Of a stretch of DNA of 64,000 nt, positions 1 to 64,000 are shown piece by piece. Both the position numbers and the translations under genes were made by a program. This DNA comes from Actinocatenispora sera. Lineage in GTDB: Bacteria > Actinomycetota > Actinomycetes > Mycobacteriales > Micromonosporaceae. Numbering within the stretch: position 1 is the stretch's first letter; the number at the start of each line of letters is the position of its first letter. The stretch lies in assembly GCF_018324685.1 (NCBI RefSeq), contig NZ_AP023354.1:6282426-6346425 (forward strand), given 5' to 3'. Under the pieces are notes generated by a model. It was not told the origin of the DNA. It worked only from the letters and a program-made list of their open reading frames with translations, and ran no database searches.

Positions 1-429
1 CTCCTGCTCGATGTGTTGCGGGCACACGTCGAGCAGTCGGTACTGCCGCCGGGATGGTTGAAGCTGCTGACCGACGAACGCCTGCGCCCGGCGCTGACCG
101 CCATGCACGCCCACCCGGGCCGCACCTGGGGACTGGTGGAGTTGGCCGGCGCCGCGGCCATGTCGCGGACCTCGTTCGCCGAGCGATTCCGCGCCGTGGC
201 CGGCGTTCCGCCGCTGACCTACCTGAACCGGTGGCGGATGCTGTTGGCGCAGCGGGCGCTGCGGGGCGGTGACGTCCGCGTCGGCGAGCTGGCCGACCGG
301 CTCGGCTACGGGTCGGAGAGCGCGTTCAGCACCGCGTTCAAGCGCGCGGTCGGTGAATCGCCGCTGCGGTACCGGCACCGGGTACGCTCCGGTGCCGCCC
401 CGGACGGCCGTCTGCGCAGCGGCGGGTGA
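1..429 (+). CDS. AraC-family transcriptional regulator, C-terminal part (5' end outside window)
   Basis: The reading frame is open from base 1, so the gene begins left of the window. About 140 residues remain. They contain both helix-turn-helix motifs of an AraC DNA-binding domain: the first around the stretch with AAAMSRTSFAERF, the second around GYGSESAFSTAFKR, ending in the usual PLRYRHR. The short segment before it (LLLDVLRAHVEQ) resembles the end of the cupin-type AraC_binding_2 sensor domain. A GTG at 13 is possible as a start but would give a protein without its sensor. The target is unknown; the adjacent kinase-like gene is on the same strand 83 bp downstream. Confidence 0.85.
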   Translation, partial: LLLDVLRAHVEQSVLPPGWLKLLTDERLRPALTAMHAHPGRTWGLVELAGAAAMSRTSFAERFRAVAGVPPLTYLNRWRMLLAQRALRGGDVRVGELADRLGYGSESAFSTAFKRAVGESPLRYRHRVRSGAAPDGRLRSGG

Positions 430-512
430 CCCGGCCGCGCAGGGCCTCGCGCCGTACGACCGTTCGGACAAAAGCGTTCGCGCCTGCGCGCGTCGGATGA
501 TGGGGTGGCCCG

Positions 513-1463
513 GTGAGCGACCACGGCGAGCCAGCGGCCATTCCCCCGGCGACCCTCGCCTGGGTGCGCCGGCACCTCGACGCCGGCGAGCGGATCGTCG
601 GCACCGAGTCGCTGCCCGGCGGCATCACCGCCGACCTGCGGAGGCTGACGGTCGCCGGGCGAGACGGCCGCACCCGTGCCCTGGTCCTGCGAAGCTTCGT
701 CGATGCGTACTTCGTGGCGCGCGCCGAGGATTCGCTGACCCGGGAGGCCGCCGCCCTGTCGCTGCTCGCCACGACCACCGTGCCGGCGCCCGAGCTGGTC
801 GCGCTCGACCCGACCGCCGCTTCGTGCGCGTACCCGTCGCTGCTGATGACGCACCTGCCGGGCCGGACGGTCCTCAACGACGACGGCGTGCCGGCACGGC
901 TTCGGTTGCTGGCCGGCCAGCTCGTGGCGATCCACGCGATTCGGCCCGCCGAGCCGCCCCGGGAGTACGAGGCGTTGACGACCGCCGAGACAGTCGTGAT
1001 TCCCGAGGGCGCGGACGCGGCAGTGTGGTCCGCGGCGATCGACGTGATCCGCCGGCCGGCTCCGCGGGGTGCGGGGCGATTCCTGCACCGTGACTTCCAA
1101 CCCGGCAACGTGTTGTTCGACGGGCCGGCCGGCACCCGCATCGCGGGCGTGCTCGACTGGGCCGGCGCGGCCTGGGGCCCGCCGGACCTCGACGTGGCGC
1201 ACTGCGCCGCTGTGCTCGCGCTGCTGCACGGTCCGGCCTGGGGCCTGCGGTTCCCGGAGGAGTACGAGCGGGCCGGCGGGCGGCTGGCCGCGGACGCGAA
1301 CGACCGGCGGTACTGGCTGGTGCGGGACGCGCTGGCGCTCTCGGAGGAGGTGGCGCAGGTGGCGCGGCCGTGGCGGGACGCAGGCAGGACGGAGCTGACG
1401 GCGCGAACCGTGGCGGCCCGCCTGGACGCCTACCTCACGGCCCTGATGGGCGCACCGAGCTGA
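513..1463 (+). CDS. Aminoglycoside phosphotransferase (APH)-family kinase
   Basis: This 316-residue protein has the APH/choline-kinase fold signatures. The catalytic loop reads FLHRDFQPGNVLFDG (Brenner-type HxD...N) near residue 190 and is followed by VLDWAGAAWGPPDLDVAH, which supplies the metal-binding Asp. Family members phosphorylate hydroxyls of small molecules such as aminoglycosides, macrolides, homoserine or choline; nothing here identifies the substrate, so it should not be read as a resistance gene. The GTG start at 513 lies just after a purine-rich stretch. It stands alone, with the AraC gene upstream. Confidence 0.85.
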   Translation: MSDHGEPAAIPPATLAWVRRHLDAGERIVGTESLPGGITADLRRLTVAGRDGRTRALVLRSFVDAYFVARAEDSLTREAAALSLLATTTVPAPELVALDPTAASCAYPSLLMTHLPGRTVLNDDGVPARLRLLAGQLVAIHAIRPAEPPREYEALTTAETVVIPEGADAAVWSAAIDVIRRPAPRGAGRFLHRDFQPGNVLFDGPAGTRIAGVLDWAGAAWGPPDLDVAHCAAVLALLHGPAWGLRFPEEYERAGGRLAADANDRRYWLVRDALALSEEVAQVARPWRDAGRTELTARTVAARLDAYLTALMGAPS

Positions 1464-1553
1464 GCCGGGTGGGCCCCGTTCCGGTCACGCGCCGGGCGGC
1501 CCGACCTTGGGCCGGGCTGCCGTTGTTGTCGGGATCGCCGCCGCAATGGGAGC

Positions 1554-2036
1554 ATGGCGCCATACGCGACGCCCGTACGGGAGGCCTTCGTGAGGTTGGT
1601 CGGACGCTATCCACGCGTTCAGCTGCAGCACGTGCGGGGAGCCCGCCTTCAGATCACCGGTCGCCTGGAGTTCTTTTCGCTCACCCGGATCCGCGTACCG
1701 CGCGCGGATCGCCACACCGTCACGGCGACGATGCGCTGCGAGACCTGCGGAGACGAGGTCGAACTACGGATTTTCGGTCTGCGGGGTGCGCGCCGGGCCC
1801 GCCTGGCCTGGCTGTCCGGTGCTCTTGCGGCCGTGCTGGTGACGCTCGTGCTGTTCTTCACCGTGCTCACCTGGACGGGTTCGCAGGATGGCGCCCCCTT
1901 CGCGCTGGCCCTGTTCGGTGGCTGCCTCGCCGCCGGCTGCGTCATCGGCGGGTTCGTCGGCTTCCACAACGAGGACGGGGTGCGGCTGGTCCGGCACCGG
2001 ACCCGCTTCTCCCGAAGCCATTCGCTGACCCGATGA
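1554..2036 (+). CDS. Hypothetical two-helix membrane protein with a CxxC motif
   Basis: The 160-residue product is not recognised. Residues 1-80 are soluble and basic and include one CETC pair that could bind metal or form a disulphide. Two hydrophobic segments follow, about residues 83-105 and 112-135, then a short basic tail, consistent with a small inner-membrane protein with both ends in the cytoplasm. The ATG at 1554 is the first usable start. No partner is evident from the neighbours. Codon use looks like that of the surrounding genes. Confidence 0.6.
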   Translation: MAPYATPVREAFVRLVGRYPRVQLQHVRGARLQITGRLEFFSLTRIRVPRADRHTVTATMRCETCGDEVELRIFGLRGARRARLAWLSGALAAVLVTLVLFFTVLTWTGSQDGAPFALALFGGCLAAGCVIGGFVGFHNEDGVRLVRHRTRFSRSHSLTR

Positions 2037-2122
2037 GGGCCTTGCCTCGTACCGAGGATCCCTGGCACCGAAGGCGCGGGCATCCGGGCGACGAAGAGCG
2101 CGATCGATCTCGGCGGCTGAGC

Positions 2123-2947
2123 TCACCCGCCGAGTGCACGGGTCAACAGGTCGGCACCCGCCGCGGCCGTGGCGGAGAATGTCGCCGCGTCGGTCGCCAG
2201 GGCATCCGGCAGACCCGCCAGACCGGCGTATGCGGCGTACATCGGGAACGGGCCGAGTGAGACCCGGGCGACACCGAGGTCGGCGAGCTCCGCGATCGAC
2301 GGCGCGCCTGGCATCCACATCACGCTCAGCGGCACGGTCGTCGCATCCAGGATGCGGCGCAGCTCCGCCGGTTCGGTCACGGCCGGCGCGAAGAGGACCG
2401 CGGCACCGGCCTCCTCGTAGGCGACCAGCCGCGCGATGATCTTGCCGAGATCGGCGTCCGGGTCTCGCATCCGGCCGTCGGCGCGCCCGGTCAGCACGAG
2501 CCGTCCGGCGCACGCCTGCGCGGCCGCGCGGATCCGGCGGCTCGCCTCGGCCACCGGGTACGGCGGCTCGTCGCGCGCACGGGGACAGTCCTCCAACGAG
2601 ATCCCCGCCAAGCCCGCCGCCACGCTGCGCGCGACCAGGTCATCGACGGCGACGCCCGCGGCGGCGTACCCGTCCTCGAAATCGGCGCTCACCGGCGCCG
2701 CAACGGCACCGGCGATCGCCGCGGCGCTCTCGTACATCCGCATCGGCTCCGCGGCACCGTCGGCGGCTCCGAGCGTTGCGGCCACGGCCGCGCTGGAGGT
2801 TCCGATGGCCTCGAAGCCGAGCGCCGTCAGGCAGGCCGCCGAGGCGACGTCCCAGGCGTTCGGCATGAGTACCGGCCGGCCAGGGACATGCTGCTGCAGG
2901 AAGGCCGCGGCGCGCGGTTCACCGGCGCCGGTGGGGACGATCTTCAC
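2123..2947 (-). CDS. Isocitrate lyase/PEP mutase-family protein
   Basis: The protein has the TIM-barrel sequence of the ICL/PEPM superfamily: N-terminal RPVLMPNAWDVASA, the metal-binding SADFEDGY loop, SLEDC and TGRADG. These enzymes make or break C-C or P-C bonds next to a carboxylate (for example methylisocitrate, oxaloacetate or phosphonopyruvate). This subgroup, common in actinomycetes, is usually uncharacterised. The GTG at 2947 was chosen because a GGAGAAG ribosome-binding site precedes it; a longer frame to 3010 lacks this. It converges with the small membrane-protein gene at 1554. Confidence 0.8.
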   Translation of the reverse strand: MKIVPTGAGEPRAAAFLQQHVPGRPVLMPNAWDVASAACLTALGFEAIGTSSAAVAATLGAADGAAEPMRMYESAAAIAGAVAAPVSADFEDGYAAAGVAVDDLVARSVAAGLAGISLEDCPRARDEPPYPVAEASRRIRAAAQACAGRLVLTGRADGRMRDPDADLGKIIARLVAYEEAGAAVLFAPAVTEPAELRRILDATTVPLSVMWMPGAPSIAELADLGVARVSLGPFPMYAAYAGLAGLPDALATDAATFSATAAAGADLLTRALGG

Positions 2948-3073
2948 GACTTCTCCAATGCGGGAGGGCGAGCTGGACACCCACCAGTCGACCGCATCCG
3001 TTGCTGCCACCGCTGGCGGGAATCGGCCGTTACCGTCCGGCGTCGGCGTCCCCGGCCCGGCGGCCGTACGTGG

Positions 3074-4330
3074 TCAGTCCGGCGTGCGGACGGTCGCCAG
3101 GCGGGAACGAACCCGGACCACAGGCGGGTCGGTCTCGTGCGGTTGGGGGATGGCCGAAACGGCGAAGTCGGCGATCACGCCTGGCCGGAAGACCAGGCAG
3201 TAGGTGGATCCGCCGAACTGGAAGTGCCCGAGCTCGTCACCCTTGGCGAGATGACTACCGGGGCCAAGATCCGGCCGGATCACGCACGAGGACACGTCGG
3301 ACATGCCGACCTGGACCACGGCCATCAGCCCGATCGCCGGGTTGTCGGCCTCGATGAGGATGATCGCGCGGGTCGCGACGTGCGCCAGATAGGACTGCGA
3401 GTTGGCCGGCTCGACGGCACCCTCGCCCAGCGAGTCGGCCTCCGAATAGTAGGTTCCGTCGACGCGGAACGCGCGCACGATCGTGCCCGACACCGGGCTG
3501 TGCCAGCGATGGTAGTCCGTGGCGCTCAGGAAGGCCTGGTACACGGTGCCACCGACGAACGCGTCCACCGCCTCGTCGCCGGCCAACATCTCCTGCAACG
3601 AGTAGGGCTGGCTCTTGATCCAGAACCGGTCCTGTCGCTGCACATCGACGCTGATGCCGTAGGGCGTCGATTCGCAGGCACTGACGATCACCGAGTCGTC
3701 GTCCGGCGCGGCCACCGGACGCGCGTCTTCCTTGAAGCGCCGGGTGAAGAAGTCGTTCCACGAACGGAAACCCCAGTGCTCGTCGGCAGGGTCGTACTGG
3801 AACTGCTCGATGCCGATCGTGCGGGCGGCGGCCTCCGACATCCAGCCCGACGGCGAGTCGTTGAGCACGTACAACGACCCTGGGCTGTCGAGGAATTCGC
3901 ACCACGCATTCAGGATCTTCTTGAGCTTCGCGTTGATGCGCCGATCCCGATACGCCGCGAACCCGGCCGGGGTGCCCATCGTCCAGTCGAGGACGGCGCC
4001 GAGCGGGGTCATCACCATCGACTCGCCGTACTCCGGCGCGGTACTCAGAATGTCGTCGATCAACCGCAACAGCTGCGACACGCTGCGCAGGTGCCGCTTG
4101 CTGTACTGCCGGTTCTGCGGGATCTGGGAGATCATCTGATTGAGGTACATCCGGACGATCGGGTCTGCGTCGATCAGGTCCCGGAATTCCGCGACCACCG
4201 GATGTAACGGCTGGTCGGCCCGGGCATCGAGGCCGTCGCAGCGTCCAGCCAACCATTCCTCGAGCTCGCTCTGCTCCGGTAGCCAGCCCGCATGCCGCCG
4301 GGTGTCGACCGGGTCAGAAGAGATGCCCAT
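3074..4330 (-). CDS. Phosphatidylserine decarboxylase-family protein with N-terminal PSDC domain (PsiD-like)
   Basis: The 418-residue protein has two parts. Residues about 40-180 match the PSDC domain (LHPVVAEFRDLIDADP, MYLNQMISQIP), found in the fungal L-tryptophan decarboxylase PsiD and relatives but not in ordinary membrane-bound PSDs. Residues about 185-400 are the PSD catalytic domain with FNDFF-like WNDFFTRRF, DYHRWHSPVSG and a C-terminal GGST where classical enzymes have LGST/GSS, the self-cleavage site that makes the pyruvoyl group. No membrane anchor is visible, so a soluble amino-acid decarboxylase is more likely than a phospholipid enzyme; the substrate is inferred, not shown. ATG at 4330. 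Confidence 0.8.
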   Translation of the reverse strand: MGISSDPVDTRRHAGWLPEQSELEEWLAGRCDGLDARADQPLHPVVAEFRDLIDADPIVRMYLNQMISQIPQNRQYSKRHLRSVSQLLRLIDDILSTAPEYGESMVMTPLGAVLDWTMGTPAGFAAYRDRRINAKLKKILNAWCEFLDSPGSLYVLNDSPSGWMSEAAARTIGIEQFQYDPADEHWGFRSWNDFFTRRFKEDARPVAAPDDDSVIVSACESTPYGISVDVQRQDRFWIKSQPYSLQEMLAGDEAVDAFVGGTVYQAFLSATDYHRWHSPVSGTIVRAFRVDGTYYSEADSLGEGAVEPANSQSYLAHVATRAIILIEADNPAIGLMAVVQVGMSDVSSCVIRPDLGPGSHLAKGDELGHFQFGGSTYCLVFRPGVIADFAVSAIPQPHETDPPVVRVRSRLATVRTPD

Positions 4331-4441
4331 TCGGCCACCCTAGCGTGGTGCACCGGCCTGAACAGCGGTTCGGCAGTCCCCGGCTGCGCCGGGTGTCGAC
4401 CCGGTGTTGCGCGGGTGTGGCAATCCGGGATGCGGTGACAG

Positions 4442-5062
4442 TCAGCGGGATCGACCCCGCAGTGCGCTGATGCCGTCGAGGACGAGGTCCAGTCCCACGT
4501 CGAACTGCTCATCCCAGCCGCGCCCCGCCTGGTACGGGGACAGCCCGGCAGTGAGGGGGAAGCCATCCCGGCGGGTCGGGGTCCAGTCGCTGTCGCGGTA
4601 CCCGGAGTGCTCGGCCTGGTACTCGACGACGAGGTAGCCGACCAGGTAGCTGCCCCAGGTGCGGTGAGCGTCGAGCAGGGCGCCCCCGGACAGCCCGGCG
4701 GCGGTGAGCGCCGCGTACTGCGCCTCGCGGAAAGCAGCCGTCTCCGGCGTGTCCACCGGCCGGGTCATGGTCACCATCAACAGCGCCGGGTGCGCTCGGA
4801 CGGTGTTGCGAAAGGCGTGGCTGAGTGCGCGCACATCGGCCCGCCAGTCGCCGGTCGGCTCGGGAGCGGTCTGCCGCAGGACCTCGGTGACCACCTCGTC
4901 CAGCAGCGCGTCCTTGTTGGCGAAGTGGTGGTAGACCGCCATGCCTTCGACGCCCAGTTCGGCACCGAGCCGCCGCATGCTGAGCGCGCCCAGACCCTCC
5001 CGGTCGACCAGCGTCAGGGCGGCCCGCGCGATCACGCTTCGGTTCAGTTCACCGGCCGGCAC
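4442..5062 (-). CDS. TetR/AcrR-family transcriptional regulator
   Basis: A 206-residue repressor with a classical TetR N-terminal helix-turn-helix (RSVIARAALTLVDREG ... LSMRRLGAELGVEGMAVYHHF) and a C-terminal ligand domain of the TetR_C_1 type. The GTG at 5062 was chosen because it follows the operator region and starts the protein right before the first HTH helix; upstream in-frame starts would place the operators inside the coding sequence. It is transcribed divergently from the methyltransferase gene at 5109, with two palindromes between the starts, so autoregulation plus control of the methyltransferase is the simple reading. Confidence 0.85.
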   Translation of the reverse strand: MPAGELNRSVIARAALTLVDREGLGALSMRRLGAELGVEGMAVYHHFANKDALLDEVVTEVLRQTAPEPTGDWRADVRALSHAFRNTVRAHPALLMVTMTRPVDTPETAAFREAQYAALTAAGLSGGALLDAHRTWGSYLVGYLVVEYQAEHSGYRDSDWTPTRRDGFPLTAGLSPYQAGRGWDEQFDVGLDLVLDGISALRGRSR

Positions 5063-5070
5063 GGCCCGTA

Positions 5071-5106
5071 CTTTACAGCATAAAGCTGCTCCTTTACGAT
5101 GTAAAG
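5071..5106. promoter_or_regulatory. Two palindromic operator candidates between tetR and methyltransferase
   Basis: Bases 5092-5106 form a perfect palindrome, CTTTACGATGTAAAG. Bases 5071-5085 form a near-perfect copy, CTTTACAGCATAAAG. The centres are 21 bp apart, two turns of the helix, so two dimers would sit on one face. The pair fills the whole 46-bp gap between the divergent starts, as expected for the site of the adjacent TetR repressor. Confidence 0.75.
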
Positions 5107-5108
5107 CC

Positions 5109-5948
5109 ATGGCGCAACGGGAGAGGTACGGTGTGGACGCGCCGGGGGTGGTGGCCGCGATGCTCGCCCTCGGTGCGGTGCTCGCGGCAGCCGCGTGGCC
5201 GGTCGCCGCCGGGCTGAGTTCGCTGGCCGGCACCACCGTCGGCGTACTCGCCGCGGTCGTGCTGGGCTGCTACGCCCTGTCGTTCTGGGTGGCCACCGGC
5301 TGGATGGTGATCGGAAGCTTCTGGGGCAAGCGTCGGGCGTGGAACCGGCTACTGGACGCTGCCGGCCTGTGCGGTGGCGAGCGCGTGCTGGAGGTCGGGC
5401 CGGGCCGAGGTCAGGTACTGACCGTTGCTGCACGCCGGCTGACCACCGGCCGCGCGGTGGGCGTGGACGTCTGGCGGGCCAAGGACCAGGCCGGCAACGG
5501 ACCGCAGGCGCTGGTCGACAACCTGACGGCGGCCGGCGTCGCGGGTCGGGTCGACGTCGTCACCGGCGACATGCGCCGGCTGCCGTTCCCGTCCGGCTCG
5601 TTCGACCTGGCGCTGGCCTGCCTGGCGGTGCACAACCTCCCCGCGGCCGACCAGGCCGTCGCGCTCACCGAGATCCTGCGCGTACTGGCACCCGGCGGCC
5701 GCCTCATCCTGCTCGACTTCCGGCGCACCGACCACTTCGCCGCCGTACTGCGTGAGTCCGGCGCCCGCGACGTCGTTCGCGGCCGCCGCCGGTGGTTCAA
5801 CTACCCGCCGGTTCGGGTGGTCACCGCGGCGAAGGGGCCCGATGGGACATCCGCCGAGAACCTGGACGGGCGGTCCCGACCCGCTGCCTCGTCGCCCGGC
5901 ATCGACGCACGTCACGCCGGTGACCGGGGCAGGTCACTCGTCGAGTAG
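5109..5948 (+). CDS. Membrane-anchored class I SAM-dependent methyltransferase
   Basis: The 279-residue protein begins with two hydrophobic segments (about residues 12-35 and 38-62) and then a class I methyltransferase domain: motif I VLEVGPGRGQVL, motif II around GVDVWRAKDQAGN, motif IV FDLALACLAVHNL and the LAPGGRLILLDF strand. It should methylate a membrane-associated or lipophilic small molecule. The substrate is unknown. ATG at 5109 lies three bases after the operator palindrome, so the mRNA leader is very short or absent. Its 3' end overlaps the convergent hydrolase gene by 15 bp. Confidence 0.8.
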   Translation: MAQRERYGVDAPGVVAAMLALGAVLAAAAWPVAAGLSSLAGTTVGVLAAVVLGCYALSFWVATGWMVIGSFWGKRRAWNRLLDAAGLCGGERVLEVGPGRGQVLTVAARRLTTGRAVGVDVWRAKDQAGNGPQALVDNLTAAGVAGRVDVVTGDMRRLPFPSGSFDLALACLAVHNLPAADQAVALTEILRVLAPGGRLILLDFRRTDHFAAVLRESGARDVVRGRRRWFNYPPVRVVTAAKGPDGTSAENLDGRSRPAASSPGIDARHAGDRGRSLVE

Positions 5949-6605
5949 CAGTGCGGCGACCGTCTCCGGGGCCTCGTGCATGGCATCGTGCCCGGTCGAA
6001 ATTTCGTGCACCCGCCACCCGGGATCGACGAGGAGCCGGGAGCGGACACCGGCGAACGGGGTCCGGTCCCACCCCGAGCAGTAGACGAACTCGCGGCGGG
6101 GCACCCGATCGACGGCGCCGGTGAGCCGGACCGCCTGCAGGAACGAGGCGAGCGGCTGCGGGCGGCGGCGGGGGTCGTTGCTGCCACCGGCCGGTGGTTG
6201 CACGGCGTAACCGGTCGCCGCGGCGCCGGAAACGCACAACTGGCGGAAGTGGTCGTTCATCGACGACCACCACGACTCCCCGTCGCGCGGCACGCAGGCG
6301 TCCAGGTGTACCAGCCGGGTGATCCGGCCGGCGGCGCGATCGGCGGCGGCGGCGATCGCCATCCCGCCGTAGCTGTGGCCGACCAGCGTCACGCCGGTGA
6401 GGTGCGCGCGATCGAGCAGCCGCAGCACGTCCCCGGCGTGCGTGTCGAGGTTGGCGGTCGCGACCGTCGCCTCGTCGTCGTCCGGCCGCAGGCCGGTCAG
6501 GGTCAGCGCGTGCACGGCGTGCCCGGCACGCTCCAGCAGTGGAACCACCGCCTCATACGCCCAGGAGCCCTTCCAACCACCCGGCACGAGAACGAACGTC
6601 GCCAT
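5934..6605 (-). CDS. Alpha/beta hydrolase
   Basis: This 223-residue alpha/beta-hydrolase has the nucleophile elbow GHSYGGMA (Ser about residue 80), an N-terminal VLVPGGWKGSW oxyanion-hole strand, and a C-terminal STGHDAMHEAPE that supplies the catalytic His. It resembles the salicylate-esterase/hydroxynitrile-lyase-like group often annotated simply as alpha/beta fold hydrolase. ATG 6605 is preceded by GGGAGA. It is divergent from the AraC gene at 6763, which probably controls it. Confidence 0.85.
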   Translation of the reverse strand: MATFVLVPGGWKGSWAYEAVVPLLERAGHAVHALTLTGLRPDDDEATVATANLDTHAGDVLRLLDRAHLTGVTLVGHSYGGMAIAAAADRAAGRITRLVHLDACVPRDGESWWSSMNDHFRQLCVSGAAATGYAVQPPAGGSNDPRRRPQPLASFLQAVRLTGAVDRVPRREFVYCSGWDRTPFAGVRSRLLVDPGWRVHEISTGHDAMHEAPETVAALLLDE

Positions 6606-6762
6606 TGCTCTTTTCTCCCTGTCTCGCACGCCTCGCGGATCGAGGTGGGTGCCGTTGGACGTGGTGTCGTTCGGCCGGGCGTTCCGCTCGGCGCCGACCA
6701 CTCGGTACGCGGCCAGTGTCACCGGAAGGTGCCGTGGCTCGGTACTGTTACGATGCCAATCG

Positions 6763-7566
6763 ATGCCTGTTGCCCGCCAACCGCGCCGCACGGCGGTCGT
6801 GACGTCCCATATCTGGCCGTCCGGCGGGCGCCACCTGTGGCCATCCGGCGAAACGAGCCCGGTGCAGTCGCACCCGCGTGGCCATCTGGTGTACGCGGCC
6901 AGCGGCGTCCTGGCGGTGCACGGCGAGCGCGGCACGTCGATCGTTCCCGCCAACCGGGGCGCCTGGACCCCCGCCGGGTTCACGCACTACCACCGCGCCC
7001 ATGGCGACACCGACATGCGGATCGTGTTTCTCGCGCCCGCCCTCGCCCGGCTCATGCCGGACCACCCCGCCGTGTTCCAGACCTCCAGCCTCGCCCGGGA
7101 GGTCCTGCTCGAGCTGACCGGGCCGCGCAACTACGACGGGTCGGCACCCGACCGCGGTCGCGCCGCGCGCGCCCGCCTGCTGCGGGTCCTGGTCGACGAA
7201 CTCCGCGACGCGCACGAGCAGCCGCTGCACCTGCCGACGCCACGGGACGACCGGCTGCGGGCGGTTGCCCGGATGCTGTCCGAGACGCCGGCGGACAACG
7301 CGACACTGGCCGAGCTCGGCCGGAGGATCGGTGCGAGCAGCCGGACCCTCAGCAGGCTGCTCCGCAACGAGCTCGGCATGACGTTCTACGAGTGGCGCAC
7401 GCAGGTGCGCATCTACCACGCGCTGGTGCTGCTCGCCGAGGGCCACGACACCATCCACACCGCGCATGCCTGCGGTTGGGCCAATCCGAGCGGTTTCATC
7501 GCCGCGTTCACCACCGTCATCGGGACCACACCGGGCCGGTACCGAAGCGGTCGTCAGGGGCTCTGA
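6763..7566 (+). CDS. AraC-family transcriptional regulator with N-terminal cupin
   Basis: A 267-residue regulator. Residues 15-100 look like an AraC cupin sensor (SHPRGHLVYAASGVLAVHG, then RGAWTPAGFTHYHR), and residues 165-262 are the two-HTH AraC domain (LGRRIGASSRTLSRLLRNE; HACGWANPSGFIAAFTTVIG). This arrangement is typical of NimR/YdeC-like transporter and enzyme regulators. ATG 6763 was chosen because it begins the cupin; the open frame upstream has no homology. It faces the alpha/beta hydrolase gene across 157 bp and is its likely regulator. Confidence 0.85.
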   Translation: MPVARQPRRTAVVTSHIWPSGGRHLWPSGETSPVQSHPRGHLVYAASGVLAVHGERGTSIVPANRGAWTPAGFTHYHRAHGDTDMRIVFLAPALARLMPDHPAVFQTSSLAREVLLELTGPRNYDGSAPDRGRAARARLLRVLVDELRDAHEQPLHLPTPRDDRLRAVARMLSETPADNATLAELGRRIGASSRTLSRLLRNELGMTFYEWRTQVRIYHALVLLAEGHDTIHTAHACGWANPSGFIAAFTTVIGTTPGRYRSGRQGL

Positions 7567-7617
7567 GCGTCGGGCCGCACACCGCCGTCAAGTCCACTGT
7601 GGACAGCCGAGGGCATC

Positions 7618-7989
7618 TCACTCCGAGGTATCCGCGACGCCGGCCCGTTCGCGTGCGGCGAGGATGTCCGGGACGTGCGCCTCGGCCCACTGGCGCACGG
7701 CACGCAGCGGAACCAGCAGCGAGCGGCCGAGCTCGGTCAGGGCGTACTCGACGTGCGGCGGGTTGCCGCCGAGGTCGGTACGGGAGAGCAGGCCGTCGGC
7801 CTCCATCGCGCGCAGCGTCTCGGTGAGGGCCTTGGGCGTGATGCCGCGGATGTGCGCCTTGAGTTCGGTGAACCGCATCGGCCCGTCCTCCAGCGCGTTA
7901 ACCGCGAACACCGTCCACCGTGCCCCGATGCGGTGCAGCACGGTGCGGCTCGGGCAGGTCGCCGCCATGATGTTGTACGCCTTGCCCAT
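7618..7989 (-). CDS. HxlR-family winged-helix regulator
   Basis: The 123-residue protein has the HxlR winged-helix hallmarks: CPSRTVLHRIGARWTVFAVNAL, RFTELKAHIRGITPKALTETLRAME and EYALTELGRSL. A single Cys at residue 11, as in redox- or aldehyde-sensing relatives, could be the sensor. ATG 7989 is preceded by a good GGGAGGG ribosome-binding site. It is divergent from the SDR gene at 8044, and HxlR proteins usually regulate such a neighbour. Confidence 0.88.
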   Translation of the reverse strand: MGKAYNIMAATCPSRTVLHRIGARWTVFAVNALEDGPMRFTELKAHIRGITPKALTETLRAMEADGLLSRTDLGGNPPHVEYALTELGRSLLVPLRAVRQWAEAHVPDILAARERAGVADTSE

Positions 7990-7999
7990 GGGCCCTCCC

Positions 8000-8034
8000 G
8001 GTAGCGTTGAAGATACCGGTAGCGAATGTATACC
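8000..8034. promoter_or_regulatory. Two repeated GGTA-N-TACC operator candidates between hxlR-type gene and SDR
   Basis: Two inverted repeats lie in tandem: 8000-8017 (GGTAGCG...GATACC) and 8018-8034 (GGTAGCG...TATACC). Each has GGTA/TACC arms and the two start 18 bp apart with the same GGTAGCG beginning, so they are also direct repeats. They fill the 54-bp gap between the divergent genes. HxlR proteins bind tandem sites of this sort, so autoregulation and control of the SDR gene is inferred. Confidence 0.6.
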
Positions 8035-8043
8035 GTCACGCCC

Positions 8044-8724
8044 ATGAGCGAGAAACTGGCAGGCAAACGCATCCTGGTCGTCGGCGGGGCCCGCGGTATC
8101 GGCGCCGAGATCGCCCGGCAGGCCGAACAGGCCGGTGCGGAGGTCGTCGTCGCCGCGCGGGCCGGCCGCGAGGTCCGGGTCGACGTCACCGACGAGTCGA
8201 CCATCGCGCGGGCCGCGGACTCGCTCGGCGGCTTCGACCACGTGATCTCCACCGCATCGGCGCACCACGACGTGCCGGTACCCGAGCTGGAGCACGACAG
8301 GATCCAGGCCGCGTTCGCCGCGAAGGTCGTCGGCCCGCTGCTGCTGGCCAAGCACTTCGCCACTCGGATGCCGGCCGGCGGATCGTTCCTGTTCTTCTCC
8401 GGCATCGTGGGCTGGCGACCGAAAGCCGGCACCGTGGTGAAAGGTACGGCGAATGCCGCGCTGGCGGCGCTGGTCACCCATCTGGCGGTCGAGCTCGCGC
8501 CGTTGCGCGTCAACGCGATCGCGCCCGGGATCACCGACTCCGGCGCGTGGGACCGGCTGCCGGACGAGCGTCGCCGTGCCCTGTACGACCGTGCCTCCGC
8601 AGCGTCACTCGCGGGCCGGGTCGGGACGCTCGAGGACGTCACCGACACCGCCCTGTGGTTGCTGGGCGCCGGGTGGGTGACGGGCGAGACGATCCACGTC
8701 GACGGCGGCTCCCGGCATCGCTGA
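8044..8724 (+). CDS. Short-chain dehydrogenase/reductase
   Basis: A 226-residue SDR. It has the N-terminal cofactor motif VVGGARGIGAEIA (TGxxxGxG type), the catalytic Ser in FFSGIVG, but the usual YxxxK appears altered to GTVVKGTANAAL, keeping the Lys and lacking the Tyr. It ends in GETIHVDGGSRH as classical SDRs do. The missing Tyr suggests an SDR with atypical catalysis. ATG 8044 follows the operator pair directly. Confidence 0.8.
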   Translation: MSEKLAGKRILVVGGARGIGAEIARQAEQAGAEVVVAARAGREVRVDVTDESTIARAADSLGGFDHVISTASAHHDVPVPELEHDRIQAAFAAKVVGPLLLAKHFATRMPAGGSFLFFSGIVGWRPKAGTVVKGTANAALAALVTHLAVELAPLRVNAIAPGITDSGAWDRLPDERRRALYDRASAASLAGRVGTLEDVTDTALWLLGAGWVTGETIHVDGGSRHR

Positions 8725-8798
8725 GCCCGCCAGCCACGGCTGTTCGCTCGTGCGCTCGACGGGCGCATCGCGTTCCACCGCACGGGAAGGGAAGGTAC

Positions 8799-9194
8799 GT
8801 GAGGGAACAGCGAGAGGCGATCGTCGCGGTGGTACGGCGGGGCGGGCGCGTGCTGGTCATCCAGCGGGGCCCCCACGCCCGGCTGCCGGGCTACTGGGCG
8901 CCGCTCAGCGGCACCGTCGAGCCCGGAGAGACGCAGGAGCAGACCCTGGTCCGTGAGGTCCGGGAGGAGGTCGGCCTGCATGTCTCGCCCACGGCCAAGG
9001 TCTGGGAGTCCCGGACCGACGACGGCGCCTACCGGCTGCACTGGTGGACCGCTCGGGCCGAGGACGGTCCGGTCGAGTTGCATCCGGGGGAGGTGAGCGA
9101 TGTTCGCTGGGTGACGCGGCAGGAGTTCGCCCTGCTCGATCCCGTCTTCGCCGCCGATCGGGTGTTCTTCGATCGCGTGCTGCCGCGACTGTGA
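8799..9194 (+). CDS. NUDIX hydrolase
   Basis: A 131-residue NUDIX protein with a perfect Nudix box, GTVEPGETQEQTLV followed by REVREEVGL (residues about 37-60), which binds the divalent metals that hydrolyse nucleoside-diphosphate-linked compounds. The family includes 8-oxo-dGTP and ADP-ribose pyrophosphatases; the substrate is not determinable. The GTG at 8799 follows a GGGAAGGGAAGG ribosome-binding site. It lies 74 bp after the SDR and may be co-transcribed. Confidence 0.88.
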   Translation: MREQREAIVAVVRRGGRVLVIQRGPHARLPGYWAPLSGTVEPGETQEQTLVREVREEVGLHVSPTAKVWESRTDDGAYRLHWWTARAEDGPVELHPGEVSDVRWVTRQEFALLDPVFAADRVFFDRVLPRL

Positions 9195-9416
9195 TGCGTG
9201 CAGGCGTCGCACCGACGCGGTCGACGGGCCGGCGACCCACCCGCGGCCCGGGGCCGACCCGATGCGGGACGGCCTCCCGCGTCAGCGCCGGCAAGCGCGG
9301 TCGACCGGAGCCGGACGAACGGCACCGGATGCCGCGCATGCGTTGCGCGGGCTGCGAATCCGGCGCCCGGCAACCGCGGGACAGGGTCAGGAGCCGTACC
9401 GCGCAGCAGCGCCGAT

Positions 9417-10379
9417 CTAGCGGTGGTAGGCGTCGAGATCGACGTTGCTGCCGCACACGATGGTGACCACGTGCCGGCCGGCGAAACGGTCGCGGTCCTC
9501 GAGGACCGCGGCGATGCCGAGCGCTGCGGACGGTTCCACCACGAGGCCGGCGCGGTCGAGGAGCAGCCGCATTCCCGCGACGATCGACGCCTCCCGAACC
9601 AGTACGGCGTCGTCGGCAACCTGCAGCAGGTCCTCGAGTACCGCAGGGATCGGGTACCGGCCCGCGACGCCGTCGGCGATGGTGTCGGTCGTGTCGGTGG
9701 TGACGACCCGCCGCTGGTGCCACGACCGGGTCATGGCCGGTGCGCCCAGCGGCTGCACGCCGATCACCTCGACCCCGGGGGCCAGCGCCTTCAGCACGTG
9801 GCCGACGCCGGTGGCCATCGCCCCGCCGCCGAGCGCGATCAGTACCGTGTCGAACGACGGCTCGGCACCGAGCAGCGCCGGGTCGGCGAGCTCCAGGCCG
9901 ATGGTCGCGGCGCCCTCGCACGTTTCGGTGTCCAGGCTGTCCTCCAGCAACCGGATCCCGTCGTACCGGGCGATGGCGGCCGCCCGCTCGCGCGCGGCCT
10001 CGTGGTCGCCGTCCACGAGTTCCAGCCGCGCACCCAGGGCCCGGATGCGGTCGAGCTTGGCGACCGTCGCGGTACGCGACGCCACCACCGTGACGTCGAT
10101 CCCCCGGTTCCGGCCGGACCAGGCGAGAGCCTGGCCCAGGTTGCCGGCGCTGGCGCACACCACGTGCCGCTGGCCGTCGCCGGCGAGTTGGCTCGCCGCC
10201 AGTTCGGTGCCACGGCCCTTGAAGCTGCGCACCGGGTTCGCCGTCTCCAACTTGATGCTCACCCGGCATCCGAGTGCCGGGTCCAGCGCTTCGCAGCGGT
10301 ACAGCGGGGTGTCGAGGAAGGTCGGGTCGATCACCCTGCGGGCGGCCCGGATCCGCGTGGTGTCAAGACGTGTCTGCAC
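9417..10379 (-). CDS. PLP-dependent threonine/serine dehydratase-like enzyme
   Basis: A 320-residue fold-type II PLP enzyme. The Schiff-base lysine is in NPVRSFKGRG, the phosphate-binding glycine loop is ALGGGAMATG, and SAGNLGQALAW is the substrate-binding loop. It is shorter than biosynthetic IlvA because it has no C-terminal ACT regulatory domain, as in catabolic threonine dehydratases and serine racemases. The reaction is probably deamination of a hydroxy-amino acid. GTG 10379 was chosen since upstream sequence has no homology. It is divergent from the SnoaL-like gene. Confidence 0.82.
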   Translation of the reverse strand: MQTRLDTTRIRAARRVIDPTFLDTPLYRCEALDPALGCRVSIKLETANPVRSFKGRGTELAASQLAGDGQRHVVCASAGNLGQALAWSGRNRGIDVTVVASRTATVAKLDRIRALGARLELVDGDHEAARERAAAIARYDGIRLLEDSLDTETCEGAATIGLELADPALLGAEPSFDTVLIALGGGAMATGVGHVLKALAPGVEVIGVQPLGAPAMTRSWHQRRVVTTDTTDTIADGVAGRYPIPAVLEDLLQVADDAVLVREASIVAGMRLLLDRAGLVVEPSAALGIAAVLEDRDRFAGRHVVTIVCGSNVDLDAYHR

Positions 10380-10520
10380 AACAGGAGACCCTAGAGCGGT
10401 CCTTGATCGCTGGCCACCCGGGCACGGGTGCCGTGTCGCCGGCCGCACCGTCGGTTCGGCTGCCGACCGCGGCGGCACGGGCCCGCCGGCAGGTATCCGA
10501 ACGCCGACCGGCGAACCGTG

Positions 10521-10557
10521 TATAGTTCGTTCCACTAATGTTTGTGACACTAACGAA
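10521..10557. promoter_or_regulatory. Promoter and operator candidate upstream of SnoaL-like gene
   Basis: TATAGT at 10521-10526 fits a -10 box. It overlaps an inverted repeat with arms TTCGTT (10526-10531) and AACGAA (10552-10557), which encloses two direct CACTAA repeats. The AAAGG at 10556-10560 then serves as ribosome-binding site for the ATG at 10568. No regulator gene adjoins, so the binding protein is unknown. Confidence 0.4.
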
Positions 10558-10567
10558 AGGTGTCGTG

Positions 10568-10981
10568 ATGCACACGGATACCCCGGTCGCCGACCGCATC
10601 GAGATCGCCGACCTGTTCAGCCGCTTCGCGCTGCTGCTCGACGAGGGGCGGTGGAACGACATCGACACGGTCTTCGCCGACGGGGTGGTGATCCACTCGC
10701 CACGTGGTGGCGAGCTGGAGGGCATCGATTCGGTCGTCGCCTTCCTGCGCCGCAGCACCGTCGAGGGGCAGCACACCCAGCACACCACCACGGATCTTCT
10801 GGTCGACCTCGACGGCGATCGCGCGGCCGCCTCGTCGAACTCGATCGTGTACTACTACCGGGACGGGCAGGCGCCGCACTTCGTCGGCGGCCTGCGACAG
10901 GCCTGCAACCTGGTACGCACGCCGGCCGGCTGGCGCATGCGCGAGGTGCGGGTCCTGCCCGCCTGGACCCGGGAGGCATGA
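10568..10981 (+). CDS. SnoaL-like / nuclear transport factor 2 fold protein
   Basis: A 137-residue protein of the SnoaL_4 type: DRIEIADLFSRFALLLDEGRWNDIDTVF, then HTQHTTTDLLVDLDGD, and a C-terminal GWRMREVRV strand, which together make the cone-shaped NTF2 fold. Members are isomerases, cyclases, dehydratases or unknown. ATG 10568 is preceded by AAAGG at a spacing of 7. The LysE-type exporter follows 67 bp downstream and may be in the same unit. Confidence 0.8.
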   Translation: MHTDTPVADRIEIADLFSRFALLLDEGRWNDIDTVFADGVVIHSPRGGELEGIDSVVAFLRRSTVEGQHTQHTTTDLLVDLDGDRAAASSNSIVYYYRDGQAPHFVGGLRQACNLVRTPAGWRMREVRVLPAWTREA

Positions 10982-11048
10982 CGGTGCGCGTGGGGCGCGC
11001 GAGCACACCACACGACGCGCGCCGGAACGACGGTTCCACCCGGCGACG

Positions 11049-11687
11049 ATGATCTCGCCCGATCGACTTCTGGCCTTCGCGTTGACCGCTGCGCTCATCA
11101 TCGCGATCCCCGGGCCGGGCGTGCTGTTCGTCGTCGGCCGTGCGCTGTCGAGCGGTCGACGGGCCGGCCTGGCTTCGGCGCTCGGCCAGGAGGCAGGCGG
11201 GTTCGTGCTGGTGATCGCCGTCGCGCTGGGGATCGGCTCGCTGATGGAACGCTCCGTACTGCTGTTCACCGTGGTGAAGCTGATCGGGGCGGCCTATCTG
11301 ATCGTCCTGGGAATTCAGGCGATCGCACGCCGCCACGCACACGTCTCGCCTCGGACGACGCCAGACCCGCGCGGGACCCGGGCGTTGCGGGACGGCTTCC
11401 TCGTCGGCGTCACCAACCCCAAGGGGGCGGTCTTCTTCGCCGCGGTCCTTCCCCAGTTCACCGATCGCTCACACGGTCACCTGTCGCTGCAGATACTGCT
11501 GTTGGGCGCGGTCTTCGTACTGATCGCCCTCGTCGCCGATGCGGCATGGAGCCTGCTCGCCGCCGGTGCCCGTACCTGGTTCGCCGGTTCGCCGAGGAGG
11601 CTGGCGCGCATCAACGGTGCCGGCGGATGCGCCATGATCGCCGTGGGAGCCACCGTTGCCTGCACCGCCCGCCAGAACGGTACCTAG
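11049..11687 (+). CDS. LysE/RhtB-family amino-acid exporter
   Basis: The 212-residue membrane protein has the family start AFALTAALIIAIPGPGVLFVVGRALSSGRRAGLAS split by the conserved PGP motif, the second signature GFLVGVTNPKGAVFFAAVLPQF, and about six transmembrane segments. The family exports amino acids or homoserine lactones from the cytoplasm. Its stop overlaps by 4 bp the stop of the convergent marR gene. Confidence 0.87.
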   Translation: MISPDRLLAFALTAALIIAIPGPGVLFVVGRALSSGRRAGLASALGQEAGGFVLVIAVALGIGSLMERSVLLFTVVKLIGAAYLIVLGIQAIARRHAHVSPRTTPDPRGTRALRDGFLVGVTNPKGAVFFAAVLPQFTDRSHGHLSLQILLLGAVFVLIALVADAAWSLLAAGARTWFAGSPRRLARINGAGGCAMIAVGATVACTARQNGT

Positions 11688-12154
11688 TCCGGTGTTTCCG
11701 GGCTGTCCGGGCCCAGGTGCGCGAGCAGGGCCTCGCTGATCTCGCCGAGTTGCCGGACCTGTGCCGGCGTGAGCACGTCGACCAGATGGGCGCGCACGCT
11801 CGCCACGTGCGTGGGGGCCGCGGCCTTCAGCGCGGCGAGCCCGCGCGGGGTCAGCACCGCGAGCCAGCCGCGCCGGTCGCCGGCGCAGTGCTCGCGCCGG
11901 ACCCAGCCCGCCTCTTCCAGCTTGCCGACCGCATGTGAGATCCGGCTGGGGCTGGAGTTGGTGTGCTGGGCCAGCTCGCTCATCCGCAGGGTCCGGTCCG
12001 GCGCCTCGGAGAGCATGACCAGCAGCTCGTAGTACGTGATGGGCATCCCGGCGGCGGACCGCAGGTCGCGGTCCAGCCGGTCGACCAGGAGCCGCAACAC
12101 CGGCCCGAAGGCACGCCAGGTGCGCTGCTCGTCATCGGTCAGCCATCTCGTCAC
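11684..12154 (-). CDS. MarR-family transcriptional regulator
   Basis: A 156-residue MarR protein with the winged helix in LRMSELAQHTNSSPSRISHAVGKLEEAGWVRRE and the wing DRRGWLAVLTPRG. It is divergent from the yceI-like gene at 12245, an arrangement frequent in actinomycetes in which the MarR protein represses that gene. ATG 12154 gives the normal family length. Confidence 0.88.
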   Translation of the reverse strand: MTRWLTDDEQRTWRAFGPVLRLLVDRLDRDLRSAAGMPITYYELLVMLSEAPDRTLRMSELAQHTNSSPSRISHAVGKLEEAGWVRREHCAGDRRGWLAVLTPRGLAALKAAAPTHVASVRAHLVDVLTPAQVRQLGEISEALLAHLGPDSPETPD

Positions 12155-12167
12155 AGCGGCATCCTAC

Positions 12168-12234
12168 TCAACTGTTGCGCGTTGAAACACTTCCGCGTAC
12201 TCTCCTGGCTTATATTCAAGCGTTCAACTATTGA
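12168..12234. promoter_or_regulatory. MarR operator candidates and promoter upstream of yceI-like gene
   Basis: TCAAC...GTTGA arms surround 12168-12185, and a related TCAACTATTGA palindrome lies at 12224-12234, ten bases before the YceI start codon. TATATT at 12211-12216 may be a -10 box for yceI. Paired TTGA/TCAA palindromes are typical of MarR operators, and the first site is close to the marR start at 12154. Confidence 0.55.
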
Positions 12235-12244
12235 GGTGTTGACA

Positions 12245-12790
12245 ATGTATCCCGCCGAGCTCACCGGCGACTACACGATCGATGCCGCGCACAGCCGGTT
12301 CGGCTTCGTCGCCCGCCACGCGATGCTGACCAAGGTGCGCGGCCACTTCCCCACCGTGCAGGCCACGGCGCGGCTCGACGCCACGAACCCGGCCGCGTCG
12401 CAGGTGCGGGTCGTGCTGCTCGCGGCCGGCGTCGACACCGGCAATCCACAGCGGGACGGCCACCTGCGTACCGGCGACTTCCTGGACGCGGAGACCCATC
12501 CGCACATCACCTTCACCAGCAGTTCGGTCGAGCACGTCGACGCGGACCGGTTCGAGGTGTCGGGCCCGCTGACCATCCGCGGCATCACCCGGGAGGTCAC
12601 CATCCCGCTGGAGTACACCGGTACGGCCGTCGACGCCATGGGGCTGACCCGGGTCGGTTTCGAGGGCGGCACCGTGATCAACCGCAAGGACTTCGGGGTC
12701 AGCTTCAACGCCGTGCTGGAGACCGGCGGAGTGATGATCTCCGAGAAGATCACCCTCGAGTTCGACCTGTCCGCGGTCAAGGATGCCTGA
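12245..12790 (+). CDS. YceI-family lipid-binding protein
   Basis: A 181-residue YceI protein: GDYTIDAAHSRFGFVARHAM at the start, HLRTGDFLDAETHPHITFTS in the middle, LTIRGITREVTIPL and VINRKDFGVSFN later. The family forms an extended lipocalin-like barrel that binds isoprenoid or other long-chain lipids. No signal peptide is present, so it acts in the cytoplasm, unlike the periplasmic E. coli protein. It is divergent from marR. Confidence 0.9.
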   Translation: MYPAELTGDYTIDAAHSRFGFVARHAMLTKVRGHFPTVQATARLDATNPAASQVRVVLLAAGVDTGNPQRDGHLRTGDFLDAETHPHITFTSSSVEHVDADRFEVSGPLTIRGITREVTIPLEYTGTAVDAMGLTRVGFEGGTVINRKDFGVSFNAVLETGGVMISEKITLEFDLSAVKDA

Positions 12791-12814
12791 CCACCGCACC
12801 GGGGAGACGACCCG

Positions 12815-13402
12815 ATGAGCCCGGATCCGCCCATGACACCCGCGGCGGGCGTCGACACGACCACGCTCGTACCGCGTGCGGTAGACCTCGTGTGGCCGCT
12901 GGCTGCCCGTGCCGGTGCCCGCCCCACGGCGCCGACCCCGTGCCAGGAGTACACGGTCGAGCAGCTCGGCACCCACCTCGTCGCGATGTTGGGGCACGGG
13001 GTGCGGGCCGGCAACGCCCAGCACACCACGGGCGCGTCGGCCGGCTCCTGGGAGCGCTACGCCGAGACGGCCACGGCACTGGCCGCCGCATGGTCGAACC
13101 CGGCAGCATGGACCGGCACGACCCAGTTCCACGGCGGCCGGCAGCGCCGCGGATTCATCGGCTCGATCATGGTGATGGAGCTGGTGGTACACGGGTGGGA
13201 TCTGGCCCGCGCGCTGGACGTGCCGTACCTCGTCGACGACGATCTGGTGGCGACCTCGCTGGCGGCGGCCCGGGAGAACGACGCGCTGGGTGCCCGGGAC
13301 TTCGGGGCGTTCGGCCCGCAGCAGCGCCGGGCTCAGCTCGGCGCTCTCGATCACCTGATCGCCTACACCGGCCGCGACATCCGCTGGGCACCACCGGCTT
13401 GA
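12815..13402 (+). CDS. TIGR03086-family (DinB/maleylpyruvate isomerase-like) protein
   Basis: A 195-residue four-helix-bundle protein of the TIGR03086 group, related to mycothiol-dependent maleylpyruvate isomerase. It has the family LVAMLGHG helix, the VMELVVHGWDLARAL metal-site helix with its His, and the C-terminal DHLIAYTGRDIRW. Members may be thiol-dependent transferases; function is not known. It lies 24 bp after yceI and is probably co-transcribed. The 3' end is part of a degenerate tandem repeat. Confidence 0.78.
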   Translation: MSPDPPMTPAAGVDTTTLVPRAVDLVWPLAARAGARPTAPTPCQEYTVEQLGTHLVAMLGHGVRAGNAQHTTGASAGSWERYAETATALAAAWSNPAAWTGTTQFHGGRQRRGFIGSIMVMELVVHGWDLARALDVPYLVDDDLVATSLAAARENDALGARDFGAFGPQQRRAQLGALDHLIAYTGRDIRWAPPA

Positions 13403-13488
13403 TCGCCTCCGCCGACCGCGCGATCCGCTGGGCGCCACCAGCCTGATCGCGTGCACCGGCTGCGACCTCCGCGGGAGGCGACCGGCGG
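13357..13488 (+). repeat. Degenerate 44-bp tandem repeat, three copies
   Basis: The last 44 bases of the TIGR03086 coding frame (from GATCGCCTACACCGG at 13357) recur at 13401 and, more diverged, at 13445. The second copy still reads through to the same amino acids (AxxRAIRWAPPA) but lies after the stop codon. It looks like a local duplication of the gene's end. Confidence 0.65.
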
Positions 13489-13762
13489 CCACACCGGCGA
13501 CACCAGCGCGGGCCGGCCTGCCGGCGAGGTCTGCGCCGATCCGCCGCGGCGGGCCGGATCGGGCGAACGACCCGCATTGTCCTGGGGCAAACGGCGCCGA
13601 GGCGCACGAAGTTCGCCGGCACACCCGCGTGATCCTCACTGTCGGTACCCACGACTTAAGCATTTGGTTATCCGGCGATTGACGGCCGTCGACGGCGGGT
13701 GTGTGCTCGGCGGTGACGAGGCTCGACGACGAGTCGGGTCGAGCTGCGCGCAGGGGGCTGTC
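13489..13762. other. Intergenic region upstream of the cox operon
   Basis: No gene is seen. The stretch before coxM is less GC-rich around 13650-13680 (AAGCATTTGGTTATCC), where a promoter for the cox operon could lie, but no clear -35/-10 pair stands out. Confidence 0.35.
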
Positions 13763-14641
13763 ATGCAGGTTCCCGGACCATTCGAGTACGACCGGGCGAC
13801 CAGCGTCGAGCACGCGATCGGGCTGCTGGAACGCCGGGGCGACGCGGCCCGGCTGATCGCCGGCGGGCACAGCCTGCTACCGATGATGAAGCTGCGGCTG
13901 GCCGACGTGGAGTACCTGATCGACATCAACGACCTGCACGACGAGCTGGGGTACGTGGCGGTCGAACCGGGCGTGGTCCGGCTCGGCGCCCTGACCCGGC
14001 ACCGCGAGCTGCTGGAGTCCGACGAGCTCGCCGCCGTGTTGCCGATCTTCCGGGACGCCGAGCGGGTCATCGCCGACCCGGTGGTACGCAATCGGGGCAC
14101 GATCGGTGGCTCGCTGTGCCAGGCCGACCCGTCCGAGGACCTGTCCGCGGTGTGCAGCTGCCTGGACGCGGAGTGCGTGGTGCGCAACGGTTCCGGGCAG
14201 CGGGTGGTGCCGATGGCGGAGTTCCACCGTGGGCCGTACGAGACGGCGGTCGGTGACGGCGAGATGCTCGTGGAGGTGCGGATCCCGCTGCATTCCCAGT
14301 CGTCCTCCGCGTTCGAGAAGGTGGAGCGCCGGGCCGGCGACTGGGCAGTGGTGTCGGCCGCCGCCGCGGTGACCATGGCGGACGGAGTGATCGCCGACGC
14401 GCGGATCGGGTTCGCGGCGGTCGGCCCGCACACGGTGGTGATTCCTGCGGTGTCCGAGCTGCTGCGCGGTGGCACACCCGGCGATCAGCTGTACGAGCGG
14501 GCCGGCGCGCTGGCCGCCGAGCACTGCGAGCCGACGACCGACATGCGCGGTACCGCCGACTACAAGCGGCATCTGGTGCGGGAGTTGACACGGCGCACGT
14601 TGCGGCGGTCCGTGCGGCGCATCGCCGACGGGAGGTCCTGA
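13763..14641 (+). CDS. coxM: Aerobic CO dehydrogenase medium (FAD) subunit
   Basis: The 292-residue protein is the flavoprotein subunit, passing electrons from the Fe-S subunit to FAD and then to quinone or other acceptors. Both FAD-pyrophosphate motifs are present: AGGHSLLPMMKLRLA (about residues 33-47) and TIGGSLCQADPSED (about 113-126). The C-terminal CO_deh_flav_C domain ends in RTLRRSVRRI. Length matches known CoxM (about 290). It is first in the operon; two bases separate its stop from the coxS start. Confidence 0.93.
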   Translation: MQVPGPFEYDRATSVEHAIGLLERRGDAARLIAGGHSLLPMMKLRLADVEYLIDINDLHDELGYVAVEPGVVRLGALTRHRELLESDELAAVLPIFRDAERVIADPVVRNRGTIGGSLCQADPSEDLSAVCSCLDAECVVRNGSGQRVVPMAEFHRGPYETAVGDGEMLVEVRIPLHSQSSSAFEKVERRAGDWAVVSAAAAVTMADGVIADARIGFAAVGPHTVVIPAVSELLRGGTPGDQLYERAGALAAEHCEPTTDMRGTADYKRHLVRELTRRTLRRSVRRIADGRS

Positions 14642-14643
14642 CC

Positions 14644-15213
14644 ATGCAGGTGACGATGACGGTGAACGGGACCGAAGTGACCAGCGAGGTGGAGCCCCGG
14701 CTGCTGCTGGTGCACTTCCTGCGCGACCATCTCCGGTTGACCGGCACGCACTGGGGCTGCGACACGAGCAACTGCGGCACCTGCGTGGTCTGGATGGACG
14801 GCGAACCGGTCAAGTCGTGCACGGTACTGGCCGCGATGGCCAGCGGGCACGAGGTTCGCACCGTGGAGGGGCTGGCGCACGACGACGGCACGCTGGATGC
14901 GATCCAGCAGGGTTTCATGCAGTGCCACGGGTTGCAGTGCGGCTTCTGCACGCCGGGGATGATGATGACCACCCGGGCGCTGCTGGATCGCAACCCGCAC
15001 CCGAGCGAGGGCGAGATCCGGGAAGCGATCTCCGGCCAGATCTGCCGCTGTACCGGCTATGCGACGATCGTCCGCTCGGTGCAGTGGGCCGCCGAGCACC
15101 CGGACGGCACGGTGCCGGCGACCACCGACGAACCCGCCGCCGCGCCCGCGGAGCCGGCGACCGAGCCGGCCGCCGGCGCGACGCAGCCCGTACCAGCAGG
15201 GAGCGCGTCATGA
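14644..15213 (+). CDS. coxS: Aerobic CO dehydrogenase small (2x[2Fe-2S]) subunit
   Basis: A 189-residue iron-sulphur subunit. The plant-type cluster uses Cys39, Cys44, Cys47 and Cys59; the second cluster uses Cys99 and Cys102 (CGFC) with Cys134 and Cys136 (CRC), in the conserved CGFCTPGM and ICRCTGY contexts. The last 30 or so residues are an Ala/Pro/Glu-rich tail absent from many CoxS proteins. It transfers electrons from the Mo-Cu site of CoxL to the FAD of CoxM. The stop overlaps the coxL start (ATGA). Confidence 0.94.
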   Translation: MQVTMTVNGTEVTSEVEPRLLLVHFLRDHLRLTGTHWGCDTSNCGTCVVWMDGEPVKSCTVLAAMASGHEVRTVEGLAHDDGTLDAIQQGFMQCHGLQCGFCTPGMMMTTRALLDRNPHPSEGEIREAISGQICRCTGYATIVRSVQWAAEHPDGTVPATTDEPAAAPAEPATEPAAGATQPVPAGSAS

Positions 15214-17600
15214 CCACCGTGCACGAACGACCCACCGAACACGTCGACAACGACCAGCACCCGGTCGGGCACGGGCGGATGCTGCGCAAGGAGGACCCTC
15301 GGTTCATCCGCGGCCGCGGCCGCTACACCGACGACGTGCAGCTGCCCGGGATGCTGCACCTGGCGATCCTGCGGTCGCCGCTGGCGCACGCCCGGATCGT
15401 GTCGATCGACACGAGCGCGGCCGAGGCGCACCCGCGGGTCAAGGCGGTGATCACCGGCGCGGCGCTGGCCGGGCAGGGGCTCGCCTGGATGCCGACGCTG
15501 TCGAACGACGTGCAGGCGGTCCTGGCCACCGACAAGGTCCGGTTCCAGGGCCAGGAGGTTGCCTGCGTGATCGCCGAGGACCGGTACGCCGCGCGCGACG
15601 CGCTGGAGCTGATCGACGTCGAGTACGAGATGCTGCCGCCGGTGATCGACGCCCGGCACGCGCTCGATCCGGACGCGCCGGTGATCCGCGACGATCTGGA
15701 CGGCAAGACCGACAACCACTGCTTCGACTGGGAGGCCGGCGATGCGGCCGCCACCGAGGCGGTGTTCTCGACGGCCGACGTGGTGGTCAGCGAGGACGTG
15801 GTGTACCCGCGGGTGCACCCGGCACCGATGGAAACCTGCGGTTGCGTGGCCGACTTCGACCCCGTCGAGGGCAGGTTGACGCTGTGGTCGACCACCCAGG
15901 CGCCGCACGCGCACCGCACCCTGTACGCGATCGTGGCCGGGTTGCCGGAGCACAAGATCCGGGTGATCTCGCCGGACATCGGTGGTGGGTTCGGCAACAA
16001 GGTGCCGATCTATCCCGGGTACGTGTGCGCGATCGTCGGATCGATCGTGACCGGCAAGCCGGTCAAGTGGATGGAGGACCGCTCGGAGAACCTGATCAGT
16101 ACCGGGTTCGCGCGTGACTACATCATGCGGGGCGAGATCGCGGCCACCCGCGACGGCAAGATACTCGCCGTGCGTACCAACGTGCTCGCCGACCACGGTG
16201 CGTTCAACGGCACCGCGGCGCCGGTGAAGTTCCCGGCCGGGTTCTTCGGCGTGTTCACCGGCAGCTACGACCTGCAGGCCGCGTACTGCAAGATGACCGC
16301 CGTCTACACCAACAAGGCGCCCGGCGGGGTCGCCTACGCCTGCTCGTTCCGGATCACCGAGGCGGTGTATCTCGTGGAGCGGCTGGTCAGCCGGCTCGCC
16401 GACGAGCTCGGCCAGGATCCGGCGCAGCTGCGCCTGGACAACTTCATCCGCCCCGACCAGTTCCCGTACTCGACGCCGACCGGCTGGGTGTACGACTCGG
16501 GCGACTACCGGGCGACGCTGCGCGAGGCGATGCGCATCGCCGGGTACGACGAGCTGCGCGCCGAGCAGGCACGCCGGCGCGAGCGCGGTGAGCTGATGGG
16601 CATCGGCGTGTCGACGTTCACCGAGGCGGTCGGCGCCGGCCCGCGCAAGCACATGGACATCCTCGGGCTGGGCATGGCCGACGGCTGCGATCTGCGGGTG
16701 CACCCGACCGGTAAGGCCGTGGTACGGCTGTCGGTGCAGTCCCAGGGGCAGGGCCACGAGACGACCTTCGCCCAGATCGTCGGCGAGGAGCTGGGGATCC
16801 CCCCGGACGACATCGACGTGGTGCACGGCGACACCGACAACACCCCGTTCGGGCTCGGCACGTACGGGTCGCGCTCGACGCCGGTGTCCGGTGCGGCGGC
16901 GGCGCTGGTGGCCCGCAAGGTGCGGGACAAGGCACGGATCATCGCCTCGGCGATGCTGGAGGTGGCACCGGACGACCTGGAGTGGACGAAGGGCTCGTTC
17001 CAGGTGGCCGGCGACCCGGGCAAGGCGGTGACGATCCAGGAGATCGCGATGCGCGCGCACGGCGCCGGCGACCTGCCGGACGGCATCGAGGGGTCGCTGG
17101 ACGCCCAGATCACCTACAACCCGCCGAACCTGACCTACCCCAACGGTGCCTACATCTGCGTCGTCGACGTCGATCCCGGTACCGCGCAGGTGAAGGTGCG
17201 GCGGTTCGTCGCGGTCGACGACTGCGGTACCCGGATCAACCCGATGATCATCGAGGGGCAGGTGCACGGCGGGCTGACCGACGGGCTGGGCATGGCGCTG
17301 ATGGAGATCATCGCGTTCGACTCCGACGGCAACTGCCTCGGCGGCTCGCTGATGGACTACCTGATCCCGACCGCGCTGGAGACGCCGGACTGGGAGACCG
17401 GGTACACGGTGACGCCGTCCCCGCACCACCCGATCGGCGCGAAGGGGGTCGGCGAGTCCGCGACGGTCGGCTCCCCACCGGCGATCGTCAACGCCGTGAT
17501 CGACGCGCTCACGCCGTTCGGTGTCACCGCGTTGGACATGCCGCTGACCCCGTCCCGGGTCTGGGAGGCGATGCAGGGGCACGCCACACCACCGATCTGA
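15210..17600 (+). CDS. coxL: Aerobic CO dehydrogenase large subunit, form I
   Basis: The 796-residue molybdopterin subunit oxidises CO with water to CO2 at a [CuSMoO2] centre. The active-site loop at about residues 376-382 reads AYACSFR, the AYxCSFR signature that separates form I (genuine CO dehydrogenase) from form II and xanthine oxidases; Cys378 would bind copper. Glu749 in GVGESATVG is the catalytic base. GGGFGNK and GQGHETTFAQI are cofactor-binding loops. Length matches Oligotropha CoxL (about 809). Gene order M-S-L is the usual one, and maturation genes follow. Confidence 0.94.
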   Translation: MTTVHERPTEHVDNDQHPVGHGRMLRKEDPRFIRGRGRYTDDVQLPGMLHLAILRSPLAHARIVSIDTSAAEAHPRVKAVITGAALAGQGLAWMPTLSNDVQAVLATDKVRFQGQEVACVIAEDRYAARDALELIDVEYEMLPPVIDARHALDPDAPVIRDDLDGKTDNHCFDWEAGDAAATEAVFSTADVVVSEDVVYPRVHPAPMETCGCVADFDPVEGRLTLWSTTQAPHAHRTLYAIVAGLPEHKIRVISPDIGGGFGNKVPIYPGYVCAIVGSIVTGKPVKWMEDRSENLISTGFARDYIMRGEIAATRDGKILAVRTNVLADHGAFNGTAAPVKFPAGFFGVFTGSYDLQAAYCKMTAVYTNKAPGGVAYACSFRITEAVYLVERLVSRLADELGQDPAQLRLDNFIRPDQFPYSTPTGWVYDSGDYRATLREAMRIAGYDELRAEQARRRERGELMGIGVSTFTEAVGAGPRKHMDILGLGMADGCDLRVHPTGKAVVRLSVQSQGQGHETTFAQIVGEELGIPPDDIDVVHGDTDNTPFGLGTYGSRSTPVSGAAAALVARKVRDKARIIASAMLEVAPDDLEWTKGSFQVAGDPGKAVTIQEIAMRAHGAGDLPDGIEGSLDAQITYNPPNLTYPNGAYICVVDVDPGTAQVKVRRFVAVDDCGTRINPMIIEGQVHGGLTDGLGMALMEIIAFDSDGNCLGGSLMDYLIPTALETPDWETGYTVTPSPHHPIGAKGVGESATVGSPPAIVNAVIDALTPFGVTALDMPLTPSRVWEAMQGHATPPI

Positions 17601-17622
17601 CCCGGAGGGGCGGTGTTTCGAG

Positions 17623-18498
17623 GTGACCGATCGGGGCAGCAGCGCCGAACAGCGGCTGCGCGCCACCGGGACCGCGTACGTGCGGGCCACGGTGGTGCGG
17701 GCGCAGCCGCCGACCTCGGCGCTGCCCGGCGACAGCGCCGTGGTACTGGCCGACGGCACCATCGACGGGTTCGTCGGCGGGCAGTGTGCCAGCGGCTCGG
17801 TACGGGTCGCGGCGCTGACCGCGCTGCGCGACCGGGAGCCGATGCTGCTGCGCATCCTGCCCGACTCGTCCTCGCCGTTCCCCGACGTGCCGGGGGCGCA
17901 TCTGGTCGTCAACCCGTGCCTGTCCGGCGGTGCGATCGAGGTGTTCCTGGAACCGCAACTGCCGGCCCCGGCGGTACGGGTGGTCGGCGGGTCCCCGATC
18001 GCCCGGGCGGTACGGCAGATCGCGCCGCTGGTGGGGTTGGAGCTCGCCGACGAGGACGGCGGGCGGGCGGCGACCGCGGTGGTGATCGCCACCCACGGCG
18101 GTGACGAGGCCGCCACGATCCGGGCCGCCGTGGCCGACGGCGCCGGGTACGTCGGGCTGGTGGCGAGCCAGCGCCGGGGCGCCGCGGTACTGGCCGAGAC
18201 CGGGCTGACCGAGACCGAGCTGACCCGCGTGCACTCGCCGGCCGGGCTGGCGATCGGCGCCCGCAGCGCACCGGAGATCGCGCTGGCCATCGTCGGCGAG
18301 ATCGTCCGCGAGCTGCGTACCGGTGGGCTCGACGTGCCGGCAGGAGAGCCGGCACCGGTGCGCCAGGCCGTGGATCCGGTGTGCGGCATGACCGTGGTGG
18401 TCGGGGCGGACACGCCGCGGCTGTCGGTCGGCGACGAGGAGTTCTTCTTCTGCGGCCCGGGCTGCCGGGACCGGTACGCCGCGAAGGTGGGCGCCTGA
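17623..18498 (+). CDS. XdhC/CoxI-family maturation protein fused to a C-terminal YHS domain
   Basis: The 291-residue protein has an N-terminal XdhC_CoxI domain (residues 10-80, with DGFVGGQCA), an XdhC Rossmann domain (about 115-225, GYVGLVASQRR) and then, after a linker, a YHS domain (about 243-290: DPVCGMTV ... FFFCGPGCRDRY) with the metal-binding Cys residues. XdhC proteins bind Mo cofactor and help sulphurate it; YHS domains bind metals such as copper. In a pathway that builds a Mo-S-Cu centre this fusion could supply or check metal; that is inference. GTG start at 17623. Confidence 0.85.
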   Translation: MTDRGSSAEQRLRATGTAYVRATVVRAQPPTSALPGDSAVVLADGTIDGFVGGQCASGSVRVAALTALRDREPMLLRILPDSSSPFPDVPGAHLVVNPCLSGGAIEVFLEPQLPAPAVRVVGGSPIARAVRQIAPLVGLELADEDGGRAATAVVIATHGGDEAATIRAAVADGAGYVGLVASQRRGAAVLAETGLTETELTRVHSPAGLAIGARSAPEIALAIVGEIVRELRTGGLDVPAGEPAPVRQAVDPVCGMTVVVGADTPRLSVGDEEFFFCGPGCRDRYAAKVGA

Positions 18499-18500
18499 GC

Positions 18501-19094
18501 ATGTCGGTGACCGGGGTGGTGCTCGCGGCCGGCGGGTCGAGCCGGCTCGGCTCGCCGAAACAGCTGCTCCCCTACCGGGGCGCGCCGCTGCTGTCGGCGA
18601 TCCTGGCAACCGCCCGGCGCTGCGGCTTCGGCCAGCTACTCGTCGCGCTCGGCGGCGCGGCCGAGCAGGTCGTCGCGGAGGTGGACCTGACCGGACTCGA
18701 CGTGGTGCGCAACCCGGACTTCGGCACCGGGTGCGGTTCCTCGATCCGTACCGCGATCACCGCGGTCGACCCCGGCGCCGACGGGATCGTGCTGCTGCTC
18801 GGTGACCAGCCCGGCGTGCGGGTCGAGACGGTGCGCCGGTTGGTCGACACGGTGGGCACCGCCCCGATCGGGATCTGCCGGTACGACGACGGGCTCGGCC
18901 ACCCGTTCTGGTTCGCCCGCAGCATGTTCGCCGAGCTGGCCACGCTGCACGGGGACAAGGCGGTGTGGAAACTGCTGCACTCCGGCCGGTACCGGGTGGT
19001 CGAGGTGCCCGTCGCCGGTCCGGTGCCGATCGACGTGGACACCGTCGACGACTACCGGGCGCTGCTCGCGGCCGACGCCGGAGGCGGCGGATGA
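18501..19094 (+). CDS. MobA-like nucleotidyltransferase for Mo cofactor
   Basis: The 197-residue protein is a MobA/MocA-type NTP transferase: N-terminal LAAGGSSRLGSPKQLLPYRG binds the nucleotide, and LLLGDQPGV carries the metal-binding Asp. CO dehydrogenase uses the molybdopterin cytosine dinucleotide form, so a CTP-specific MocA role is likely. It begins 3 bp after the XdhC-YHS stop and its own stop overlaps the coxD start by 4 bp, so translation is coupled. Confidence 0.87.
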   Translation: MSVTGVVLAAGGSSRLGSPKQLLPYRGAPLLSAILATARRCGFGQLLVALGGAAEQVVAEVDLTGLDVVRNPDFGTGCGSSIRTAITAVDPGADGIVLLLGDQPGVRVETVRRLVDTVGTAPIGICRYDDGLGHPFWFARSMFAELATLHGDKAVWKLLHSGRYRVVEVPVAGPVPIDVDTVDDYRALLAADAGGGG

Positions 19095-19981
19095 CCGACG
19101 AGCTCACCGATGCCGTGACCCTGGCCGACCGGATGCAACGGGTCGGCTATCTCGTCGACGACGGGCTCGCCACCGCACTGTTCTTCGCGGTACGGCTGGG
19201 CCAGCCGGTGCTGCTGGAGGGCGAGCCGGGCGTCGGGAAGACCACCGCCGCGAAGGCGCTCGCCGGTGCGCTGGACACCACGCTGATCCGGTTGCAGTGC
19301 TACGAGGGCCTGACCGCCTCGGAGGCCCTGTACGAGTGGAACTACCAGCGGCAGCTGCTCGCGATCCGGCTCGCCGAGTCGCGCGGCGACCGGCTGCGGG
19401 ACGCGGACCTGTTCACCGCGGAGTTCCTGTCCGACCGGCCGATCCTGCAGGCGATCCGGTTCACCGGGCCCCGGCCGCCGGTGCTGCTGATCGACGAGAT
19501 CGACCGGGCCGACGACGAGTTCGAGGCGCTGCTGTTCGAGTTCCTCGGCGAGGCGGCGGTGAGCATCCCGGAGATCGGTACGTTCACCGCCACGCGCCGG
19601 CCGATCGTGGTGCTGACCTCCAACCGCAGCCGGGAACTGCACGACGCGCTGCGCCGGCGCTGCCTGTACCACTGGATCGAGTTCCCGGCGGCGGCCCGGG
19701 TCGCCGAGATCCTGCGCCGCGCGGTACCGGCGGCGGGCGGGGCGCTGATCGCCTCGGCCGCCGAGTTCGTCGGCCGGGTCCGCACCCTCGACCTGGACAA
19801 GCCACCGGGGCTGGCCGAGGCGATCGACTGGGTGTCGGCCCTGTCGATGCTGGGCGTCACCGAACTGACCGGCCCCGCTGCGCGGCGAACGCTGGCGGCA
19901 CTGGCCAAGACCGCCGACGACCGGGACGTGGTCACCGAGGCGTTCCGGGTACTCGACGAACCCGACTCGGCCCGCGCCTGA
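19091..19981 (+). CDS. coxD: MoxR-type AAA+ ATPase for CO dehydrogenase maturation
   Basis: The 296-residue AAA+ protein has Walker A GEPGVGKTT (residues 44-52), Walker B VLLIDEIDRAD and sensor 1 LTSNRS, as in MoxR ATPases. CoxD of Oligotropha is the chaperone that matures the Cu-Mo centre of CoxL; this gene sits in the same place and is followed by the von Willebrand-type partner coxE. Start ATG 19091 overlaps the previous stop. Confidence 0.9.
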   Translation: MTDELTDAVTLADRMQRVGYLVDDGLATALFFAVRLGQPVLLEGEPGVGKTTAAKALAGALDTTLIRLQCYEGLTASEALYEWNYQRQLLAIRLAESRGDRLRDADLFTAEFLSDRPILQAIRFTGPRPPVLLIDEIDRADDEFEALLFEFLGEAAVSIPEIGTFTATRRPIVVLTSNRSRELHDALRRRCLYHWIEFPAAARVAEILRRAVPAAGGALIASAAEFVGRVRTLDLDKPPGLAEAIDWVSALSMLGVTELTGPAARRTLAALAKTADDRDVVTEAFRVLDEPDSARA

Positions 19982-20038
19982 CGACGCGGCGGAGGCAGCG
20001 ATGGGGATCGACCGCGACAGCCCCGGCGGGGTGGGCCG

Positions 20039-21343
20039 GTGACCGACGGCCCGGTGCCGGTACTGCTGCGCGGTGTGGACCGGGCGGCCTTCGCGGCCGG
20101 GCTGACCCGGCAGCTCCGGGACCGCGGCGTCGCCGTGGACCTCAGTGCCGCCGGTACGTTCGTTCGGGCGCTCGCCGCGCACCCGCCGGGCACCCGTACC
20201 GAGCTGTACTGGACGGCGCGGATCGCGCTGGTGCGGCGGCACTCCGACCTCGCCGCGTTCGACGCGCTGTTCGCGTCGCTGTTCGCCGACGCCGGGCTGG
20301 GTGCCGACCCGCACGCCCGCCGCCGGCCGCTGCCCTCGTCCGATCCCTTCGCCGCGGTACCGGCACCGACCGCGCAGGCGCAGGACGGCGGCGGCCTGCC
20401 CTGGGCCACCCTGCCAGCGGTCGTCGGCGGCGCCGACCGCGCCCCGGCGGACGGCCCGGCCGTACCGCACCGGTTGCCGACCGCCGCGGCCGGGCTGGGC
20501 GACGTACCGTTCGAGGCGTTCGACGAGCGGCAACTCGCGCTGCTGGACGCCTGGCTGGGCGCGCAGCTGCGCGCGCTGCCCACCCGCCGCACCCGGCGTC
20601 GCGCGGTGGGCCGGCGGGGCAGCCGCGCCGCGCTGCGCGAGACGATGGCGCGATCCCGGCGCACCGGCTGGGAGCCGATCGAACTGGTACGCACCCGGCC
20701 GGTACGACGCCCGCGGCGGCTGGTGCTGCTGTGCGACGTCAGCCGGTCGATGCAGGCCGAGGCGACGGCGTACCTGGCGCTGGGCCGCGCGTTCGTCCGG
20801 GCCGCGGACGCCGAGGTGTTCGCCTTCGCCACCGGGCTGACCCGGCTGACGCCGGTGCTGCGGCGGCGATCCGCGGTGACCGCGATGGCACAGGCCACCG
20901 ACGCGGTCGGCGACCGGTTCGGCGGTACCCGAATCGCGACGAACCTGCGCGCGCTGCTCGCCTCCCGCCATGCCGATCTGGTGCGCGGGGCGATCGTCCT
21001 GATCGGTTCGGACGGCTGGGACAGCTGCCCGGCCACCGAGCTCGCCGCCGAACTCGCCCGGGTCCGCCGCCGCGCCCACCGGATCCTGTGGATCAACCCC
21101 CGCGCCGGCGTCCCGGGCTTCCAGCCCCGGGTGGCCTCGATGGCGGCGGCGCTGCCCTACTGCGACCGGCTGCTGCCCGGCGACACGCTGACCGCGCTGC
21201 GCGGCGTGATCGACGCGGTCGCCGAGTGCGACCGGCCGGCACCCGGCCCGACCCGGGGCACCGCACGATCGACACCACGGGGCAGGTCGGCGCCGATGAC
21301 CAGCGCCTCGATCTCGCCACCTCCGGTCAGGACCAGAGGGTGA
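20039..21343 (+). CDS. coxE: VWA-domain CO dehydrogenase maturation protein
   Basis: A 434-residue VWA_CoxE protein. The C-terminal half (about residues 225-400) has the MIDAS motif DVSRS in VLLCDVSRSMQ and FAFATGLTRLTP, and a late GSDGWD. MoxR ATPases act with such VWA partners; CoxE is needed with CoxD to assemble the Cu site. GTG 20039 lies 57 bp after coxD. The last 17 bp overlap the 3' end of the convergent lysR gene. Confidence 0.88.
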   Translation: MTDGPVPVLLRGVDRAAFAAGLTRQLRDRGVAVDLSAAGTFVRALAAHPPGTRTELYWTARIALVRRHSDLAAFDALFASLFADAGLGADPHARRRPLPSSDPFAAVPAPTAQAQDGGGLPWATLPAVVGGADRAPADGPAVPHRLPTAAAGLGDVPFEAFDERQLALLDAWLGAQLRALPTRRTRRRAVGRRGSRAALRETMARSRRTGWEPIELVRTRPVRRPRRLVLLCDVSRSMQAEATAYLALGRAFVRAADAEVFAFATGLTRLTPVLRRRSAVTAMAQATDAVGDRFGGTRIATNLRALLASRHADLVRGAIVLIGSDGWDSCPATELAAELARVRRRAHRILWINPRAGVPGFQPRVASMAAALPYCDRLLPGDTLTALRGVIDAVAECDRPAPGPTRGTARSTPRGRSAPMTSASISPPPVRTRG

Positions 21344-22280
21344 TGTGGATCGACGGGCGGAACCGGCCGATGTTGACACCGGAGCCGCGCATCATCGCCT
21401 GGATCGCCCGCGGGGTACCGATGAAGCGGACCAGCTCGGCGGCCGGTGACGGGCCCGTGTCGGCCAGCACGACCGTGTGCCACACCCCGTCCACCGACGT
21501 ACCGGGGCCGGCCAGCGGCAGCAGGGCCTTGCTGGCCAGGTCCGCGGTGACCGCGAACGCCGGCGCCACCGCCACCCCCTTGGAGCGCTTCGCCTGGTCC
21601 ACCGCCGCCGCATGGCTCTGGAAGATCTGCTGGTGCTCCTCCGGTACGTGCAGCCGCAGCAACAGCTGGGACACCGCGCTGACGTCGTTGGCCGCGGACG
21701 GCCCCAGCAGCCAGGTCTGCGCCCGCAACTGACCCGCATCGACCGTCCTGCCGGCCAGCGGGTGCTCCGGCCCGACCACGGCGATCATCCGGTACCGCAG
21801 GAACGGCCGGCACACCAGCGCATCGCTCTGCTCGGCCGGCTGCGGCCCGATCGCCACATCGACCTCGCGGTTGCGCAACGCCGTCGCGAACCGGCTCGGC
21901 GACTGCACGCTCAGCTCGACGTCGAGGTCCTTGGCCCGGGCGGTGAACAGGTCGATCAGCCCGGGCGCGACCTGCTCGGCGAACATGCTGGATGCCGCGA
22001 TGCGCAGCAGCCGCTGATTGGCCGCCGCCTGCCTGACCTCGAACACGGTCCGGTCCTGCAGCCCGATCAGTTCCGCGGCCCGGCTGGCCAGCCGTAGCCC
22101 GCCGGGTGTGAACGCCAGCCCGGTCGAGGTGCGGACGAACAGCCGGTCGCCCAGCTCCCGCCGGAGCTTGGCGATGTGCAGGGACACCGCCGCCTCGGAC
22201 ACCCGCAACTCGTCGGCCGCCCGCGTCACCGACCCGAGCCGCACGACCGCGGAAAACGCCCGGAGCTGTGTCGGGGTCAC
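21327..22280 (-). CDS. LysR-family transcriptional regulator
   Basis: The 317-residue protein has the LysR N-terminal HTH (LRAFSAVVRLGSVTRAADELRVSEAAVSLHIAKLRRELGD split across residues 6-45) and a LysR substrate domain (RLLRIAASSMFAEQVAPGL onward). It resembles CbbR/CysB-like regulators. It faces the end of the cox operon rather than its start, so control of cox is plausible but not shown; it is also divergent from the HD genes at 22550. GTG 22280 puts the HTH at the N-terminus. Confidence 0.85.
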   Translation of the reverse strand: MTPTQLRAFSAVVRLGSVTRAADELRVSEAAVSLHIAKLRRELGDRLFVRTSTGLAFTPGGLRLASRAAELIGLQDRTVFEVRQAAANQRLLRIAASSMFAEQVAPGLIDLFTARAKDLDVELSVQSPSRFATALRNREVDVAIGPQPAEQSDALVCRPFLRYRMIAVVGPEHPLAGRTVDAGQLRAQTWLLGPSAANDVSAVSQLLLRLHVPEEHQQIFQSHAAAVDQAKRSKGVAVAPAFAVTADLASKALLPLAGPGTSVDGVWHTVVLADTGPSPAAELVRFIGTPRAIQAMMRGSGVNIGRFRPSIHITLWS

Positions 22281-22549
22281 CGTTCCCCCTTCGGCCACCG
22301 GCCACCGTGGGCCGATTTCCACGGTACCTCCGGTCAACCCACCGATACCGGAGTTCCCCGGCGGAACCGGCCCGGCCGGCACAGATGCCCGTCCGGGCCG
22401 TTTCCGCCCTTCTCCTCCCGCGCTGTCTGATGCCAGGCCGTCCGCGGTGGACCAACTTCGGGTGGACGTCTGTCCGGACGCGGCTGCGCGGGCTCCGTCT
22501 CGGCGAGCATGGAACGCATCGGCGAACCGTTCCGACACAGGGGGTTGCG

Positions 22550-23188
22550 ATGCCGGAGACGATTGCCGGGGTCGAGATTCCCGACACGCCGCTCGCCCGC
22601 GACGCCACCGCGCTGGTACGTGCCGCGGCCGACGACACGATCTACCACCACTCCCGCCGGGTGTACCTCTGGGGCATGCTCCGGTCCGCCGCCCGCGGGG
22701 CGCAGGTCGACCCCGAGCTCGCGTACGTCGGCGGGATGTTCCACGACCTGGGCCTGACCCGGACGTACCGCACGACCGACCGGCGGTTCGAGCTCGATGG
22801 CGCCGAGGAGGCGTACGCGTTCCTCCGCGACCATGGCCGCTCCGAGACCGAGGCCCGCGACGTCTGGCTCGCGATCGCCCTGCACACCACGCCCGAGGTA
22901 CCGCTGCAACTCGCCCCCGAGACCGCTGTTGTCATCCTCGGCGTGGAGACGGACGTGATCGGCGTCGGCCTCGACCAGATCGCCGCGGCCCGGCAGGCCG
23001 AGGTCGTGTCCGCCCACCCGCGACCCGACTTCAAGAACCGGATCCTCCGGGCCTTCTACGACGGCATGTCGGAACGACCGGACACCACCTTCGGCACGAT
23101 GAACGACGACGTTCTCGCGCACTTCGACCCCGACTTCCGCCGGCTGGACTTCGTCCGGCTCGTCCGGGACAGCGCCTGGCCGGAGTGA
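22550..23188 (+). CDS. HD-domain hydrolase, cyanamide hydratase-like (copy 1)
   Basis: A 212-residue HD protein. The metal ligands are His33/His34 in [11 protein letters not shown], His65-Asp66 in MFHDLGL and a late HTTPEV, the pattern of fungal cyanamide hydratase (Ddi2/3) and its bacterial relatives. The family hydrates small nitriles or has unknown hydrolase activity. A second, closely related gene follows 194 bp downstream. ATG 22550 follows GGGG. The 270-bp gap to lysR is the likely regulatory region. Confidence 0.8.
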
Positions 23189-23382
23189 TGCCGAGATCGG
23201 CGGCGGTGCCCGACCGTACCGCGCGAGCGCGTCCGTACCGGCGAACCCGTCCGGAAGCGATCGGCCCGGTAGCCCCGGGATGTCCGGATGTGCCGGCAAC
23301 GGGTCCGCTGATCGGGGGCGGAACCGGCGCTCGCCGTTGCAGGATCGAGCGACCGGAACCGTACGAGATCGAGGAGTTTTCC

Positions 23383-24021
23383 GTGGCCGAGAGCATCGCC
23401 GGGATCACCGTCCCGGACACCGAACTGGTCCGCGAGGCCACCGAGCTGGTCCGGGACGCAGCGGAGGAACACGTCTTCCATCACTCCCGGCGCGTGTTCC
23501 TGTGGGGCATGCTCAAGGCGCAGCATCGGGCGCTGGCGGTGGATCCCGAACTGGCCTACGTGGGCGGGCTGTTCCACGATCTCGGGCTGACCGAGAAGTA
23601 CCGGACGACCACCCGGCGGTTCGAGCTGGACGGCGCCGAGGAGGCGTACGCTTTCCTGCGACGCCATGGTCGCTCCGAGACGGAGGCGCGCACCGTGTGG
23701 TTGGCGATCGCGCTGCACACCACGCCCGAGGTCCCGCTGTCGCTGGCCCCGGAGGTCGCGGTCGTCACCCTCGGCGTGGAAACCGACGTGCTGGGCCTGG
23801 ATCTCGACGAGATCTCCGCGACCGATCGCGACACCGTGCTCGACGCACATCCGCGCCCGGACTTCAAGAACCGCATCCTGCGGTCCTTCTACCGCGGGAT
23901 GAAACAGCGTCCGGCCACCACGTTCGGCACCATGAACGACGACGTGCTGGCCCACTTCGACCCGACGTTCGAGCGGGAGGACTTCGTCTCCATGATTCAG
24001 GACAACCGGTGGCCGGAATGA
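23383..24021 (+). CDS. HD-domain hydrolase, cyanamide hydratase-like (copy 2)
   Basis: A 212-residue paralogue of the preceding gene, about 70 % identical by eye over its whole length, with the same metal motif residues ([24 protein letters not shown]) and the same C-terminal [10 protein letters not shown] block. The two have diverged mainly in surface helices, for instance around residues 45-55 and 155-165. The GTG at 23383 was chosen because it aligns with the ATG of copy 1. The stop overlaps the start of the DUF1348 gene (ATGA). Confidence 0.8.
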
Positions 24022-24531
24022 ACAGCGACAGGCAACCAGCACGCGAGAACAGGGTCGAACAGCGACCGCCTCTCCCGCCGTTCGATCTGGACAGCGCGGT
24101 CGCGAAGGTGCAGGCCGCCGAGGACGCCTGGAACACCCGGGACCCGCACCGGGTCGCGCTGGCCTACACCGAGGACTCGGTGTGGCGCAACCGCGACACC
24201 TTCATCACCGGCCGCGAGCAGATCGTCGCCTTCCTGACCTCGAAGTGGGAACGCGAACTGGACTACGTGCTGCGCAAGAGCCTGTGGGGCTTCCGCGGGA
24301 ACCGCATCGCCGTCCGGTTCCAGTACGAGTGGCACGACGGTTCGGGACAGTGGTTCCGCAGTTACGGCAACGAGCTGTGGGAGTTCACCCCGGAGGGCTT
24401 GATGTCTCGCCGGGGAGGCGAGCATCAACGACGTCGCGATCGAGGAGTCCGCACGGCGGTGGTTCGGGCCTCGCCCCGAGCAGGAGCGCGGCGTCGACCA
24501 CTGGCAACAGCACGACATCCCGCTGCAGTGA
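24018..24531 (+). pseudogene. DUF1348-family protein with a one-base frameshift
   Basis: Residues 1-132 match the DUF1348 (NTF2-fold) family: [54 protein letters not shown] and NELWEF. At 24411-24416 (CGGGGA) one G too many shifts the frame; skipping it restores the expected family C-terminus ([18 protein letters not shown] and on) to a TGA at 24529-24531, giving about 170 residues. As written, the frame continues into unrelated basic sequence. Either a real recent inactivation or a sequencing error in the G run. It is the last gene of the HD unit. Confidence 0.75.
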
Positions 24532-24606
24532 CCGGCGTGCGCGGACGTCGACGACGTACCGCATGGTGGGCGCGGTGCCGCCGTGGCGGCTCTGGTATCC
24601 GTCCCG

Positions 24607-25602
24607 CTAGCGACGGCCGTCCCGGCGGCTGGTGCGGAACTGGCGTTGGTGGCGACTGGGCGCGATGCCGTACTCCTTGGTGAAGGCGCGGCGAAAGTTC
24701 TCCGGGCTGTGAAACCCGCTGAGCCGGGCGGCTTCGGTGACGTTGTACCCGTCGTTCAGGAGCGCTCGGGCTCGTTCCAGTCGCATGCGTTCGACGAACC
24801 GTGACGGTGCCAGGCCGATCTCGGCGGCGAACTGCCGTCGCAGGTGCCGCGCCGTCACGCCGGCGGTCGCGGCGAGCGAATCGACCGTGTGGTCGGCGCC
24901 CGGATCGTTGACCACGGCGTCGACGGCGGCGCGCAACGCGGGCTGCTGCGGAACCGGGACGCGCAACGGAGCGGAGAACTGCGACTGACCACCGGGACGC
25001 TGCAGGTACAGGACCAGCTCGCGGGCGACGGCTCGGGCAACGTGCGCGTCGTGGTCGGCTTCCACCAGCGCTAGGGCGAGGTCCATGCCCGCGGACACAC
25101 CGGCCGAGCTGAACACCGCCCCGTCCGCGACGAAGATCGCATCGGCCTGAACGTCGATCCGGGGGAACGACGTGGCCAGCACCGCGGTGTGCCGCCAGTG
25201 CGTCGTCGCTCTCCTTCCGTCCAGCAGGCCGGCGCCAGCAAGGACGAAGGCACCGGTACAGACCGAGGCCACCCGGCCGCTGACCGCGGACAGGTGCACC
25301 GCCGCGTCGGTCAGACTCGGCTCGATCGGCCGCCTGACCAGATGGTCCCCGCCGGGCACGATCGTCGTGTCGGCACGCTCGACGCCGAACGCGTCGCTGT
25401 CGACGTGCACGGCGGTACCGACGGAGGTCGTCACGGCCCGGCCGTCGGGCGACGTGTACCGCAGCCGGTAGTCGGCGCCGTGCCGGTTGGCCTCGGTGAA
25501 CACCTCGGCCGGACCCGACACGTCAAGAAGCTTGACCTGGTCGGACAGGAGGAACACGACCTCGTGCGGGCGGTCGTTTCGTTGCCTGTCGCGCGTCGTC
25601 AC
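24607..25602 (-). CDS. GlxA-family regulator (DJ-1/PfpI plus AraC domains)
   Basis: The 331-residue protein has an N-terminal DJ-1/PfpI-like domain (residues 12-180: [21 protein letters not shown], the nucleophile-elbow-like [15 protein letters not shown] with a Cys) and a C-terminal AraC HTH pair (about 225-325: [39 protein letters not shown]). This is the GlxA/FtrA architecture, often controlling catabolic genes. GTG 25602 follows a GGGCGG region. It is convergent with the HD/DUF1348 unit, which it may regulate. Confidence 0.87.
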
Positions 25603-25783
25603 CCGCCCATCGTCTCCCGGGGCTCCGCCGGCGACGAACCCGGCCCGCCCGTCGGCGGCTGCGCCGGTCCGGTCTCGCGCAGCTCGACAAGCCTCGTTGC
25701 GTTCCGCTGGTTCTGTTGGGGCGGAGGGGATCGCCGGCTGAACGGCGCGTCTCTTCGCCGGCCGGCACGGGCCGGCGAGTGGG

Positions 25784-25993
25784 TCACTCCTTCTCGTAGG
25801 TGCGTAGGCCGTTGCCCATGGCGAAGAACGTGGGGGCCCACTCCCCCACGAAGATTCCCCACCGGTCGGCACGATGGGTGTTCTCGGCCTTCTTCGACAC
25901 CAGCCAGGACACCACGCTCACGCCGATGCTGGCGAATCCGGCAGCGTACAGGTGAGACGACTTCAGCCCCAGGTCGTGCAGCTTCTCGAGCAT
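25784..25993 (-). CDS. Small actinobacterial membrane protein
   Basis: A 69-residue protein of a family seen widely in actinomycetes but without known function. It has one hydrophobic helix (AAGFASIGVSVVSWLV, about residues 17-34) and a C-terminal charged tail. The ATG at 25993 has a near-perfect GAGGAGGA ribosome-binding site. It is divergent from the small hydrophobic gene at 26276. Confidence 0.6.
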   Translation of the reverse strand: MLEKLHDLGLKSSHLYAAGFASIGVSVVSWLVSKKAENTHRADRWGIFVGEWAPTFFAMGNGLRTYEKE

Positions 25994-26159
25994 GGTTCCT
26001 CCTCGACAGTGATCACACCACCTCGGGTAACCCCGTGGGCCAGGGCTACTCCCGGCGGTTCGGCGTTGTCGCCCGTACGGTGCAGGGCCAGCGGCCCACG
26101 GAGCGTCGCCCGGCCGACCCATGGCACCACCAAGATCGGCCGAGCCTCGGGGTGCGGCG

Positions 26160-26216
26160 ACCACCGGCCAGCTGGGTCGCTGATCCCCGGCAGCGGTGGC
26201 CCAGCTGGCCGGTGGT
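26160..26216. repeat. Long perfect inverted repeat (17-bp arms)
   Basis: ACCACCGGCCAGCTGGG at 26160-26176 pairs perfectly with 26200-26216; the 23-base loop contains a further 5-bp CGCTG/CAGCG stem. It lies in the 282-bp gap between two divergent small membrane-protein genes, 60 bp before the second one. It could be a cruciform, a dimeric protein site or a structured leader; a terminator is unlikely in a divergent gap and there is no T run. Confidence 0.7.
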
Positions 26217-26275
26217 GGAGCCGTCGAGTCGGTGCCGCTAAGACTGGACGTCCCGTTTCGGGGTATGCCGAAGTC

Positions 26276-26434
26276 ATGTGGCTACTGATTGCGGTTCTGT
26301 TGTTGGCATTGATCTTTGGCGGTATCGGGTTCGCGCTGCACGCTTTGTGGATCGTCGCGGCGGTGATCCTGGTCGTGTGGATCGTCGGCTTCTTCGTCCG
26401 GTCGGGGCACGGGCACCGGTGGTACCGCTGGTAG
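26276..26434 (+). CDS. Small hydrophobic membrane protein
   Basis: A 52-residue protein made almost wholly of two transmembrane stretches (LLIAVLLLALIFGGIGFAL and LWIVAAVILVVWIVGFFV) with a charged tail GHGHRWYRW. It resembles the short hydrophobic proteins common in Streptomyces and relatives. Function unknown. ATG 26276. Confidence 0.6.
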   Translation: MWLLIAVLLLALIFGGIGFALHALWIVAAVILVVWIVGFFVRSGHGHRWYRW

Positions 26435-26563
26435 GGGCGGTATCGGCGATTCACATGCGGTACTGCTGAATCTCATCGCTCGCGGTTGTTGGACTTCGAG
26501 AAACCCGGTTCCTAGAGTGAACCCGCGGCGCCGTTTGGGGCCTGCGGACGGAGGAAGACATAC

Positions 26564-27421
26564 ATGCACAAGCGCACCATCGGCGGTCACGACGTCTCGG
26601 CCATCGGCCTCGGCGGCATGCCCATGTCGATCGAGGGGCGTCCCGACGAGGATCGCTCGATCGCGACCATCCACGCCGCGCTCGACGCGGGGATCGACCT
26701 CATCGACACCGCCGACGCGTACCACCGTGACGCGAACGAGGTCGGGCACAACGAGGAACTGATCGCCCGCGCGCTGCACGCGTACGGCCCCGGCGCCGAC
26801 GGTGTGCTCGTCGCCACGAAGGGCGGCCACCTGCGTCCCGGCGACGGCACGTGGACCCGCAACGGCGACCCCGAGTACCTCAAGCGCGCGGCCAAGGAGT
26901 CCGCCCGCCGCCTCGGTGTCGACGCCATCGGGCTCTACCAGTTCCACCGTCCCGACCCCACGGTGCCCTACGCCGACTCGGTGGGCGCGATCCGCGACCT
27001 GCTCGACGAGGGCGTGATCCGGATGGCCGGCATCTCCAATGCCGACGTCGCGCAGATCGACGAGGCACGGGACGTGCTCGGCGGGCGGCTCGTGTCGGTG
27101 CAGAACCAGTTCTCCCCCGCGTTTCGCTCCAGCCAGGGCGAGCTCGAGCACTGCGCCGAACTCGGCATCGCATTCCTGCCGTGGAGCCCGCTCGGTGGCA
27201 TCAAGAACGCCAAGGACCTGGCCGCCCGCCACGCCGCGTTCCAGGACGTCGCGGACGAGGTCGGCGCGAGCGTCTACCAGGTCACCCTCGCCTGGCAGCT
27301 CGCCCTCGCGCCGGTCGTGATCCCGATCCCCGGCGCTTCCCGTCCGGAGAGCATCCGCGACTCCGCGGGCGCCGCCGACCTCGTGCTCACGGCCGACCAG
27401 GTCGCCCGCCTGTCCGTCTGA
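26564..27421 (+). CDS. Aldo/keto reductase
   Basis: The 285-residue (beta/alpha)8 oxidoreductase has the AKR signatures: N-terminal GLGGMPM, the catalytic Asp in DLIDTADAYH, and Tyr in ADAYH in the position of the catalytic Tyr, VLVATKGGH with Lys, LYQFHRPDP with His, and a late IPGASRPESI for NADPH. It should reduce an aldehyde or ketone with NADPH; substrate unknown. It is followed after 18 bp by a second AKR, so they are probably one operon. ATG 26564 follows GGAGGAAG. Confidence 0.9.
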   Translation: MHKRTIGGHDVSAIGLGGMPMSIEGRPDEDRSIATIHAALDAGIDLIDTADAYHRDANEVGHNEELIARALHAYGPGADGVLVATKGGHLRPGDGTWTRNGDPEYLKRAAKESARRLGVDAIGLYQFHRPDPTVPYADSVGAIRDLLDEGVIRMAGISNADVAQIDEARDVLGGRLVSVQNQFSPAFRSSQGELEHCAELGIAFLPWSPLGGIKNAKDLAARHAAFQDVADEVGASVYQVTLAWQLALAPVVIPIPGASRPESIRDSAGAADLVLTADQVARLSV

Positions 27422-27439
27422 CACCGTCGAGGAGACCCC

Positions 27440-28372
27440 GTGAAGACCTTCACCCTGCCCGGCACCGACCTGGTGGTGCCGAACGTCGTCCTCGGACTCA
27501 TGCGGATCCAGGACAAGACCGACGAGGAAGTACGGACGCTCGTGCGCACGGCGCGCGACGCCGGCATCACGTTCCTCGACCACGCCGACGTCTACGGATC
27601 GAGCATGCACGGCTGCGAGCGCCGCTTCGCCGAGGCGCTGAAGCTGAGCTCCGCCGAGCGCGAGCAGTTCGTGATCCAGTCGAAGGCCGGCATCGTGCGG
27701 GAGGGGCCGTACTTCGACTTCTCGTACGAGCGCATCGTCGAGTCGGTCCACGGCTCACTCGAGGCCCTCGGTACCGACTACCTCGACATCCTGCTGCTGC
27801 ACCGGCCCGACGCGCTCGTCGAGCCGGAGGAGGTCGCCCGCGCCTTCGACGAACTGGCGGCCGCCGGAAAGGTGCGCGCGTTCGGCGTCTCGAACCACAC
27901 CCCGCGCCAGATCGACCTGCTGCGCAAGCACGTCACGCAGCCGATCGTCGCGAACCAGCTGCAGCTGTCGATCACCCACGCGCCGATGATCGCCCACGGC
28001 GTCGCGGCGAACATGCAGGGCCTCGACCAGTCGATCGGCCGCGACGACGGGATGGTCGACTACTGCCGCCTGAACGACATCACGATCCAGGCCTGGTCAC
28101 CGTTCCAGGCCGGCTTCTTCGACGGCCCGTTCCTCGGCTCGGACCGCTATCGCGAGCTGAACGCGGTGGTCGACCGCCTCGCCGAGAAGTACGGGGTACC
28201 GGCCGAGGCCATCGCCGTCGCGTGGATCACCCGCCACCCGGCGCAGATGCAGGTCGTGCTCGGTACCACCACGCCCGAGCGGGTGGCCGGCGCGGCCCTC
28301 GGCTCGGAGCTTCCGCTCACCCGCGCCGAGTGGTACGAGCTGTTCCGGGCCGCCGGATACACCGTGCCGTGA
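27440..28372 (+). CDS. Aldo/keto reductase (YdhF-like)
   Basis: A 310-residue AKR close to the YdhF group: GLMRIQ at the start, FLDHADVYG with catalytic Asp and Tyr, VIQSKAGI with Lys, LLLHRPDALVEPEEVARAF and VLGTTTPERV at the NADPH pocket. It shares little with the first AKR, so they are not a recent duplication. It has GAGGAGACC before the ATG at 27440. Confidence 0.9.
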   Translation: MKTFTLPGTDLVVPNVVLGLMRIQDKTDEEVRTLVRTARDAGITFLDHADVYGSSMHGCERRFAEALKLSSAEREQFVIQSKAGIVREGPYFDFSYERIVESVHGSLEALGTDYLDILLLHRPDALVEPEEVARAFDELAAAGKVRAFGVSNHTPRQIDLLRKHVTQPIVANQLQLSITHAPMIAHGVAANMQGLDQSIGRDDGMVDYCRLNDITIQAWSPFQAGFFDGPFLGSDRYRELNAVVDRLAEKYGVPAEAIAVAWITRHPAQMQVVLGTTTPERVAGAALGSELPLTRAEWYELFRAAGYTVP

Positions 28373-28501
28373 CCGTCGCTCACCGGTAGATCGCCTGCGG
28401 GGCACGGGATGTACGTCGAGGCGCGAGCCGGCGTGCGTCTCGTGCCGGCGATCGGCCCCGACCACCGGATCGGCGTCGAGGGCAACCGTCCGGAGGCCGG
28501 G

Positions 28502-29008
28502 TCAGCCGGCAGACGCGCGAGCGGTGGCGGCCGCGTCGACCAGATGCTGCTCGGCCTCCCGGCTGAGCGAAGTGCGAAGCAGCGTGCCCTGGAAGTCGTA
28601 CGGCGCCATCGCCGCGACCACCTTGTCCTCGGTGATCTGGTCGACCAGCAGGAACAGCGCGGCCGTACCGGGCTGCAGCTTCGACCCGACGTCGCGCATG
28701 AAGGCGTCGTCGACGCCGGTGTCGGCCAGCTTCCCGGACAGCGCGCCGCCGGCGGCGCCGACGGCCATGCCGAACAGCGGTGCGAAGAACAGCAGGCCGA
28801 TCAGCCCGCCCCAGAGGGCGCCGCCGGTCGCGCCGCGTCCGGTACTGCTGCGTAGCTGGTGCAGCTTGACGGTCCCGTCGGCGCGCGCCTCGACGATGGC
28901 CGCGTCCGCTATGGAGATCAAGCCCTCTCGTTGCAGTTCCACGAGCTTGTCCCGGGCCATGTCGGCGGTCGTCACGTCCCGGTACCCGATTGCCACCAGA
29001 TCACTCAT
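28502..29008 (-). CDS. DUF1269-family membrane protein
   Basis: The 168-residue protein has an N-terminal MSDLVAIGYRDVTTADMARDKL domain and a glycine-rich membrane stretch (ATGGALWGGLIGLLFF then MAVGAAGGALSGKLADTGVDD), as in DUF1269/YmcC-like proteins linked with stress and ion homeostasis. It is probably an integral membrane protein. Its ATG at 29008 has AGGAACG before it. It is divergent from the tetR gene. Confidence 0.82.
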   Translation of the reverse strand: MSDLVAIGYRDVTTADMARDKLVELQREGLISIADAAIVEARADGTVKLHQLRSSTGRGATGGALWGGLIGLLFFAPLFGMAVGAAGGALSGKLADTGVDDAFMRDVGSKLQPGTAALFLLVDQITEDKVVAAMAPYDFQGTLLRTSLSREAEQHLVDAAATARASAG

Positions 29009-29286
29009 CGTTCCTCCGTCGTCGCCGCGCGGTCGACGGCGCCCGAACCCCTCCGTCCGGGTGCGCCACCGCGACGGCTTCACCCTGCGCGGCCGTACCC
29101 GCGGATGCATCACCCGCCGCGGGTGGGGTTCCTCCCCTTGCGATCGAGGACCACGGGCTGCGCGGTCGGGGCGCCGCAGCGCGATGAGGCGAGGCGGCGT
29201 TCGTGGTTGGTGTGCACCCCCGAGACGAAGCCACCGCGTCGACCCGACTCCACCGCGCGAGCCGGGGCCGGGTCGGTACCGCCCGG
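29009..29286. other. Intergenic stretch between divergent DUF1269 and TetR genes
   Basis: No gene is recognised. With the operator pair at its right end this makes 316 bp between the two start codons. Confidence 0.3.
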
Positions 29287-29323
29287 GTGGACAGTGTCCA
29301 CTCAGAAGGTGGACACTGTCCAC
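29287..29323. promoter_or_regulatory. Two perfect 15-bp palindromes abutting the TetR start
   Basis: GTGGACAGTGTCCAC (29287-29301) and GTGGACACTGTCCAC (29309-29323) are each perfect palindromes around one central base. They are 22 bp centre to centre. The second ends one base before the ATG at 29325, leaving no room for a ribosome-binding site. They are very probably the autoregulatory operators of the adjacent TetR protein. Confidence 0.85.
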
Positions 29324-29324
29324 C

Positions 29325-29936
29325 ATGAAGACCGAACCACGCACCCGGCTGGTGGACTGTGCGGTCGCGCTGCTTCGCGAGGAGGGCGTCGAGGCGGTGA
29401 CCCTGCGGGGCATCGCGCGGCGTGCCGGCGTGACGCACAATGCCCCGTTGCGCCACTTCCGCAACCGGGCCACCCTGCTGTCGGCCGTGGCCGCCGACGG
29501 CTTCCGGCTGCTCGACCAGTCGCTGTCCGCGACGGGTACCCCGGCCCAGCGGCTGGAGGACGCGGCCCGCGGCTATGTCGGGTTCGCCCTGGCCAACCCG
29601 CACATGTTCGCGTTGATGTTCCGGCACGACCTGGTCGACGCAGCCGAACCGGCCCTGGCCGCGGCGAGCCGCCAGGTCTTCGACACGATGGCCGGGCTCG
29701 TCGCCGAGCGCCAGTCCGACGGCTGGCGGGACGGCCTGGACACCCGTCAGCTGACCGGCGCCCTCTGGTCCAGCCTGCACGGGTTCGCCCAGCTGTGGCT
29801 CTACCGGGCGTTGCCGACGGCCACCGGTGAACCGCCGCTCGCGGCGGCGCTCGACACCCTCCTGCGCATGCTCGACCTGCGCGTCCCCACCGAGCACCTG
29901 CTCAACCGGCAGCACGGCGCGAGGAGCGCCCGGTGA
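29325..29936 (+). CDS. TetR-family transcriptional regulator
   Basis: A 203-residue TetR protein with the HTH in LVDCAVALLREEGVEAVTLR, GIARRAGVTHNAPLRHFRNR, and a TetR_C_33-type C-terminal domain (YVGFALANPHMFALMF). Two palindromic operators sit immediately before the start, indicating autorepression, and no Shine-Dalgarno precedes the ATG, so the mRNA may be leaderless. The stop overlaps the start of the HAD gene, so the two are translated together. Confidence 0.88.
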   Translation: MKTEPRTRLVDCAVALLREEGVEAVTLRGIARRAGVTHNAPLRHFRNRATLLSAVAADGFRLLDQSLSATGTPAQRLEDAARGYVGFALANPHMFALMFRHDLVDAAEPALAAASRQVFDTMAGLVAERQSDGWRDGLDTRQLTGALWSSLHGFAQLWLYRALPTATGEPPLAAALDTLLRMLDLRVPTEHLLNRQHGARSAR

Positions 29937-30625
29937 ACCCGCCGCGCCGACCCACCGCGGTCTTCGACCTCGACGGCACCCTGGTCCGGGGCGACTCGTT
30001 CGCACTGTTCACCCGTCGGCTGCTGTTCCGGCAACGCTGGCGGGCGGCGCTGGCGCTGGTTGCCGCGGTCGTGCTGGTCCCGCTGATGGCACTCGGTCCG
30101 ACCCGCCGGTACGGGCTGCGCGCGCTGCTGTGGCTGGCCACCGCCGGGCTCACCGAAGCGCGCTGCACCGCCCTCGCCGAGGAGTTCGCGGCGAGGCGGG
30201 CGAGCCAGTCGATCCCGGTCGCGCTCGACCGGCTGCGGCGCCATCTGGCGGCGGGTGACCGGGTCGTGGTCGCCACTGCCTGCGCCGACCCGCTCGCCTC
30301 GGCGATCTGTGCCCGACTCGGGCTCGGCGATGTCGAGGTCGTCGCCGCACAACTGCGACCCGGCCGTACCGGGCTGCGTCCGTACCTCGGCTGCCGCGGG
30401 CCGCAGAAGGTCGACCGGCTCCGCGCGATCGGCGTGGCCGAACCGATCGACCACGCGTACACCGATGCCGCGGTCGATCTGCCGCTGCTCGCCGCCGCCC
30501 GGCACCGCGTCCTCGTCGCGCCGAGCGACCGCGAACTCGACCGGCTCCGCGCCGCGTTGCCGGGAGCCGACCTCGAGGTACTCCTCGACGCACAGCCCAG
30601 CCCGACCACCGACGCACCGACCTGA
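29933..30625 (+). CDS. HAD-IB family hydrolase
   Basis: The 230-residue protein begins with the HAD nucleophile motif FDLDGTLVRGDS, has VVVATACAD (motif II) and a late HAYTDAAVDLPLL (motif IV, DxxxD-like), with the all-helical cap and short hydrophobic segment (ALVAAVVLVPLMAL) of the HAD-IB group to which phosphoserine phosphatase-like and acyltransferase-linked members belong. It is likely a small-molecule phosphatase. It is coupled to tetR (GTGA overlap), so it is probably the main target of that repressor. Confidence 0.85.
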   Translation: MNPPRRPTAVFDLDGTLVRGDSFALFTRRLLFRQRWRAALALVAAVVLVPLMALGPTRRYGLRALLWLATAGLTEARCTALAEEFAARRASQSIPVALDRLRRHLAAGDRVVVATACADPLASAICARLGLGDVEVVAAQLRPGRTGLRPYLGCRGPQKVDRLRAIGVAEPIDHAYTDAAVDLPLLAAARHRVLVAPSDRELDRLRAALPGADLEVLLDAQPSPTTDAPT

Positions 30626-30708
30626 CCGGCCCTCGGCGTCCAGCCCGGGCGACTTCCGCGTGCCTGCGGACCTCGACTTCATCGGCTCCACGGCGGCGGT
30701 GGTGAGAC

Positions 30709-31731
30709 TCATCGTTTTTCCCGACGTTGTGTTCCTCGGCCCAAGGATCGGATTGCGGACGCCTGCGAGACGATGCCGCGGACGATCTCCGCCGCCGGCT
30801 GGACGTCATGGACCAGCCCGGCCGCCTCACCGGCGTACAGGGCCAGTGCCTCGACGTCCCCGGACAGGCCGGGAAGAGGCGGCAGGTCCTCATAACGCAG
30901 GCATTGCCGTCCTGGGCCGGTGGCGATCACGTCACCTTCGCCGGGTCGGTGCGGCGCCGCAGGTGAGCCCGCCTGTTCCCACCGCCGCAGCGTGTCGTTG
31001 CGCAAGACCCGGTGCGGCGCATCCGGCCATCCCACGTCGAAGCAGGTCGTGTAGGTCGTCTCGTCCACCCGCGCATCGACGATGCGCTGACGGTAGATGC
31101 TGTGCGTCGCGGCTTCGGTCGCGGTGAGGAATCGGGTGCCGATCCATGCGGCCTGCGCGCCGAGGGCCAGTACGGCTGCCAGCCCGCGGCCGTCCGCGAT
31201 CCCCCCAGCGGCGACGACCGGGATCGGCCCCACCTCGTCGGCCACGGCGGGGACCAGGGTCAGGGTGGACGTGTGCCCGCGGACGTGCCCGCCCGCCTCG
31301 ACGCCTTGGGCGACGATGACATCGACGCCCACCTCGGCGGCGCGGGCGGCTTCGGCCACCGAGCCGACGGTGTGCACGTGCATCGCCCCACCGGTACGGA
31401 TCCGGTCGTGCACGGCGGCCGGGTCTCCCCAGAACGTCGAGATGATCGGCACGCGTTCCCGCAGGCACACCTCGAGGATGTCGCCGATCGGGAAGGCGAG
31501 CACCAGGTTCGCCCCGAACGGTCGGTCGGTCAGCGCCCGGATGCGGCGGATCAACTCGGCGGACCGCGCCACGCCGCTCCAGGTCAGAGCGGCCATGCCC
31601 AGCCCGCCCGCGGCGGAGACCGCCGCGACCAGCTCGGCGGTGACCGCCGACCCGATCGGAGCTTGGATGACGGGTGCACCGATTCCGAGCATGTCGCAGA
31701 CCGGCGTCGGCGCGTCGTTCGCAGCCTTCAC
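30709..31731 (-). CDS. Nitronate monooxygenase / 2-nitropropane dioxygenase-like FMN enzyme
   Basis: The 340-residue TIM-barrel protein has the NMO pattern: MLGIGAPVIQAPIGSAVTAEL, the FMN-binding GVDVIVAQGVEAGGH with catalytic His, VVAAGGIADGRGLAAVLALGAQAAWIGTRFL, and the tail seen in the class with PHRPGEGD. These enzymes oxidise nitroalkanes or related compounds. A 3' fragment of a close relative lies at 37863. The GTG at 31731 gives the usual N-terminus; upstream starts give only extra basic sequence. Confidence 0.85.
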   Translation of the reverse strand: MKAANDAPTPVCDMLGIGAPVIQAPIGSAVTAELVAAVSAAGGLGMAALTWSGVARSAELIRRIRALTDRPFGANLVLAFPIGDILEVCLRERVPIISTFWGDPAAVHDRIRTGGAMHVHTVGSVAEAARAAEVGVDVIVAQGVEAGGHVRGHTSTLTLVPAVADEVGPIPVVAAGGIADGRGLAAVLALGAQAAWIGTRFLTATEAATHSIYRQRIVDARVDETTYTTCFDVGWPDAPHRVLRNDTLRRWEQAGSPAAPHRPGEGDVIATGPGRQCLRYEDLPPLPGLSGDVEALALYAGEAAGLVHDVQPAAEIVRGIVSQASAIRSLGRGTQRREKR

Positions 31732-31879
31732 AGCCCCCCCAATGTGCTTCGGTTTCAGAACCACCTGGAGTGTGGACGAACGGCGGTCGCGGGGCAATGA
31801 ACTACCTCACGCCTGCTGGCCGGTCACCTCTGGTATCCGGAGGCTTGAAGGGTTGCGAGCGGTGCGGCAGGCTGCAGCC

Positions 31880-32488
31880 GTGAGTTCACGGTTGCGTATC
31901 GAGGGCGTCATCGGTGTCGTACCGCAACGGCACGCCCGCGCGAGGATCATCGCCTGGCTGATCGACTGGTGCTGCGTCATCGCCTGGGCCGGGGTGCTCG
32001 CCGCCGTCTGCGTTCCGCTCTACCTGACCGGAGCCCTCCACTCGTTACCGGTACTCGCCGCGAACGCCCTCTCCGCCGTCGTCCTCGTCGTCCCCGTCAC
32101 GGTGGGTCTGGCGGCGTTGGAGTCCAGCCGACACGCCGCCACGATCGGCAAGCGGGTCATGCGGCTCAGCGTGGTGAACAACCAGGGGGCACGAATCAGG
32201 TTCTCGCGCGCCCTCGCTCGCAACGGACTCAAGGTAGCGGCACCCTGGCTGGTAGGGCACGCGGCCGTCTACGCGATCACCGGCACCTCCGCCACTGCCG
32301 CCACACCCGGCTGGGTATGGGGGCTCACCGGCGCGGCCTACGTTCTCCCCGTCGTGTGGATCCTTTCCTTGTTCGTCGCCTCGGGCCGAACACCCTACGA
32401 CCACCTGACCCGCACGGCGGTTCGTCGTACCCCGCGCCCGGACACCGCGGTACCCGCAGACCAGGCGACCGTTGCCCTGCCGTCGTAA
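31880..32488 (+). CDS. RDD-family membrane protein
   Basis: A 202-residue protein with the RDD pattern ARARIIAWLIDWCCVIAWAG, a second conserved block SSRHAATIGKRVMRLSVV, and four hydrophobic segments. RDD proteins are small transporters or membrane adaptors, some linked to Na+ or to secretion. Function unknown here. The GTG at 31880 precedes the conserved N-terminus. A 150-bp gap separates it from the divergent NMO gene. Confidence 0.82.
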   Translation: MSSRLRIEGVIGVVPQRHARARIIAWLIDWCCVIAWAGVLAAVCVPLYLTGALHSLPVLAANALSAVVLVVPVTVGLAALESSRHAATIGKRVMRLSVVNNQGARIRFSRALARNGLKVAAPWLVGHAAVYAITGTSATAATPGWVWGLTGAAYVLPVVWILSLFVASGRTPYDHLTRTAVRRTPRPDTAVPADQATVALPS

Positions 32489-32647
32489 CGGTGGTGTCCC
32501 GGCCGGCGTACCGCGACGAGCACGCCGCGCCTGTTCGAACATCCGACCGGAGCAGCCTCGCCGCCGAACCGCTCGCCGATACCTACCCGGATCGGACGGG
32601 CGAAGATGCGAGGCTCGATCAAGCCGCGCGCGTCGACCACGGCCAAA

Positions 32648-33592
32648 ATGAGGGACGTGGTTGAGCAGCATCCGTTCTTTGTACGTTTTGTCGAGCTCGT
32701 CGCGGCGCAGCTGGACGGCCCGCCATCGACCGTCGAGGCTCTCGCCCGGCAACTGCACTTGTCTACGTCCCAGCTGCATCGTCTGCTCGGTGCGGTCGGC
32801 GGAGAACCACCCGCGCAGTTTCGGCGCCGGATCCTGCTCGAACGCGCAGCGTACGCCCTGCTGGGCTCGGACCGGTCGATCCTCGACGTCGCCGTCGATG
32901 CCGGCTACGCCTCGCACGAGGCGTTCACCCGCGCGTTTCAACGCGCCTACACGACCACCCCGTCAGGCTGGCGAGGCAAGCCGGGTGACCCGCGGATCGC
33001 CAGCGCCAACAACGTCCACTTCCACCCGCCGGCAGGTCTGGTCCTGCCCACCCTCGAAAGGGACAGACCAATGGACTTGATCACCATCATGACCGAGCAG
33101 CATGTCGGTGTCGTAGCGCAGATGCTGAACGCCTGTCGCGGGCTGGACACCGCCACGCTCGAACGGCCGATCACCATCACCAACGCCGACACCATCGACG
33201 AGGACCTGACCATCCACCTCCTCGCAGCCAGGCTGGTCGACGAGCTCGGGATCTGGAACGCCGCCGTGGCCAACGCGCCCTACCGGCCGCACTCCTGCGA
33301 CCGGGCGTCGATACCCGAGCTGGAGAACCTGCTCGACGAACACGGCGGGCTGTTCATCCGACACGTCCGTGACGCGTCCGCCGGTGCCGCGCTGGGTGAC
33401 ACGTTCGTGGATGCCACGTCGGGCACGCCCTACTTCTTCACCTACGCCGGCATGGTCGCCCACGTACTCACCTACGGCGCCCATCGACGCACCTTGCTTG
33501 CGGGAGCGCTCGAGGCCCAAGGGGTTTCCCTGCAGGAGGATCCCCTCAGCTGGCCACCATTGCGACCCGACGGCCCCACCTTGCCCGACTGA
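32648..33592 (+). CDS. AraC-type regulator fused to a DinB-like domain
   Basis: Residues 1-110 are an AraC two-HTH domain (RQLHLSTSQLHRLLG; DAGYASHEAFTRAFQRAYTTTPSGWR) placed at the N-terminus. Residues 135-300 form a DinB/YfiT-like four-helix domain (MDLITIMTEQHVGVVAQML ... GMVAHVLTYGAHRRTLL). The fused domain may sense or act on a small thiol or metal. The ATG at 32648 has AAAATG with a weak site, and an earlier ATG at 32606 is possible. A promoter region of about 160 bp lies before it. Confidence 0.85.
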   Translation: MRDVVEQHPFFVRFVELVAAQLDGPPSTVEALARQLHLSTSQLHRLLGAVGGEPPAQFRRRILLERAAYALLGSDRSILDVAVDAGYASHEAFTRAFQRAYTTTPSGWRGKPGDPRIASANNVHFHPPAGLVLPTLERDRPMDLITIMTEQHVGVVAQMLNACRGLDTATLERPITITNADTIDEDLTIHLLAARLVDELGIWNAAVANAPYRPHSCDRASIPELENLLDEHGGLFIRHVRDASAGAALGDTFVDATSGTPYFFTYAGMVAHVLTYGAHRRTLLAGALEAQGVSLQEDPLSWPPLRPDGPTLPD

Positions 33593-33782
33593 CGGGGTCA
33601 GAGCGAGCCCACGATGCACCGACAGCATCGCCTCGCGTGATCTCCGGACAGCAGCCACCGCTCACGGATGCCTGCGCGCTCGGCCCGTGCTCGGTTCCCG
33701 CCGGCCACCGCGAAGCTCCTGCACCGTCATCAGCGACTCGACCTTCGATCCGGTCAGCTGCAGCGTCGCGCGGTGCGGCGGG

Positions 33783-33978
33783 TCAAGCAGATCCACGACC
33801 CGTCTGTACCGCCACATCCGCATGACGCGCGACCACATGAACAAAGCCCTCATCCGCCCGCCCCGGACCGTCAGGGTCGCTGCGGTACGCGTACCCGCGC
33901 CGCAGGATCCGGCTGCCGTCGGTCTTCGCGGTGCGCGGGTTCGCCCGGCGGATGTGTGCATCCAACGGCACCACCACC
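33783..33978 (-). pseudogene. Dyp-type peroxidase fragment
   Basis: On the minus strand the frame reads VVVVPLDAHIRRANPRTAK, then GSRILRRGYAY ... DEGFVHVVA, matching the conserved haem-side region of Dyp-type peroxidases (LDAHIRxANPR, LLRRGYxY). Only about 65 residues remain, with no proper start or N-terminal half. The C-terminal part appears to be frameshifted. It is a decayed gene. Confidence 0.55.
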
Positions 33979-33990
33979 ACCCGCCCGGCC

Positions 33991-34117
33991 CTACGGCGCG
34001 AGCAGTGCTTCCGCGAGCGAACGTCCGCGCCGGGCTGGTCCGTCGGCGCCGAGTGCCTGCACGGTGGCATAGACGCCTTCCATGGCGATGACCAGCTGGT
34101 CGGCCAGGATCGCGGTC
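33991..34117 (-). pseudogene. TetR-family regulator, C-terminal remnant
   Basis: Reading the minus strand gives ETAILADQLVIAMEGVYATV and QALGADGPARRGRSLAEALLAP and then a stop, the C-terminal helices of a TetR ligand domain. The DNA-binding half is missing; the sequence goes directly into the 5'-truncated NmrA gene on the other strand. The two were probably a divergent regulator/target pair whose facing ends were deleted. Confidence 0.6.
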
Positions 34118-34118
34118 T

Positions 34119-34894
34119 CTCGTCACTGCCGGCGAGCCTGTTCGCGCGCTCGTTCGTAGCACTGCATCGGATCGCTTGCCGGCCGGTGTCCAGACCGCCG
34201 TTGGCGATCTCAACCAGCCCGACACCTCACCGCGGCACTGACCGGTGTCTCCGGCGTGTTCCTGCTGCCTGGCTACGCCGACATGCCGGGGCTGCTCGAC
34301 CTGATCGCCCGCTCACACGTGCAACGGGTGGTGCTGCTCTCCGGCCCGTCCGCCGGCAGCGGCGACCTGAACAACGCCGTCACCGCCTACCTGGTCGCTT
34401 CCGAGCAGGCGGTACGCGATTCCAACCTGCCCTTCACCATCCTGCGACCGAGCGGGTTCATGTCCAACACGCTCCAGTGGGCGCCACAACTGGCCGCCGG
34501 AGACACCGTGCGGGCCCCGTTCGCTTCGGCCGGAGTGGCCATGATCGACCCGGCCGACATCGCCTCCGTCGCCACGCTGGCACTCGCTGACTCACGCCAC
34601 GAGGGCCACACCTACCGGTTCACCGGCCCGCATACCCTGCTACCGGCCGACCGGGTACGCGTCCTCGCCGAGGTACTCGGGCGGCCGTTGCGGTTCGAGG
34701 CACAGCCCGACGACGAAGCCCGCGAAGAGATGACCGCGATCATGCCTCCCCAGTACGTCGCCGCATTCTTCGACTTCTACGCGGCCGGCGCGCTCGACGA
34801 CTCCGCCGTCCTGCCCACCTTCGAGGAACTCACGGGCCGGCCGCCACGCACCTTCCGCCAGTGGGCCGAGACCCATCGCGACGCGTTCGCCTGA
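34119..34894 (+). pseudogene. NmrA-like NAD(P)-binding protein, 5'-truncated and frameshifted
   Basis: Frame one (34119-34226) reads LVTAGEPVRALVRSTASDRL then PAGVQTAVGDLNQPDT, the family pattern of the second beta-strand onward, but the N-terminal GxTGxxG NAD motif is missing. One base missing in GACACCTCACC near 34224 shifts the frame; from 34235 the protein runs in another frame (ALTGVSGVFLLPGYADMPGL ... to FRQWAETHRDAFA). The ATG at 34256 could give a 212-residue protein, which would lack the cofactor site and is unlikely to work. Confidence 0.75.
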
Positions 34895-35218
34895 CTCCGC
34901 GCACATCCTTCCAGCAGCACAGTCCTGCCTGCAGACCATGCTTGCCGCGTCATGGCAGCTGCGAACGGTCGAGGCCACCGTCGGCCGGTGCGCGGGAGGC
35001 GCCACGTATGAAGCAGCGCCCACGGATGTGAGAGACGAGACTCGACCCAGCCATGTCCCCAGGCGTAGACTTCTTGATGTCCACAGCCGAAGACTTATGC
35101 CTTGACCAAGTTGCGCCGGCAGCCTCCCGAAGCTTGGTTGCCCTGGACGGCGACCCGAACCGTCAGACCGTAGACGCCGCGATGGCTGGGCATGCGACTT
35201 TCAACAAAGGACCCATGC
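34895..35218. other. Gap before the interrupted SDR gene
   Basis: No gene is recognised in these 324 bases. A possible -35 (TTGACC near 35102) is not followed by a convincing -10. Confidence 0.3.
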
Positions 35219-35634
35219 ATGAGCACTTTTGTCGTCACAGGGGCATCATCGGGCATCGGTCGCGCGACTGCGCACGCACTCGCCGCGGCGGGCCACCACG
35301 TCTTCGCCACGGTCCGCAAAGAGCAAGACGCCGCGTCTTTCCGGACCGATGAGCGCATTACGCCGTTGTTCCTCGACGTCACGAGCCCAGACCAGATCGC
35401 GGCAGCGGTGGATACGGTCGGTGCACGCGTCGGTGACGCGGGTTTGGACGGGTTGATCAACAACGCTGGCACCGGCAGCGCCCTGCCGATGGAGTTGATG
35501 CAGGTGGACGAGCTTCGTCGCCAGCTCGAGGTCAACACCATCGGACAGCTCGCGGTCACACAGGCATTCCTTCCCGGGACTGCTCAGGGTTTGGTTGACA
35601 CCTGACCTGTGAGGCTGCTGGCCTTGCTGGAAGG

Positions 35635-35928
35635 ATGTCTGTTGTGCCCAAGCCCTATCCCCGCGAGTTTCGGGACAACGTGGTCGCGGTCGCTCGTGCC
35701 GGTGGCGCGCCGCTGACACAGATCGCGAAAGACTTCGGGATCTCCGAGTCGTGCCTGTCCAACTGGCTGCGCGCCGCGGTGGTCGAGGACGGTGACCGTC
35801 CCGGCGTGACCCGGCAGGAGTCGCAGGAGCTGCGTGAGCTCAAGCGCCGTAATCGGCTGCTGGAGCAGGAAAACGAGGTGCTGCGCCGGGCCGCGGCCTA
35901 TCTGGCCCGGGACATCAACCCAAAATGA
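35635..35928 (+). CDS. IS3-family transposase OrfA
   Basis: The 97-residue protein has the HTH_Tnp_1 domain: PREFRDNVVAVARAGGAPLT, QIAKDFGISESCLSNWLRAA, and a C-terminal leucine-rich coil ELKRRNRLLEQENEVLRRAA. It binds the IS ends. Its stop overlaps the orfB start (ATGA, with orfB in the -1 frame), preceded by AAAA, which could allow a -1 frameshift to make the OrfAB transposase. Confidence 0.92.
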   Translation: MSVVPKPYPREFRDNVVAVARAGGAPLTQIAKDFGISESCLSNWLRAAVVEDGDRPGVTRQESQELRELKRRNRLLEQENEVLRRAAAYLARDINPK

Positions 35929-36815
35929 TCTACCCGCTCGTCCGTGACTTGGCCGTGGCCGGCGCCCCGATCAGGGTGCCGGTCGCGGTGACGTGTCGGG
36001 TGCTGGGGTTCTCCCGGCAGGCCTATTACCAGTGGCTGACCGAGCCGGTATCGCAGCGCGACGTGCAGGACGCGTACCTGACCAATGCGGCGATCGATGC
36101 GCATGCCGATGATCCGGAGTTCGGATACCGGCTGGTGGCCGACGAGCTACGCGCCGCCGGTCACCACGTCTCAGACAACAGGGTGTGGCGGCTGTGCCGC
36201 GATCAGCGGATCTTCTGCGCCCACTCCCGTAAGCGGGGTCTGAACCGCAGGCCGGGCCCACCGGTGCATGACGATCTGCTCAAGCGTCGGGCAGGCGGCC
36301 GTGATTTCACCGCCGCGGCGCCGAACACGGTGTGGTTGACCGACATCACCGAACATCCCACCGGTGAGGGAAAGCTGTATCTGTGCGCGATCAAGGACGT
36401 GTGGTCCAACCGGATCGTCGGATACTCGATCGACTCGAGCATGAGCGCGCAACTGGCCGCAGACGCGCTCACCTACGCCATCACGCAGCGGGAAACGGCC
36501 GGCACCATCGTGCACTCCGACCGTGGCGCCCAGTTCCGGTCCCGCAAGTTCGTCACCACGCTGCACCAGGCCGGTCTGATCGGGTCGATGGGCCGGGTCA
36601 GCGCCTGCGGCGACAACGCCGCCATGGAATCGTTCTTCGCGCTACTGCAAAAGAATGTGCTCAACCGCCGCCGCTGGGCCACCCGCCACCAGCTGCGCCT
36701 GGCGATCGTGACCTGGATCGAGAAGACCTACCACCGACGACGCCGACAACGCCGCCTCGGCCGACTGACTCCGATCGAGTTTGAGACCATCTACACGACC
36801 GCACACGCGGTCTGA
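35925..36815 (+). CDS. IS3-family transposase OrfB
   Basis: The 296-residue protein has the rve (DDE) integrase core: VWLTDITEHPTGEGKLYL with the first Asp, IVHSDRGAQFRS with the second, and AMESFFALLQKN with the Glu. HTH_21 region lies at the N-terminus (PEFGYRLVADELRAAGH). The length is normal for the family and no inactivating change was seen. Confidence 0.92.
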   Translation: MIYPLVRDLAVAGAPIRVPVAVTCRVLGFSRQAYYQWLTEPVSQRDVQDAYLTNAAIDAHADDPEFGYRLVADELRAAGHHVSDNRVWRLCRDQRIFCAHSRKRGLNRRPGPPVHDDLLKRRAGGRDFTAAAPNTVWLTDITEHPTGEGKLYLCAIKDVWSNRIVGYSIDSSMSAQLAADALTYAITQRETAGTIVHSDRGAQFRSRKFVTTLHQAGLIGSMGRVSACGDNAAMESFFALLQKNVLNRRRWATRHQLRLAIVTWIEKTYHRRRRQRRLGRLTPIEFETIYTTAHAV

Positions 36816-36825
36816 CACCCATCAA

Positions 36826-36850
36826 CCCCGAGTGTCAACCAAACTCGGGG
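36826..36850 (+). terminator. Stem-loop at the IS3 right end
   Basis: CCCCGAGT (36826-36833) pairs perfectly with ACTCGGGG (36843-36850) around the loop GTCAACCAA. It follows the orfB stop by 10 bp. The same hairpin is in the second copy at 48275-48299. No U tract follows, so it may protect the element from transcription only weakly. Confidence 0.5.
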
Positions 36851-37406
36851 CAGTCCCCCCCTGCTTCGACAGGCCCAAGGGCGCATCGTGATGATCGGGT
36901 CGATCGGAGTCCGTGCCACACCCCCCTTCACTGGGCCGATCGTGGTGCCGAAGGCCGCCCTCACAGCGGCAACACACGCCCTGCGTCAGGAACTTGCCGG
37001 ATCGGGCATCCGCACGATTCTCGTGGATCCGGCCACCATCCACACCGACGCCGGAGACAAGCTTGCGCGGGATGCAGAGCGAATCGAGCAGGGGTTCTCC
37101 ACCGCGGAACGCAGCCGGTATGGAACGGCTTTTCACGCCATGGCCTCGAGGTTCGTTGGCATGCATGCGCATGGCAGTCGGCCGGAAGTAGTCGCGGATA
37201 CGATCGTTCGAGCGCTCACGACTCGTCGGCCCCGCGCGCGCTACACCGTCGGCAAGAATGCGTTGCCGCTCAGCGTCATCGCGCGACTGCCGATTCCACT
37301 GGCGGATGCGTTGCGCCGACGGGTGTTCGGCCTGCCATCCCGGCCCAGCTCAGCCAGTCCGGAGCGACAAGGCCGTCCTCGCAGCCCCAAGAAGCCCAGA
37401 TTCTGA

Positions 37407-37862
37407 AACCGACCGCGAAGGCGAACCGAACGGGAGTGCCCACCCATCGGCCGCGACGCCGATCGCGATGACGATCCGCATGCCCGCGTCGAGGCCGAGC
37501 GCATCGGCATCACCCAGACCAGGCACCGGCCCACGCGGCGCACCGCCGTACCCCAGCCCACGCACGTGCGGCGCGCCATCCGCCGAGGACGTCCGAGTTG
37601 CTGCGGGCCAGCCCGGCAGCGAGCAACGATGGTTGAAACGGCCCCGGTGCGGTCCGATGCGGTGCGGTTGGCCGGATGCCGCCGCCTCCGCGGTCTGCAC
37701 GGCGCTGCCTGAGGATGCCGTCGAGGACGACATCACCACCCGGTGGAGCACGCCTGCCGACTTCATCGGCCGCGCTGAACTCATCGCGTGAGAATCTGGC
37801 GTCCTCGCTGGTCTACCTGCACGGCGGCCTCGACTTGGCGAAAGACCTCCGTAAGGGCAGGT
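37407..37862. other. Unassigned stretch between SDR and NMO fragment
   Basis: No convincing gene. Open frames on both strands look like chance frames in GC-rich sequence. A short stretch on the minus strand (LDAGMRIVIAIGVAADGWA) could be a decayed membrane or oxidoreductase gene but was not recognised. Confidence 0.3.
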
Positions 37863-38230
37863 AGACCATCCTGGACGCCGCGGCGGACGACACCAGCCAC
37901 ACAAAGTGCTGCAACGTCGGCTGGCCAAATTCTCCTCACCGTGGCTTGCGCAACTCGACCCTGCGGCAGTGGGAAGCGGCGGGCTCGCCGCCGTCACCGC
38001 ACCGGCCGGGCGAGGGTGAGGTCATCACCACCGGCCCAGATCGCGCGTGCCCACGCTACGAAGATCAGCCACCGCTTCCCAACCTGTCCGGAGACGTCGG
38101 GGCACTAGCGCTCTACTGTGGCGAGTCAGCCGGTCTGGTCCACGACATCCAGCCAGCTGCCGCGATCGTCCACGGCATCGTTGCGCAGGCAGACACACTG
38201 GCTGCCAAGCAGATGGTCGGCAAACCGTAG
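37863..38230 (+). pseudogene. Nitronate monooxygenase C-terminal fragment
   Basis: From ILDAAADDTSHT through CNVGWPNSPHRGLRNSTLRQW, PHRPGEGEVITTGPDRACPR and YEDQPPLPNLSGDVGALALY to the stop it is colinear with the last 120 residues of the NMO gene at 30709 (FDVGWPDAPHRVLRNDTLRRW). A TAG precedes ILDAA in the same frame and the barrel is missing. It is a broken relative that must have come from a second full-length gene. Confidence 0.78.
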
Positions 38231-38295
38231 ATGCACCATCGTTGCAGCAGATGGCAGAAGCGATGGGGATCGGTGACTCGTCACCGCCCACGGCG

Positions 38296-38892
38296 TCATG
38301 CATCCGAGGAGAGATCCCCGGTCAGATAGTGCTGCAGCACCGGGGCGAGCCAGGACGCCAGTTGTTGGTCGCTCGCGTCTTGCAAGGCAGGGAGCCGGAT
38401 TACCTGTCGGGACACCGCCAGGCCGACCAGCTGGCTCGCGCACAACGCGCCCCGCAGCTCGGGCCGGTCGGCGTTCAGCCCACGCGCAATGGGCATGAGC
38501 ACCTGCTCGGTGAGGAACTCACGCATCAGCGCAGCTGGATGGTCGGCGGCCACCGCCGAACGGATCAGTCCGATCAGCGGCGCGGGACGACCGGCTGGCC
38601 CCGACAACTTCAGGAACTGGCTCACGAGGCGGTTGCCGGCACGGTCTGGGGGCCCCTGGAGCACGGCGCCAACCGTCTCGCTGGGATGAATCGTCGCCGC
38701 GACGAGCGCACTGAACAGCCCGTCTTTGCTCCCGAAGAGCCGGCGAATCATGGCTGGGTCAACAGCGGCATCAGCCGCGATGGTCCGAATCGTTGCCTTC
38801 TCATAGCCTCGTGCGCCGAACCAGAGCGCAGCTGATCGAAGGATGTCTTCACGGGTGTGCGATGGACCTGGGCGTCGACCCGTGCGCGCCAT
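38296..38892 (-). CDS. TetR-family transcriptional regulator
   Basis: The 198-residue protein has a TetR HTH (REDILRSAALWFGARGYEKAT, IRTIAADAAVDPAMIRRLFGSKDGLF) and a TetR_C_17-type C-terminal domain (LMPIARGLNADRPELRGALCASQLVGLAVSRQVI). The ATG at 38892 gives the standard start. An imperfect inverted repeat (AAGTC...GACTT with inner GTCT/AGAC) at 38930-38949 upstream may be its operator. The genes around it are mostly decayed, so its target is unclear. Confidence 0.82.
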   Translation of the reverse strand: MARTGRRPGPSHTREDILRSAALWFGARGYEKATIRTIAADAAVDPAMIRRLFGSKDGLFSALVAATIHPSETVGAVLQGPPDRAGNRLVSQFLKLSGPAGRPAPLIGLIRSAVAADHPAALMREFLTEQVLMPIARGLNADRPELRGALCASQLVGLAVSRQVIRLPALQDASDQQLASWLAPVLQHYLTGDLSSDA

Positions 38893-39052
38893 CGGCGGCC
38901 CCTTTCCTCGCAGCGGAGCGGTAACCCGAAAGTCTACAGACGACGACTTGACCACGATCGCCTTGCAGAGCAGCTCACGTCCGCTGCGTCGACGCGGAGC
39001 AGCGTCATCACGGAAAACTGGGCGGCCGGAAGGACCTGCTGGTGTCCGCACG

Positions 39053-39364
39053 GTGGTCTACCACGTGGTCTGCAACGGGGGTCGCCAACAGGACCGCTGC
39101 CGCGGGACACTGCGCCATGCGGACGGCCGCATCGAGGACGTCGACGTTTCAGGGGTGGACCCTTACTTCATCAACATCCCGGACGGCGCCAACGTGGCGG
39201 TCCGGGACGGGCCAGTTGGTCCGTGCCTGGACTCCACCGGCGCCTTCTTGCGCCGCGCGGTCGCCGCCGGCCTGATTGCCCTGGTGTTGCTCGGATACCT
39301 GGTCCGACGACACATCTGGGTCGAACCTGACCCGGTGACGCCGGAAGCTGCACCGCGCCTGTGA
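39053..39364 (+). CDS. Hypothetical single-pass membrane protein
   Basis: About 103 residues are coded from the GTG at 39053. The soluble part has Cys residues (VCNGG, DRCRG, GPCLD), and a hydrophobic helix follows (AVAAGLIALVLLGYLV). Similar short proteins occur in actinomycetes but no function is known. The N-terminus may be cut by rearrangement, so the start is uncertain. Confidence 0.4.
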   Translation: MVYHVVCNGGRQQDRCRGTLRHADGRIEDVDVSGVDPYFINIPDGANVAVRDGPVGPCLDSTGAFLRRAVAAGLIALVLLGYLVRRHIWVEPDPVTPEAAPRL

Positions 39365-39774
39365 CCGGATCCCAGCATCGCCGGTGATGCAGGAGTTTTC
39401 GGCCCGGCCGACCGAGCGATGCCCGGGAGGCGTACCGAGCATCGACGCCCGGGACGGTCGCCACGAGCCGCACACGGACCAGCGTTAAGTCGCCGTCGAC
39501 GGCTGGCCCAGCTCCGGCGAGTCGGGCAGGGCGTCGTACAGCCGCGGAACCGTCTCGGCCGCAGTTGCCCGCCGTCCGGGTCGGAGAGCGCGGCCAGCAT
39601 CGACCCTGTGATTCCAGCCTGCTTGACCTTGCAGAACGGCAGCCAGCCACACTTCTTCGCCGGGCTCTGCGGGTGGAGTCGGCGGAGGCGTGTCGGCGAC
39701 CGGGTTGTCGTACGAGTCCGTTCTCGCCGGGATCCTGGTGGTACTGCCCAGCACGCTCCCCGTACGCCCAGCGG
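39365..39774. other. Unassigned stretch upstream of the cupin gene's end
   Basis: No gene is recognised in these 410 bases. One minus-strand frame (YDNPVADTPPPTPPAEPGEE ... RLYDALPDSPELG) is open to 39485 but has no recognisable domain. Confidence 0.3.
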
Positions 39775-40155
39775 TCAGTGCTTCCCGCCGGTCGCATACT
39801 CCTCGACAGTGGTGGTCTCGAACTCCAAACCGACGAACGGTTCGTCGCCCACGACCCACGCGTCGTGCCCGGGCAGGATCTCGTACGCGTCGCCCGGGCC
39901 GATCTCGATCTCGCCGGAGTCGGGGTGGGTCACCCGCAGCTGTCCCGCCAGTACGGTGCCGACGTGGTGCGACTGGCAGGTCGGCGTGCCTGCGACGGGT
40001 TTGATGTGTTCGGCCCAGTGCCATCCGGGTTGCAACGTCATGCGGGCCGCCTTGGCGTTACCGAAGACGATCACCTCGACGCGGGTGAGCGGCGGAGTGC
40101 GCACCTCGTCCGGATTGTGAAACGACTTCTTCGCCAGTGCCAGCATCGATCTCAC
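39775..40155 (-). CDS. Cupin-domain protein
   Basis: A 126-residue single cupin with the metal-binding motif pattern: HWAEHIKPVAGTPTCQSHHVGTVLAG split by the first cupin box (HxH...), then PGDAYEILPGHDAW. It is a small beta-barrel that may bind metal or a small molecule; these proteins are often annotated only as cupin. The start is ATG 40155 or the ATG at 40146. It ends among IS remnants. Confidence 0.7.
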   Translation of the reverse strand: MRSMLALAKKSFHNPDEVRTPPLTRVEVIVFGNAKAARMTLQPGWHWAEHIKPVAGTPTCQSHHVGTVLAGQLRVTHPDSGEIEIGPGDAYEILPGHDAWVVGDEPFVGLEFETTTVEEYATGGKH

Positions 40156-40202
40156 CTCACCTGTGCGCTCGTTCGGGCCGAGCGCCCATCCCTGCAGTCT
40201 AG

Positions 40203-40370
40203 AGGTTGTCTCGTAATGATCTTGGTGGGTTGGTGTAGCAGGACTTCGCCGCGGCGCCCGCCGGTCAAACGACCATCGTCAGGTTGCGCGTCAACGCGAT
40301 GCCGGCCGCGGCGTACCAGACACCGTGTCGTATGCGGCGGCAGTCGCGCAGGATCTTCCAGGACTTCGAT
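40203..40370 (-). mobile_element. IS5-family right-end fragment
   Basis: The sequence from AGGTTGTCTCGTAATGATCT runs colinear (minus strand) with the end of the full IS5 copy at 45410-46298: the coding end SWKILRDCRR ... GIALTRNLTMVV is shared. The rest of the element is absent and the frame joins an ISL3-type sequence at about 40370. Confidence 0.7.
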
Positions 40371-40737
40371 GTGTGGTGAGGCAGGCTGTTCCAGCAGGAG
40401 GCGTCCGCAGTGACGGTCTTGTCGACCGCGGCGGCAAGGTTGTGCCACAGGTGCCACCGGTCGGAGGCCCGCACGATGCTCGCGCCAGCATCGAGGACAG
40501 CTTGGGCGTAGATGGCCGACCCGTCCGGCATACGATCTCAACACCGGGATGCTCGACCAGCCAACCGGTCAGCGTGGCGGCCTTCCGGTCAGGCAGCACG
40601 TCCACACGCTCGTGGGTGACCGCGTCGAGTAGCAGGGTGGCGTAGCGGCGGCCACGGCGTAGCGCGAAGTCGTCGACCGACAGCACCCGCGGCCTCGCAG
40701 GTTCGGCCAGTCTGGTACCCAGCAGCAGTCGAAGCAT
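40371..40737 (-). pseudogene. ISL3-family transposase fragment, frameshifted
   Basis: The minus strand gives RPRVLSVDDFALRRGRRYAT, LLLDAVTHERVDVLPDR and WLVEHPGVEIVCR, then in another frame DGSAIYAQAVLDAGASIVRA and SDRWHLWHNLAAAVDKTV, the DDE core of ISL3 transposases. One base is missing around 40525 (TGCCGGACGG). Both ends are lost; the far end is fused to the IS5 scrap. Confidence 0.72.
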
Positions 40738-40978
40738 CGTCGACCAGCTGGCCAGCGGCCACCGATGCCGACCGCGCAGGTCTCCGTCGCCAGCGTCTCC
40801 GCACCCGGCTGGATCGCCTCACCCGACCAACCGTTCCGTTCTTCTCGTGTGGTACGCGACAATGGTGATGCTTGCCGGCTGTCCGGGAGGGATGATGGCC
40901 GGCGGTGATCTCGGAGCGACCACGGCTCTGCCCGGCGCCAGCCGGGTCGATGCGACGCCGATTCGAAGGAGCGACTCC

Positions 40979-41482
40979 GTGTCCGATGTTGTGGCCACCC
41001 CGAGCGGTCCGTCGGCCTTCGCCGCACCGGGGCCGCTCGGTCGGATCTGGCGACGGGTTCGGGTGCTCGGTCCGTGGCTGATGGTGGTGCCAGTTGCCGG
41101 CGCGGTCGGGTGGGTGCAAGCGTTCGACCCGACCAACGGCAAGGAGGGCCCGCTGGGCCCGTGTGCCTGGCACCTGCTGTTCGGGGTCAACGGTCCGGGC
41201 TGCGGTGGCACCCGAGCCTTCTACTACCTGATTCACGGTGATCTGGTCGACGCGGTGCGAATGCATCTGCCGTTCGTGCTCGCGGTGCCCTTCCTGCTGT
41301 ACGGGTGGCTGGTCTGGGCGCTGTCCACGGTGGGGGTGCGGCTCCCGATGCGGCGGCCTGGTAAGCGCTGGCTGATTGCGTACGTGGTGTTCTTCGTGCT
41401 GTTCACCACGGTGCTGCGCAACCTGTCGAGCCAGCCGTTCGCCTGGTTCGACATCCCCAACACTGCGCACCGGTTGTGGTGA
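40979..41482 (+). CDS. DUF2752 membrane protein
   Basis: The 167-residue protein has the DUF2752 motif GPGCGGTRAFYYLIHGDLVDA and about three hydrophobic segments (LGPWLMVVPVAGAVGWV; FVLAVPFLLYGWLVWAL; WLIAYVVFFVLFTTVL). The GTG at 40979 follows GAAGGAG at good spacing. The family is found in bacteria with no known role. Confidence 0.82.
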   Translation: MSDVVATPSGPSAFAAPGPLGRIWRRVRVLGPWLMVVPVAGAVGWVQAFDPTNGKEGPLGPCAWHLLFGVNGPGCGGTRAFYYLIHGDLVDAVRMHLPFVLAVPFLLYGWLVWALSTVGVRLPMRRPGKRWLIAYVVFFVLFTTVLRNLSSQPFAWFDIPNTAHRLW

Positions 41483-41640
41483 TCAGCCGCGCGCCGGGTT
41501 CGCCATGCTGCCTCGGTTCGTGCGCCAGTTCGAGGACGCGCGAGGAGCCCGGTGCAGGGCGTGCGGTACATGCGGCCCCGACCCGTTCTGCCGCGGCAGG
41601 ACCGTCGGCGACTAGCGCCGCCGATCCGATCCGCCCGCCG

Positions 41641-41736
41641 ACTAGGTATGCCGAGCGGGATGGCGATCAACTCGTCGGGCGCATTGTGCAGAACGTCGCC
41701 CAACAGCGCCGCAGTGCCGTTGTCCCCGATTACCGC
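41641..41736 (-). pseudogene. Cation-efflux (CDF) protein remnant
   Basis: About 32 codons on the minus strand read AVIGDNGTAALLGDVLHNAP then DELIAIPLGIP, resembling the conserved ALLADxxHNxxDAxxxIPLxxA helix of cation diffusion facilitators. The rest of the gene is not there. The surrounding 270 bp hold nothing else recognisable. Confidence 0.35.
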
Positions 41737-41754
41737 CGACCATGGTGGCTGCGG

Positions 41755-43797
41755 TCAGGCTGAAGTGCGCTTTGCGGCCAGGTCGGTGAGGGTGTCGGCA
41801 TGTTCGGGTGGTACCAGGACGGTGAGTCGATCGCCGCAGGCCAGCGTGGTGCCGGCGGTGACCGGTAGGGCGTGGCCGTCGCGTCGCAGCGCCATGACTC
41901 GGGTGTTGGGTGGCCAGTCGACCTGGTCGATGCGGGAGTCCGGCAGCGGGCCGGGGCCGGTCAGCTCCAGTGTCACCACCCGGAATCCGCCGATCGCGGG
42001 GCGGTCGGGTCGGGCGCGCTCGGCGGTGCTGCGCACCGTCTGCCGGTACGCGGTGAGCACGTCGCGGTGGGTCAGCCAGCCGACGATGCGGGTACCGTCG
42101 TCGGACAGCACCGGCAGGCCGTCCTCGTCGGCCTCGTTGAGCAGATCCAGTGCGCTGCTGAGGTTCTGCGTTCCGGACAGCGCGGGCGGTAGCGCGGCGA
42201 GCCGGCCGGCGCTGTCGTCGAGGGCGTTGTCGGTGGCGGCACGCTCGGCGTCCCGGGAGGTCAACACGCCGCGGTAGCGGCCCGCGTCGTCGACCACCGG
42301 CACCACCGCATCGTTGGTGTCGGTCAGCCGTGCCAGCACGGCGTCCAGCGGCGCGTCCACGCCGATCGGTGGTGGCATGGCCCGCATCGCGGTGGACACC
42401 GGCATCGACTCCAGCGGGCTGGCCGGCTTGCCCCGCAACAGATCGATGCCCCGACGCCGTAGCTTGAGCGTGTAGATGGTGTCCCGGGACAGTTTCTTCG
42501 ACAGCGCGGTGGCCAGTACGACCGCGGTCATCAGCGGCAGGATGATCGAGTAGTCGCCGGTCAGTTCGAAGATGATCAGTACCGCGGTGATCGGTGCCCT
42601 GGCCGTGGCGGCGAACACCGCCCCCATCCCGACGATCCCGTACGCCCCGGCCGAGCCCACGATGCTCGGCAGCCCGGCGTGGGCCAGCTGGCCGAACGCG
42701 GTGCCCAGCATCGCACCGAGAAACAGCGATGGCGCGAACACCCCGCCGGAGCCGCCGACGGCGATGGTCAGGCTGGTCGCCACCATCTTGCCTGCCAGCA
42801 GGATCAGCAGGAACCACAGCACGTAGTGCCCGTCGATCGCGCCGGACAGCACCGGGTAGCCGACTCCGTACAGCTGCGGCAGTGCGAGCAGCACCCCGCC
42901 CAGCAGCAGGCCGCCGACGGCGGGGCGCAGCCATTCCGGGCCGCGCCAGATCTTGTCGGCGAGGTCCTCGATCCCGTACAGCACCTTGACGAATGCCACG
43001 CCCACCACGGCGGCGAGCAACCCGAGCACCGCGTACGCACCGAACTCGGCCGGGGAGGTCAGGTGGAACGCGGGCAGGTGCAGGAACGGCTCGTCGCCGA
43101 ACACCGCCCGGCCGATCACCGCGGAGGTGACCGAGGCGAGGACCACCGCGCCGAACGACTCGACGCCGAAGTCGCCGAGGATGAGCTCCATCGCGAAGAA
43201 CACCCCGGCGATCGGCGCGTTGAACGTCGCCGAGATCCCGCCGGCGGCGCCGCAGGCGACGAGCAACCGTAGCCGCCGTTCCGGCAGCCGTACCAGCTGG
43301 CCCAGTGACGACCCCAGGGCGGAGCCGATCTGCACGATGGGGCCCTCCCGGCCCACCGATCCGCCCGAACCGATGCACAGCGCCGAGGCCAGCGCTTTGA
43401 CCACCACCACCTGCGGACCGATCCGGCCGCCCCGTTCGGCGACCGCGAGCATCACCTCCGGCACCCCGTGCCCGCGCGCCTCGCGGGCGAACCGCTGCAC
43501 GATCGGTCCGTACACCAGGCCGCCCACCGCCGGTGCCAGCACGACGAAGAAGATGCCCAGCCACGGCACCAGCGGGTTGATCGCAGGCCCGGCGGCCGAG
43601 TAGTCGCTGTGGCCGGTGAACAGTTCGGTGAACCAGCCGATCAGGTAGCGGAACGCGACCGCGCCGAGGCCGGCACCGGCACCGACCGCCAGCGCCAGCG
43701 GGACCAGCCCGGTCGGTGTTCCGCGCAGCCAGTCGAATCCGCGCGCCAGCCGCGTCGAGGGACGCCGCACGATCGACGCCGGGGACTCGCTGCTCAT
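41755..43797 (-). CDS. ClC-family chloride channel/antiporter with CBS and RCK_C domains
   Basis: The 680-residue protein has the ClC selectivity motifs: GSGGSVGREGPIVQIG (with the gating Glu of GREGP), GGSGGVFAPSLFLGAMLG and about ten helices to residue 435. Then come a pair of CBS domains (VSTAMRAMPPPIGVDAPL; LNEADEDGLPVLSDDG) and a TrkA-C-like domain near the end (LELTGPGPLPDSRIDQVDWP). The gating Glu suggests a Cl-/H+ exchanger. The start ATG 43797 is the first with a membrane helix after it. It follows the marR gene with a 27-bp repeat between. Confidence 0.9.
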   Translation of the reverse strand: MSSESPASIVRRPSTRLARGFDWLRGTPTGLVPLALAVGAGAGLGAVAFRYLIGWFTELFTGHSDYSAAGPAINPLVPWLGIFFVVLAPAVGGLVYGPIVQRFAREARGHGVPEVMLAVAERGGRIGPQVVVVKALASALCIGSGGSVGREGPIVQIGSALGSSLGQLVRLPERRLRLLVACGAAGGISATFNAPIAGVFFAMELILGDFGVESFGAVVLASVTSAVIGRAVFGDEPFLHLPAFHLTSPAEFGAYAVLGLLAAVVGVAFVKVLYGIEDLADKIWRGPEWLRPAVGGLLLGGVLLALPQLYGVGYPVLSGAIDGHYVLWFLLILLAGKMVATSLTIAVGGSGGVFAPSLFLGAMLGTAFGQLAHAGLPSIVGSAGAYGIVGMGAVFAATARAPITAVLIIFELTGDYSIILPLMTAVVLATALSKKLSRDTIYTLKLRRRGIDLLRGKPASPLESMPVSTAMRAMPPPIGVDAPLDAVLARLTDTNDAVVPVVDDAGRYRGVLTSRDAERAATDNALDDSAGRLAALPPALSGTQNLSSALDLLNEADEDGLPVLSDDGTRIVGWLTHRDVLTAYRQTVRSTAERARPDRPAIGGFRVVTLELTGPGPLPDSRIDQVDWPPNTRVMALRRDGHALPVTAGTTLACGDRLTVLVPPEHADTLTDLAAKRTSA

Positions 43798-43812
43798 GCC
43801 CGCTCTCCGTGG

Positions 43813-43866
43813 TTCGACGTACCGGTGCGGCCCGGCAGCTTCGACGTACCGATGCGGCCCGGCAGC
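43813..43866. repeat. 27-bp tandem duplication in the marR-ClC gap
   Basis: Two 27-bp units, each starting TTCGACGTACCG, lie head to tail in the 88-bp gap between marR stop and ClC start; a third, partial unit follows. It may alter spacing or hold an operator. Confidence 0.7.
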
Positions 43867-43885
43867 GATGCCCCGACGTACCGGG

Positions 43886-44383
43886 TCATGCCCTGTGCTC
43901 GTCCTCGTCGGGCATCGCGAACCCCAGCCACCACCCGTGCTCGGGGACCTCGCCGGCCGCGTCGGCGAACGCCCGCAACGCGCCCTCCGCGCCGATGCGC
44001 TGCGCGGCCGGCATCGCCGCGACGATCCGCGCCACCTCGCTGCGGCGACGCCGCGTGACCGTGCGGACCAGCCGGATCCCGGCTGGGCGCAACGCCACCG
44101 ACACCGCCCGCCGGTCGCCCGAGACTGGCCGTCGCTCGACCAGATCGGCACGCACCAGCCGCTCGATCAGCCGCGTCGCCGTGGACGGATTGACGCCCAG
44201 CTCGGCCGCGAGCTCCACCCCGCGCTGCGGCCCGCGGCTGGCCAGCACGACCAGCGCACGGTACTGCGGCAGCGTCACCTCCGACGGCAACCCGGACACC
44301 GACCGCGCCGCCACCGCCACCAGCGCCCGGCTGGCCGAAATCAACGCATCGACGAGGTCCTCACCCGCAGCCGTTTCATGCAC
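43886..44383 (-). CDS. MarR-family transcriptional regulator
   Basis: The 165-residue MarR protein has the winged helix in GVELAAELGVNPSTATRLIER and LVRADLVERRPVSGDRRAVSV. It is upstream of and in the same orientation as the ClC gene, so the two may be an operon and the MarR protein may autoregulate. ATG 44383. A candidate palindrome lies at 44394. Confidence 0.85.
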   Translation of the reverse strand: MHETAAGEDLVDALISASRALVAVAARSVSGLPSEVTLPQYRALVVLASRGPQRGVELAAELGVNPSTATRLIERLVRADLVERRPVSGDRRAVSVALRPAGIRLVRTVTRRRRSEVARIVAAMPAAQRIGAEGALRAFADAAGEVPEHGWWLGFAMPDEDEHRA

Positions 44384-44393
44384 CAGGACATTA

Positions 44394-44406
44394 TTGTACT
44401 GTGCAA
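44394..44406. promoter_or_regulatory. MarR operator candidate
   Basis: TTGTACTGTGCAA is a near-perfect palindrome with one mismatch, 11 bp before the marR start. Such TTG-N-CAA motifs are typical of MarR sites. Confidence 0.45.
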
Positions 44407-44584
44407 TGACCGAGCATCACCTGGGGTCGCCGGGACCACGAGATGCGGCGTGGTCGGCGGCACATCTCGCGCGTGCCGCCGACCGCGGCTACGTGTGCTC
44501 GGCCGGCGCTGCCGCGCCCGGGCGATATCGCGCGCCCCGATTCGATCGCACCGAGACGCTGTCCGAGAGGTAAGGAATGCCAGC

Positions 44585-44782
44585 GTGCCCCGCTCCACAG
44601 ACCCCGAACGCACCTACACGATTCGACAGCTGTACGTCGAACTGGCCCGATACCACCAGACGCTGGAGGACACCGGAAACCACAGCCGCAGCACGATCGA
44701 GAGCTACGTGACGCACCCGGTGCGGTTCCTGCGCTGGCTCGCCGGCGACTACGACCCACGCCGATCCGACCCCTGGCCGTGA
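44585..44782 (+). CDS. Small protein resembling an integrase core-binding domain
   Basis: A 65-residue protein from the GTG at 44585: RQLYVELARYHQTLEDTGNH then SRSTIESYVTHPVRFLRWLA, a pattern of the SAM-like N-terminal DNA-binding domain of tyrosine recombinases, but no catalytic domain follows. Homologous short proteins exist in actinomycetes. GAGAGGTAAGGA lies upstream as ribosome-binding site. It may be a stand-alone DNA-binding protein or a truncated integrase. Confidence 0.5.
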   Translation: MPRSTDPERTYTIRQLYVELARYHQTLEDTGNHSRSTIESYVTHPVRFLRWLAGDYDPRRSDPWP

Positions 44783-44836
44783 TCGCCATGGGCGCCCAGA
44801 ACCGGGACTGTAAGACGTTCGGTGTAACTCCCGATC

Positions 44837-45394
44837 ATGGAAATGACATCGATGACCGAGATGATGTCCGGTATGGACAACACCGACGATCCGGCACCGG
44901 CGGCTGGCCTGGGCGGGCTGGATGAGCAGCTGATTGATCAGCTGGTCGATCGGGCCAAGGCCGGTGGGCTGCAGCGGACCGGGGAGGGCGGGCTGCTGGC
45001 GGCGCTGACCAAGCGGGTGCTGGAGTCGGCGTTGGAGGGCGAGATTACCGACCATCTGGGCTACCAGGCTCACGATCCGGCTGGTCGAGGTAGCGGCAAC
45101 TCCCGCAACGGCGTCCGCAGCAAGACCGTGCTCACCGAGGTCGGTCCGGTCGAGCTGGATGTGCCTCGGGACCGCAACGGCAGTTTCGAGCCGAGGATCG
45201 TGGCGAAGCGACAGAAGCGGCTGTCCGGGGTCGATGAGATGGTGATCTCTCTGGCGGCCAAGGGATTGACTACCGGCGAGGTCCAGGCCCATCTGGTCGA
45301 GGTATATAGGGCGCAGGTGTCACGGCAGACGATCTCCACGATCACCGACAAGGTGATCGAGGGCATGGTCGAGTGGCAGAACCGGCCGCTGGAT
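44837..45394 (+). pseudogene. IS256-family transposase, 5' part
   Basis: 186 codons are left, from MEMTSMTEMMSG through LTKRVLESALEGEITDHLGY and GQVAH-type SAAKGLTTGEVQAHLVEVY to MVEWQNRPLD, where family members go on with PVYP. After this point the sequence is IS30-derived and the frame ends at 45424 inside IS5. Confidence 0.8.
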
Positions 45395-45409
45395 GCGGGG
45401 CAGGTTCTA

Positions 45410-46298
45410 AAGGTTGTCCCGTAATCGTTGGTCCGCTCGGTCGTTGACCTTGGTGTGGAGCAGACGATCAGGTCCGATCAGCCGCAGTGGATCCCGGTGT
45501 TCACCGGCCTGTCAGCCCGGCAGTTCGGCAAGCTGGTGGCCATCGTGGCTGGTCGCGGCGGACAGCAGACCGGCGCTGGCCGCCGGTGGGGGCTCCCGCT
45601 GGCCGACCGGGTGCTGTTGGTGGCCACCTACTACCGCACCAACCTGACCCTGCGGCAGATCGCGCCGCTGTTCGGAGTATCGAAGTCGGCCGCCGGGCGC
45701 ATCGTCGATCACCTGGCCCCACACCTGGTACTGGAGCCCCAGAGCCGCCGGCACCGACCCGACACGGTCCTGATCGTGGACGGCACGCTGGCGCCCACCC
45801 ACGACCGGAACATGTCGGCCCGGTCGAAGAACTACCGGTACTCCACCAACCTGCAAGTGGCCATCGACGCCAACACCCGCCTGACCGTCGCGGTCGGAGA
45901 TCCGTTGCCCGGCAACCGCAACGACTGCCGCGCCTACACCGACTCCGGCGTCGACCAACAGTGCGCCGGCGCGGCGGTAATGGCCGACGGCGGCTACCAG
46001 GGCAACCCGGAGGTAATCATGCCCTACCGCAAGCCGCGCGAGGGTGAACCGCCGCTGCCGCAGTGGAAACAGGACCTCAACACCGTCCACCGCCGTATCC
46101 GCGCCCGCGTCGAGCACTGCTTCGCCCACATGAAGTCCTGGAAGATCCTCCGCGACTGCCGCCGCAAACAACGAGGCGTCTGGTACGCCGCCGCCGGTAT
46201 CGCGTTGATGCGCAACCTGACCATGGTCGTATGACCGGCCCGACGCGGCCGTGAAGTCCTTCCGCGTCAACCCATCAAGATCATTACGGGACAACCTT
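45410..46298 (+). mobile_element. IS5-family element (complete)
   Basis: The terminal inverted repeats AAGGTTGTCCCGTAAT (left) and its inverse (right) are exact. A TA dinucleotide flanks it on both sides (45408-45409, 46299-46300), the target duplication typical of the IS427 group. It is 889 bp and contains one transposase gene. A partial second copy of its right end lies at 40203. Confidence 0.85.
45428..46234 (+). CDS. IS5-family transposase
   Basis: The 268-residue protein has an HTH_Tnp_4 region (LADRVLLVATYYRTNLTLRQ) and a DDE_Tnp_4 core: VLIVDGTLAPTHDR with the first Asp, AAVMADGGYQG with the second, and ARVEHCFAHMKSWKILRDCR with the Glu. It looks intact. The start is TTG 45428. Confidence 0.88.
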   Translation: MVRSVVDLGVEQTIRSDQPQWIPVFTGLSARQFGKLVAIVAGRGGQQTGAGRRWGLPLADRVLLVATYYRTNLTLRQIAPLFGVSKSAAGRIVDHLAPHLVLEPQSRRHRPDTVLIVDGTLAPTHDRNMSARSKNYRYSTNLQVAIDANTRLTVAVGDPLPGNRNDCRAYTDSGVDQQCAGAAVMADGGYQGNPEVIMPYRKPREGEPPLPQWKQDLNTVHRRIRARVEHCFAHMKSWKILRDCRRKQRGVWYAAAGIALMRNLTMVV

Positions 46299-46456
46299 TA
46301 GCGATCGTTGCGAATCCTGATCGGAAGGACTCGCCGTGGCCCGTTACGCGTGGAACAAGGCTTCGCTGCAGACCAAGCGCCGGTTCTTTGAGTTGATCCG
46401 CCAGGGCATCAGTGGCCAGGCCGCCTCGTTCGCGGTCGGCGTGTCGCCGAGCTGTG

Positions 46457-47008
46457 GCCGATGTGTTGATGATGGTCTGCGACGGGCTGTCCGGGCTACC
46501 GGAAGCGATCGCCAGTGTGTGGCCAGCCACGGTGACGCAGACCTGCGTGGTGCACCTGCTGCGCAACAGTTTCCGTTACGCCGGCCGGCAGCACTTCGAC
46601 GCTATCGCCAAGGCGCTACGGCCGGTCTACACCGCGCCCACCGAGGCCGCCGCGGCCGAGCGGTTCGCCGAGTTCACCGAGGCGTGGGGCACCCGATACC
46701 CGGCCATCGTCCGGCTCTGGGAACGCGCCTGGGCCGAGTTCGTGCCGTTCCTGGCGTTCGACCCGGAGATCCGGCGGGTGGTCTGCTCGACCAACGCGAT
46801 CGAGTCGGTCAACGCCCGGATCCGTCGCGCTGTGCGGGCCCGCGGGCACTTCCCCAACGAACAGGCCGCGCTCAAGTGTGTCTACATGGCGGTGATGAGC
46901 CTGGACCCGACCGGCATCGGACGCAAACGCTGGATGATGCGGTGGAAGCCCGCACTCAACGCGTTCGACATCGCCTTCGACGGCCGTCTGGCCGCCGGCA
47001 AGAAGTAA
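46457..47008 (+). pseudogene. IS256-family transposase, 3' part
   Basis: From ADVLMMVCDGLSGLPEAIAS through QTCVVHLLRNSFRYAGRQHF, VRLWERAWAEFVPFLAFDPE and CSTNAIESVNARIRRAVRAR to the stop, this is the C-terminal catalytic region of the same element. It has no start of its own and the first Asp of the DDE triad has been lost with the replaced middle. Confidence 0.8.
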
Positions 47009-47083
47009 CCCACCCAACCCTGAGATACACCGAACGTTTGACAGACCCGCCTGATCTGTGAGGCTGTTGGCCTTGCTGGAAGG

Positions 47084-47377
47084 ATGTTTGCTGTGCCCAA
47101 GCCCTATCCCCGCGAGTTTCGGGACAACGTGGTCGCGGTCGCCCGTGCCGGCGGCGCGCCGCTGACGCAGATCGCGAAGGACTTCGGGATCTCGGAGTCG
47201 TGTCTGTCCAACTGGCTGAAAGCGGCCGATGTTGCCGACGGCAACCGGCCCGGCGTGACCCGCGAGGAGTCGCAGGAGCTGCGGGAGCTCAAGCGCCGCA
47301 ACCGGCTGCTGGAGCAGGAGAACGAGGTCCTGCGCCGTGCGGCTGCCTATCTGGCCCGGGACATCAACCCAAAATGA
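47084..47377 (+). CDS. IS3-family transposase OrfA (copy 2)
   Basis: The 97-residue protein is nearly identical to the first OrfA, with changes such as SNWLKAADVADGNRPGVTRE in place of SNWLRAAVVEDGDRPGVTRQ. HTH and C-terminal leucine zipper are preserved. It overlaps orfB by four bases. Confidence 0.9.
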   Translation: MFAVPKPYPREFRDNVVAVARAGGAPLTQIAKDFGISESCLSNWLKAADVADGNRPGVTREESQELRELKRRNRLLEQENEVLRRAAAYLARDINPK

Positions 47378-48264
47378 TCTACCCGCTCGTCCGCGAGTTG
47401 GCCGCGGCCGGCGCCCCTGTTCGGGTGCCGGTCGCGGTGACGTGTCGGGTGCTGGGCTTCTCCCGGCAGGGCTACTACCAGTGGCTGGCCGGCCCGGTCA
47501 GCCAGCGTGACTACCAGGATGCGTGGCTGACCAACGCCGCACTCGATGCGCACGCCGATGACCCGGAGTTCGGCTACCGGCTGGTCGCCGACCAGCTCCG
47601 CGCCGCCGGCCACCACGCCAGCGACAACCGGGTATGGCGGCTGTGCCGCGACCAGCGGATCATCTGCGCCCACTCGGTCAAACGCGGTCTGGGCCGCAGG
47701 CCCGGTCCGCCGGTGCATGACGACCTGATCAAACGGCCAGGTGGCGGCAGGGACTTCACCGCTGCGGCACCCAACAGGGTGTGGCTGACCGATATCACCG
47801 AGCATCCCACCGCCGAGGGCAAGCTGTATCTGTGCGCGATCAAGGACCTGTGGTCCAACCGGATCGTGGGCTACTCCATCGACTCTCGGATGACCTCTGA
47901 GCTGGCGGTCGCCGCGCTGCGGCACGCCACCGGGCTGCGTTGCCCGGACCACACGATTGTGCATTCCGATCGCGGCAGCCAGTTCCGGTCCCGGAAATAC
48001 GTCACCACGCTGCACCAGGCCGGGCTGACCGGGTCGATGGGACGGGTCGGTGCCTGCGGCGACAACGCCGCGATGGAGTCGTTCTTCGCGCTGCTGCAGA
48101 AGAACGTGCTCAACCGCCGCCGCTGGACCACCCGTCACCAGCTGAGGCTGGCGATCGTGACCTGGATCGAAGCCACCTACCACCGCCGGCGTCGTCAAGC
48201 CCGCCTCGGCCGGCTGACCCCGATCGAGTTTGAGACCATCTACACCACCGCACACGCGGCCTGA
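47374..48264 (+). CDS. IS3-family transposase OrfB (copy 2)
   Basis: The 296-residue protein keeps the DDE residues (VWLTDITEH; IVHSDRGSQFRS; AMESFFALLQKN). It differs from copy 1 at scattered sites, for example MTSELAVAALRHATGLRCPD in place of MSAQLAADALTYAITQRETA, so the copies are old relatives rather than a fresh duplication. Confidence 0.9.
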   Translation: MIYPLVRELAAAGAPVRVPVAVTCRVLGFSRQGYYQWLAGPVSQRDYQDAWLTNAALDAHADDPEFGYRLVADQLRAAGHHASDNRVWRLCRDQRIICAHSVKRGLGRRPGPPVHDDLIKRPGGGRDFTAAAPNRVWLTDITEHPTAEGKLYLCAIKDLWSNRIVGYSIDSRMTSELAVAALRHATGLRCPDHTIVHSDRGSQFRSRKYVTTLHQAGLTGSMGRVGACGDNAAMESFFALLQKNVLNRRRWTTRHQLRLAIVTWIEATYHRRRRQARLGRLTPIEFETIYTTAHAA

Positions 48265-48306
48265 CACCCATCAACCCCGAGTGTCAACCAAACTCGGGGC
48301 AGTCCC

Positions 48307-49002
48307 GACCACCGGCGCCGGGAGTTTCACGGCAGTGTGCGCCTGGACCTCGCTGAACCGCACATGTTGGTACCAGCAAATGCGGCACCGTCGAGCACTC
48401 ACCGTCTGCTGCCCTCCGGGCACGCCATCCAGGTCACTGGTGAAGATCAGCACCTGGACACTCTGAGCGCATGGCTGCGTCCCGAGGGCGAATGCTGGGT
48501 ACATGCGACCCTGCACGAGGTGGTGCAGCAGACGGCCCGCGCCTCGCGTGCCGTGGTCGAGGTACGCATCGACGAGGAGCGTATCGGGCAACTGACACCC
48601 AAGATGAGCGGCGACATGATCCCGACCATCCAGCATCTGGCCGAGCAGGACACCATCACTGCGGTACGTGCCGTGGTGAAGGGCAACCGGATCAAGACCG
48701 AAGTGGTCCTCTACGCGTTGCGGGCGCATGAGTTGCCCGACACGTGGTTGGACGCGCGGACATCCACGCGGCAGGCCCGGGCGGCGGCACCGGCCGTGGC
48801 AGCGCCTCCGGCGCCCAGCGCAACGACGGCAACTCCATCCAGCGAACCGATCCCGCCTCCGCCGACATCGTTCCGCTTCAACCCGCCACCAGACTGGCCA
48901 CCGCCACCGCCGGGATGGGCCCCGCCCAGCGGCTGGCAGCCCGATGCCAGCTGGCCGGCGGCACCGCAAGGCTGGTCATGGTGGGTGGCGTCCTGGGACT
49001 AG
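48307..49002 (+). pseudogene. 5'-interrupted gene for a proline-rich C-terminal-domain protein
   Basis: The frame is open right up to the IS3 right end (RRREFHGSVRLDLAEPHMLV at 48313 on), so the N-terminal half has been lost. What remains has a folded domain (LDTLSAWLRPEGECWVHATL ... RIDEERIGQLTPKMSGDMIP ... KGNRIKTEVVLYALRAHELP) and a proline/tryptophan-rich tail (DWPPPPPGWAPPSGW and so on). Similar tails occur in DUF2510-type actinobacterial proteins. No upstream half is found in the window. Confidence 0.65.
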
Positions 49003-49425
49003 ACCGCACCGAACGCATACGGCGTGAGCCCGCCAGAGCGTGTACCTGCTCCTCTGCTGTCCCAAGCCATGCAGAGGGACCCGTCGACTTCGCGGGGCCA
49101 CGGGCGCCTATTGGTCGGGTTCGGGCCAGGCGCACCTCCAGCCGCGCCCGCGATGGATACGCGCCTTGCGTGGGGTAGTAGGCCAGCCGCTCGAGGGCAA
49201 CGAGGGTGTGCTGAACTCCGCGTACAGCGGGCCGGGTCGGGCCACATCATCCTCCCCAACAGCCAGACGCGGACCCGGCCGGCGGGGTTGCCGCCCTGGG
49301 CCGCGAGCGAGGCGTTGACCCCATCGGCCCGGATCGTCCGTTCGCCGGATACCGGGGCATCGATCGGACAACTAGCGTGGTGCCGCTTCCACGTCGGCCG
49401 AAGCATGGTCGAGAAGGAGCCGGAC
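49003..49425. other. Unassigned stretch before the FCD gene
   Basis: No gene is recognised in these 423 bases. Overlapping frames look like chance; no HTH sequence that could belong to the FCD gene was found. Confidence 0.3.
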
Positions 49426-49962
49426 ATGACGACTTGGGCGGGGAGCCCTCCGGATGAGCCAGCCGGCACGAGCGTGCCGGCGGACCCCCGTCGTCCTGAG
49501 TTGCTTCGATACTTCCTGGAGACCAGTGAGGTCATGGGACCGACGATGGCCGCCCTGGCGGCCCGCCGGGCCAGCCACGAGGAGATTCGGCGGATGTGGA
49601 CGCTGTCCATCCAGGTGGAGACAGCTGACGACGACATGGAGGCGAGCGTCCGAAGCGAACTGGCGTTTCATCAGGAACTTGCCCAGGCCACCCACAATCC
49701 GATCCTCCTGTCGACTTACCTGACGCTGCTGCCGGTGGCCACCGCATGCGCGCGGGTATCGCTGCGCGTTGCCGGCGCGCCGCGGCGGAGCGGGTACTGG
49801 CACCGCCAGATCTCCCAGGCCATCGAGTCGGGGGACCCCCAGCGCGCGGCAAACGCGATGTGCCTTCATGTGCGGCAGCTTCTTGCCGAGCTTGGGCAGG
49901 CGGAGCTGCTGGCGTCGACAGACACCACGGATCCGCCGTGGTCCGATGACGCCGCCAACTGA
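49426..49962 (+). CDS. FCD-domain protein lacking the GntR helix-turn-helix
   Basis: The 178-residue protein covers the all-helical FCD ligand domain of GntR/FadR regulators: LLRYFLETSEVMGPTMAALA, the metal-site pattern in FHQELAQATHNPILL, and HRQISQAIESGDPQRAANAM with a late CLHVRQLL. The usual N-terminal winged helix is absent, yet the ATG at 49426 has its own GAAGGAG ribosome-binding site. It is either a truncated regulator or a stand-alone ligand-binding protein. It converges with the eCIS cluster. Confidence 0.68.
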   Translation: MTTWAGSPPDEPAGTSVPADPRRPELLRYFLETSEVMGPTMAALAARRASHEEIRRMWTLSIQVETADDDMEASVRSELAFHQELAQATHNPILLSTYLTLLPVATACARVSLRVAGAPRRSGYWHRQISQAIESGDPQRAANAMCLHVRQLLAELGQAELLASTDTTDPPWSDDAAN

Positions 49963-50028
49963 CCGCAGGTCACCACGGCTGGCCGCCTCCTTGGCCAACC
50001 GCGCTGGCGCACTGGATGAGTCTCGCGC

Positions 50029-51708
50029 TCACTGTTTGGCGAACAACTCGATCTCGCTGATCGCGACGTCGCTGCCATGCTGCGATCGGTACACGTGGGT
50101 TACCTGGACCTCGACCTCTGTGACCCCGGCCGCGTGGGACAGCTTCAACGTCTGCGGTCGTGCCTGGTCGGTGACGGTGAGGGTGTCCGACTGCCGGTTC
50201 GAGTAGACGAGATGTAGCTGTGCAGGTCGGTCATGGTCGGCGTAGCCGGTGGCGGTGCCGGCGGTGAGAACCAGTCGGGTGAGGCTCACCCGGCGCCCCA
50301 GATCGAAAGTCAGCGTGGGCGGGCTGTTCGGCTTCCAGACGACCTCCCAAGCGGTGTTGCTGTACCCATCGGCGACATCGGCCGGCGGATGGTCGTGCCG
50401 CCCCGTCGTTCCGGACACCGTCGACGGGTGAACCGGCACGTAGGTCGGATGGACCACCCCCCAGGCGCGGTCTTTGACCGCCTCGACCCGTGGCGTGACG
50501 ATCCCGTTGACCCTGTTGCGCAGAGGCGGATAGGCAACGTAGGTCAGGCCGACCAACACACCAAGAATCCCGGCGATCGTGACCGCCCGACGGTACAGCC
50601 GACGGAGGGCGGCACGGATGTCGCGCGGTCCGCCCGAGGTGCGCCGCGCACCGGCAGCCAGGACCCGCGGACCCCGACGCGGTATCAGCCGCTGCCACCA
50701 TCGCCGGCGTACCGGCAGCGCCTCGGTGAGCGAGGTGCCGCAGCGGCTGCAGAACTTCCGAGTCGGTGCGTTGCCCTCGCCACATTCGGCACAGATCAGG
50801 TCGCCGGGACGAAGCCGCCGGCTGGGTTTGGTCTTCCGGACCGGCGTCAAGCGGGCCTGCGGCGGCTGCGGCAACACGCTGCCGGGCACGTCGTCGGTTG
50901 GTACCGGCGTGGGGCGTTCGGCCTGCGATCCGGGGACGGGCCGCTCCGCCGCGGCGGAATGGGCCGGGGTCGGGCCGACGGCGGACACCAGCTGGCTCGC
51001 CTCCCGACCCGCCAGCGTGGCCCGGAACCTCGCCGCGTCATCGTCGCCCAGATCCTCGCGCGTGTTTGGGCCGGCCGACGGCGTCGATGCCGCCGGACTC
51101 TGCACCGGTGCCACCCGGACGGTGGGCACCGAGCGGCCCGGGGGCGGCGGGGCCGGCGCGGCCGATCCGGATGGTTCGGGAGACGTAGCCCCACCCGGTG
51201 CAGGTGGCGGTGGCGGCGCGACGCCGCCCGGTGCAGGTGGCGGTGGCGGCGCGACGCCGCCCGGTGCAGGTGGCGGTGGCGGCACGACGCCGCCCGGTGG
51301 CGGGGGTGGTGCAGGCGGGGGAACCGGCGGTGGCGGGGCGGCGGCCTTGGCCGGTCGCGGCGGCGGGGGCGGAGGCTTCGGAGCCGGGCCCGATGGCGGG
51401 CGGGCCGGCGCCGCCGCCTGGGCGCCGGCGGCGCCGGCTGCACCGCCGGTGGAGCCGGGCGGCTCGGGCGGCGCCTTGAAGCTCAGCCCGGGCCGGTCGA
51501 CGGTCTGGGTGGTCGGTGAGAAGACGTTGGCGATCCGTGCCAGCAGCCCGGGCGGGTCGGCTTGCGGCTCGGCCACGGCCTCGTCGATCACCTCCTCGGA
51601 GACCTTCGGCGTGACGCGCTCGCCGGTCCACTCCAGGAATCCGCCGCAGGAGCCGCAGAAGTCATCGGCGTCGTGGTTGTGGTTACCGCATCGGGTGCAG
51701 ATGATCAT
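50029..51708 (-). CDS. Zinc-ribbon, proline-rich membrane protein with C-terminal discoidin-like domain (eCIS anchor candidate)
   Basis: The 559-residue protein has an N-terminal zinc ribbon (Cys4, 7, 18, 21), a disordered proline/alanine-rich region (about 75-300) with an 11-residue repeat, a second zinc ribbon (Cys306, 309, 320, 323), a basic stretch, one transmembrane helix (about 375-395) and an F5/8C or NADase-type glycan-binding-like beta domain (about 430-559, ending SDVAISEIELFA). The layout predicts a cytoplasmic N-terminus and an outer sugar- or wall-binding end. As last gene of the eCIS operon it is a candidate for docking the particle at the membrane, like the CisA protein of Streptomyces. 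Start overlaps the previous gene by 26 bp. Confidence 0.8.
   Translation of the reverse strand: MIICTRCGNHNHDADDFCGSCGGFLEWTGERVTPKVSEEVIDEAVAEPQADPPGLLARIANVFSPTTQTVDRPGLSFKAPPEPPGSTGGAAGAAGAQAAAPARPPSGPAPKPPPPPPRPAKAAAPPPPVPPPAPPPPPGGVVPPPPPAPGGVAPPPPPAPGGVAPPPPPAPGGATSPEPSGSAAPAPPPPGRSVPTVRVAPVQSPAASTPSAGPNTREDLGDDDAARFRATLAGREASQLVSAVGPTPAHSAAAERPVPGSQAERPTPVPTDDVPGSVLPQPPQARLTPVRKTKPSRRLRPGDLICAECGEGNAPTRKFCSRCGTSLTEALPVRRRWWQRLIPRRGPRVLAAGARRTSGGPRDIRAALRRLYRRAVTIAGILGVLVGLTYVAYPPLRNRVNGIVTPRVEAVKDRAWGVVHPTYVPVHPSTVSGTTGRHDHPPADVADGYSNTAWEVVWKPNSPPTLTFDLGRRVSLTRLVLTAGTATGYADHDRPAQLHLVYSNRQSDTLTVTDQARPQTLKLSHAAGVTEVEVQVTHVYRSQHGSDVAISEIELFAKQ
51197..51295. repeat. 33-bp tandem repeat, three copies, within the anchor gene
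   Basis: Three nearly identical 33-bp units lie head to tail and encode an 11-residue proline-rich repeat (PPPPPAPGGVA on the minus strand). The repeat is in the disordered linker and may vary in copy number. Confidence 0.85.
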
Positions 51709-52240
51709 CGCGTCGCAGCTCCAGTTCGTGCAGGACGTGGGCCGGTTTCGCGCCGCGGACCAGGGCGTCGAGAAGTGGAACGGAGACCGAGTCCGGGTCT
51801 GCCAGCGTGACCCGAATACTCAGCCGTCCGCCGGGGTCGGGGACCTCGGCGCCGGGAGTCGAAGACACGTGAACGCCGCCCGTGTCGACGATCTCCACCC
51901 GACCACCCGTCGCGGTCTCCAGCAGCATCCGCAGCCCTGCCACGGTGCCGCGACAGCGGTGGATTCGCACGGCGGCCAGCACGGCGTCGCGCTGGGTGCG
52001 GTCGTCCCAGGTCTCGTCGGTCACAGCGCCGACCCAGTCGGCCAGCCAGTGCAGGAAGTCGGGCGGAGCCAGCCGCGGGTCGAGATAGGACTCGAGACAC
52101 TCCAGGCTGAGCGCGACCGGCGCGATCACCTCGTCGAATGCCGAGATCCAGCGCATCGTGAAGTCGTCGTCCTGATAGATCGAGGGCAGGAAGGACCGCA
52201 GCGGGTACGGTGTGGCGAGTCCGGGGACGGTGCCGCGCAT
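51683..52240 (-). CDS. Phage tail protein I-like baseplate protein (eCIS)
   Basis: The 185-residue protein has the TIGR02242-type tail-protein pattern (YPLRSFLPSIYQDDDFTMRW, PPDFLHWLADWVGAVTDETW, RCRGTVAGLRMLLETATGG). It is the baseplate wedge partner of the J-like protein in phage tails and eCIS. One base overlaps the J gene stop and 26 bp overlap the anchor gene start. Confidence 0.82.
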   Translation of the reverse strand: MRGTVPGLATPYPLRSFLPSIYQDDDFTMRWISAFDEVIAPVALSLECLESYLDPRLAPPDFLHWLADWVGAVTDETWDDRTQRDAVLAAVRIHRCRGTVAGLRMLLETATGGRVEIVDTGGVHVSSTPGAEVPDPGGRLSIRVTLADPDSVSVPLLDALVRGAKPAHVLHELELRRDDHLHPMR

Positions 52241-54195
52241 CAGTTGGCCTCGATCCTCACCTGGTGTTCGAACGAAAAGACCAGGCTGTGCGGTTCCAGG
52301 TCGACGCGACCGACCTCCGAGCCGCGGGTGCCGGTCACCGGGTTGGCGGCGAATAGCCGCAGATCCTCCACCAGATCCACTCCGCGCACCGTCTCCAGCG
52401 CGGCGAACACCTCACCGACCTGGACTGGCCTTCCGAACGGCCAACCATGTCCTTCCGGGCCGCCTCCCGGAAGCGGACTGAGCAGCCGGTACAGCACGGC
52501 CAACGAGTCCTTGCGGAGCCGTTCCGCATCGGTCCTCGGCCGCGCGACCAACCTCGCAACCGTAGTCACCCCGCGATACAGCGGCGGCTCGACCATGACC
52601 TGCACACCCAGGACACCAACCTGCCGCAGCCGTTCGGCGATGCGCGCCAGGGTGTCCTCCGCCGGGATGAGATCCTCCAGCCTGAGGTGGCCACGGCGAT
52701 CGGGCGCGGCCGGCACCACGAGCACCCGAACCTGGCCGGCGTGCACACCAGCCTCGCCGGCCACCACACAGCGCACCCGACTCACCTCCGGCGCCGCTTC
52801 GCGAGTGATCGCCTCGTAGTCCTCGGCGGTGACGGCGCGGTTGCGGCTGCGCAGTAGCAGCGGCCCCCGTACCTTGGCCTGCTCCAGTGTCTCGGCGTCC
52901 ACGCCACCCTGGGCTGGCTGCCGGTTCTCCACCGCCGACACGAAGGGAATGGAGGACCGTAGGGCTCGAATCTCGCCGGCCGCGACGTTGCCGTGGCTGC
53001 CACCGCCCACCGCGTAGCGAAGCATCCGTACGACCGCGCCGCGCTCGGGCACCGCGCCGTACTGCCTGGTCGAGCCGTCGGGTTGGCGCACTAACGGCCC
53101 GAACAGGACCCGGCCGCTGAGGGCGTCCAACAAGAAGTGCCGGTCGGTGGGCGCACTGTCGGCGAAGTGCTCCACCTGGATCCAATCCCGCCAACCGCGA
53201 TCGGAACCGATCTGCAGAGTCGGGGCACCGAATCCGGCCAGCACCGGGGAACGCGACAGCGCGAACCACTGCCCCGGTGTGCCGTCGGAGGTGCCGACCG
53301 CCTCCCCGTCGATCACCTCGGCGTGGAAGACCTCAACGGTGCCGCCGACGGTGGAGGCGGCGATCCCCTCGATCAGCGGGCTGGTGTGGTATGGCGGTTG
53401 CCCCTCCGCCGGATCGACCACCCGTGCCCGCAGCCAGCCGGCGAGCTGCCCGTCGACCAGGCTCTGCCGGTGCCCCGGGGGAACGTGCAGGATGATTGCC
53501 CCCGGGCGGTTGAGACCACCCGTCTCGTCGAGCCCCACCGCACACTCGATCCAGCCGTCCGCGCAGCTGGCCTCCCAGACCAGCGGCGGATGTACCGGAT
53601 TGACCCCGATGCCTTCCACCCGGCCCTCGAAATCGATGCGTACCGCGGCGCTAGGCACCTCAACATCAACGCCCAGCAACAGCGTGTCGTCCGGTACCGG
53701 CACCGCTGAGAAGGCAGGAACCGGGGTACCGAGCTCGAGTCGCTGGGTCTGCTCGACCGACTCGCCTGCGCCCGCCGAGCGGGTCCGCAGGCTGGACAGT
53801 GCGCACGGGGTGACCTCCAGTTCGGCACCGGTGGAGAACACGAGCGGCGCCTCTCCGCCGGTGCGTTGGGTGGCAACCAGCGTCCCGGTCGGTACCACCA
53901 GCGGGGCCCGGGCCGCCGTGGCGAGCCAAAAGGTGACAGTGGCCCGGGCAGCAGTGGCGGGGATCAGCCGCACCCCGATCAGGTCCAGGAATCTCACGAA
54001 CAACCGGTCCGGCACCCGGTTGAGCCGGTACAAGAGTTGGTCGGTGAGAAACGCCACCGCCTCGACCAGGGTGATGCCCGGATCGGCCGGGCCCCTGTCC
54101 GTCCACTCTGGACAACGCTGCATGATCAGCCGGCGTGCGTCCGCAACCAGGTCATCGAACCGACGGTCATCGAGATTGGGCAAGGGCAGGCTCAT
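52240..54195 (-). CDS. Baseplate J-like protein (eCIS)
   Basis: The 651-residue protein is the main wedge of the baseplate: MSLPLPNLDDRRFDDLVADA, PADPGITLVEAVAFLTDQLLYRLNRV split by a conserved helix, VTAEDYEAITREAAPEVSRV and RDR-type LVARPRTDAERLRK. This is the putative baseplate assembly (TIGR02243) form of Afp11-like proteins. Its ATG overlaps the gp25 stop by four bases. Confidence 0.88.
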   Translation of the reverse strand: MSLPLPNLDDRRFDDLVADARRLIMQRCPEWTDRGPADPGITLVEAVAFLTDQLLYRLNRVPDRLFVRFLDLIGVRLIPATAARATVTFWLATAARAPLVVPTGTLVATQRTGGEAPLVFSTGAELEVTPCALSSLRTRSAGAGESVEQTQRLELGTPVPAFSAVPVPDDTLLLGVDVEVPSAAVRIDFEGRVEGIGVNPVHPPLVWEASCADGWIECAVGLDETGGLNRPGAIILHVPPGHRQSLVDGQLAGWLRARVVDPAEGQPPYHTSPLIEGIAASTVGGTVEVFHAEVIDGEAVGTSDGTPGQWFALSRSPVLAGFGAPTLQIGSDRGWRDWIQVEHFADSAPTDRHFLLDALSGRVLFGPLVRQPDGSTRQYGAVPERGAVVRMLRYAVGGGSHGNVAAGEIRALRSSIPFVSAVENRQPAQGGVDAETLEQAKVRGPLLLRSRNRAVTAEDYEAITREAAPEVSRVRCVVAGEAGVHAGQVRVLVVPAAPDRRGHLRLEDLIPAEDTLARIAERLRQVGVLGVQVMVEPPLYRGVTTVARLVARPRTDAERLRKDSLAVLYRLLSPLPGGGPEGHGWPFGRPVQVGEVFAALETVRGVDLVEDLRLFAANPVTGTRGSEVGRVDLEPHSLVFSFEHQVRIEAN

Positions 54196-54614
54196 CGGAC
54201 GCCGCTCCCTTCCACCCCGGTGTTCTCCACCAAGCTGTCGAAATCGAGCACGACGCTGCGGTCGGGCTCGCCGGCGAGCCGGTAGCGGATGTCGATGCGA
54301 AAGAGGCCGGCGGCCTCATCCACGGCCGGTTCCACGAAGACCTCCCGCACCTGTACGCGCCCTTCCCAGCGGGTCAGGGCGGCCCGCACCTCGGTGGCGA
54401 TGCGTCCGGCGGTGTCGACGCTCATCTCGGCGAACACGAAGTCACGCAACCGTGAGCCGAAGTCCGGCCGCATCTGCCGCTCACCCGGGTAGGTCAACAA
54501 AATGATGCGCATCGCTTGCTCCACCCGCTCAACCCCGCTGTTGACGGCGATGGCGCCGTGAGCCTGTGCCCTCGGTGGGAACACCCAACCGGTTCCGATG
54601 CTGTCGGACCTCAC
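54192..54614 (-). CDS. GPW/gp25-like baseplate protein (eCIS)
   Basis: A 140-residue gp25 protein: GVERVEQAMRIILLTYPGER, QMRPDFGSRLRDFVFAEMSV, and RVQVREVFVEPAVDE. The EPR-like LTYPGERxxRPxFGSxL motif is conserved in T4 gp25 and T6SS TssE. It caps the sheath at the baseplate. Start ATG 54614; coupled to the J gene. Confidence 0.88.
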   Translation of the reverse strand: MRSDSIGTGWVFPPRAQAHGAIAVNSGVERVEQAMRIILLTYPGERQMRPDFGSRLRDFVFAEMSVDTAGRIATEVRAALTRWEGRVQVREVFVEPAVDEAAGLFRIDIRYRLAGEPDRSVVLDFDSLVENTGVEGSGVR

Positions 54615-54638
54615 GGCTCCTCCTCGCGTTTGGCTGGA

Positions 54639-56525
54639 CTAGTTCAGCTGGATCGGCTTGCCCTTGACCGCGACCGGCCCGGCGCCGTCGATCTCGACGG
54701 TCTTGCCCTTGAGGGTCAATCGGGAGCCGCCGTCGATGGTCACCGTGCCCGCCGCGCCCGCCCGGATCTCGATCGAGCCGTTGCACTCGATGGCCAGTAC
54801 GCCGGGCCGGTCCGGGCTGCAGCGCAGCGCCACAGACCCCGCCACCTGGTCCAGGCACAGGCCGATCCGGCCGTCCGCCGAGCCGAGCGTCAGGTCTGCC
54901 GCAAGGGGCTTTCCCTTGCCGTTCGGTGGTACCTCGTCGTGAAAGGCAAGGACGTTGCCGGCCGGGGTGACCAGCCCGCGCCGAGCCACGGCACCGGACT
55001 CGCCGGCGGCATGAACGCCGCCGTTGCCGGGTCGGCCGGTGCCGGGCCTGCCGCCGGCGAGTCCGTACCCGGTGCGCGTGCTCGCCAGGCTGCCCAAAAC
55101 GTACGGGCGGCGCACGTCACCGTGTTCGAAGGCCACCAGGACCTGGTCACCGGGGCTGGGGAGAAAGAGCGCGCCCTCCGCCGCGCCGGCGAACAGCTGC
55201 CCGGTCGGCGACCAGTCCGACTCGTGTGCGGGTGAGAGCCATGGCAGGCTGACCTTCACCCGGCCGAGTTGCTCTGGATCGTTGACGTTGGTGACCACCC
55301 CACACACCACCCCGTCGACAGTGGCGGCGCTGTCGCGACGGCGCGGGTCCGGTCGGGCCAGCGCCAGCAGAGAGCGATCCTGCATCCCGCTGGCGGTGAA
55401 GTTCGTGCGGTAGCCGAAGACTTCGGTGTCGAAGACGTGCCGGGCACCGCTGAGAAGCCAGCGACCGGCGAACGTGCCGGGTAGTCGGTCGAGCTGTACC
55501 ACGCATCCGGCCTGAATCCGCGCATCCCCGAGGCACTCTCCGTCCGCCTCTGCCTGGGTGCTTCCCCATCGGGCGGCAGCGGACCGAGCGGCGGTAGCGG
55601 CTGCCGCGTCACTGCCGCCGGGCAGCGGCAGGGGAAGGGTGGTGACGACGTTGGCTTGCGGGCTGGGGCCGGGCCCCAGATCGTCGGCCGCGCCGCGGTG
55701 TGCCGGCTCGGGTCCGCGCGTCGGTGGGACGAACGCACCCGCGAAGCGGGCTGCCTGGGGGCCGGCGACGGTACTGGCCCCGGCGTTGGCCACCTCATGT
55801 CGGACGGAGACCGTGGTCGCCCGAACCGGATCCCAGACCCGCACCTCCGCGTGCGGCGCCAGGTTTCCGGCGGTGACACGCGGGAACAGCCGGCGCAGCT
55901 CCGCACCGTACCGCAGCCGCAACGGCGTTGCGGTGTCCACCGTCGACTGGCGGCGGAAGTAGAAGCCGTCGTCGGCAATCCCCAGCTCGTAGCCGATCTC
56001 GCGGGCCCGTTGGGACAGGAACTCCCAGTCGGTCTGATTGGCCTGCACGACGTAGTGCACCGGGTCGGCGGTGGCATCCATCCTCCCTACCGGAAGGCCT
56101 GCATCGGTGGCCACCTGCCGGGCGATCTCGGAATCCTTCTGCTGGAGGAAGGTCCGGGTACGGCGCGCCCGCTGCAACCGGTGGTCCAGGGTGTAGCCGC
56201 GTACGACGGTCGTCGCGCTCGATTCGACGAAGATGCCTTCCACCGCGGTGATCTCCCCAGCGATGAGTCGGTGCGAACCACCCGCGGTGTCCGGCCCCCA
56301 CACCTGAATCGGGCTGCCCAGTGCGAGGCCGGCGATGCGCAGTGCCGCACCGTCGGGGTCTCTGAACCTGATCTCGAACATGTCCGGCACGGTCAGATGC
56401 GAGTCGACCACGACGAGCCGGATTCGATCCGCGGCCGCCGCGGGTAGCACCGTCGCCCCCGTGCCCGTCCTGATCACCGGATGCGCGAGTGCGGTGCTGT
56501 CCACCGGCGGGGTTGGCGTGCTCAT
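54639..56525 (-). CDS. VgrG-like spike/hub protein (eCIS)
   Basis: The 628-residue protein has a gp27-like N-terminal hub (residues 30-370: TWEFLSQRAREIGYELGIAD-type, YVVQANQTDWEFLSQRAREI), an OB-fold gp5 domain (about 385-480: VVTNVNDPEQLGRVKVSLPW, LFLPSPGDQVLVAFEHGD) and a repetitive C-terminal needle (LTLKGKTVEIDGAGPVAVKG, about 560-628). It forms the tip of the tube. No PAAR domain or toxin extension is fused. Its start overlaps the stop of the tube-adaptor gene (TGATG). Confidence 0.87.
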   Translation of the reverse strand: MSTPTPPVDSTALAHPVIRTGTGATVLPAAAADRIRLVVVDSHLTVPDMFEIRFRDPDGAALRIAGLALGSPIQVWGPDTAGGSHRLIAGEITAVEGIFVESSATTVVRGYTLDHRLQRARRTRTFLQQKDSEIARQVATDAGLPVGRMDATADPVHYVVQANQTDWEFLSQRAREIGYELGIADDGFYFRRQSTVDTATPLRLRYGAELRRLFPRVTAGNLAPHAEVRVWDPVRATTVSVRHEVANAGASTVAGPQAARFAGAFVPPTRGPEPAHRGAADDLGPGPSPQANVVTTLPLPLPGGSDAAAATAARSAAARWGSTQAEADGECLGDARIQAGCVVQLDRLPGTFAGRWLLSGARHVFDTEVFGYRTNFTASGMQDRSLLALARPDPRRRDSAATVDGVVCGVVTNVNDPEQLGRVKVSLPWLSPAHESDWSPTGQLFAGAAEGALFLPSPGDQVLVAFEHGDVRRPYVLGSLASTRTGYGLAGGRPGTGRPGNGGVHAAGESGAVARRGLVTPAGNVLAFHDEVPPNGKGKPLAADLTLGSADGRIGLCLDQVAGSVALRCSPDRPGVLAIECNGSIEIRAGAAGTVTIDGGSRLTLKGKTVEIDGAGPVAVKGKPIQLN

Positions 56526-57847
56526 CAGACCAGCCCTCCGGGCCGCTGGGCCAGCCCGGTGCGAACGTCCTGACCCGGCTGGGGTCGACGATCCTCGGCG
56601 TCGCCACCCTCGGCGGTGGCCGGAGAGGTGGCGCTCGCCTCGGGGGTGGCCGCCGACGCATCGTCGCCCGCATCCGTCGCGGCCGTATCCGCCGTGGCCG
56701 CGCCGGCCACCGCGTTCTGTTCGTCGGACGGCGACACCGTGTCCGGCGGCGTCGCCGCGTCGTCCGGGCTCTGTTCCTTGAGGGTGAGGCTGACCGTCGC
56801 CCGGACCGGACGTCCGGATCCGTCGAACCGGTCGTAGGTGGTACTGAGCTTGTCGATGACCACCAGATGGTTGAAGATGCCCCACCGAAACGACAGCTGT
56901 GGTGGCCGAAAGACCTGCGGGTTCATCAACGCGCCCGGTTCCGACTCCCGAGCACGCGGCGTCGCGAACACCAACAGGCGCTCCACGTACAGCTCGGTGT
57001 CCGGCCCCACCAGCCGGAGGTTGTTGACGCTGTAGGTCGTCTGGTTCGCCTCGACCGGCACCTTGGCGCCACTGGCGTCCTTGCTCTCCGACCGCTGCGC
57101 CGAGCGGCCAACGCTGATCGACTCGGCGTTGTACCGGAACTCCACTCGCTGCTCGGATCGTTCGTCGGTCAGGGTGATCACGCTGCGGCCCGGCCCCGCC
57201 ACCGAGGAGCCCGCCGATCCGCCGAGCGTGCCGCCGAGGAACCCCTGGTGGCGTAGCTGCAGCTTCTCGATGGCGACGGAGTTGGTGCCGGCGGCAAGAT
57301 CTGGACCGGTCCAGGCGACCGGCACGACACCCCGCAACTCCCACCGGGCCACGACCTTGCGGTCGGCGTCCAGCAGCGTCACGGTGGCGGTACGGTCCTC
57401 GTCCATCACACCGGCGGACCAGCTGCTGGTGACCTCGTGCAGCCAAGCCTGCAGACGCGGTGAGCTTCGTCCGTTCATCGCACGAGCCAGCGTGATCGTG
57501 CCGTACTCGAGCTGCCCGGTGAGGTAGTACTGGTGCAGGTGGTCACCGCCGGTGCGAACCGCCTGCGGGTTGAAGTTCACCGAGAGCCCACTGCACGACT
57601 GCCACTCGCCGAGATTGGTGTTGTCGAGCTTGACGGCGAAGCGCATCGACAGGCCCAGTCCGGTGCTCCGGCGCGAACTCGACGGGCCGGTCGCGGCACC
57701 CGTTCCGGTCGTCGACGCGGGAGACCCCGGCGCCTCGACGCCACCGCCAGCCGGTGCCGCAGTGCCGGTCGCCGGCGTCGGTCCGGCAGCGGCCGGTCCC
57801 GCGGGGCCGTTCCGGGCGGGTGGCACCGTACCCACGGTGACGGTCAT
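56525..57847 (-). CDS. Fused tail-tube and CIS tube-adaptor protein
   Basis: The 440-residue protein has a disordered start, a gp19/tube domain at about 65-205 (MRFAVKLDNTNLGEWQSCSG ... DRKVVARWELRGVVPVAWTG), then an Afp7-like adaptor domain at about 225-375 (RVEFRYNAESISVGRSAQRS ... VNNLRLVGPDTELYVERLLV ... VIDKLSTTYDRFDGSGRPVR), then an acidic Ala/Thr-rich tail to 440. In other clusters a separate tube and a separate adaptor (often with LysM) are common; here they are one chain. It should link tube and hub. Confidence 0.78.
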   Translation of the reverse strand: MTVTVGTVPPARNGPAGPAAAGPTPATGTAAPAGGGVEAPGSPASTTGTGAATGPSSSRRSTGLGLSMRFAVKLDNTNLGEWQSCSGLSVNFNPQAVRTGGDHLHQYYLTGQLEYGTITLARAMNGRSSPRLQAWLHEVTSSWSAGVMDEDRTATVTLLDADRKVVARWELRGVVPVAWTGPDLAAGTNSVAIEKLQLRHQGFLGGTLGGSAGSSVAGPGRSVITLTDERSEQRVEFRYNAESISVGRSAQRSESKDASGAKVPVEANQTTYSVNNLRLVGPDTELYVERLLVFATPRARESEPGALMNPQVFRPPQLSFRWGIFNHLVVIDKLSTTYDRFDGSGRPVRATVSLTLKEQSPDDAATPPDTVSPSDEQNAVAGAATADTAATDAGDDASAATPEASATSPATAEGGDAEDRRPQPGQDVRTGLAQRPGGLV

Positions 57848-57884
57848 CGCCGCTCCCCTCGTCTGTCACATCGGTTGTCCACAC

Positions 57885-58358
57885 TCAGCTCCTGCGGTAC
57901 TTGACGCTGTCGTCCAGGAATCCGGTGTGCGCGAGTTCCAGCGTCTCGACGATGGCCTTGGGCCCTCCCGCGTCGAACTCACCGATCGACCACGACACGG
58001 GAAACAGGTCGCGCAGGGTCCACTTGATGATCGGTTTTAGGTCAGAGCTCAGCATCTGGATCACGCCGCTGATCGGGTCGTGTTCGGCCGACAGCGACGC
58101 GAGCCAGCGCCGTACCACGGCGGAGTCGGGGCAGGCCACTCGGCTGAGCCGGATCCGTTCGTAGCTCGGGTTGCCCGGGTACTGACGCACATGGTTGCTG
58201 TCGCCCGAGCGGTACTCACACATCTGCCAGCTGACCTTGAGCCCGCTGGCCTTCTGCCACGAACCCAGGTCATAGGCGCTGCGGTCGAGGTGTACGAAGA
58301 AGTGATGGGCGGTGCCCATCGTGGTGTGTTTCTGCGGCGATGCCACGACAGCGACCAT
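57885..58358 (-). CDS. Tail tube protein gp19-like, second copy (eCIS)
   Basis: The 157-residue protein has the gp19 tube fold pattern: HHFFVHLDRSAYDLGSWQKA, SGLKVSWQMCEYRSG, ELAHTGFLDDSVKYR. It differs from the main tube protein at 61575 and from the fused domain, so three tube-like domains are in this cluster. It probably forms the baseplate-near tube ring (Afp5-like). Confidence 0.85.
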   Translation of the reverse strand: MVAVVASPQKHTTMGTAHHFFVHLDRSAYDLGSWQKASGLKVSWQMCEYRSGDSNHVRQYPGNPSYERIRLSRVACPDSAVVRRWLASLSAEHDPISGVIQMLSSDLKPIIKWTLRDLFPVSWSIGEFDAGGPKAIVETLELAHTGFLDDSVKYRRS

Positions 58359-58367
58359 CGGAGCTCC

Positions 58368-60938
58368 CTACTGATCGGCGAGCCAGCCGCGGCGTTCGCG
58401 GTCGACCAGCAGTTCGTGGCGAAACCGGCCCAACAGGCCCGGATACAGCCGATCGGTGAGCTCCTCCAGGTCGGCCGGACCGGTGTCGACCGGCTGGCGT
58501 TCCAGCGCGTCGGCGAGTCGGTCGAGCTCACCGCGCAGTACCGCGGCGTCGGCTCGCGCCGCGATCCCGTCCGTGCGGATGTCCAGGACCTGACCGCGAA
58601 GCTCGCCGACGGACTGAGCGAGGGCGGCGACATCAACCTCCGTCCCAGCCACAGCGGCGGGCACATCCGGGTGGTCCGGAGCCGTCGGCGCGGCCCCCCC
58701 GGGGAACGAGCCGGCGACAGCCAGCGGGTCGCCGAACTCGCGGCGCAGCAACTGGCGCAGCTCGTCCAGGTCCGGCGCGGGCTCGGCCGGTGTCCGTAGC
58801 AGGGCGTCGAACGGGACGGGCGCCACGCCACCGCGGCCCGCAACCGGGTCGCCGAAGGACTCGGACGCGACCCAGCGGCGCGGACCAAGGGGTTCCGGGT
58901 CGGGGCGTGTGGCCGCCTCCAACAGCGCGTTGCCACGGTTGTGCCCCCACTGCTCGGCCGAGGCGCCCGGCCGCTGCCGGATCGCCGGATCACCCGACGC
59001 CATTGTGGTGTCCGTCGTGATGGGCTGGTCGTCCGTACCGGCTCCGACGGGAATCCTGGCCACCCGCCGGCCGGTGTGCTCGGGCGCCCGTTGCGGGATC
59101 CATTCCCCTCGCGTCCGAAGCTGGGAGACGTCAACGCCCTGCTTCCGGCGGGGACCGTCCACGCGGGTCGCCGGAACCGTGGCGCGAAGGGGCATCGACG
59201 GTGAAGCCTCCCGTTCGAAGATTCCCGGCGGGCTTCCTGGCGCGCCGCTGGACGCTCCCGGGCTGTGTTTGATGCCATCCTGTTGGTGACGGAACCGGGG
59301 CAGGGCACTCGATCCGGCACCGTCGGACTTCGAAGAAGCAAGACCGAAGCCGACCTCCGGCGCCGCATCGGCGTGCGGCAGGTCCGCCCCGGGCGATGGT
59401 GCGTGCCGAATGGGCTGTGCCTGCCGCTCGGAGGGGACGCTCGTGGTCGGTGCGGTCGCCCCTGCAGGTGGCGGGCCAGCGACCGGCCCGATGGTTTCCG
59501 GACCGGTCCGGTCGGCGCTCGGCGGCCCGGGAACCGTCGCGGGAATTGGGGCCGGAGCGGTCACCGCAGAGGGCGGGCGAGAAACATGGGGACGCCCCCT
59601 GCCCTCCGGCGATCGGCGGGGAAGCGAGTCGTCGGAGTTCGACATCGTCGGATGGACGTCCGCGAAACGGTTCCCGGCCGCCGACCCAACCTCCGCGCCG
59701 ACGTCCGGTCGTACCTCACCGTTCGGCACCGCTTCGGCCTCCGGCACCACGCCGATTTCCGGCACGGCATCGGCGTCCGGCACCGCGTCGGCATCCGTCA
59801 CCACACCGGCATCCGATTCCGCGTCGACATCCGGTATGGGTATGACATCCGGTATCGCGTCGGCCGCGGGCGGGCCGACATCCGGTGCGGCTTCAGCATT
59901 CGGTGCGGTCCGGGCGTCCGGCACCGTGGCCGGGTCCGGTGGGGCGCCGGGGTCCGGAGGTGCGTCGGCGTCCGGTGCGACGGCGGCCCGCTCCGGTACG
60001 GTCTCCGCGCGGTGTGTCGGGTCGCGATCTGGCGCAGCACCGGTTTCGGCATTCGCAGCGGGCGGCTCCGACTCCCGGTCCGGTGACGATGGCGCATTCG
60101 TCCCGGCCGTTGCGGGTGGGTCTGCCACTGGGGCCGACGGGGTCGGCCGTTCCGGCCGGACGGTCGAGTGCAGACCAAGGCGGCGGCTCTGGCCGAGACT
60201 GGCCCGCGGGCCAGCCGTCTGGTCGCTCCGGAGCGCCCGGCGGGCCTCGTCCTGCTGGTCCAACGTTCGCAGCAGGTCCAGCCAGGCCGGCTCACCCGAC
60301 GACTCGTCATCGGTCTCGTCAAAGTCCTGATCCGGTGCTGGTTCAGGCCAGACCCCGGCAACGGGGCCCGGCACCGCGGCCGGTGGAGAGACCGGGCCCA
60401 TCACATCCGGGTCGACCGGCAGCGGGACCACCGGCAGCTCGTCCTGTGCCCAGAGCGACATGTCGTGGTTCGCGTCCCCCCAGGCCAAGTCGTCCTCGTC
60501 GGGCCCGGCCTGATCGTCTACCCAGACGCCGCCAACGGTATCCGGCTGGCGCGGTGCGCCGACCCAGCGATCGCCGGCATCGGTCAGGTCTTGCCGACCG
60601 GCCGGACGGGCAACGACCGGGTGACGCGAGCGCCGCCACCCGTCCGACGCCCAGCGCTCGACCGGAGCGGCAGTCTCGATCGGTACATCCGGCACGGCCG
60701 GATGTACCCGAACCAGACCAACCACCGTGCCGGCCGGGGACCGACCCAGCGGCGGAAACACCCTCATCGGCGGGTCCCCCACCGAAAGGGCAGGCACCGG
60801 CGGTTCACCAACGATCGTCGATGTCAGTGCTCTGGGGGTCGGAACGAGAGGAGCGAGCCTCGCCCACGCCCGAGCGGCGTGCACGCCGGTGGCGCCACCC
60901 GCTCTCCGCGCACGCCGACCGGTGAACGGCCATCGCAT
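58368..60938 (-). CDS. Long disordered eCIS protein with conserved C-terminus
   Basis: The 856-residue protein is largely proline, alanine, aspartate rich without globular sequence. Residues about 310-430 contain many short A-(V/A)-PDAD-like repeats. Only the last 150 residues look ordered: helices (SVGELRGQVLDIRTDGIAAR, VLRGELDRLADALERQPV) and a conserved end (LEELTDRLYPGLLGRFRHEL, LVDRERRGWLADQ). Its place between DUF6760 and the tube gene is constant in related clusters, but its function is not recognised. A tape-measure or adaptor role is speculation. Confidence 0.7.
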   Translation of the reverse strand: MRWPFTGRRARRAGGATGVHAARAWARLAPLVPTPRALTSTIVGEPPVPALSVGDPPMRVFPPLGRSPAGTVVGLVRVHPAVPDVPIETAAPVERWASDGWRRSRHPVVARPAGRQDLTDAGDRWVGAPRQPDTVGGVWVDDQAGPDEDDLAWGDANHDMSLWAQDELPVVPLPVDPDVMGPVSPPAAVPGPVAGVWPEPAPDQDFDETDDESSGEPAWLDLLRTLDQQDEARRALRSDQTAGPRASLGQSRRLGLHSTVRPERPTPSAPVADPPATAGTNAPSSPDRESEPPAANAETGAAPDRDPTHRAETVPERAAVAPDADAPPDPGAPPDPATVPDARTAPNAEAAPDVGPPAADAIPDVIPIPDVDAESDAGVVTDADAVPDADAVPEIGVVPEAEAVPNGEVRPDVGAEVGSAAGNRFADVHPTMSNSDDSLPRRSPEGRGRPHVSRPPSAVTAPAPIPATVPGPPSADRTGPETIGPVAGPPPAGATAPTTSVPSERQAQPIRHAPSPGADLPHADAAPEVGFGLASSKSDGAGSSALPRFRHQQDGIKHSPGASSGAPGSPPGIFEREASPSMPLRATVPATRVDGPRRKQGVDVSQLRTRGEWIPQRAPEHTGRRVARIPVGAGTDDQPITTDTTMASGDPAIRQRPGASAEQWGHNRGNALLEAATRPDPEPLGPRRWVASESFGDPVAGRGGVAPVPFDALLRTPAEPAPDLDELRQLLRREFGDPLAVAGSFPGGAAPTAPDHPDVPAAVAGTEVDVAALAQSVGELRGQVLDIRTDGIAARADAAVLRGELDRLADALERQPVDTGPADLEELTDRLYPGLLGRFRHELLVDRERRGWLADQ

Positions 60939-60965
60939 GCCCCTGCCCCCTCCCGGGATCTCGGC

Positions 60966-61136
60966 TCACAGCGATCCCAACGCCGCGCCGCCATCGCGGC
61001 CGGCAAGCACATCCAGCTCGGCCAACAGCCGGATGCGCGTCGGATGTTCCAGATCGAGAATCGTGTCCAGGCCCCAGTGGAGATGAAAGGCGACGTACGC
61101 GATCTCGCCCCACAGCTGATCGGTCGCGTACGTCAG
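60966..61136 (-). CDS. DUF6760-family small eCIS protein, probable CTG start
   Basis: The 56-residue frame reads TYATDQLWGEIAYVAFHLHW, then GLDTILDLEHPTRIRLLAEL and DVLAGRDGGAALGSL, matching DUF6760 proteins (usually MTY...F/YHxHW...LEHxxRxRxxxEI). The upstream stop of the same frame is 15 bases before; there is no ATG, GTG or TTG in between. CTG at 61136, overlapping the upstream stop as CTGA, would put the start exactly where relatives have Met. It lies between the gp26-like and disordered genes. Confidence 0.65.
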   Translation of the reverse strand: MTYATDQLWGEIAYVAFHLHWGLDTILDLEHPTRIRLLAELDVLAGRDGGAALGSL

Positions 61137-61549
61137 GATCCCCCCGTGGCATCACCACCGATGTCGACGCTGAACTCGTGCCCGCACTCGGGACACGCGA
61201 CCTCCGCCTCCGTGTGCCCCTGCTGGTTGATCCGCCGGTACAGGTCCTGCAGAAAGGCCAGGTCCGAGGCGAACAGGCCCTCGACGACATCGGTGTCGAC
61301 CGGCTCGTAGGTGCCGAGCCGCACCAGGGTGCGCGCCAACAGCACGACGGTCAGATAGGCAGGGTTCTGCCGTACCCGAAAGTCCGTGCGCGGCGCGATC
61401 TCGTCGCGCGCGGTCGCGAGCCGCAGCACGCCGTCCCGGTGCAGAGATCCGTTGCGGTCACGGTATCCCCGGGGCAGCACGAACGGGTACTCAGTGCGCA
61501 GGGACGGGTCCCTCAGCTGCCCCGGAGCGCGTTGCGTGCCTCGCGCCAT
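61133..61549 (-). CDS. gp26-like baseplate protein with a CxxC (eCIS)
   Basis: The 138-residue protein reads RTEYPFVLPRGYRDRNGSLH, VLRLATARDEIAPRTDFRVR, QNPAYLTVVLLARTLVRLG, a pattern of the T4_baseplate (gp26) family in eCIS clusters, and ends with CPECGHEFSVDIG, which may bind zinc. ATG 61549 was chosen, as a further upstream start would run into the preceding gene. Its stop overlaps the DUF6760 frame. Confidence 0.78.
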   Translation of the reverse strand: MARGTQRAPGQLRDPSLRTEYPFVLPRGYRDRNGSLHRDGVLRLATARDEIAPRTDFRVRQNPAYLTVVLLARTLVRLGTYEPVDTDVVEGLFASDLAFLQDLYRRINQQGHTEAEVACPECGHEFSVDIGGDATGGS

Positions 61550-61574
61550 GACGACTGCACCTCCCGAGATCGGC

Positions 61575-62069
61575 TTAGAACGACGCCTTGGCATTCGGGT
61601 CGATGATGTTGTCGCAGATCAACGTCAGCTCCATCATCACCAAATCGCTGGTGCCAGACTTCATCGAGCCGATGTTCATCTTGGACGGCCAGGCATTCTG
61701 CAGGATGTACTGCAGGCCGGGGGGCCCACCCGGATACGGATCCATCGGCCGGAAGAACTTCAGCGTGCAGGTCTTGTAGGCCGTCTCCAAGCCGGTGCGC
61801 ACCATCTGGTACCAGGTCCAGATCGTGAGGTCCTTGTCCAGGCCACGCTTGAGCGTCACGGTCGGCGGCTTCTGCGCACCGAACAGCTTCGCGTGTTCGA
61901 TGCCCTTCTTCCCGATCGCCTGATACTCACCCGTGGTGGTCTCCATGTTGATGGCGCCGAGCTCAGCGAAGTTGACGGTCGACATCCCGGTGATCTCCAA
62001 CTGGAAGATCGCGGCGCTGAGCAGCTCTGTGTGGGCACCGGGACGGGCGATCTGGCGTGGTCCTGGCAT
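61575..62069 (-). CDS. Main tail tube protein (eCIS)
   Basis: A 164-residue gp19-type tube protein: FQLEITGMSTVNFAELGAIN, the TTGEYQAIGKKGIEHAKLFG region, PTVTLKRGLDKDLTIWTWYQ, and a C-terminal MMELTLICDNIIDPNA strand. It stacks as hexamer rings inside the sheath. The ATG at 62069 has GGAG before it. It follows the sheath gene after 72 bp. Confidence 0.88.
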   Translation of the reverse strand: MPGPRQIARPGAHTELLSAAIFQLEITGMSTVNFAELGAINMETTTGEYQAIGKKGIEHAKLFGAQKPPTVTLKRGLDKDLTIWTWYQMVRTGLETAYKTCTLKFFRPMDPYPGGPPGLQYILQNAWPSKMNIGSMKSGTSDLVMMELTLICDNIIDPNAKASF

Positions 62070-62141
62070 CAGATGGCTCCTTTGCGATGGGCGGGGCGGA
62101 GGCACGTCGCCGGCGTCGGGTGCCGAACGACCGGGGTGCGC

Positions 62142-63707
62142 TCACTCCTCCAGCGCCGCACCCTGTGCGAGTTGGGAGAGGCGGAAAACCACGAACTCGG
62201 CCGGTTTCACTGGTGCCAGGCCGATGTCGACGGTGAGCACGCCCGCGTCCAGGTTCTCCGGCGGGTTGTTCTCGGCATCGCACTTGACGTAGAAGCCCTC
62301 CGCCCAGCTGCTGCCCATGAGCGCACCGGTCGCCCAGATCCGGCCGAGGAACATCGTGATGACCCGGCCGACGGTGTCCCACAGCGCGGCGTCGTTGGGC
62401 TCGAACACGACCCAGTTGGTACCCAGCAGGATCGACTTCTCCACCCAGTTGAACAGACGGCGCACGTTGAGGTAGCGCCACTCGGCGTCGCTGGAGAGTG
62501 TGCGCGCCCCCCACACGCGGATGCCCTGCCCCGGGAAGAACCGGATGCAGTTGACGCCGATCGGGTTGAGCTGGTCGTGCTCACCCTTGGTGATGGCAAG
62601 CTCCAGCGTCAGCGCACCGCGCACCACCTCGTTCGCTGGGGCCTTGTGCACGCCACGGGTCTCGTCGCTTCGGGCCCACACCCCGGCCAGGTGCCCGCTC
62701 GGCGGCAGGAGGATCGGCTTGCCCTGCGCCGGGTCCATGACCCTGATCCAGGGCCAGTAGAGCGCCGCGTACTTCGAGTCGTAGCCGGCCACGTCGTTGC
62801 GCCACTCCTTGAGCTGCTGGGCATTGAGGCCGGGCGGCGGATCCAGGATCGCGACCCGATCCCCCATCAGCTCGCAGTGGGCGATCATCCCCAGTTGCAC
62901 CGCCTTGAGCCCGTCGTCGTCGAGCGCGCCACGCTGGTAGGCGCTCATCAGGTCGGGCGCGCACAGCATGGTGACGTCCTCCAAGGCCTCCAGTCCGGCA
63001 AAGCCTGTCCGGTCCCCGACGTCGCCGACGTACTCGGCCGCGTCGAGCTGGTTGCCCGCGGGAGCGGCGTCGCCGCCGGCCAGCGCCACCTCGGCACCCT
63101 GGCGCGGTACCAACGATCCGCCCTTGGTCTCCTCGACCGCGATCAGCTTCGAGCGCTGCCGGACCGCGGTGACCACGTTGGTCGCGCCACGCTTGACGGT
63201 CACGTCGGCGAAGGTCTCGACCACCTTGTCGCCCTGCTTGACCGTCAACGTGAACGTCCCGTCCGACGGTGTGGACGGCGCTTCGACCAGTACGGCAATG
63301 TCCCGGCCGGCCGGGCCCGGCTGCAGCGCCCGTACCCGCAGCGCCGTCTTGTTTCCAGCGCTTGCCGGCAGGCTGGCGGTGGCATGGCCGGCCGTCAGCG
63401 CGGCCGGCTCATCGCCGGAGTTGGGTACGTTCCCCACGATCCCAGCGCCGACCCGGACCACATAGGCCGACCCGCCGCCGTTGAGGAAGAAGCCATAGAC
63501 GGCGAGTGGCAGATAGGCGCCGTCGAGGAAGGTACCGAAGGTTCGGGTGAACTGGGTCCAGTTGGTGATCAGGGTCGGCTCGTGAACAGGGCCCTTCTCG
63601 GCGAAGCCGACGAAGGCAGCGACAGCGGTGCCGACCGCTTCGATCGGTCGTGAGCCGGAGGAGACTTCCTCGACATAGACACCGGGAGACAGGTACGTCG
63701 CCGCCAT
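62142..63707 (-). CDS. Contractile tail sheath protein (eCIS)
   Basis: A 521-residue sheath protein: the N-terminal MAATYLSPGVYVEEVSSGSR and VAAFVGFAEKGP, a middle domain with RVGAGIVGNVPNSG, and a conserved C-terminal half with VRRLFNWVEKSILLGTNWVV, NDAALWDTVGRVITMFLGRI and CDAENNPPENLDAGVLTVDI. This is the gp18/Afp sheath family. It is the first gene of the minus-strand operon, 212 bp from the divergent DUF4255 gene. Confidence 0.92.
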   Translation of the reverse strand: MAATYLSPGVYVEEVSSGSRPIEAVGTAVAAFVGFAEKGPVHEPTLITNWTQFTRTFGTFLDGAYLPLAVYGFFLNGGGSAYVVRVGAGIVGNVPNSGDEPAALTAGHATASLPASAGNKTALRVRALQPGPAGRDIAVLVEAPSTPSDGTFTLTVKQGDKVVETFADVTVKRGATNVVTAVRQRSKLIAVEETKGGSLVPRQGAEVALAGGDAAPAGNQLDAAEYVGDVGDRTGFAGLEALEDVTMLCAPDLMSAYQRGALDDDGLKAVQLGMIAHCELMGDRVAILDPPPGLNAQQLKEWRNDVAGYDSKYAALYWPWIRVMDPAQGKPILLPPSGHLAGVWARSDETRGVHKAPANEVVRGALTLELAITKGEHDQLNPIGVNCIRFFPGQGIRVWGARTLSSDAEWRYLNVRRLFNWVEKSILLGTNWVVFEPNDAALWDTVGRVITMFLGRIWATGALMGSSWAEGFYVKCDAENNPPENLDAGVLTVDIGLAPVKPAEFVVFRLSQLAQGAALEE

Positions 63708-63919
63708 CGGACACCCCACTGGGTCGAAGTTGTCGGAGCGCGACCGGGACGCCGCAGCGTTGCCGGGTAGGGCGAGCATCGCAGCTCACCCCGCGGGCCG
63801 TACCGAACGCACGGGCCTCCGATCGGGCTACCGCCGATGCCCGGACGGGCACCGACGACGCTCGCCTGTCTGCCCGCCGGAGGCAGGCAGGCGGCACGGC
63901 GCTCGGTGACGATCGGGGG

Positions 63920-64000
63920 GTGATCGCCGACCTGGACACCGCGCTCGAGCGCTGGCTCGCACGGATGCTGCCCGACGAGGTTGCAATCGTGCTCGACCCG
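63920..64000 (+). CDS. DUF4255 (Pvc16-type) protein, N-terminal part
   Basis: From the GTG at 63920 the frame reads VIADLDTALERWLARMLPDE and VAIVLDP to the window edge, matching the beginning of DUF4255 proteins of eCIS clusters, which cap the tube end. It is divergent from the sheath operon and continues outside the window. A poly-G run precedes the start. Confidence 0.72.
   Translation, partial: MIADLDTALERWLARMLPDEVAIVLDP

Follow-up and report, generated by a model that had tools for sequence, protein, structure and literature searches.

The closest described counterpart of the gene analysed here is cisA (SCO4242) of Streptomyces coelicolor. In its passages on Sco4242, Vladimirov 2023 (PMC10020575) reported a transmembrane (TM) helix, an outer domain and, ahead of the helix, a Cys-rich domain that possibly binds zinc, and proposed attachment of the protein to the baseplate of the contractile injection system (CIS). 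A possible adaptor role for CisA was then raised in the corresponding passages of Casu 2023 (PMC10066040). According to the sections on CisA in Casu 2025 (PMC12237407), the protein is bitopic with its N-terminus inside and was found in the membrane fraction; contraction, function and CIS-dependent death require it in S. coelicolor, and cells without cisA still have particles, which are mostly extended. The same sections present the contact between the cytoplasmic part of CisA and Cis11 as a prediction and a particle structure that does not include CisA. In PMC13277306, CisA is named once, in the reference list. Going by these passages, the slot, the TM helix, the outer domain, the membrane-proximal zinc domain and the need for firing were already in print (Vladimirov 2023, Casu 2023/2025), and docking by a CisA-type protein had been proposed as well. 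What appears to be new within the literature searched is the conservation of an N-terminal ribbon (judged against main-text passages), changes in the position of cisA around the cluster and the existence of tail-anchored sister forms. The comparison bears on how an injection machine that is free in the cytoplasm reaches the membrane of its own cell and fires, a step for which CisA is required. In type VI secretion systems, a membrane complex (TssJLM) anchors the contractile machine at the cytoplasmic membrane, and a docking CisA would likewise form such a link; a Pfam scan of the protein described below returned no domain of a TssJLM-type complex.

The window, i.e., the whole stretch of 64,000 nucleotides from Actinocatenispora sera, carries a CIS operon on the minus strand in the order sheath, tubes, hub, gp25, baseplate J, Tail_P2_I and the cisA homologue. 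The latter (50029-51708, minus strand) starts with ATG, encodes 559 aa and overlaps the end of the Tail_P2_I gene by 26 bp. Upstream of it, the wedge, hub, tube and sheath genes run as far as 63779, all on the same strand: the Cis12-like wedge protein with a Tail_P2_I domain (51683..52240; 9gtp_E, E 1.8e-39), which gave a partial match, far under the cut-off, to NCBIfam CIS12_fam; the Cis11-like baseplate J protein (52240..54195; 9gtp_1K, E 6.2e-203; TIGR02243); a gp25-like baseplate protein (54192..54614); a VgrG-like hub (54639..57446), whose ORF call probably starts too early; a 440-aa ORF combining a gp19 tube domain with part of a CIS_tube domain (56525..57847); two gp19-like tube proteins (57885..58358 and 61575..62105); and the contractile sheath protein (62142..63779; PF04984, PF17482). 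The placement of the gene at the end of the eCIS operon, as the preliminary description had it, was confirmed, the remaining CIS genes lying upstream and an FCD-domain gene (49024..49962, plus strand) being next on the other side. 9GTP is the baseplate of the S. coelicolor CIS (PMC12237407, structure passages). Since both wedge proteins match 9gtp, the window machine is of the S. coelicolor kind, a type IId label being borrowed from this match rather than computed, and the cisA homologue lies directly downstream of these wedge genes. A chance ORF was ruled out by domains, conservation and operon position.

The encoded protein begins with a zinc ribbon at aa 4-21 (51646..51699, minus strand; C4, C7, C18, C21), followed by the conserved residues L25 and W27. 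Its Cys residues and L25 are invariant in alignment A1 (23 rows) and, together with W27, in alignment A7 (30 rows), and AlphaFold2 modelled it with a pLDDT of ~86. A Pro-rich, probably disordered linker (~aa 28-305; 50794..51627, minus strand) of 278 aa with 28% Pro and low pLDDT leads to a membrane-proximal ribbon, here called ribbon 2 (aa 306-323; 50740..50793, minus strand). Both ribbons are of the CxxC..CxxC type and were recognised by Pfam as DZR (E 5.2e-8) and Zn_Ribbon_1 (E 7.6e-8), with two stretches each. The TM helix is predicted at ~aa 376-396 (50521..50583, minus strand) by hydrophobicity, the top-scoring 21-mer beginning at aa 376, and by AlphaFold2; the net charge of +13 between ribbon 2 and this helix agrees with a cytoplasmic N-terminus. 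In AlphaFold2 models built from 40 and 30 rows, the ribbons and the outer domain are predicted with confidence and the linker with low confidence; residues 363-415 form a long helix, and a beta sandwich starts at aa 423.

This outer domain (~aa 421-559, ~140 aa; 50032..50448, minus strand) has a discoidin/CBM32 fold and belongs to an NADase-type glycan-binding family, with 60.9 bits against a cut-off of 38 for NCBIfam NADase_discoid. Its modelled beta sandwich has the F5/8 type C/CBM32 fold, with 3nng_B as the best match (Z 16.9; 133 residues, rmsd 2.4), and a profile search of PDB sequences returned 7ji1, named an ADP-ribosyl cyclase, at the top (E 2.6e-15). Fold and family are thus those of CBM32 / F5/8 type C domains and of the NADase translocation domain (PF25302, NF047619; PDB 7ji1). 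Such domains are mostly parts of secreted enzymes, whereas the one described here sits on a membrane protein; its glycan binding is putative. Pfam, NCBIfam and AlphaFold2 together bear out the two ribbons, Pro-rich linker, single TM helix and discoidin-like outer domain read from the sequence beforehand.

By sequence comparison with Streptomyces proteins of the same slot, among which SCO4242 itself was not included, the window gene is an actinobacterial CisA homologue. With P0006 as query, 55 of the 80 loci examined, mostly of Streptomyces, gave a match to their slot gene at E <= 1e-5, and NADase_discoid was detected both in the window protein and in P0007, the CisA-slot protein of Streptomyces sp. 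NBC_01324. Like the CisA family, the window protein displays a single TM helix, a conserved C-terminal domain of ~150 aa and, as recognised by Pfam, a Cys-rich zinc-binding domain just before the TM helix. With S. coelicolor SCO4242, as described in the published passages, it shares the slot downstream of Cis11 and SCO4243, the single TM helix, the largely unstructured cytoplasmic part, the Cys-rich, possibly zinc-binding domain before the TM helix and the conserved outer domain of ~150-160 aa. Unlike SCO4242, it has 559 instead of 468 aa and a Gly/Pro-rich linker with a 33-bp array; its second, N-terminal ribbon goes unmentioned in the main-text passages on SCO4242, and Streptomyces relatives carry one. 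The likeness to CisA drawn in the preliminary description therefore holds, with slot, architecture, outer-domain family and kind of CIS all matching.

From a larger group, 150 genomes of the GTDB family to which the window belongs were sampled; 31 of them gave matches to the C-terminal half of the protein, and the sheath C-terminal domain is present in 82. In 27 of the 31 the same contig carries a sheath gene at a distance of 8.6-17.5 kb from the match, and in two more (G030, G060) the matches are split over contigs. The other two are weak: the match of G077 (E 8.7e-4) is located in a region without J, away from its CIS, its slot gene being on another contig (L151), and that of G118 (E 1.9e-5) is a 987-aa F5/8 protein, the sole family match in a genome with no sheath match. 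No close homologue away from eCIS, of the kind the preliminary description had named as speaking against its docking proposal, was found in the 150 genomes. The strong family matches sit at CIS loci, and the idea of a ribbon-TM-discoidin protein general to actinobacteria and without a link to CIS was rejected. Window-type J (E 1e-180 or better) occurs in 30 genomes, 28 of which are among the 31 with a CisA match (Fisher p 9.8e-25, kinship uncorrected); the slot of the 29th (G031) is occupied by a divergent CisA, and in the 30th (G043) the contig stops 1.5 kb past J. Two congeners (G001, G002) showed neither a CisA nor a sheath match. Alignment A1 comprises 23 of the 31 family matches; G003 and G058 were excluded for their split frames, G030 for a contig end, and G026, G032, G124, G077 and G118 because they could not be located or did not match. 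All 23 members have both ribbons, and their linkers range from 56 to 456 aa.

A scan of named genomes gave 202 relatives, of which 80, mostly Streptomyces, were kept. J lies upstream of the slot gene in 65 of these loci, and in the remaining 15 the contig starts within the gene or shortly ahead of it. Sixty-one of the 80 could be read at full length with a clear start; they have linkers of 96-436 aa, and their two ribbons are a consequence of the selection rule. Alignment A7 consists of the window protein and 29 of these 61. Relatives were also found in 20 plasmid records (Streptomyces, Streptantibioticus), following the J and Tail_P2_I genes in all four records opened.

The loci of the window type, referred to as lineage 1, number 49, 30 of them from the window family and 19 from elsewhere in the order. 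A cisA gene was found for 45 of them, each with the outer domain. In 39 cases it occupies the slot (with a split frame in G003, G058 and G180), in five it lies elsewhere on the same contig and in one (G030) on another contig. The displaced genes are located 8.6-17.5 kb from the sheath gene in G010, G028, G083 and G144 and 27 kb from J in G179; among these loci (L040, L044, L048, L049, L249), three have cisA on the strand opposite J. The slot of G043 is not visible (contig end), and no cisA was found near an intact J in the other three of the 49 loci (G152, G221, G225), although in G221 the outer domain by itself has a distant match. In one lineage-1 slot without cisA, a 1034-aa AAA/BTAD regulator is next, on the opposite strand (L223, 2606-5707, minus strand), and in L225 and L226 a large opposite-strand gene likewise takes the slot position. 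Automated slot classification had missed L215 (G162) and L039 (G058), both of which carry a cisA gene. Across lineage 1 and the sister clade described below, the N-terminal ribbon is absent from G031, G161 and G136, and in G254, G212 and G236 just one ribbon lies in the open frame, with an ambiguous start position.

J genes 39-43% identical to window J are common in the same order, and one of them (G177), compared with PDB sequences, matched only 9gtp. Thirty such sister J genes, 11 from the window family and 19 from two other families of the order, form one clade with a support of 99 in a J tree made with FastTree only, in which long branches were flagged (including L156, L160, L231, L236 and L237). 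A ribbon+TM gene follows Tail_P2_I in all 30 sister loci, and 26 of the proteins stop 0-8 residues past the TM helix; the outer-domain profile found no match in the six frames of those 26 loci even at E 10. The other four (G026, G056, G075, G077) combine ribbons like those of the short forms with a CisA-like outer domain and were recovered by CisA profile A2, which had been constructed from other sequences (E 1.7e-29 to 5e-19); by sequence, they link the tail-anchored group with the CisA group. In a profile comparison of the short forms with CisA, the TM-adjacent ribbon aligns (E 1.8e-10), ribbons being a common motif. The sister tail-anchored proteins hence have slot, ribbon(s) and TM helix in common with CisA and differ from it in the absence of the outer domain from 26 of 30 and in the sequence RRLPGTxGR between the ribbons, which is invariant in the 19 proteins outside the window family. 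Two ribbons are present in 29 of the 30, while G136 has the TM-adjacent one alone. In the 19 proteins outside the window family, the charge between ribbon and TM helix is negative (17) or zero (2), which makes their topology less certain. Outer-domain presence requires two changes on the J tree.

Four J loci outside the sister clade have no ribbon+TM gene, namely L160 (G063), L231 (G217), L236 (G110) and L237 (G042). Two of them, L160 and L237, are second loci of their genomes with a J gene 41% and 42% (the latter over part) identical to window J, like sister loci; the J tree alone, in which their branches are long, keeps them outside, and the sister count by J identity alone would be 30 of 32. 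J matches were followed to E 1e-60, and G110 (1.6e-57) was included as well. The short-form profile A8 matched 25 of 150 genomes of the order, corresponding to 15 sister loci, five lineage-1 loci and five matches without J; it failed to recover G194, G221, G245 and G250, four of the 19 sister loci from other families, which were found through J. The matches without J (G203, G158, G217, G247, G280; E 5e-5 or weaker) were set aside as unrelated ribbons; the fetched stretches, two of which are short, contain no J. In the literature searched, with subscription papers and preprints mostly outside it, we found neither a published name for the sister tail-anchored ribbon proteins nor a report joining contractile injection systems with zinc ribbons.

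Taken jointly, we consider it probable (about 0.75) that the window protein is a CisA-type adaptor in which contact of ribbon or conserved peptide with the wedge triggers firing, ribbon 2 and the TM helix being the minimal unit and the discoidin domain an add-on. Under this reading, the cytoplasmic part (both ribbons and the conserved peptide that precedes ribbon 2) would contact the exposed Cis11/Cis12 wedge of a free particle, the Pro-rich linker would serve as a flexible line, and the TM helix would fix the catch at the cytoplasmic membrane, so that membrane contact would trigger firing. The N-terminal ribbon or the peptide might add reach or a second contact, and the outer domain would be an extra module that might sense glycans, act as a clamp or promote clustering. 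The TM-adjacent ribbon and the TM helix are kept in every member found. Because the sister clade keeps ribbon and TM helix in the slot while the outer domain is absent in 26 of 30, ribbon 2 and the TM anchor are likely the core of what we infer to be docking; and because the sister clade keeps ribbons and TM helix in the same slot without it, the outer domain looks like an add-on, as does the N-terminal ribbon. With the outer domain absent from these 26 of 30 proteins, a bridge to the cell wall, as suggested in the preliminary description, cannot be the general function. We lean slightly towards a wider view in which a small tail-anchored protein of ribbon(s) and TM helix would be the general dock of actinobacterial cytoplasmic CIS, and CisA an elaborated form with a glycan-binding sensor. 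If this is true, the sister-clade loci would encode intracellular, self-directed machines with a previously unrecognised dock, and the ribbon+TM gene would be a genome marker of that mode. The natural series of full CisA, CisA without N-terminal ribbon and ribbons plus TM helix only shows which parts evolution keeps and tells which truncations of S. coelicolor CisA come first; the small proteins without outer domain may also express more easily than the toxic full-length CisA.

Different roles for the protein were weighed against this adaptor reading. An outer domain retained in 45 of 45 lineage-1 proteins found would suit a protein that is mainly a stress sensor, detecting an envelope signal outside and relaying it via the ribbons without holding a particle, and the relevant passages of Casu 2025 speculate on sensing and oligomerisation via the C-terminal domain (PMC12237407); the tail-anchored sister forms, however, have no outer part for sensing, and we regard such a role as rather unlikely. 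The same domain figures in the view of Vladimirov 2023 (PMC10020575) that the protein is a particle-borne fibre or receptor-binding protein whose outer domain binds glycans on the surface of target cells. In the passages concerned, that paper notes that the slot downstream of the wedge genes holds fibres in other eCIS, that Sco4242 was detected in purified particles and that its C-terminal domain resembles carbohydrate-acting domains, and the CBM32-like fold of the window outer domain was confirmed here. Tail fibres of eCIS are soluble and have no membrane anchor; examined for the anchor part alone, the window protein has a predicted TM helix, CisA was assigned to the membrane fraction with its N-terminus inside (PMC12237407, CisA passages), and the outer domain is lacking in 26 of 30 proteins of the sister clade, all of which makes a fibre improbable. 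For the G177 sister cluster, Pfam detected no fibre among eight ORFs lying within or next to it, which cover part of the cluster.

Zinc ribbons often act in protein-protein contact. This general property and the position of the cisA homologue beside the wedge genes would be in keeping with an assembly platform, on which baseplates are built at membrane-anchored ribbons and then leave; yet S. coelicolor without cisA still has its particles, mostly extended, as stated in the passages on the mutant (PMC12237407), and we judge this role very improbable. A membrane-active effector carried by the CIS seems hardly credible. It would account for the toxicity of cisA expression in E. coli and for CisA peptides in crude particle preparations from stressed cells, both mentioned in the passages on CisA (PMC12237407), but the same source reports no particle contraction in cells without CisA, the gene is strongly conserved in a fixed slot, and the effectors described for the S. 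coelicolor CIS in the passages of PMC10066040 are other genes. A phage origin was rejected as well: three scans of viral contigs, whose search patterns limit their reach, gave no relative, and neither did a phage collection queried with the C-terminal half of the window protein. Plasmids queried with two tail-anchored forms and a single-protein scan of genome contigs gave no match.

Returning to the CisA-type adaptor and its cytoplasmic part, the peptide preceding ribbon 2 (aa 277-303, beginning VLPQPPQARLTPVRK; 50800..50880, minus strand) is conserved and, on the basis of its sequence, a candidate docking motif. A V.P..RP.V-like pattern, defined post hoc, occurs in 67 of 84 lineage-1 proteins, compared with 1.9% for 50-mers from elsewhere in the linkers and 14% for segments after shuffling. 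Further towards the N-terminus, the linker contains a 33-bp tandem repeat of 3.2 copies with 98% matches (51194..51299, minus strand). The protein of the congener G003 shares 95% identity with the window protein over the C-terminal half, and in its linker a 6-bp array of 10.5 copies replaces the 33-bp array. This replacement makes a repeat-driven change of linker length plausible; the earlier suggestion that the repeat could vary the length of the linker is therefore tenable at that strength, linker lengths also differing widely. The cisA gene of G003 carries a frameshift within the linker. An on/off switch in the linker was considered and dropped; no long homopolymer was seen at the G003 site, and an assembly error is as likely. 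Split cisA frames occur in L034 (G003), L247/L255 (G058) and L246 (G180), reflecting either assembly errors or real loss.

Some further features of the neighbourhood deserve mention. The 440-aa ORF at 56525-57847 looks as if a tube protein and a Cis7-like tube initiator were fused. Among the tube genes, 58368-60938 (minus strand) encodes an 856-aa, Pro/Ala/Asp-rich protein with repeated short motifs, which gave no Pfam match and is a candidate tape measure or cargo. Transposase genes (DDE_Tnp_1, rve integrase core) are located on the plus strand at 45428-46234 and 47200-48264, within a few kb of where the CIS operon ends. Beyond the end of the window (L148, 3725-8550; genome 6346724-6351549), two genes divergent from the sheath gene encode proteins of 1144 aa (PD40, choice-of-anchor-D/Ig-like repeats) and 431 aa (Ig-like repeats).
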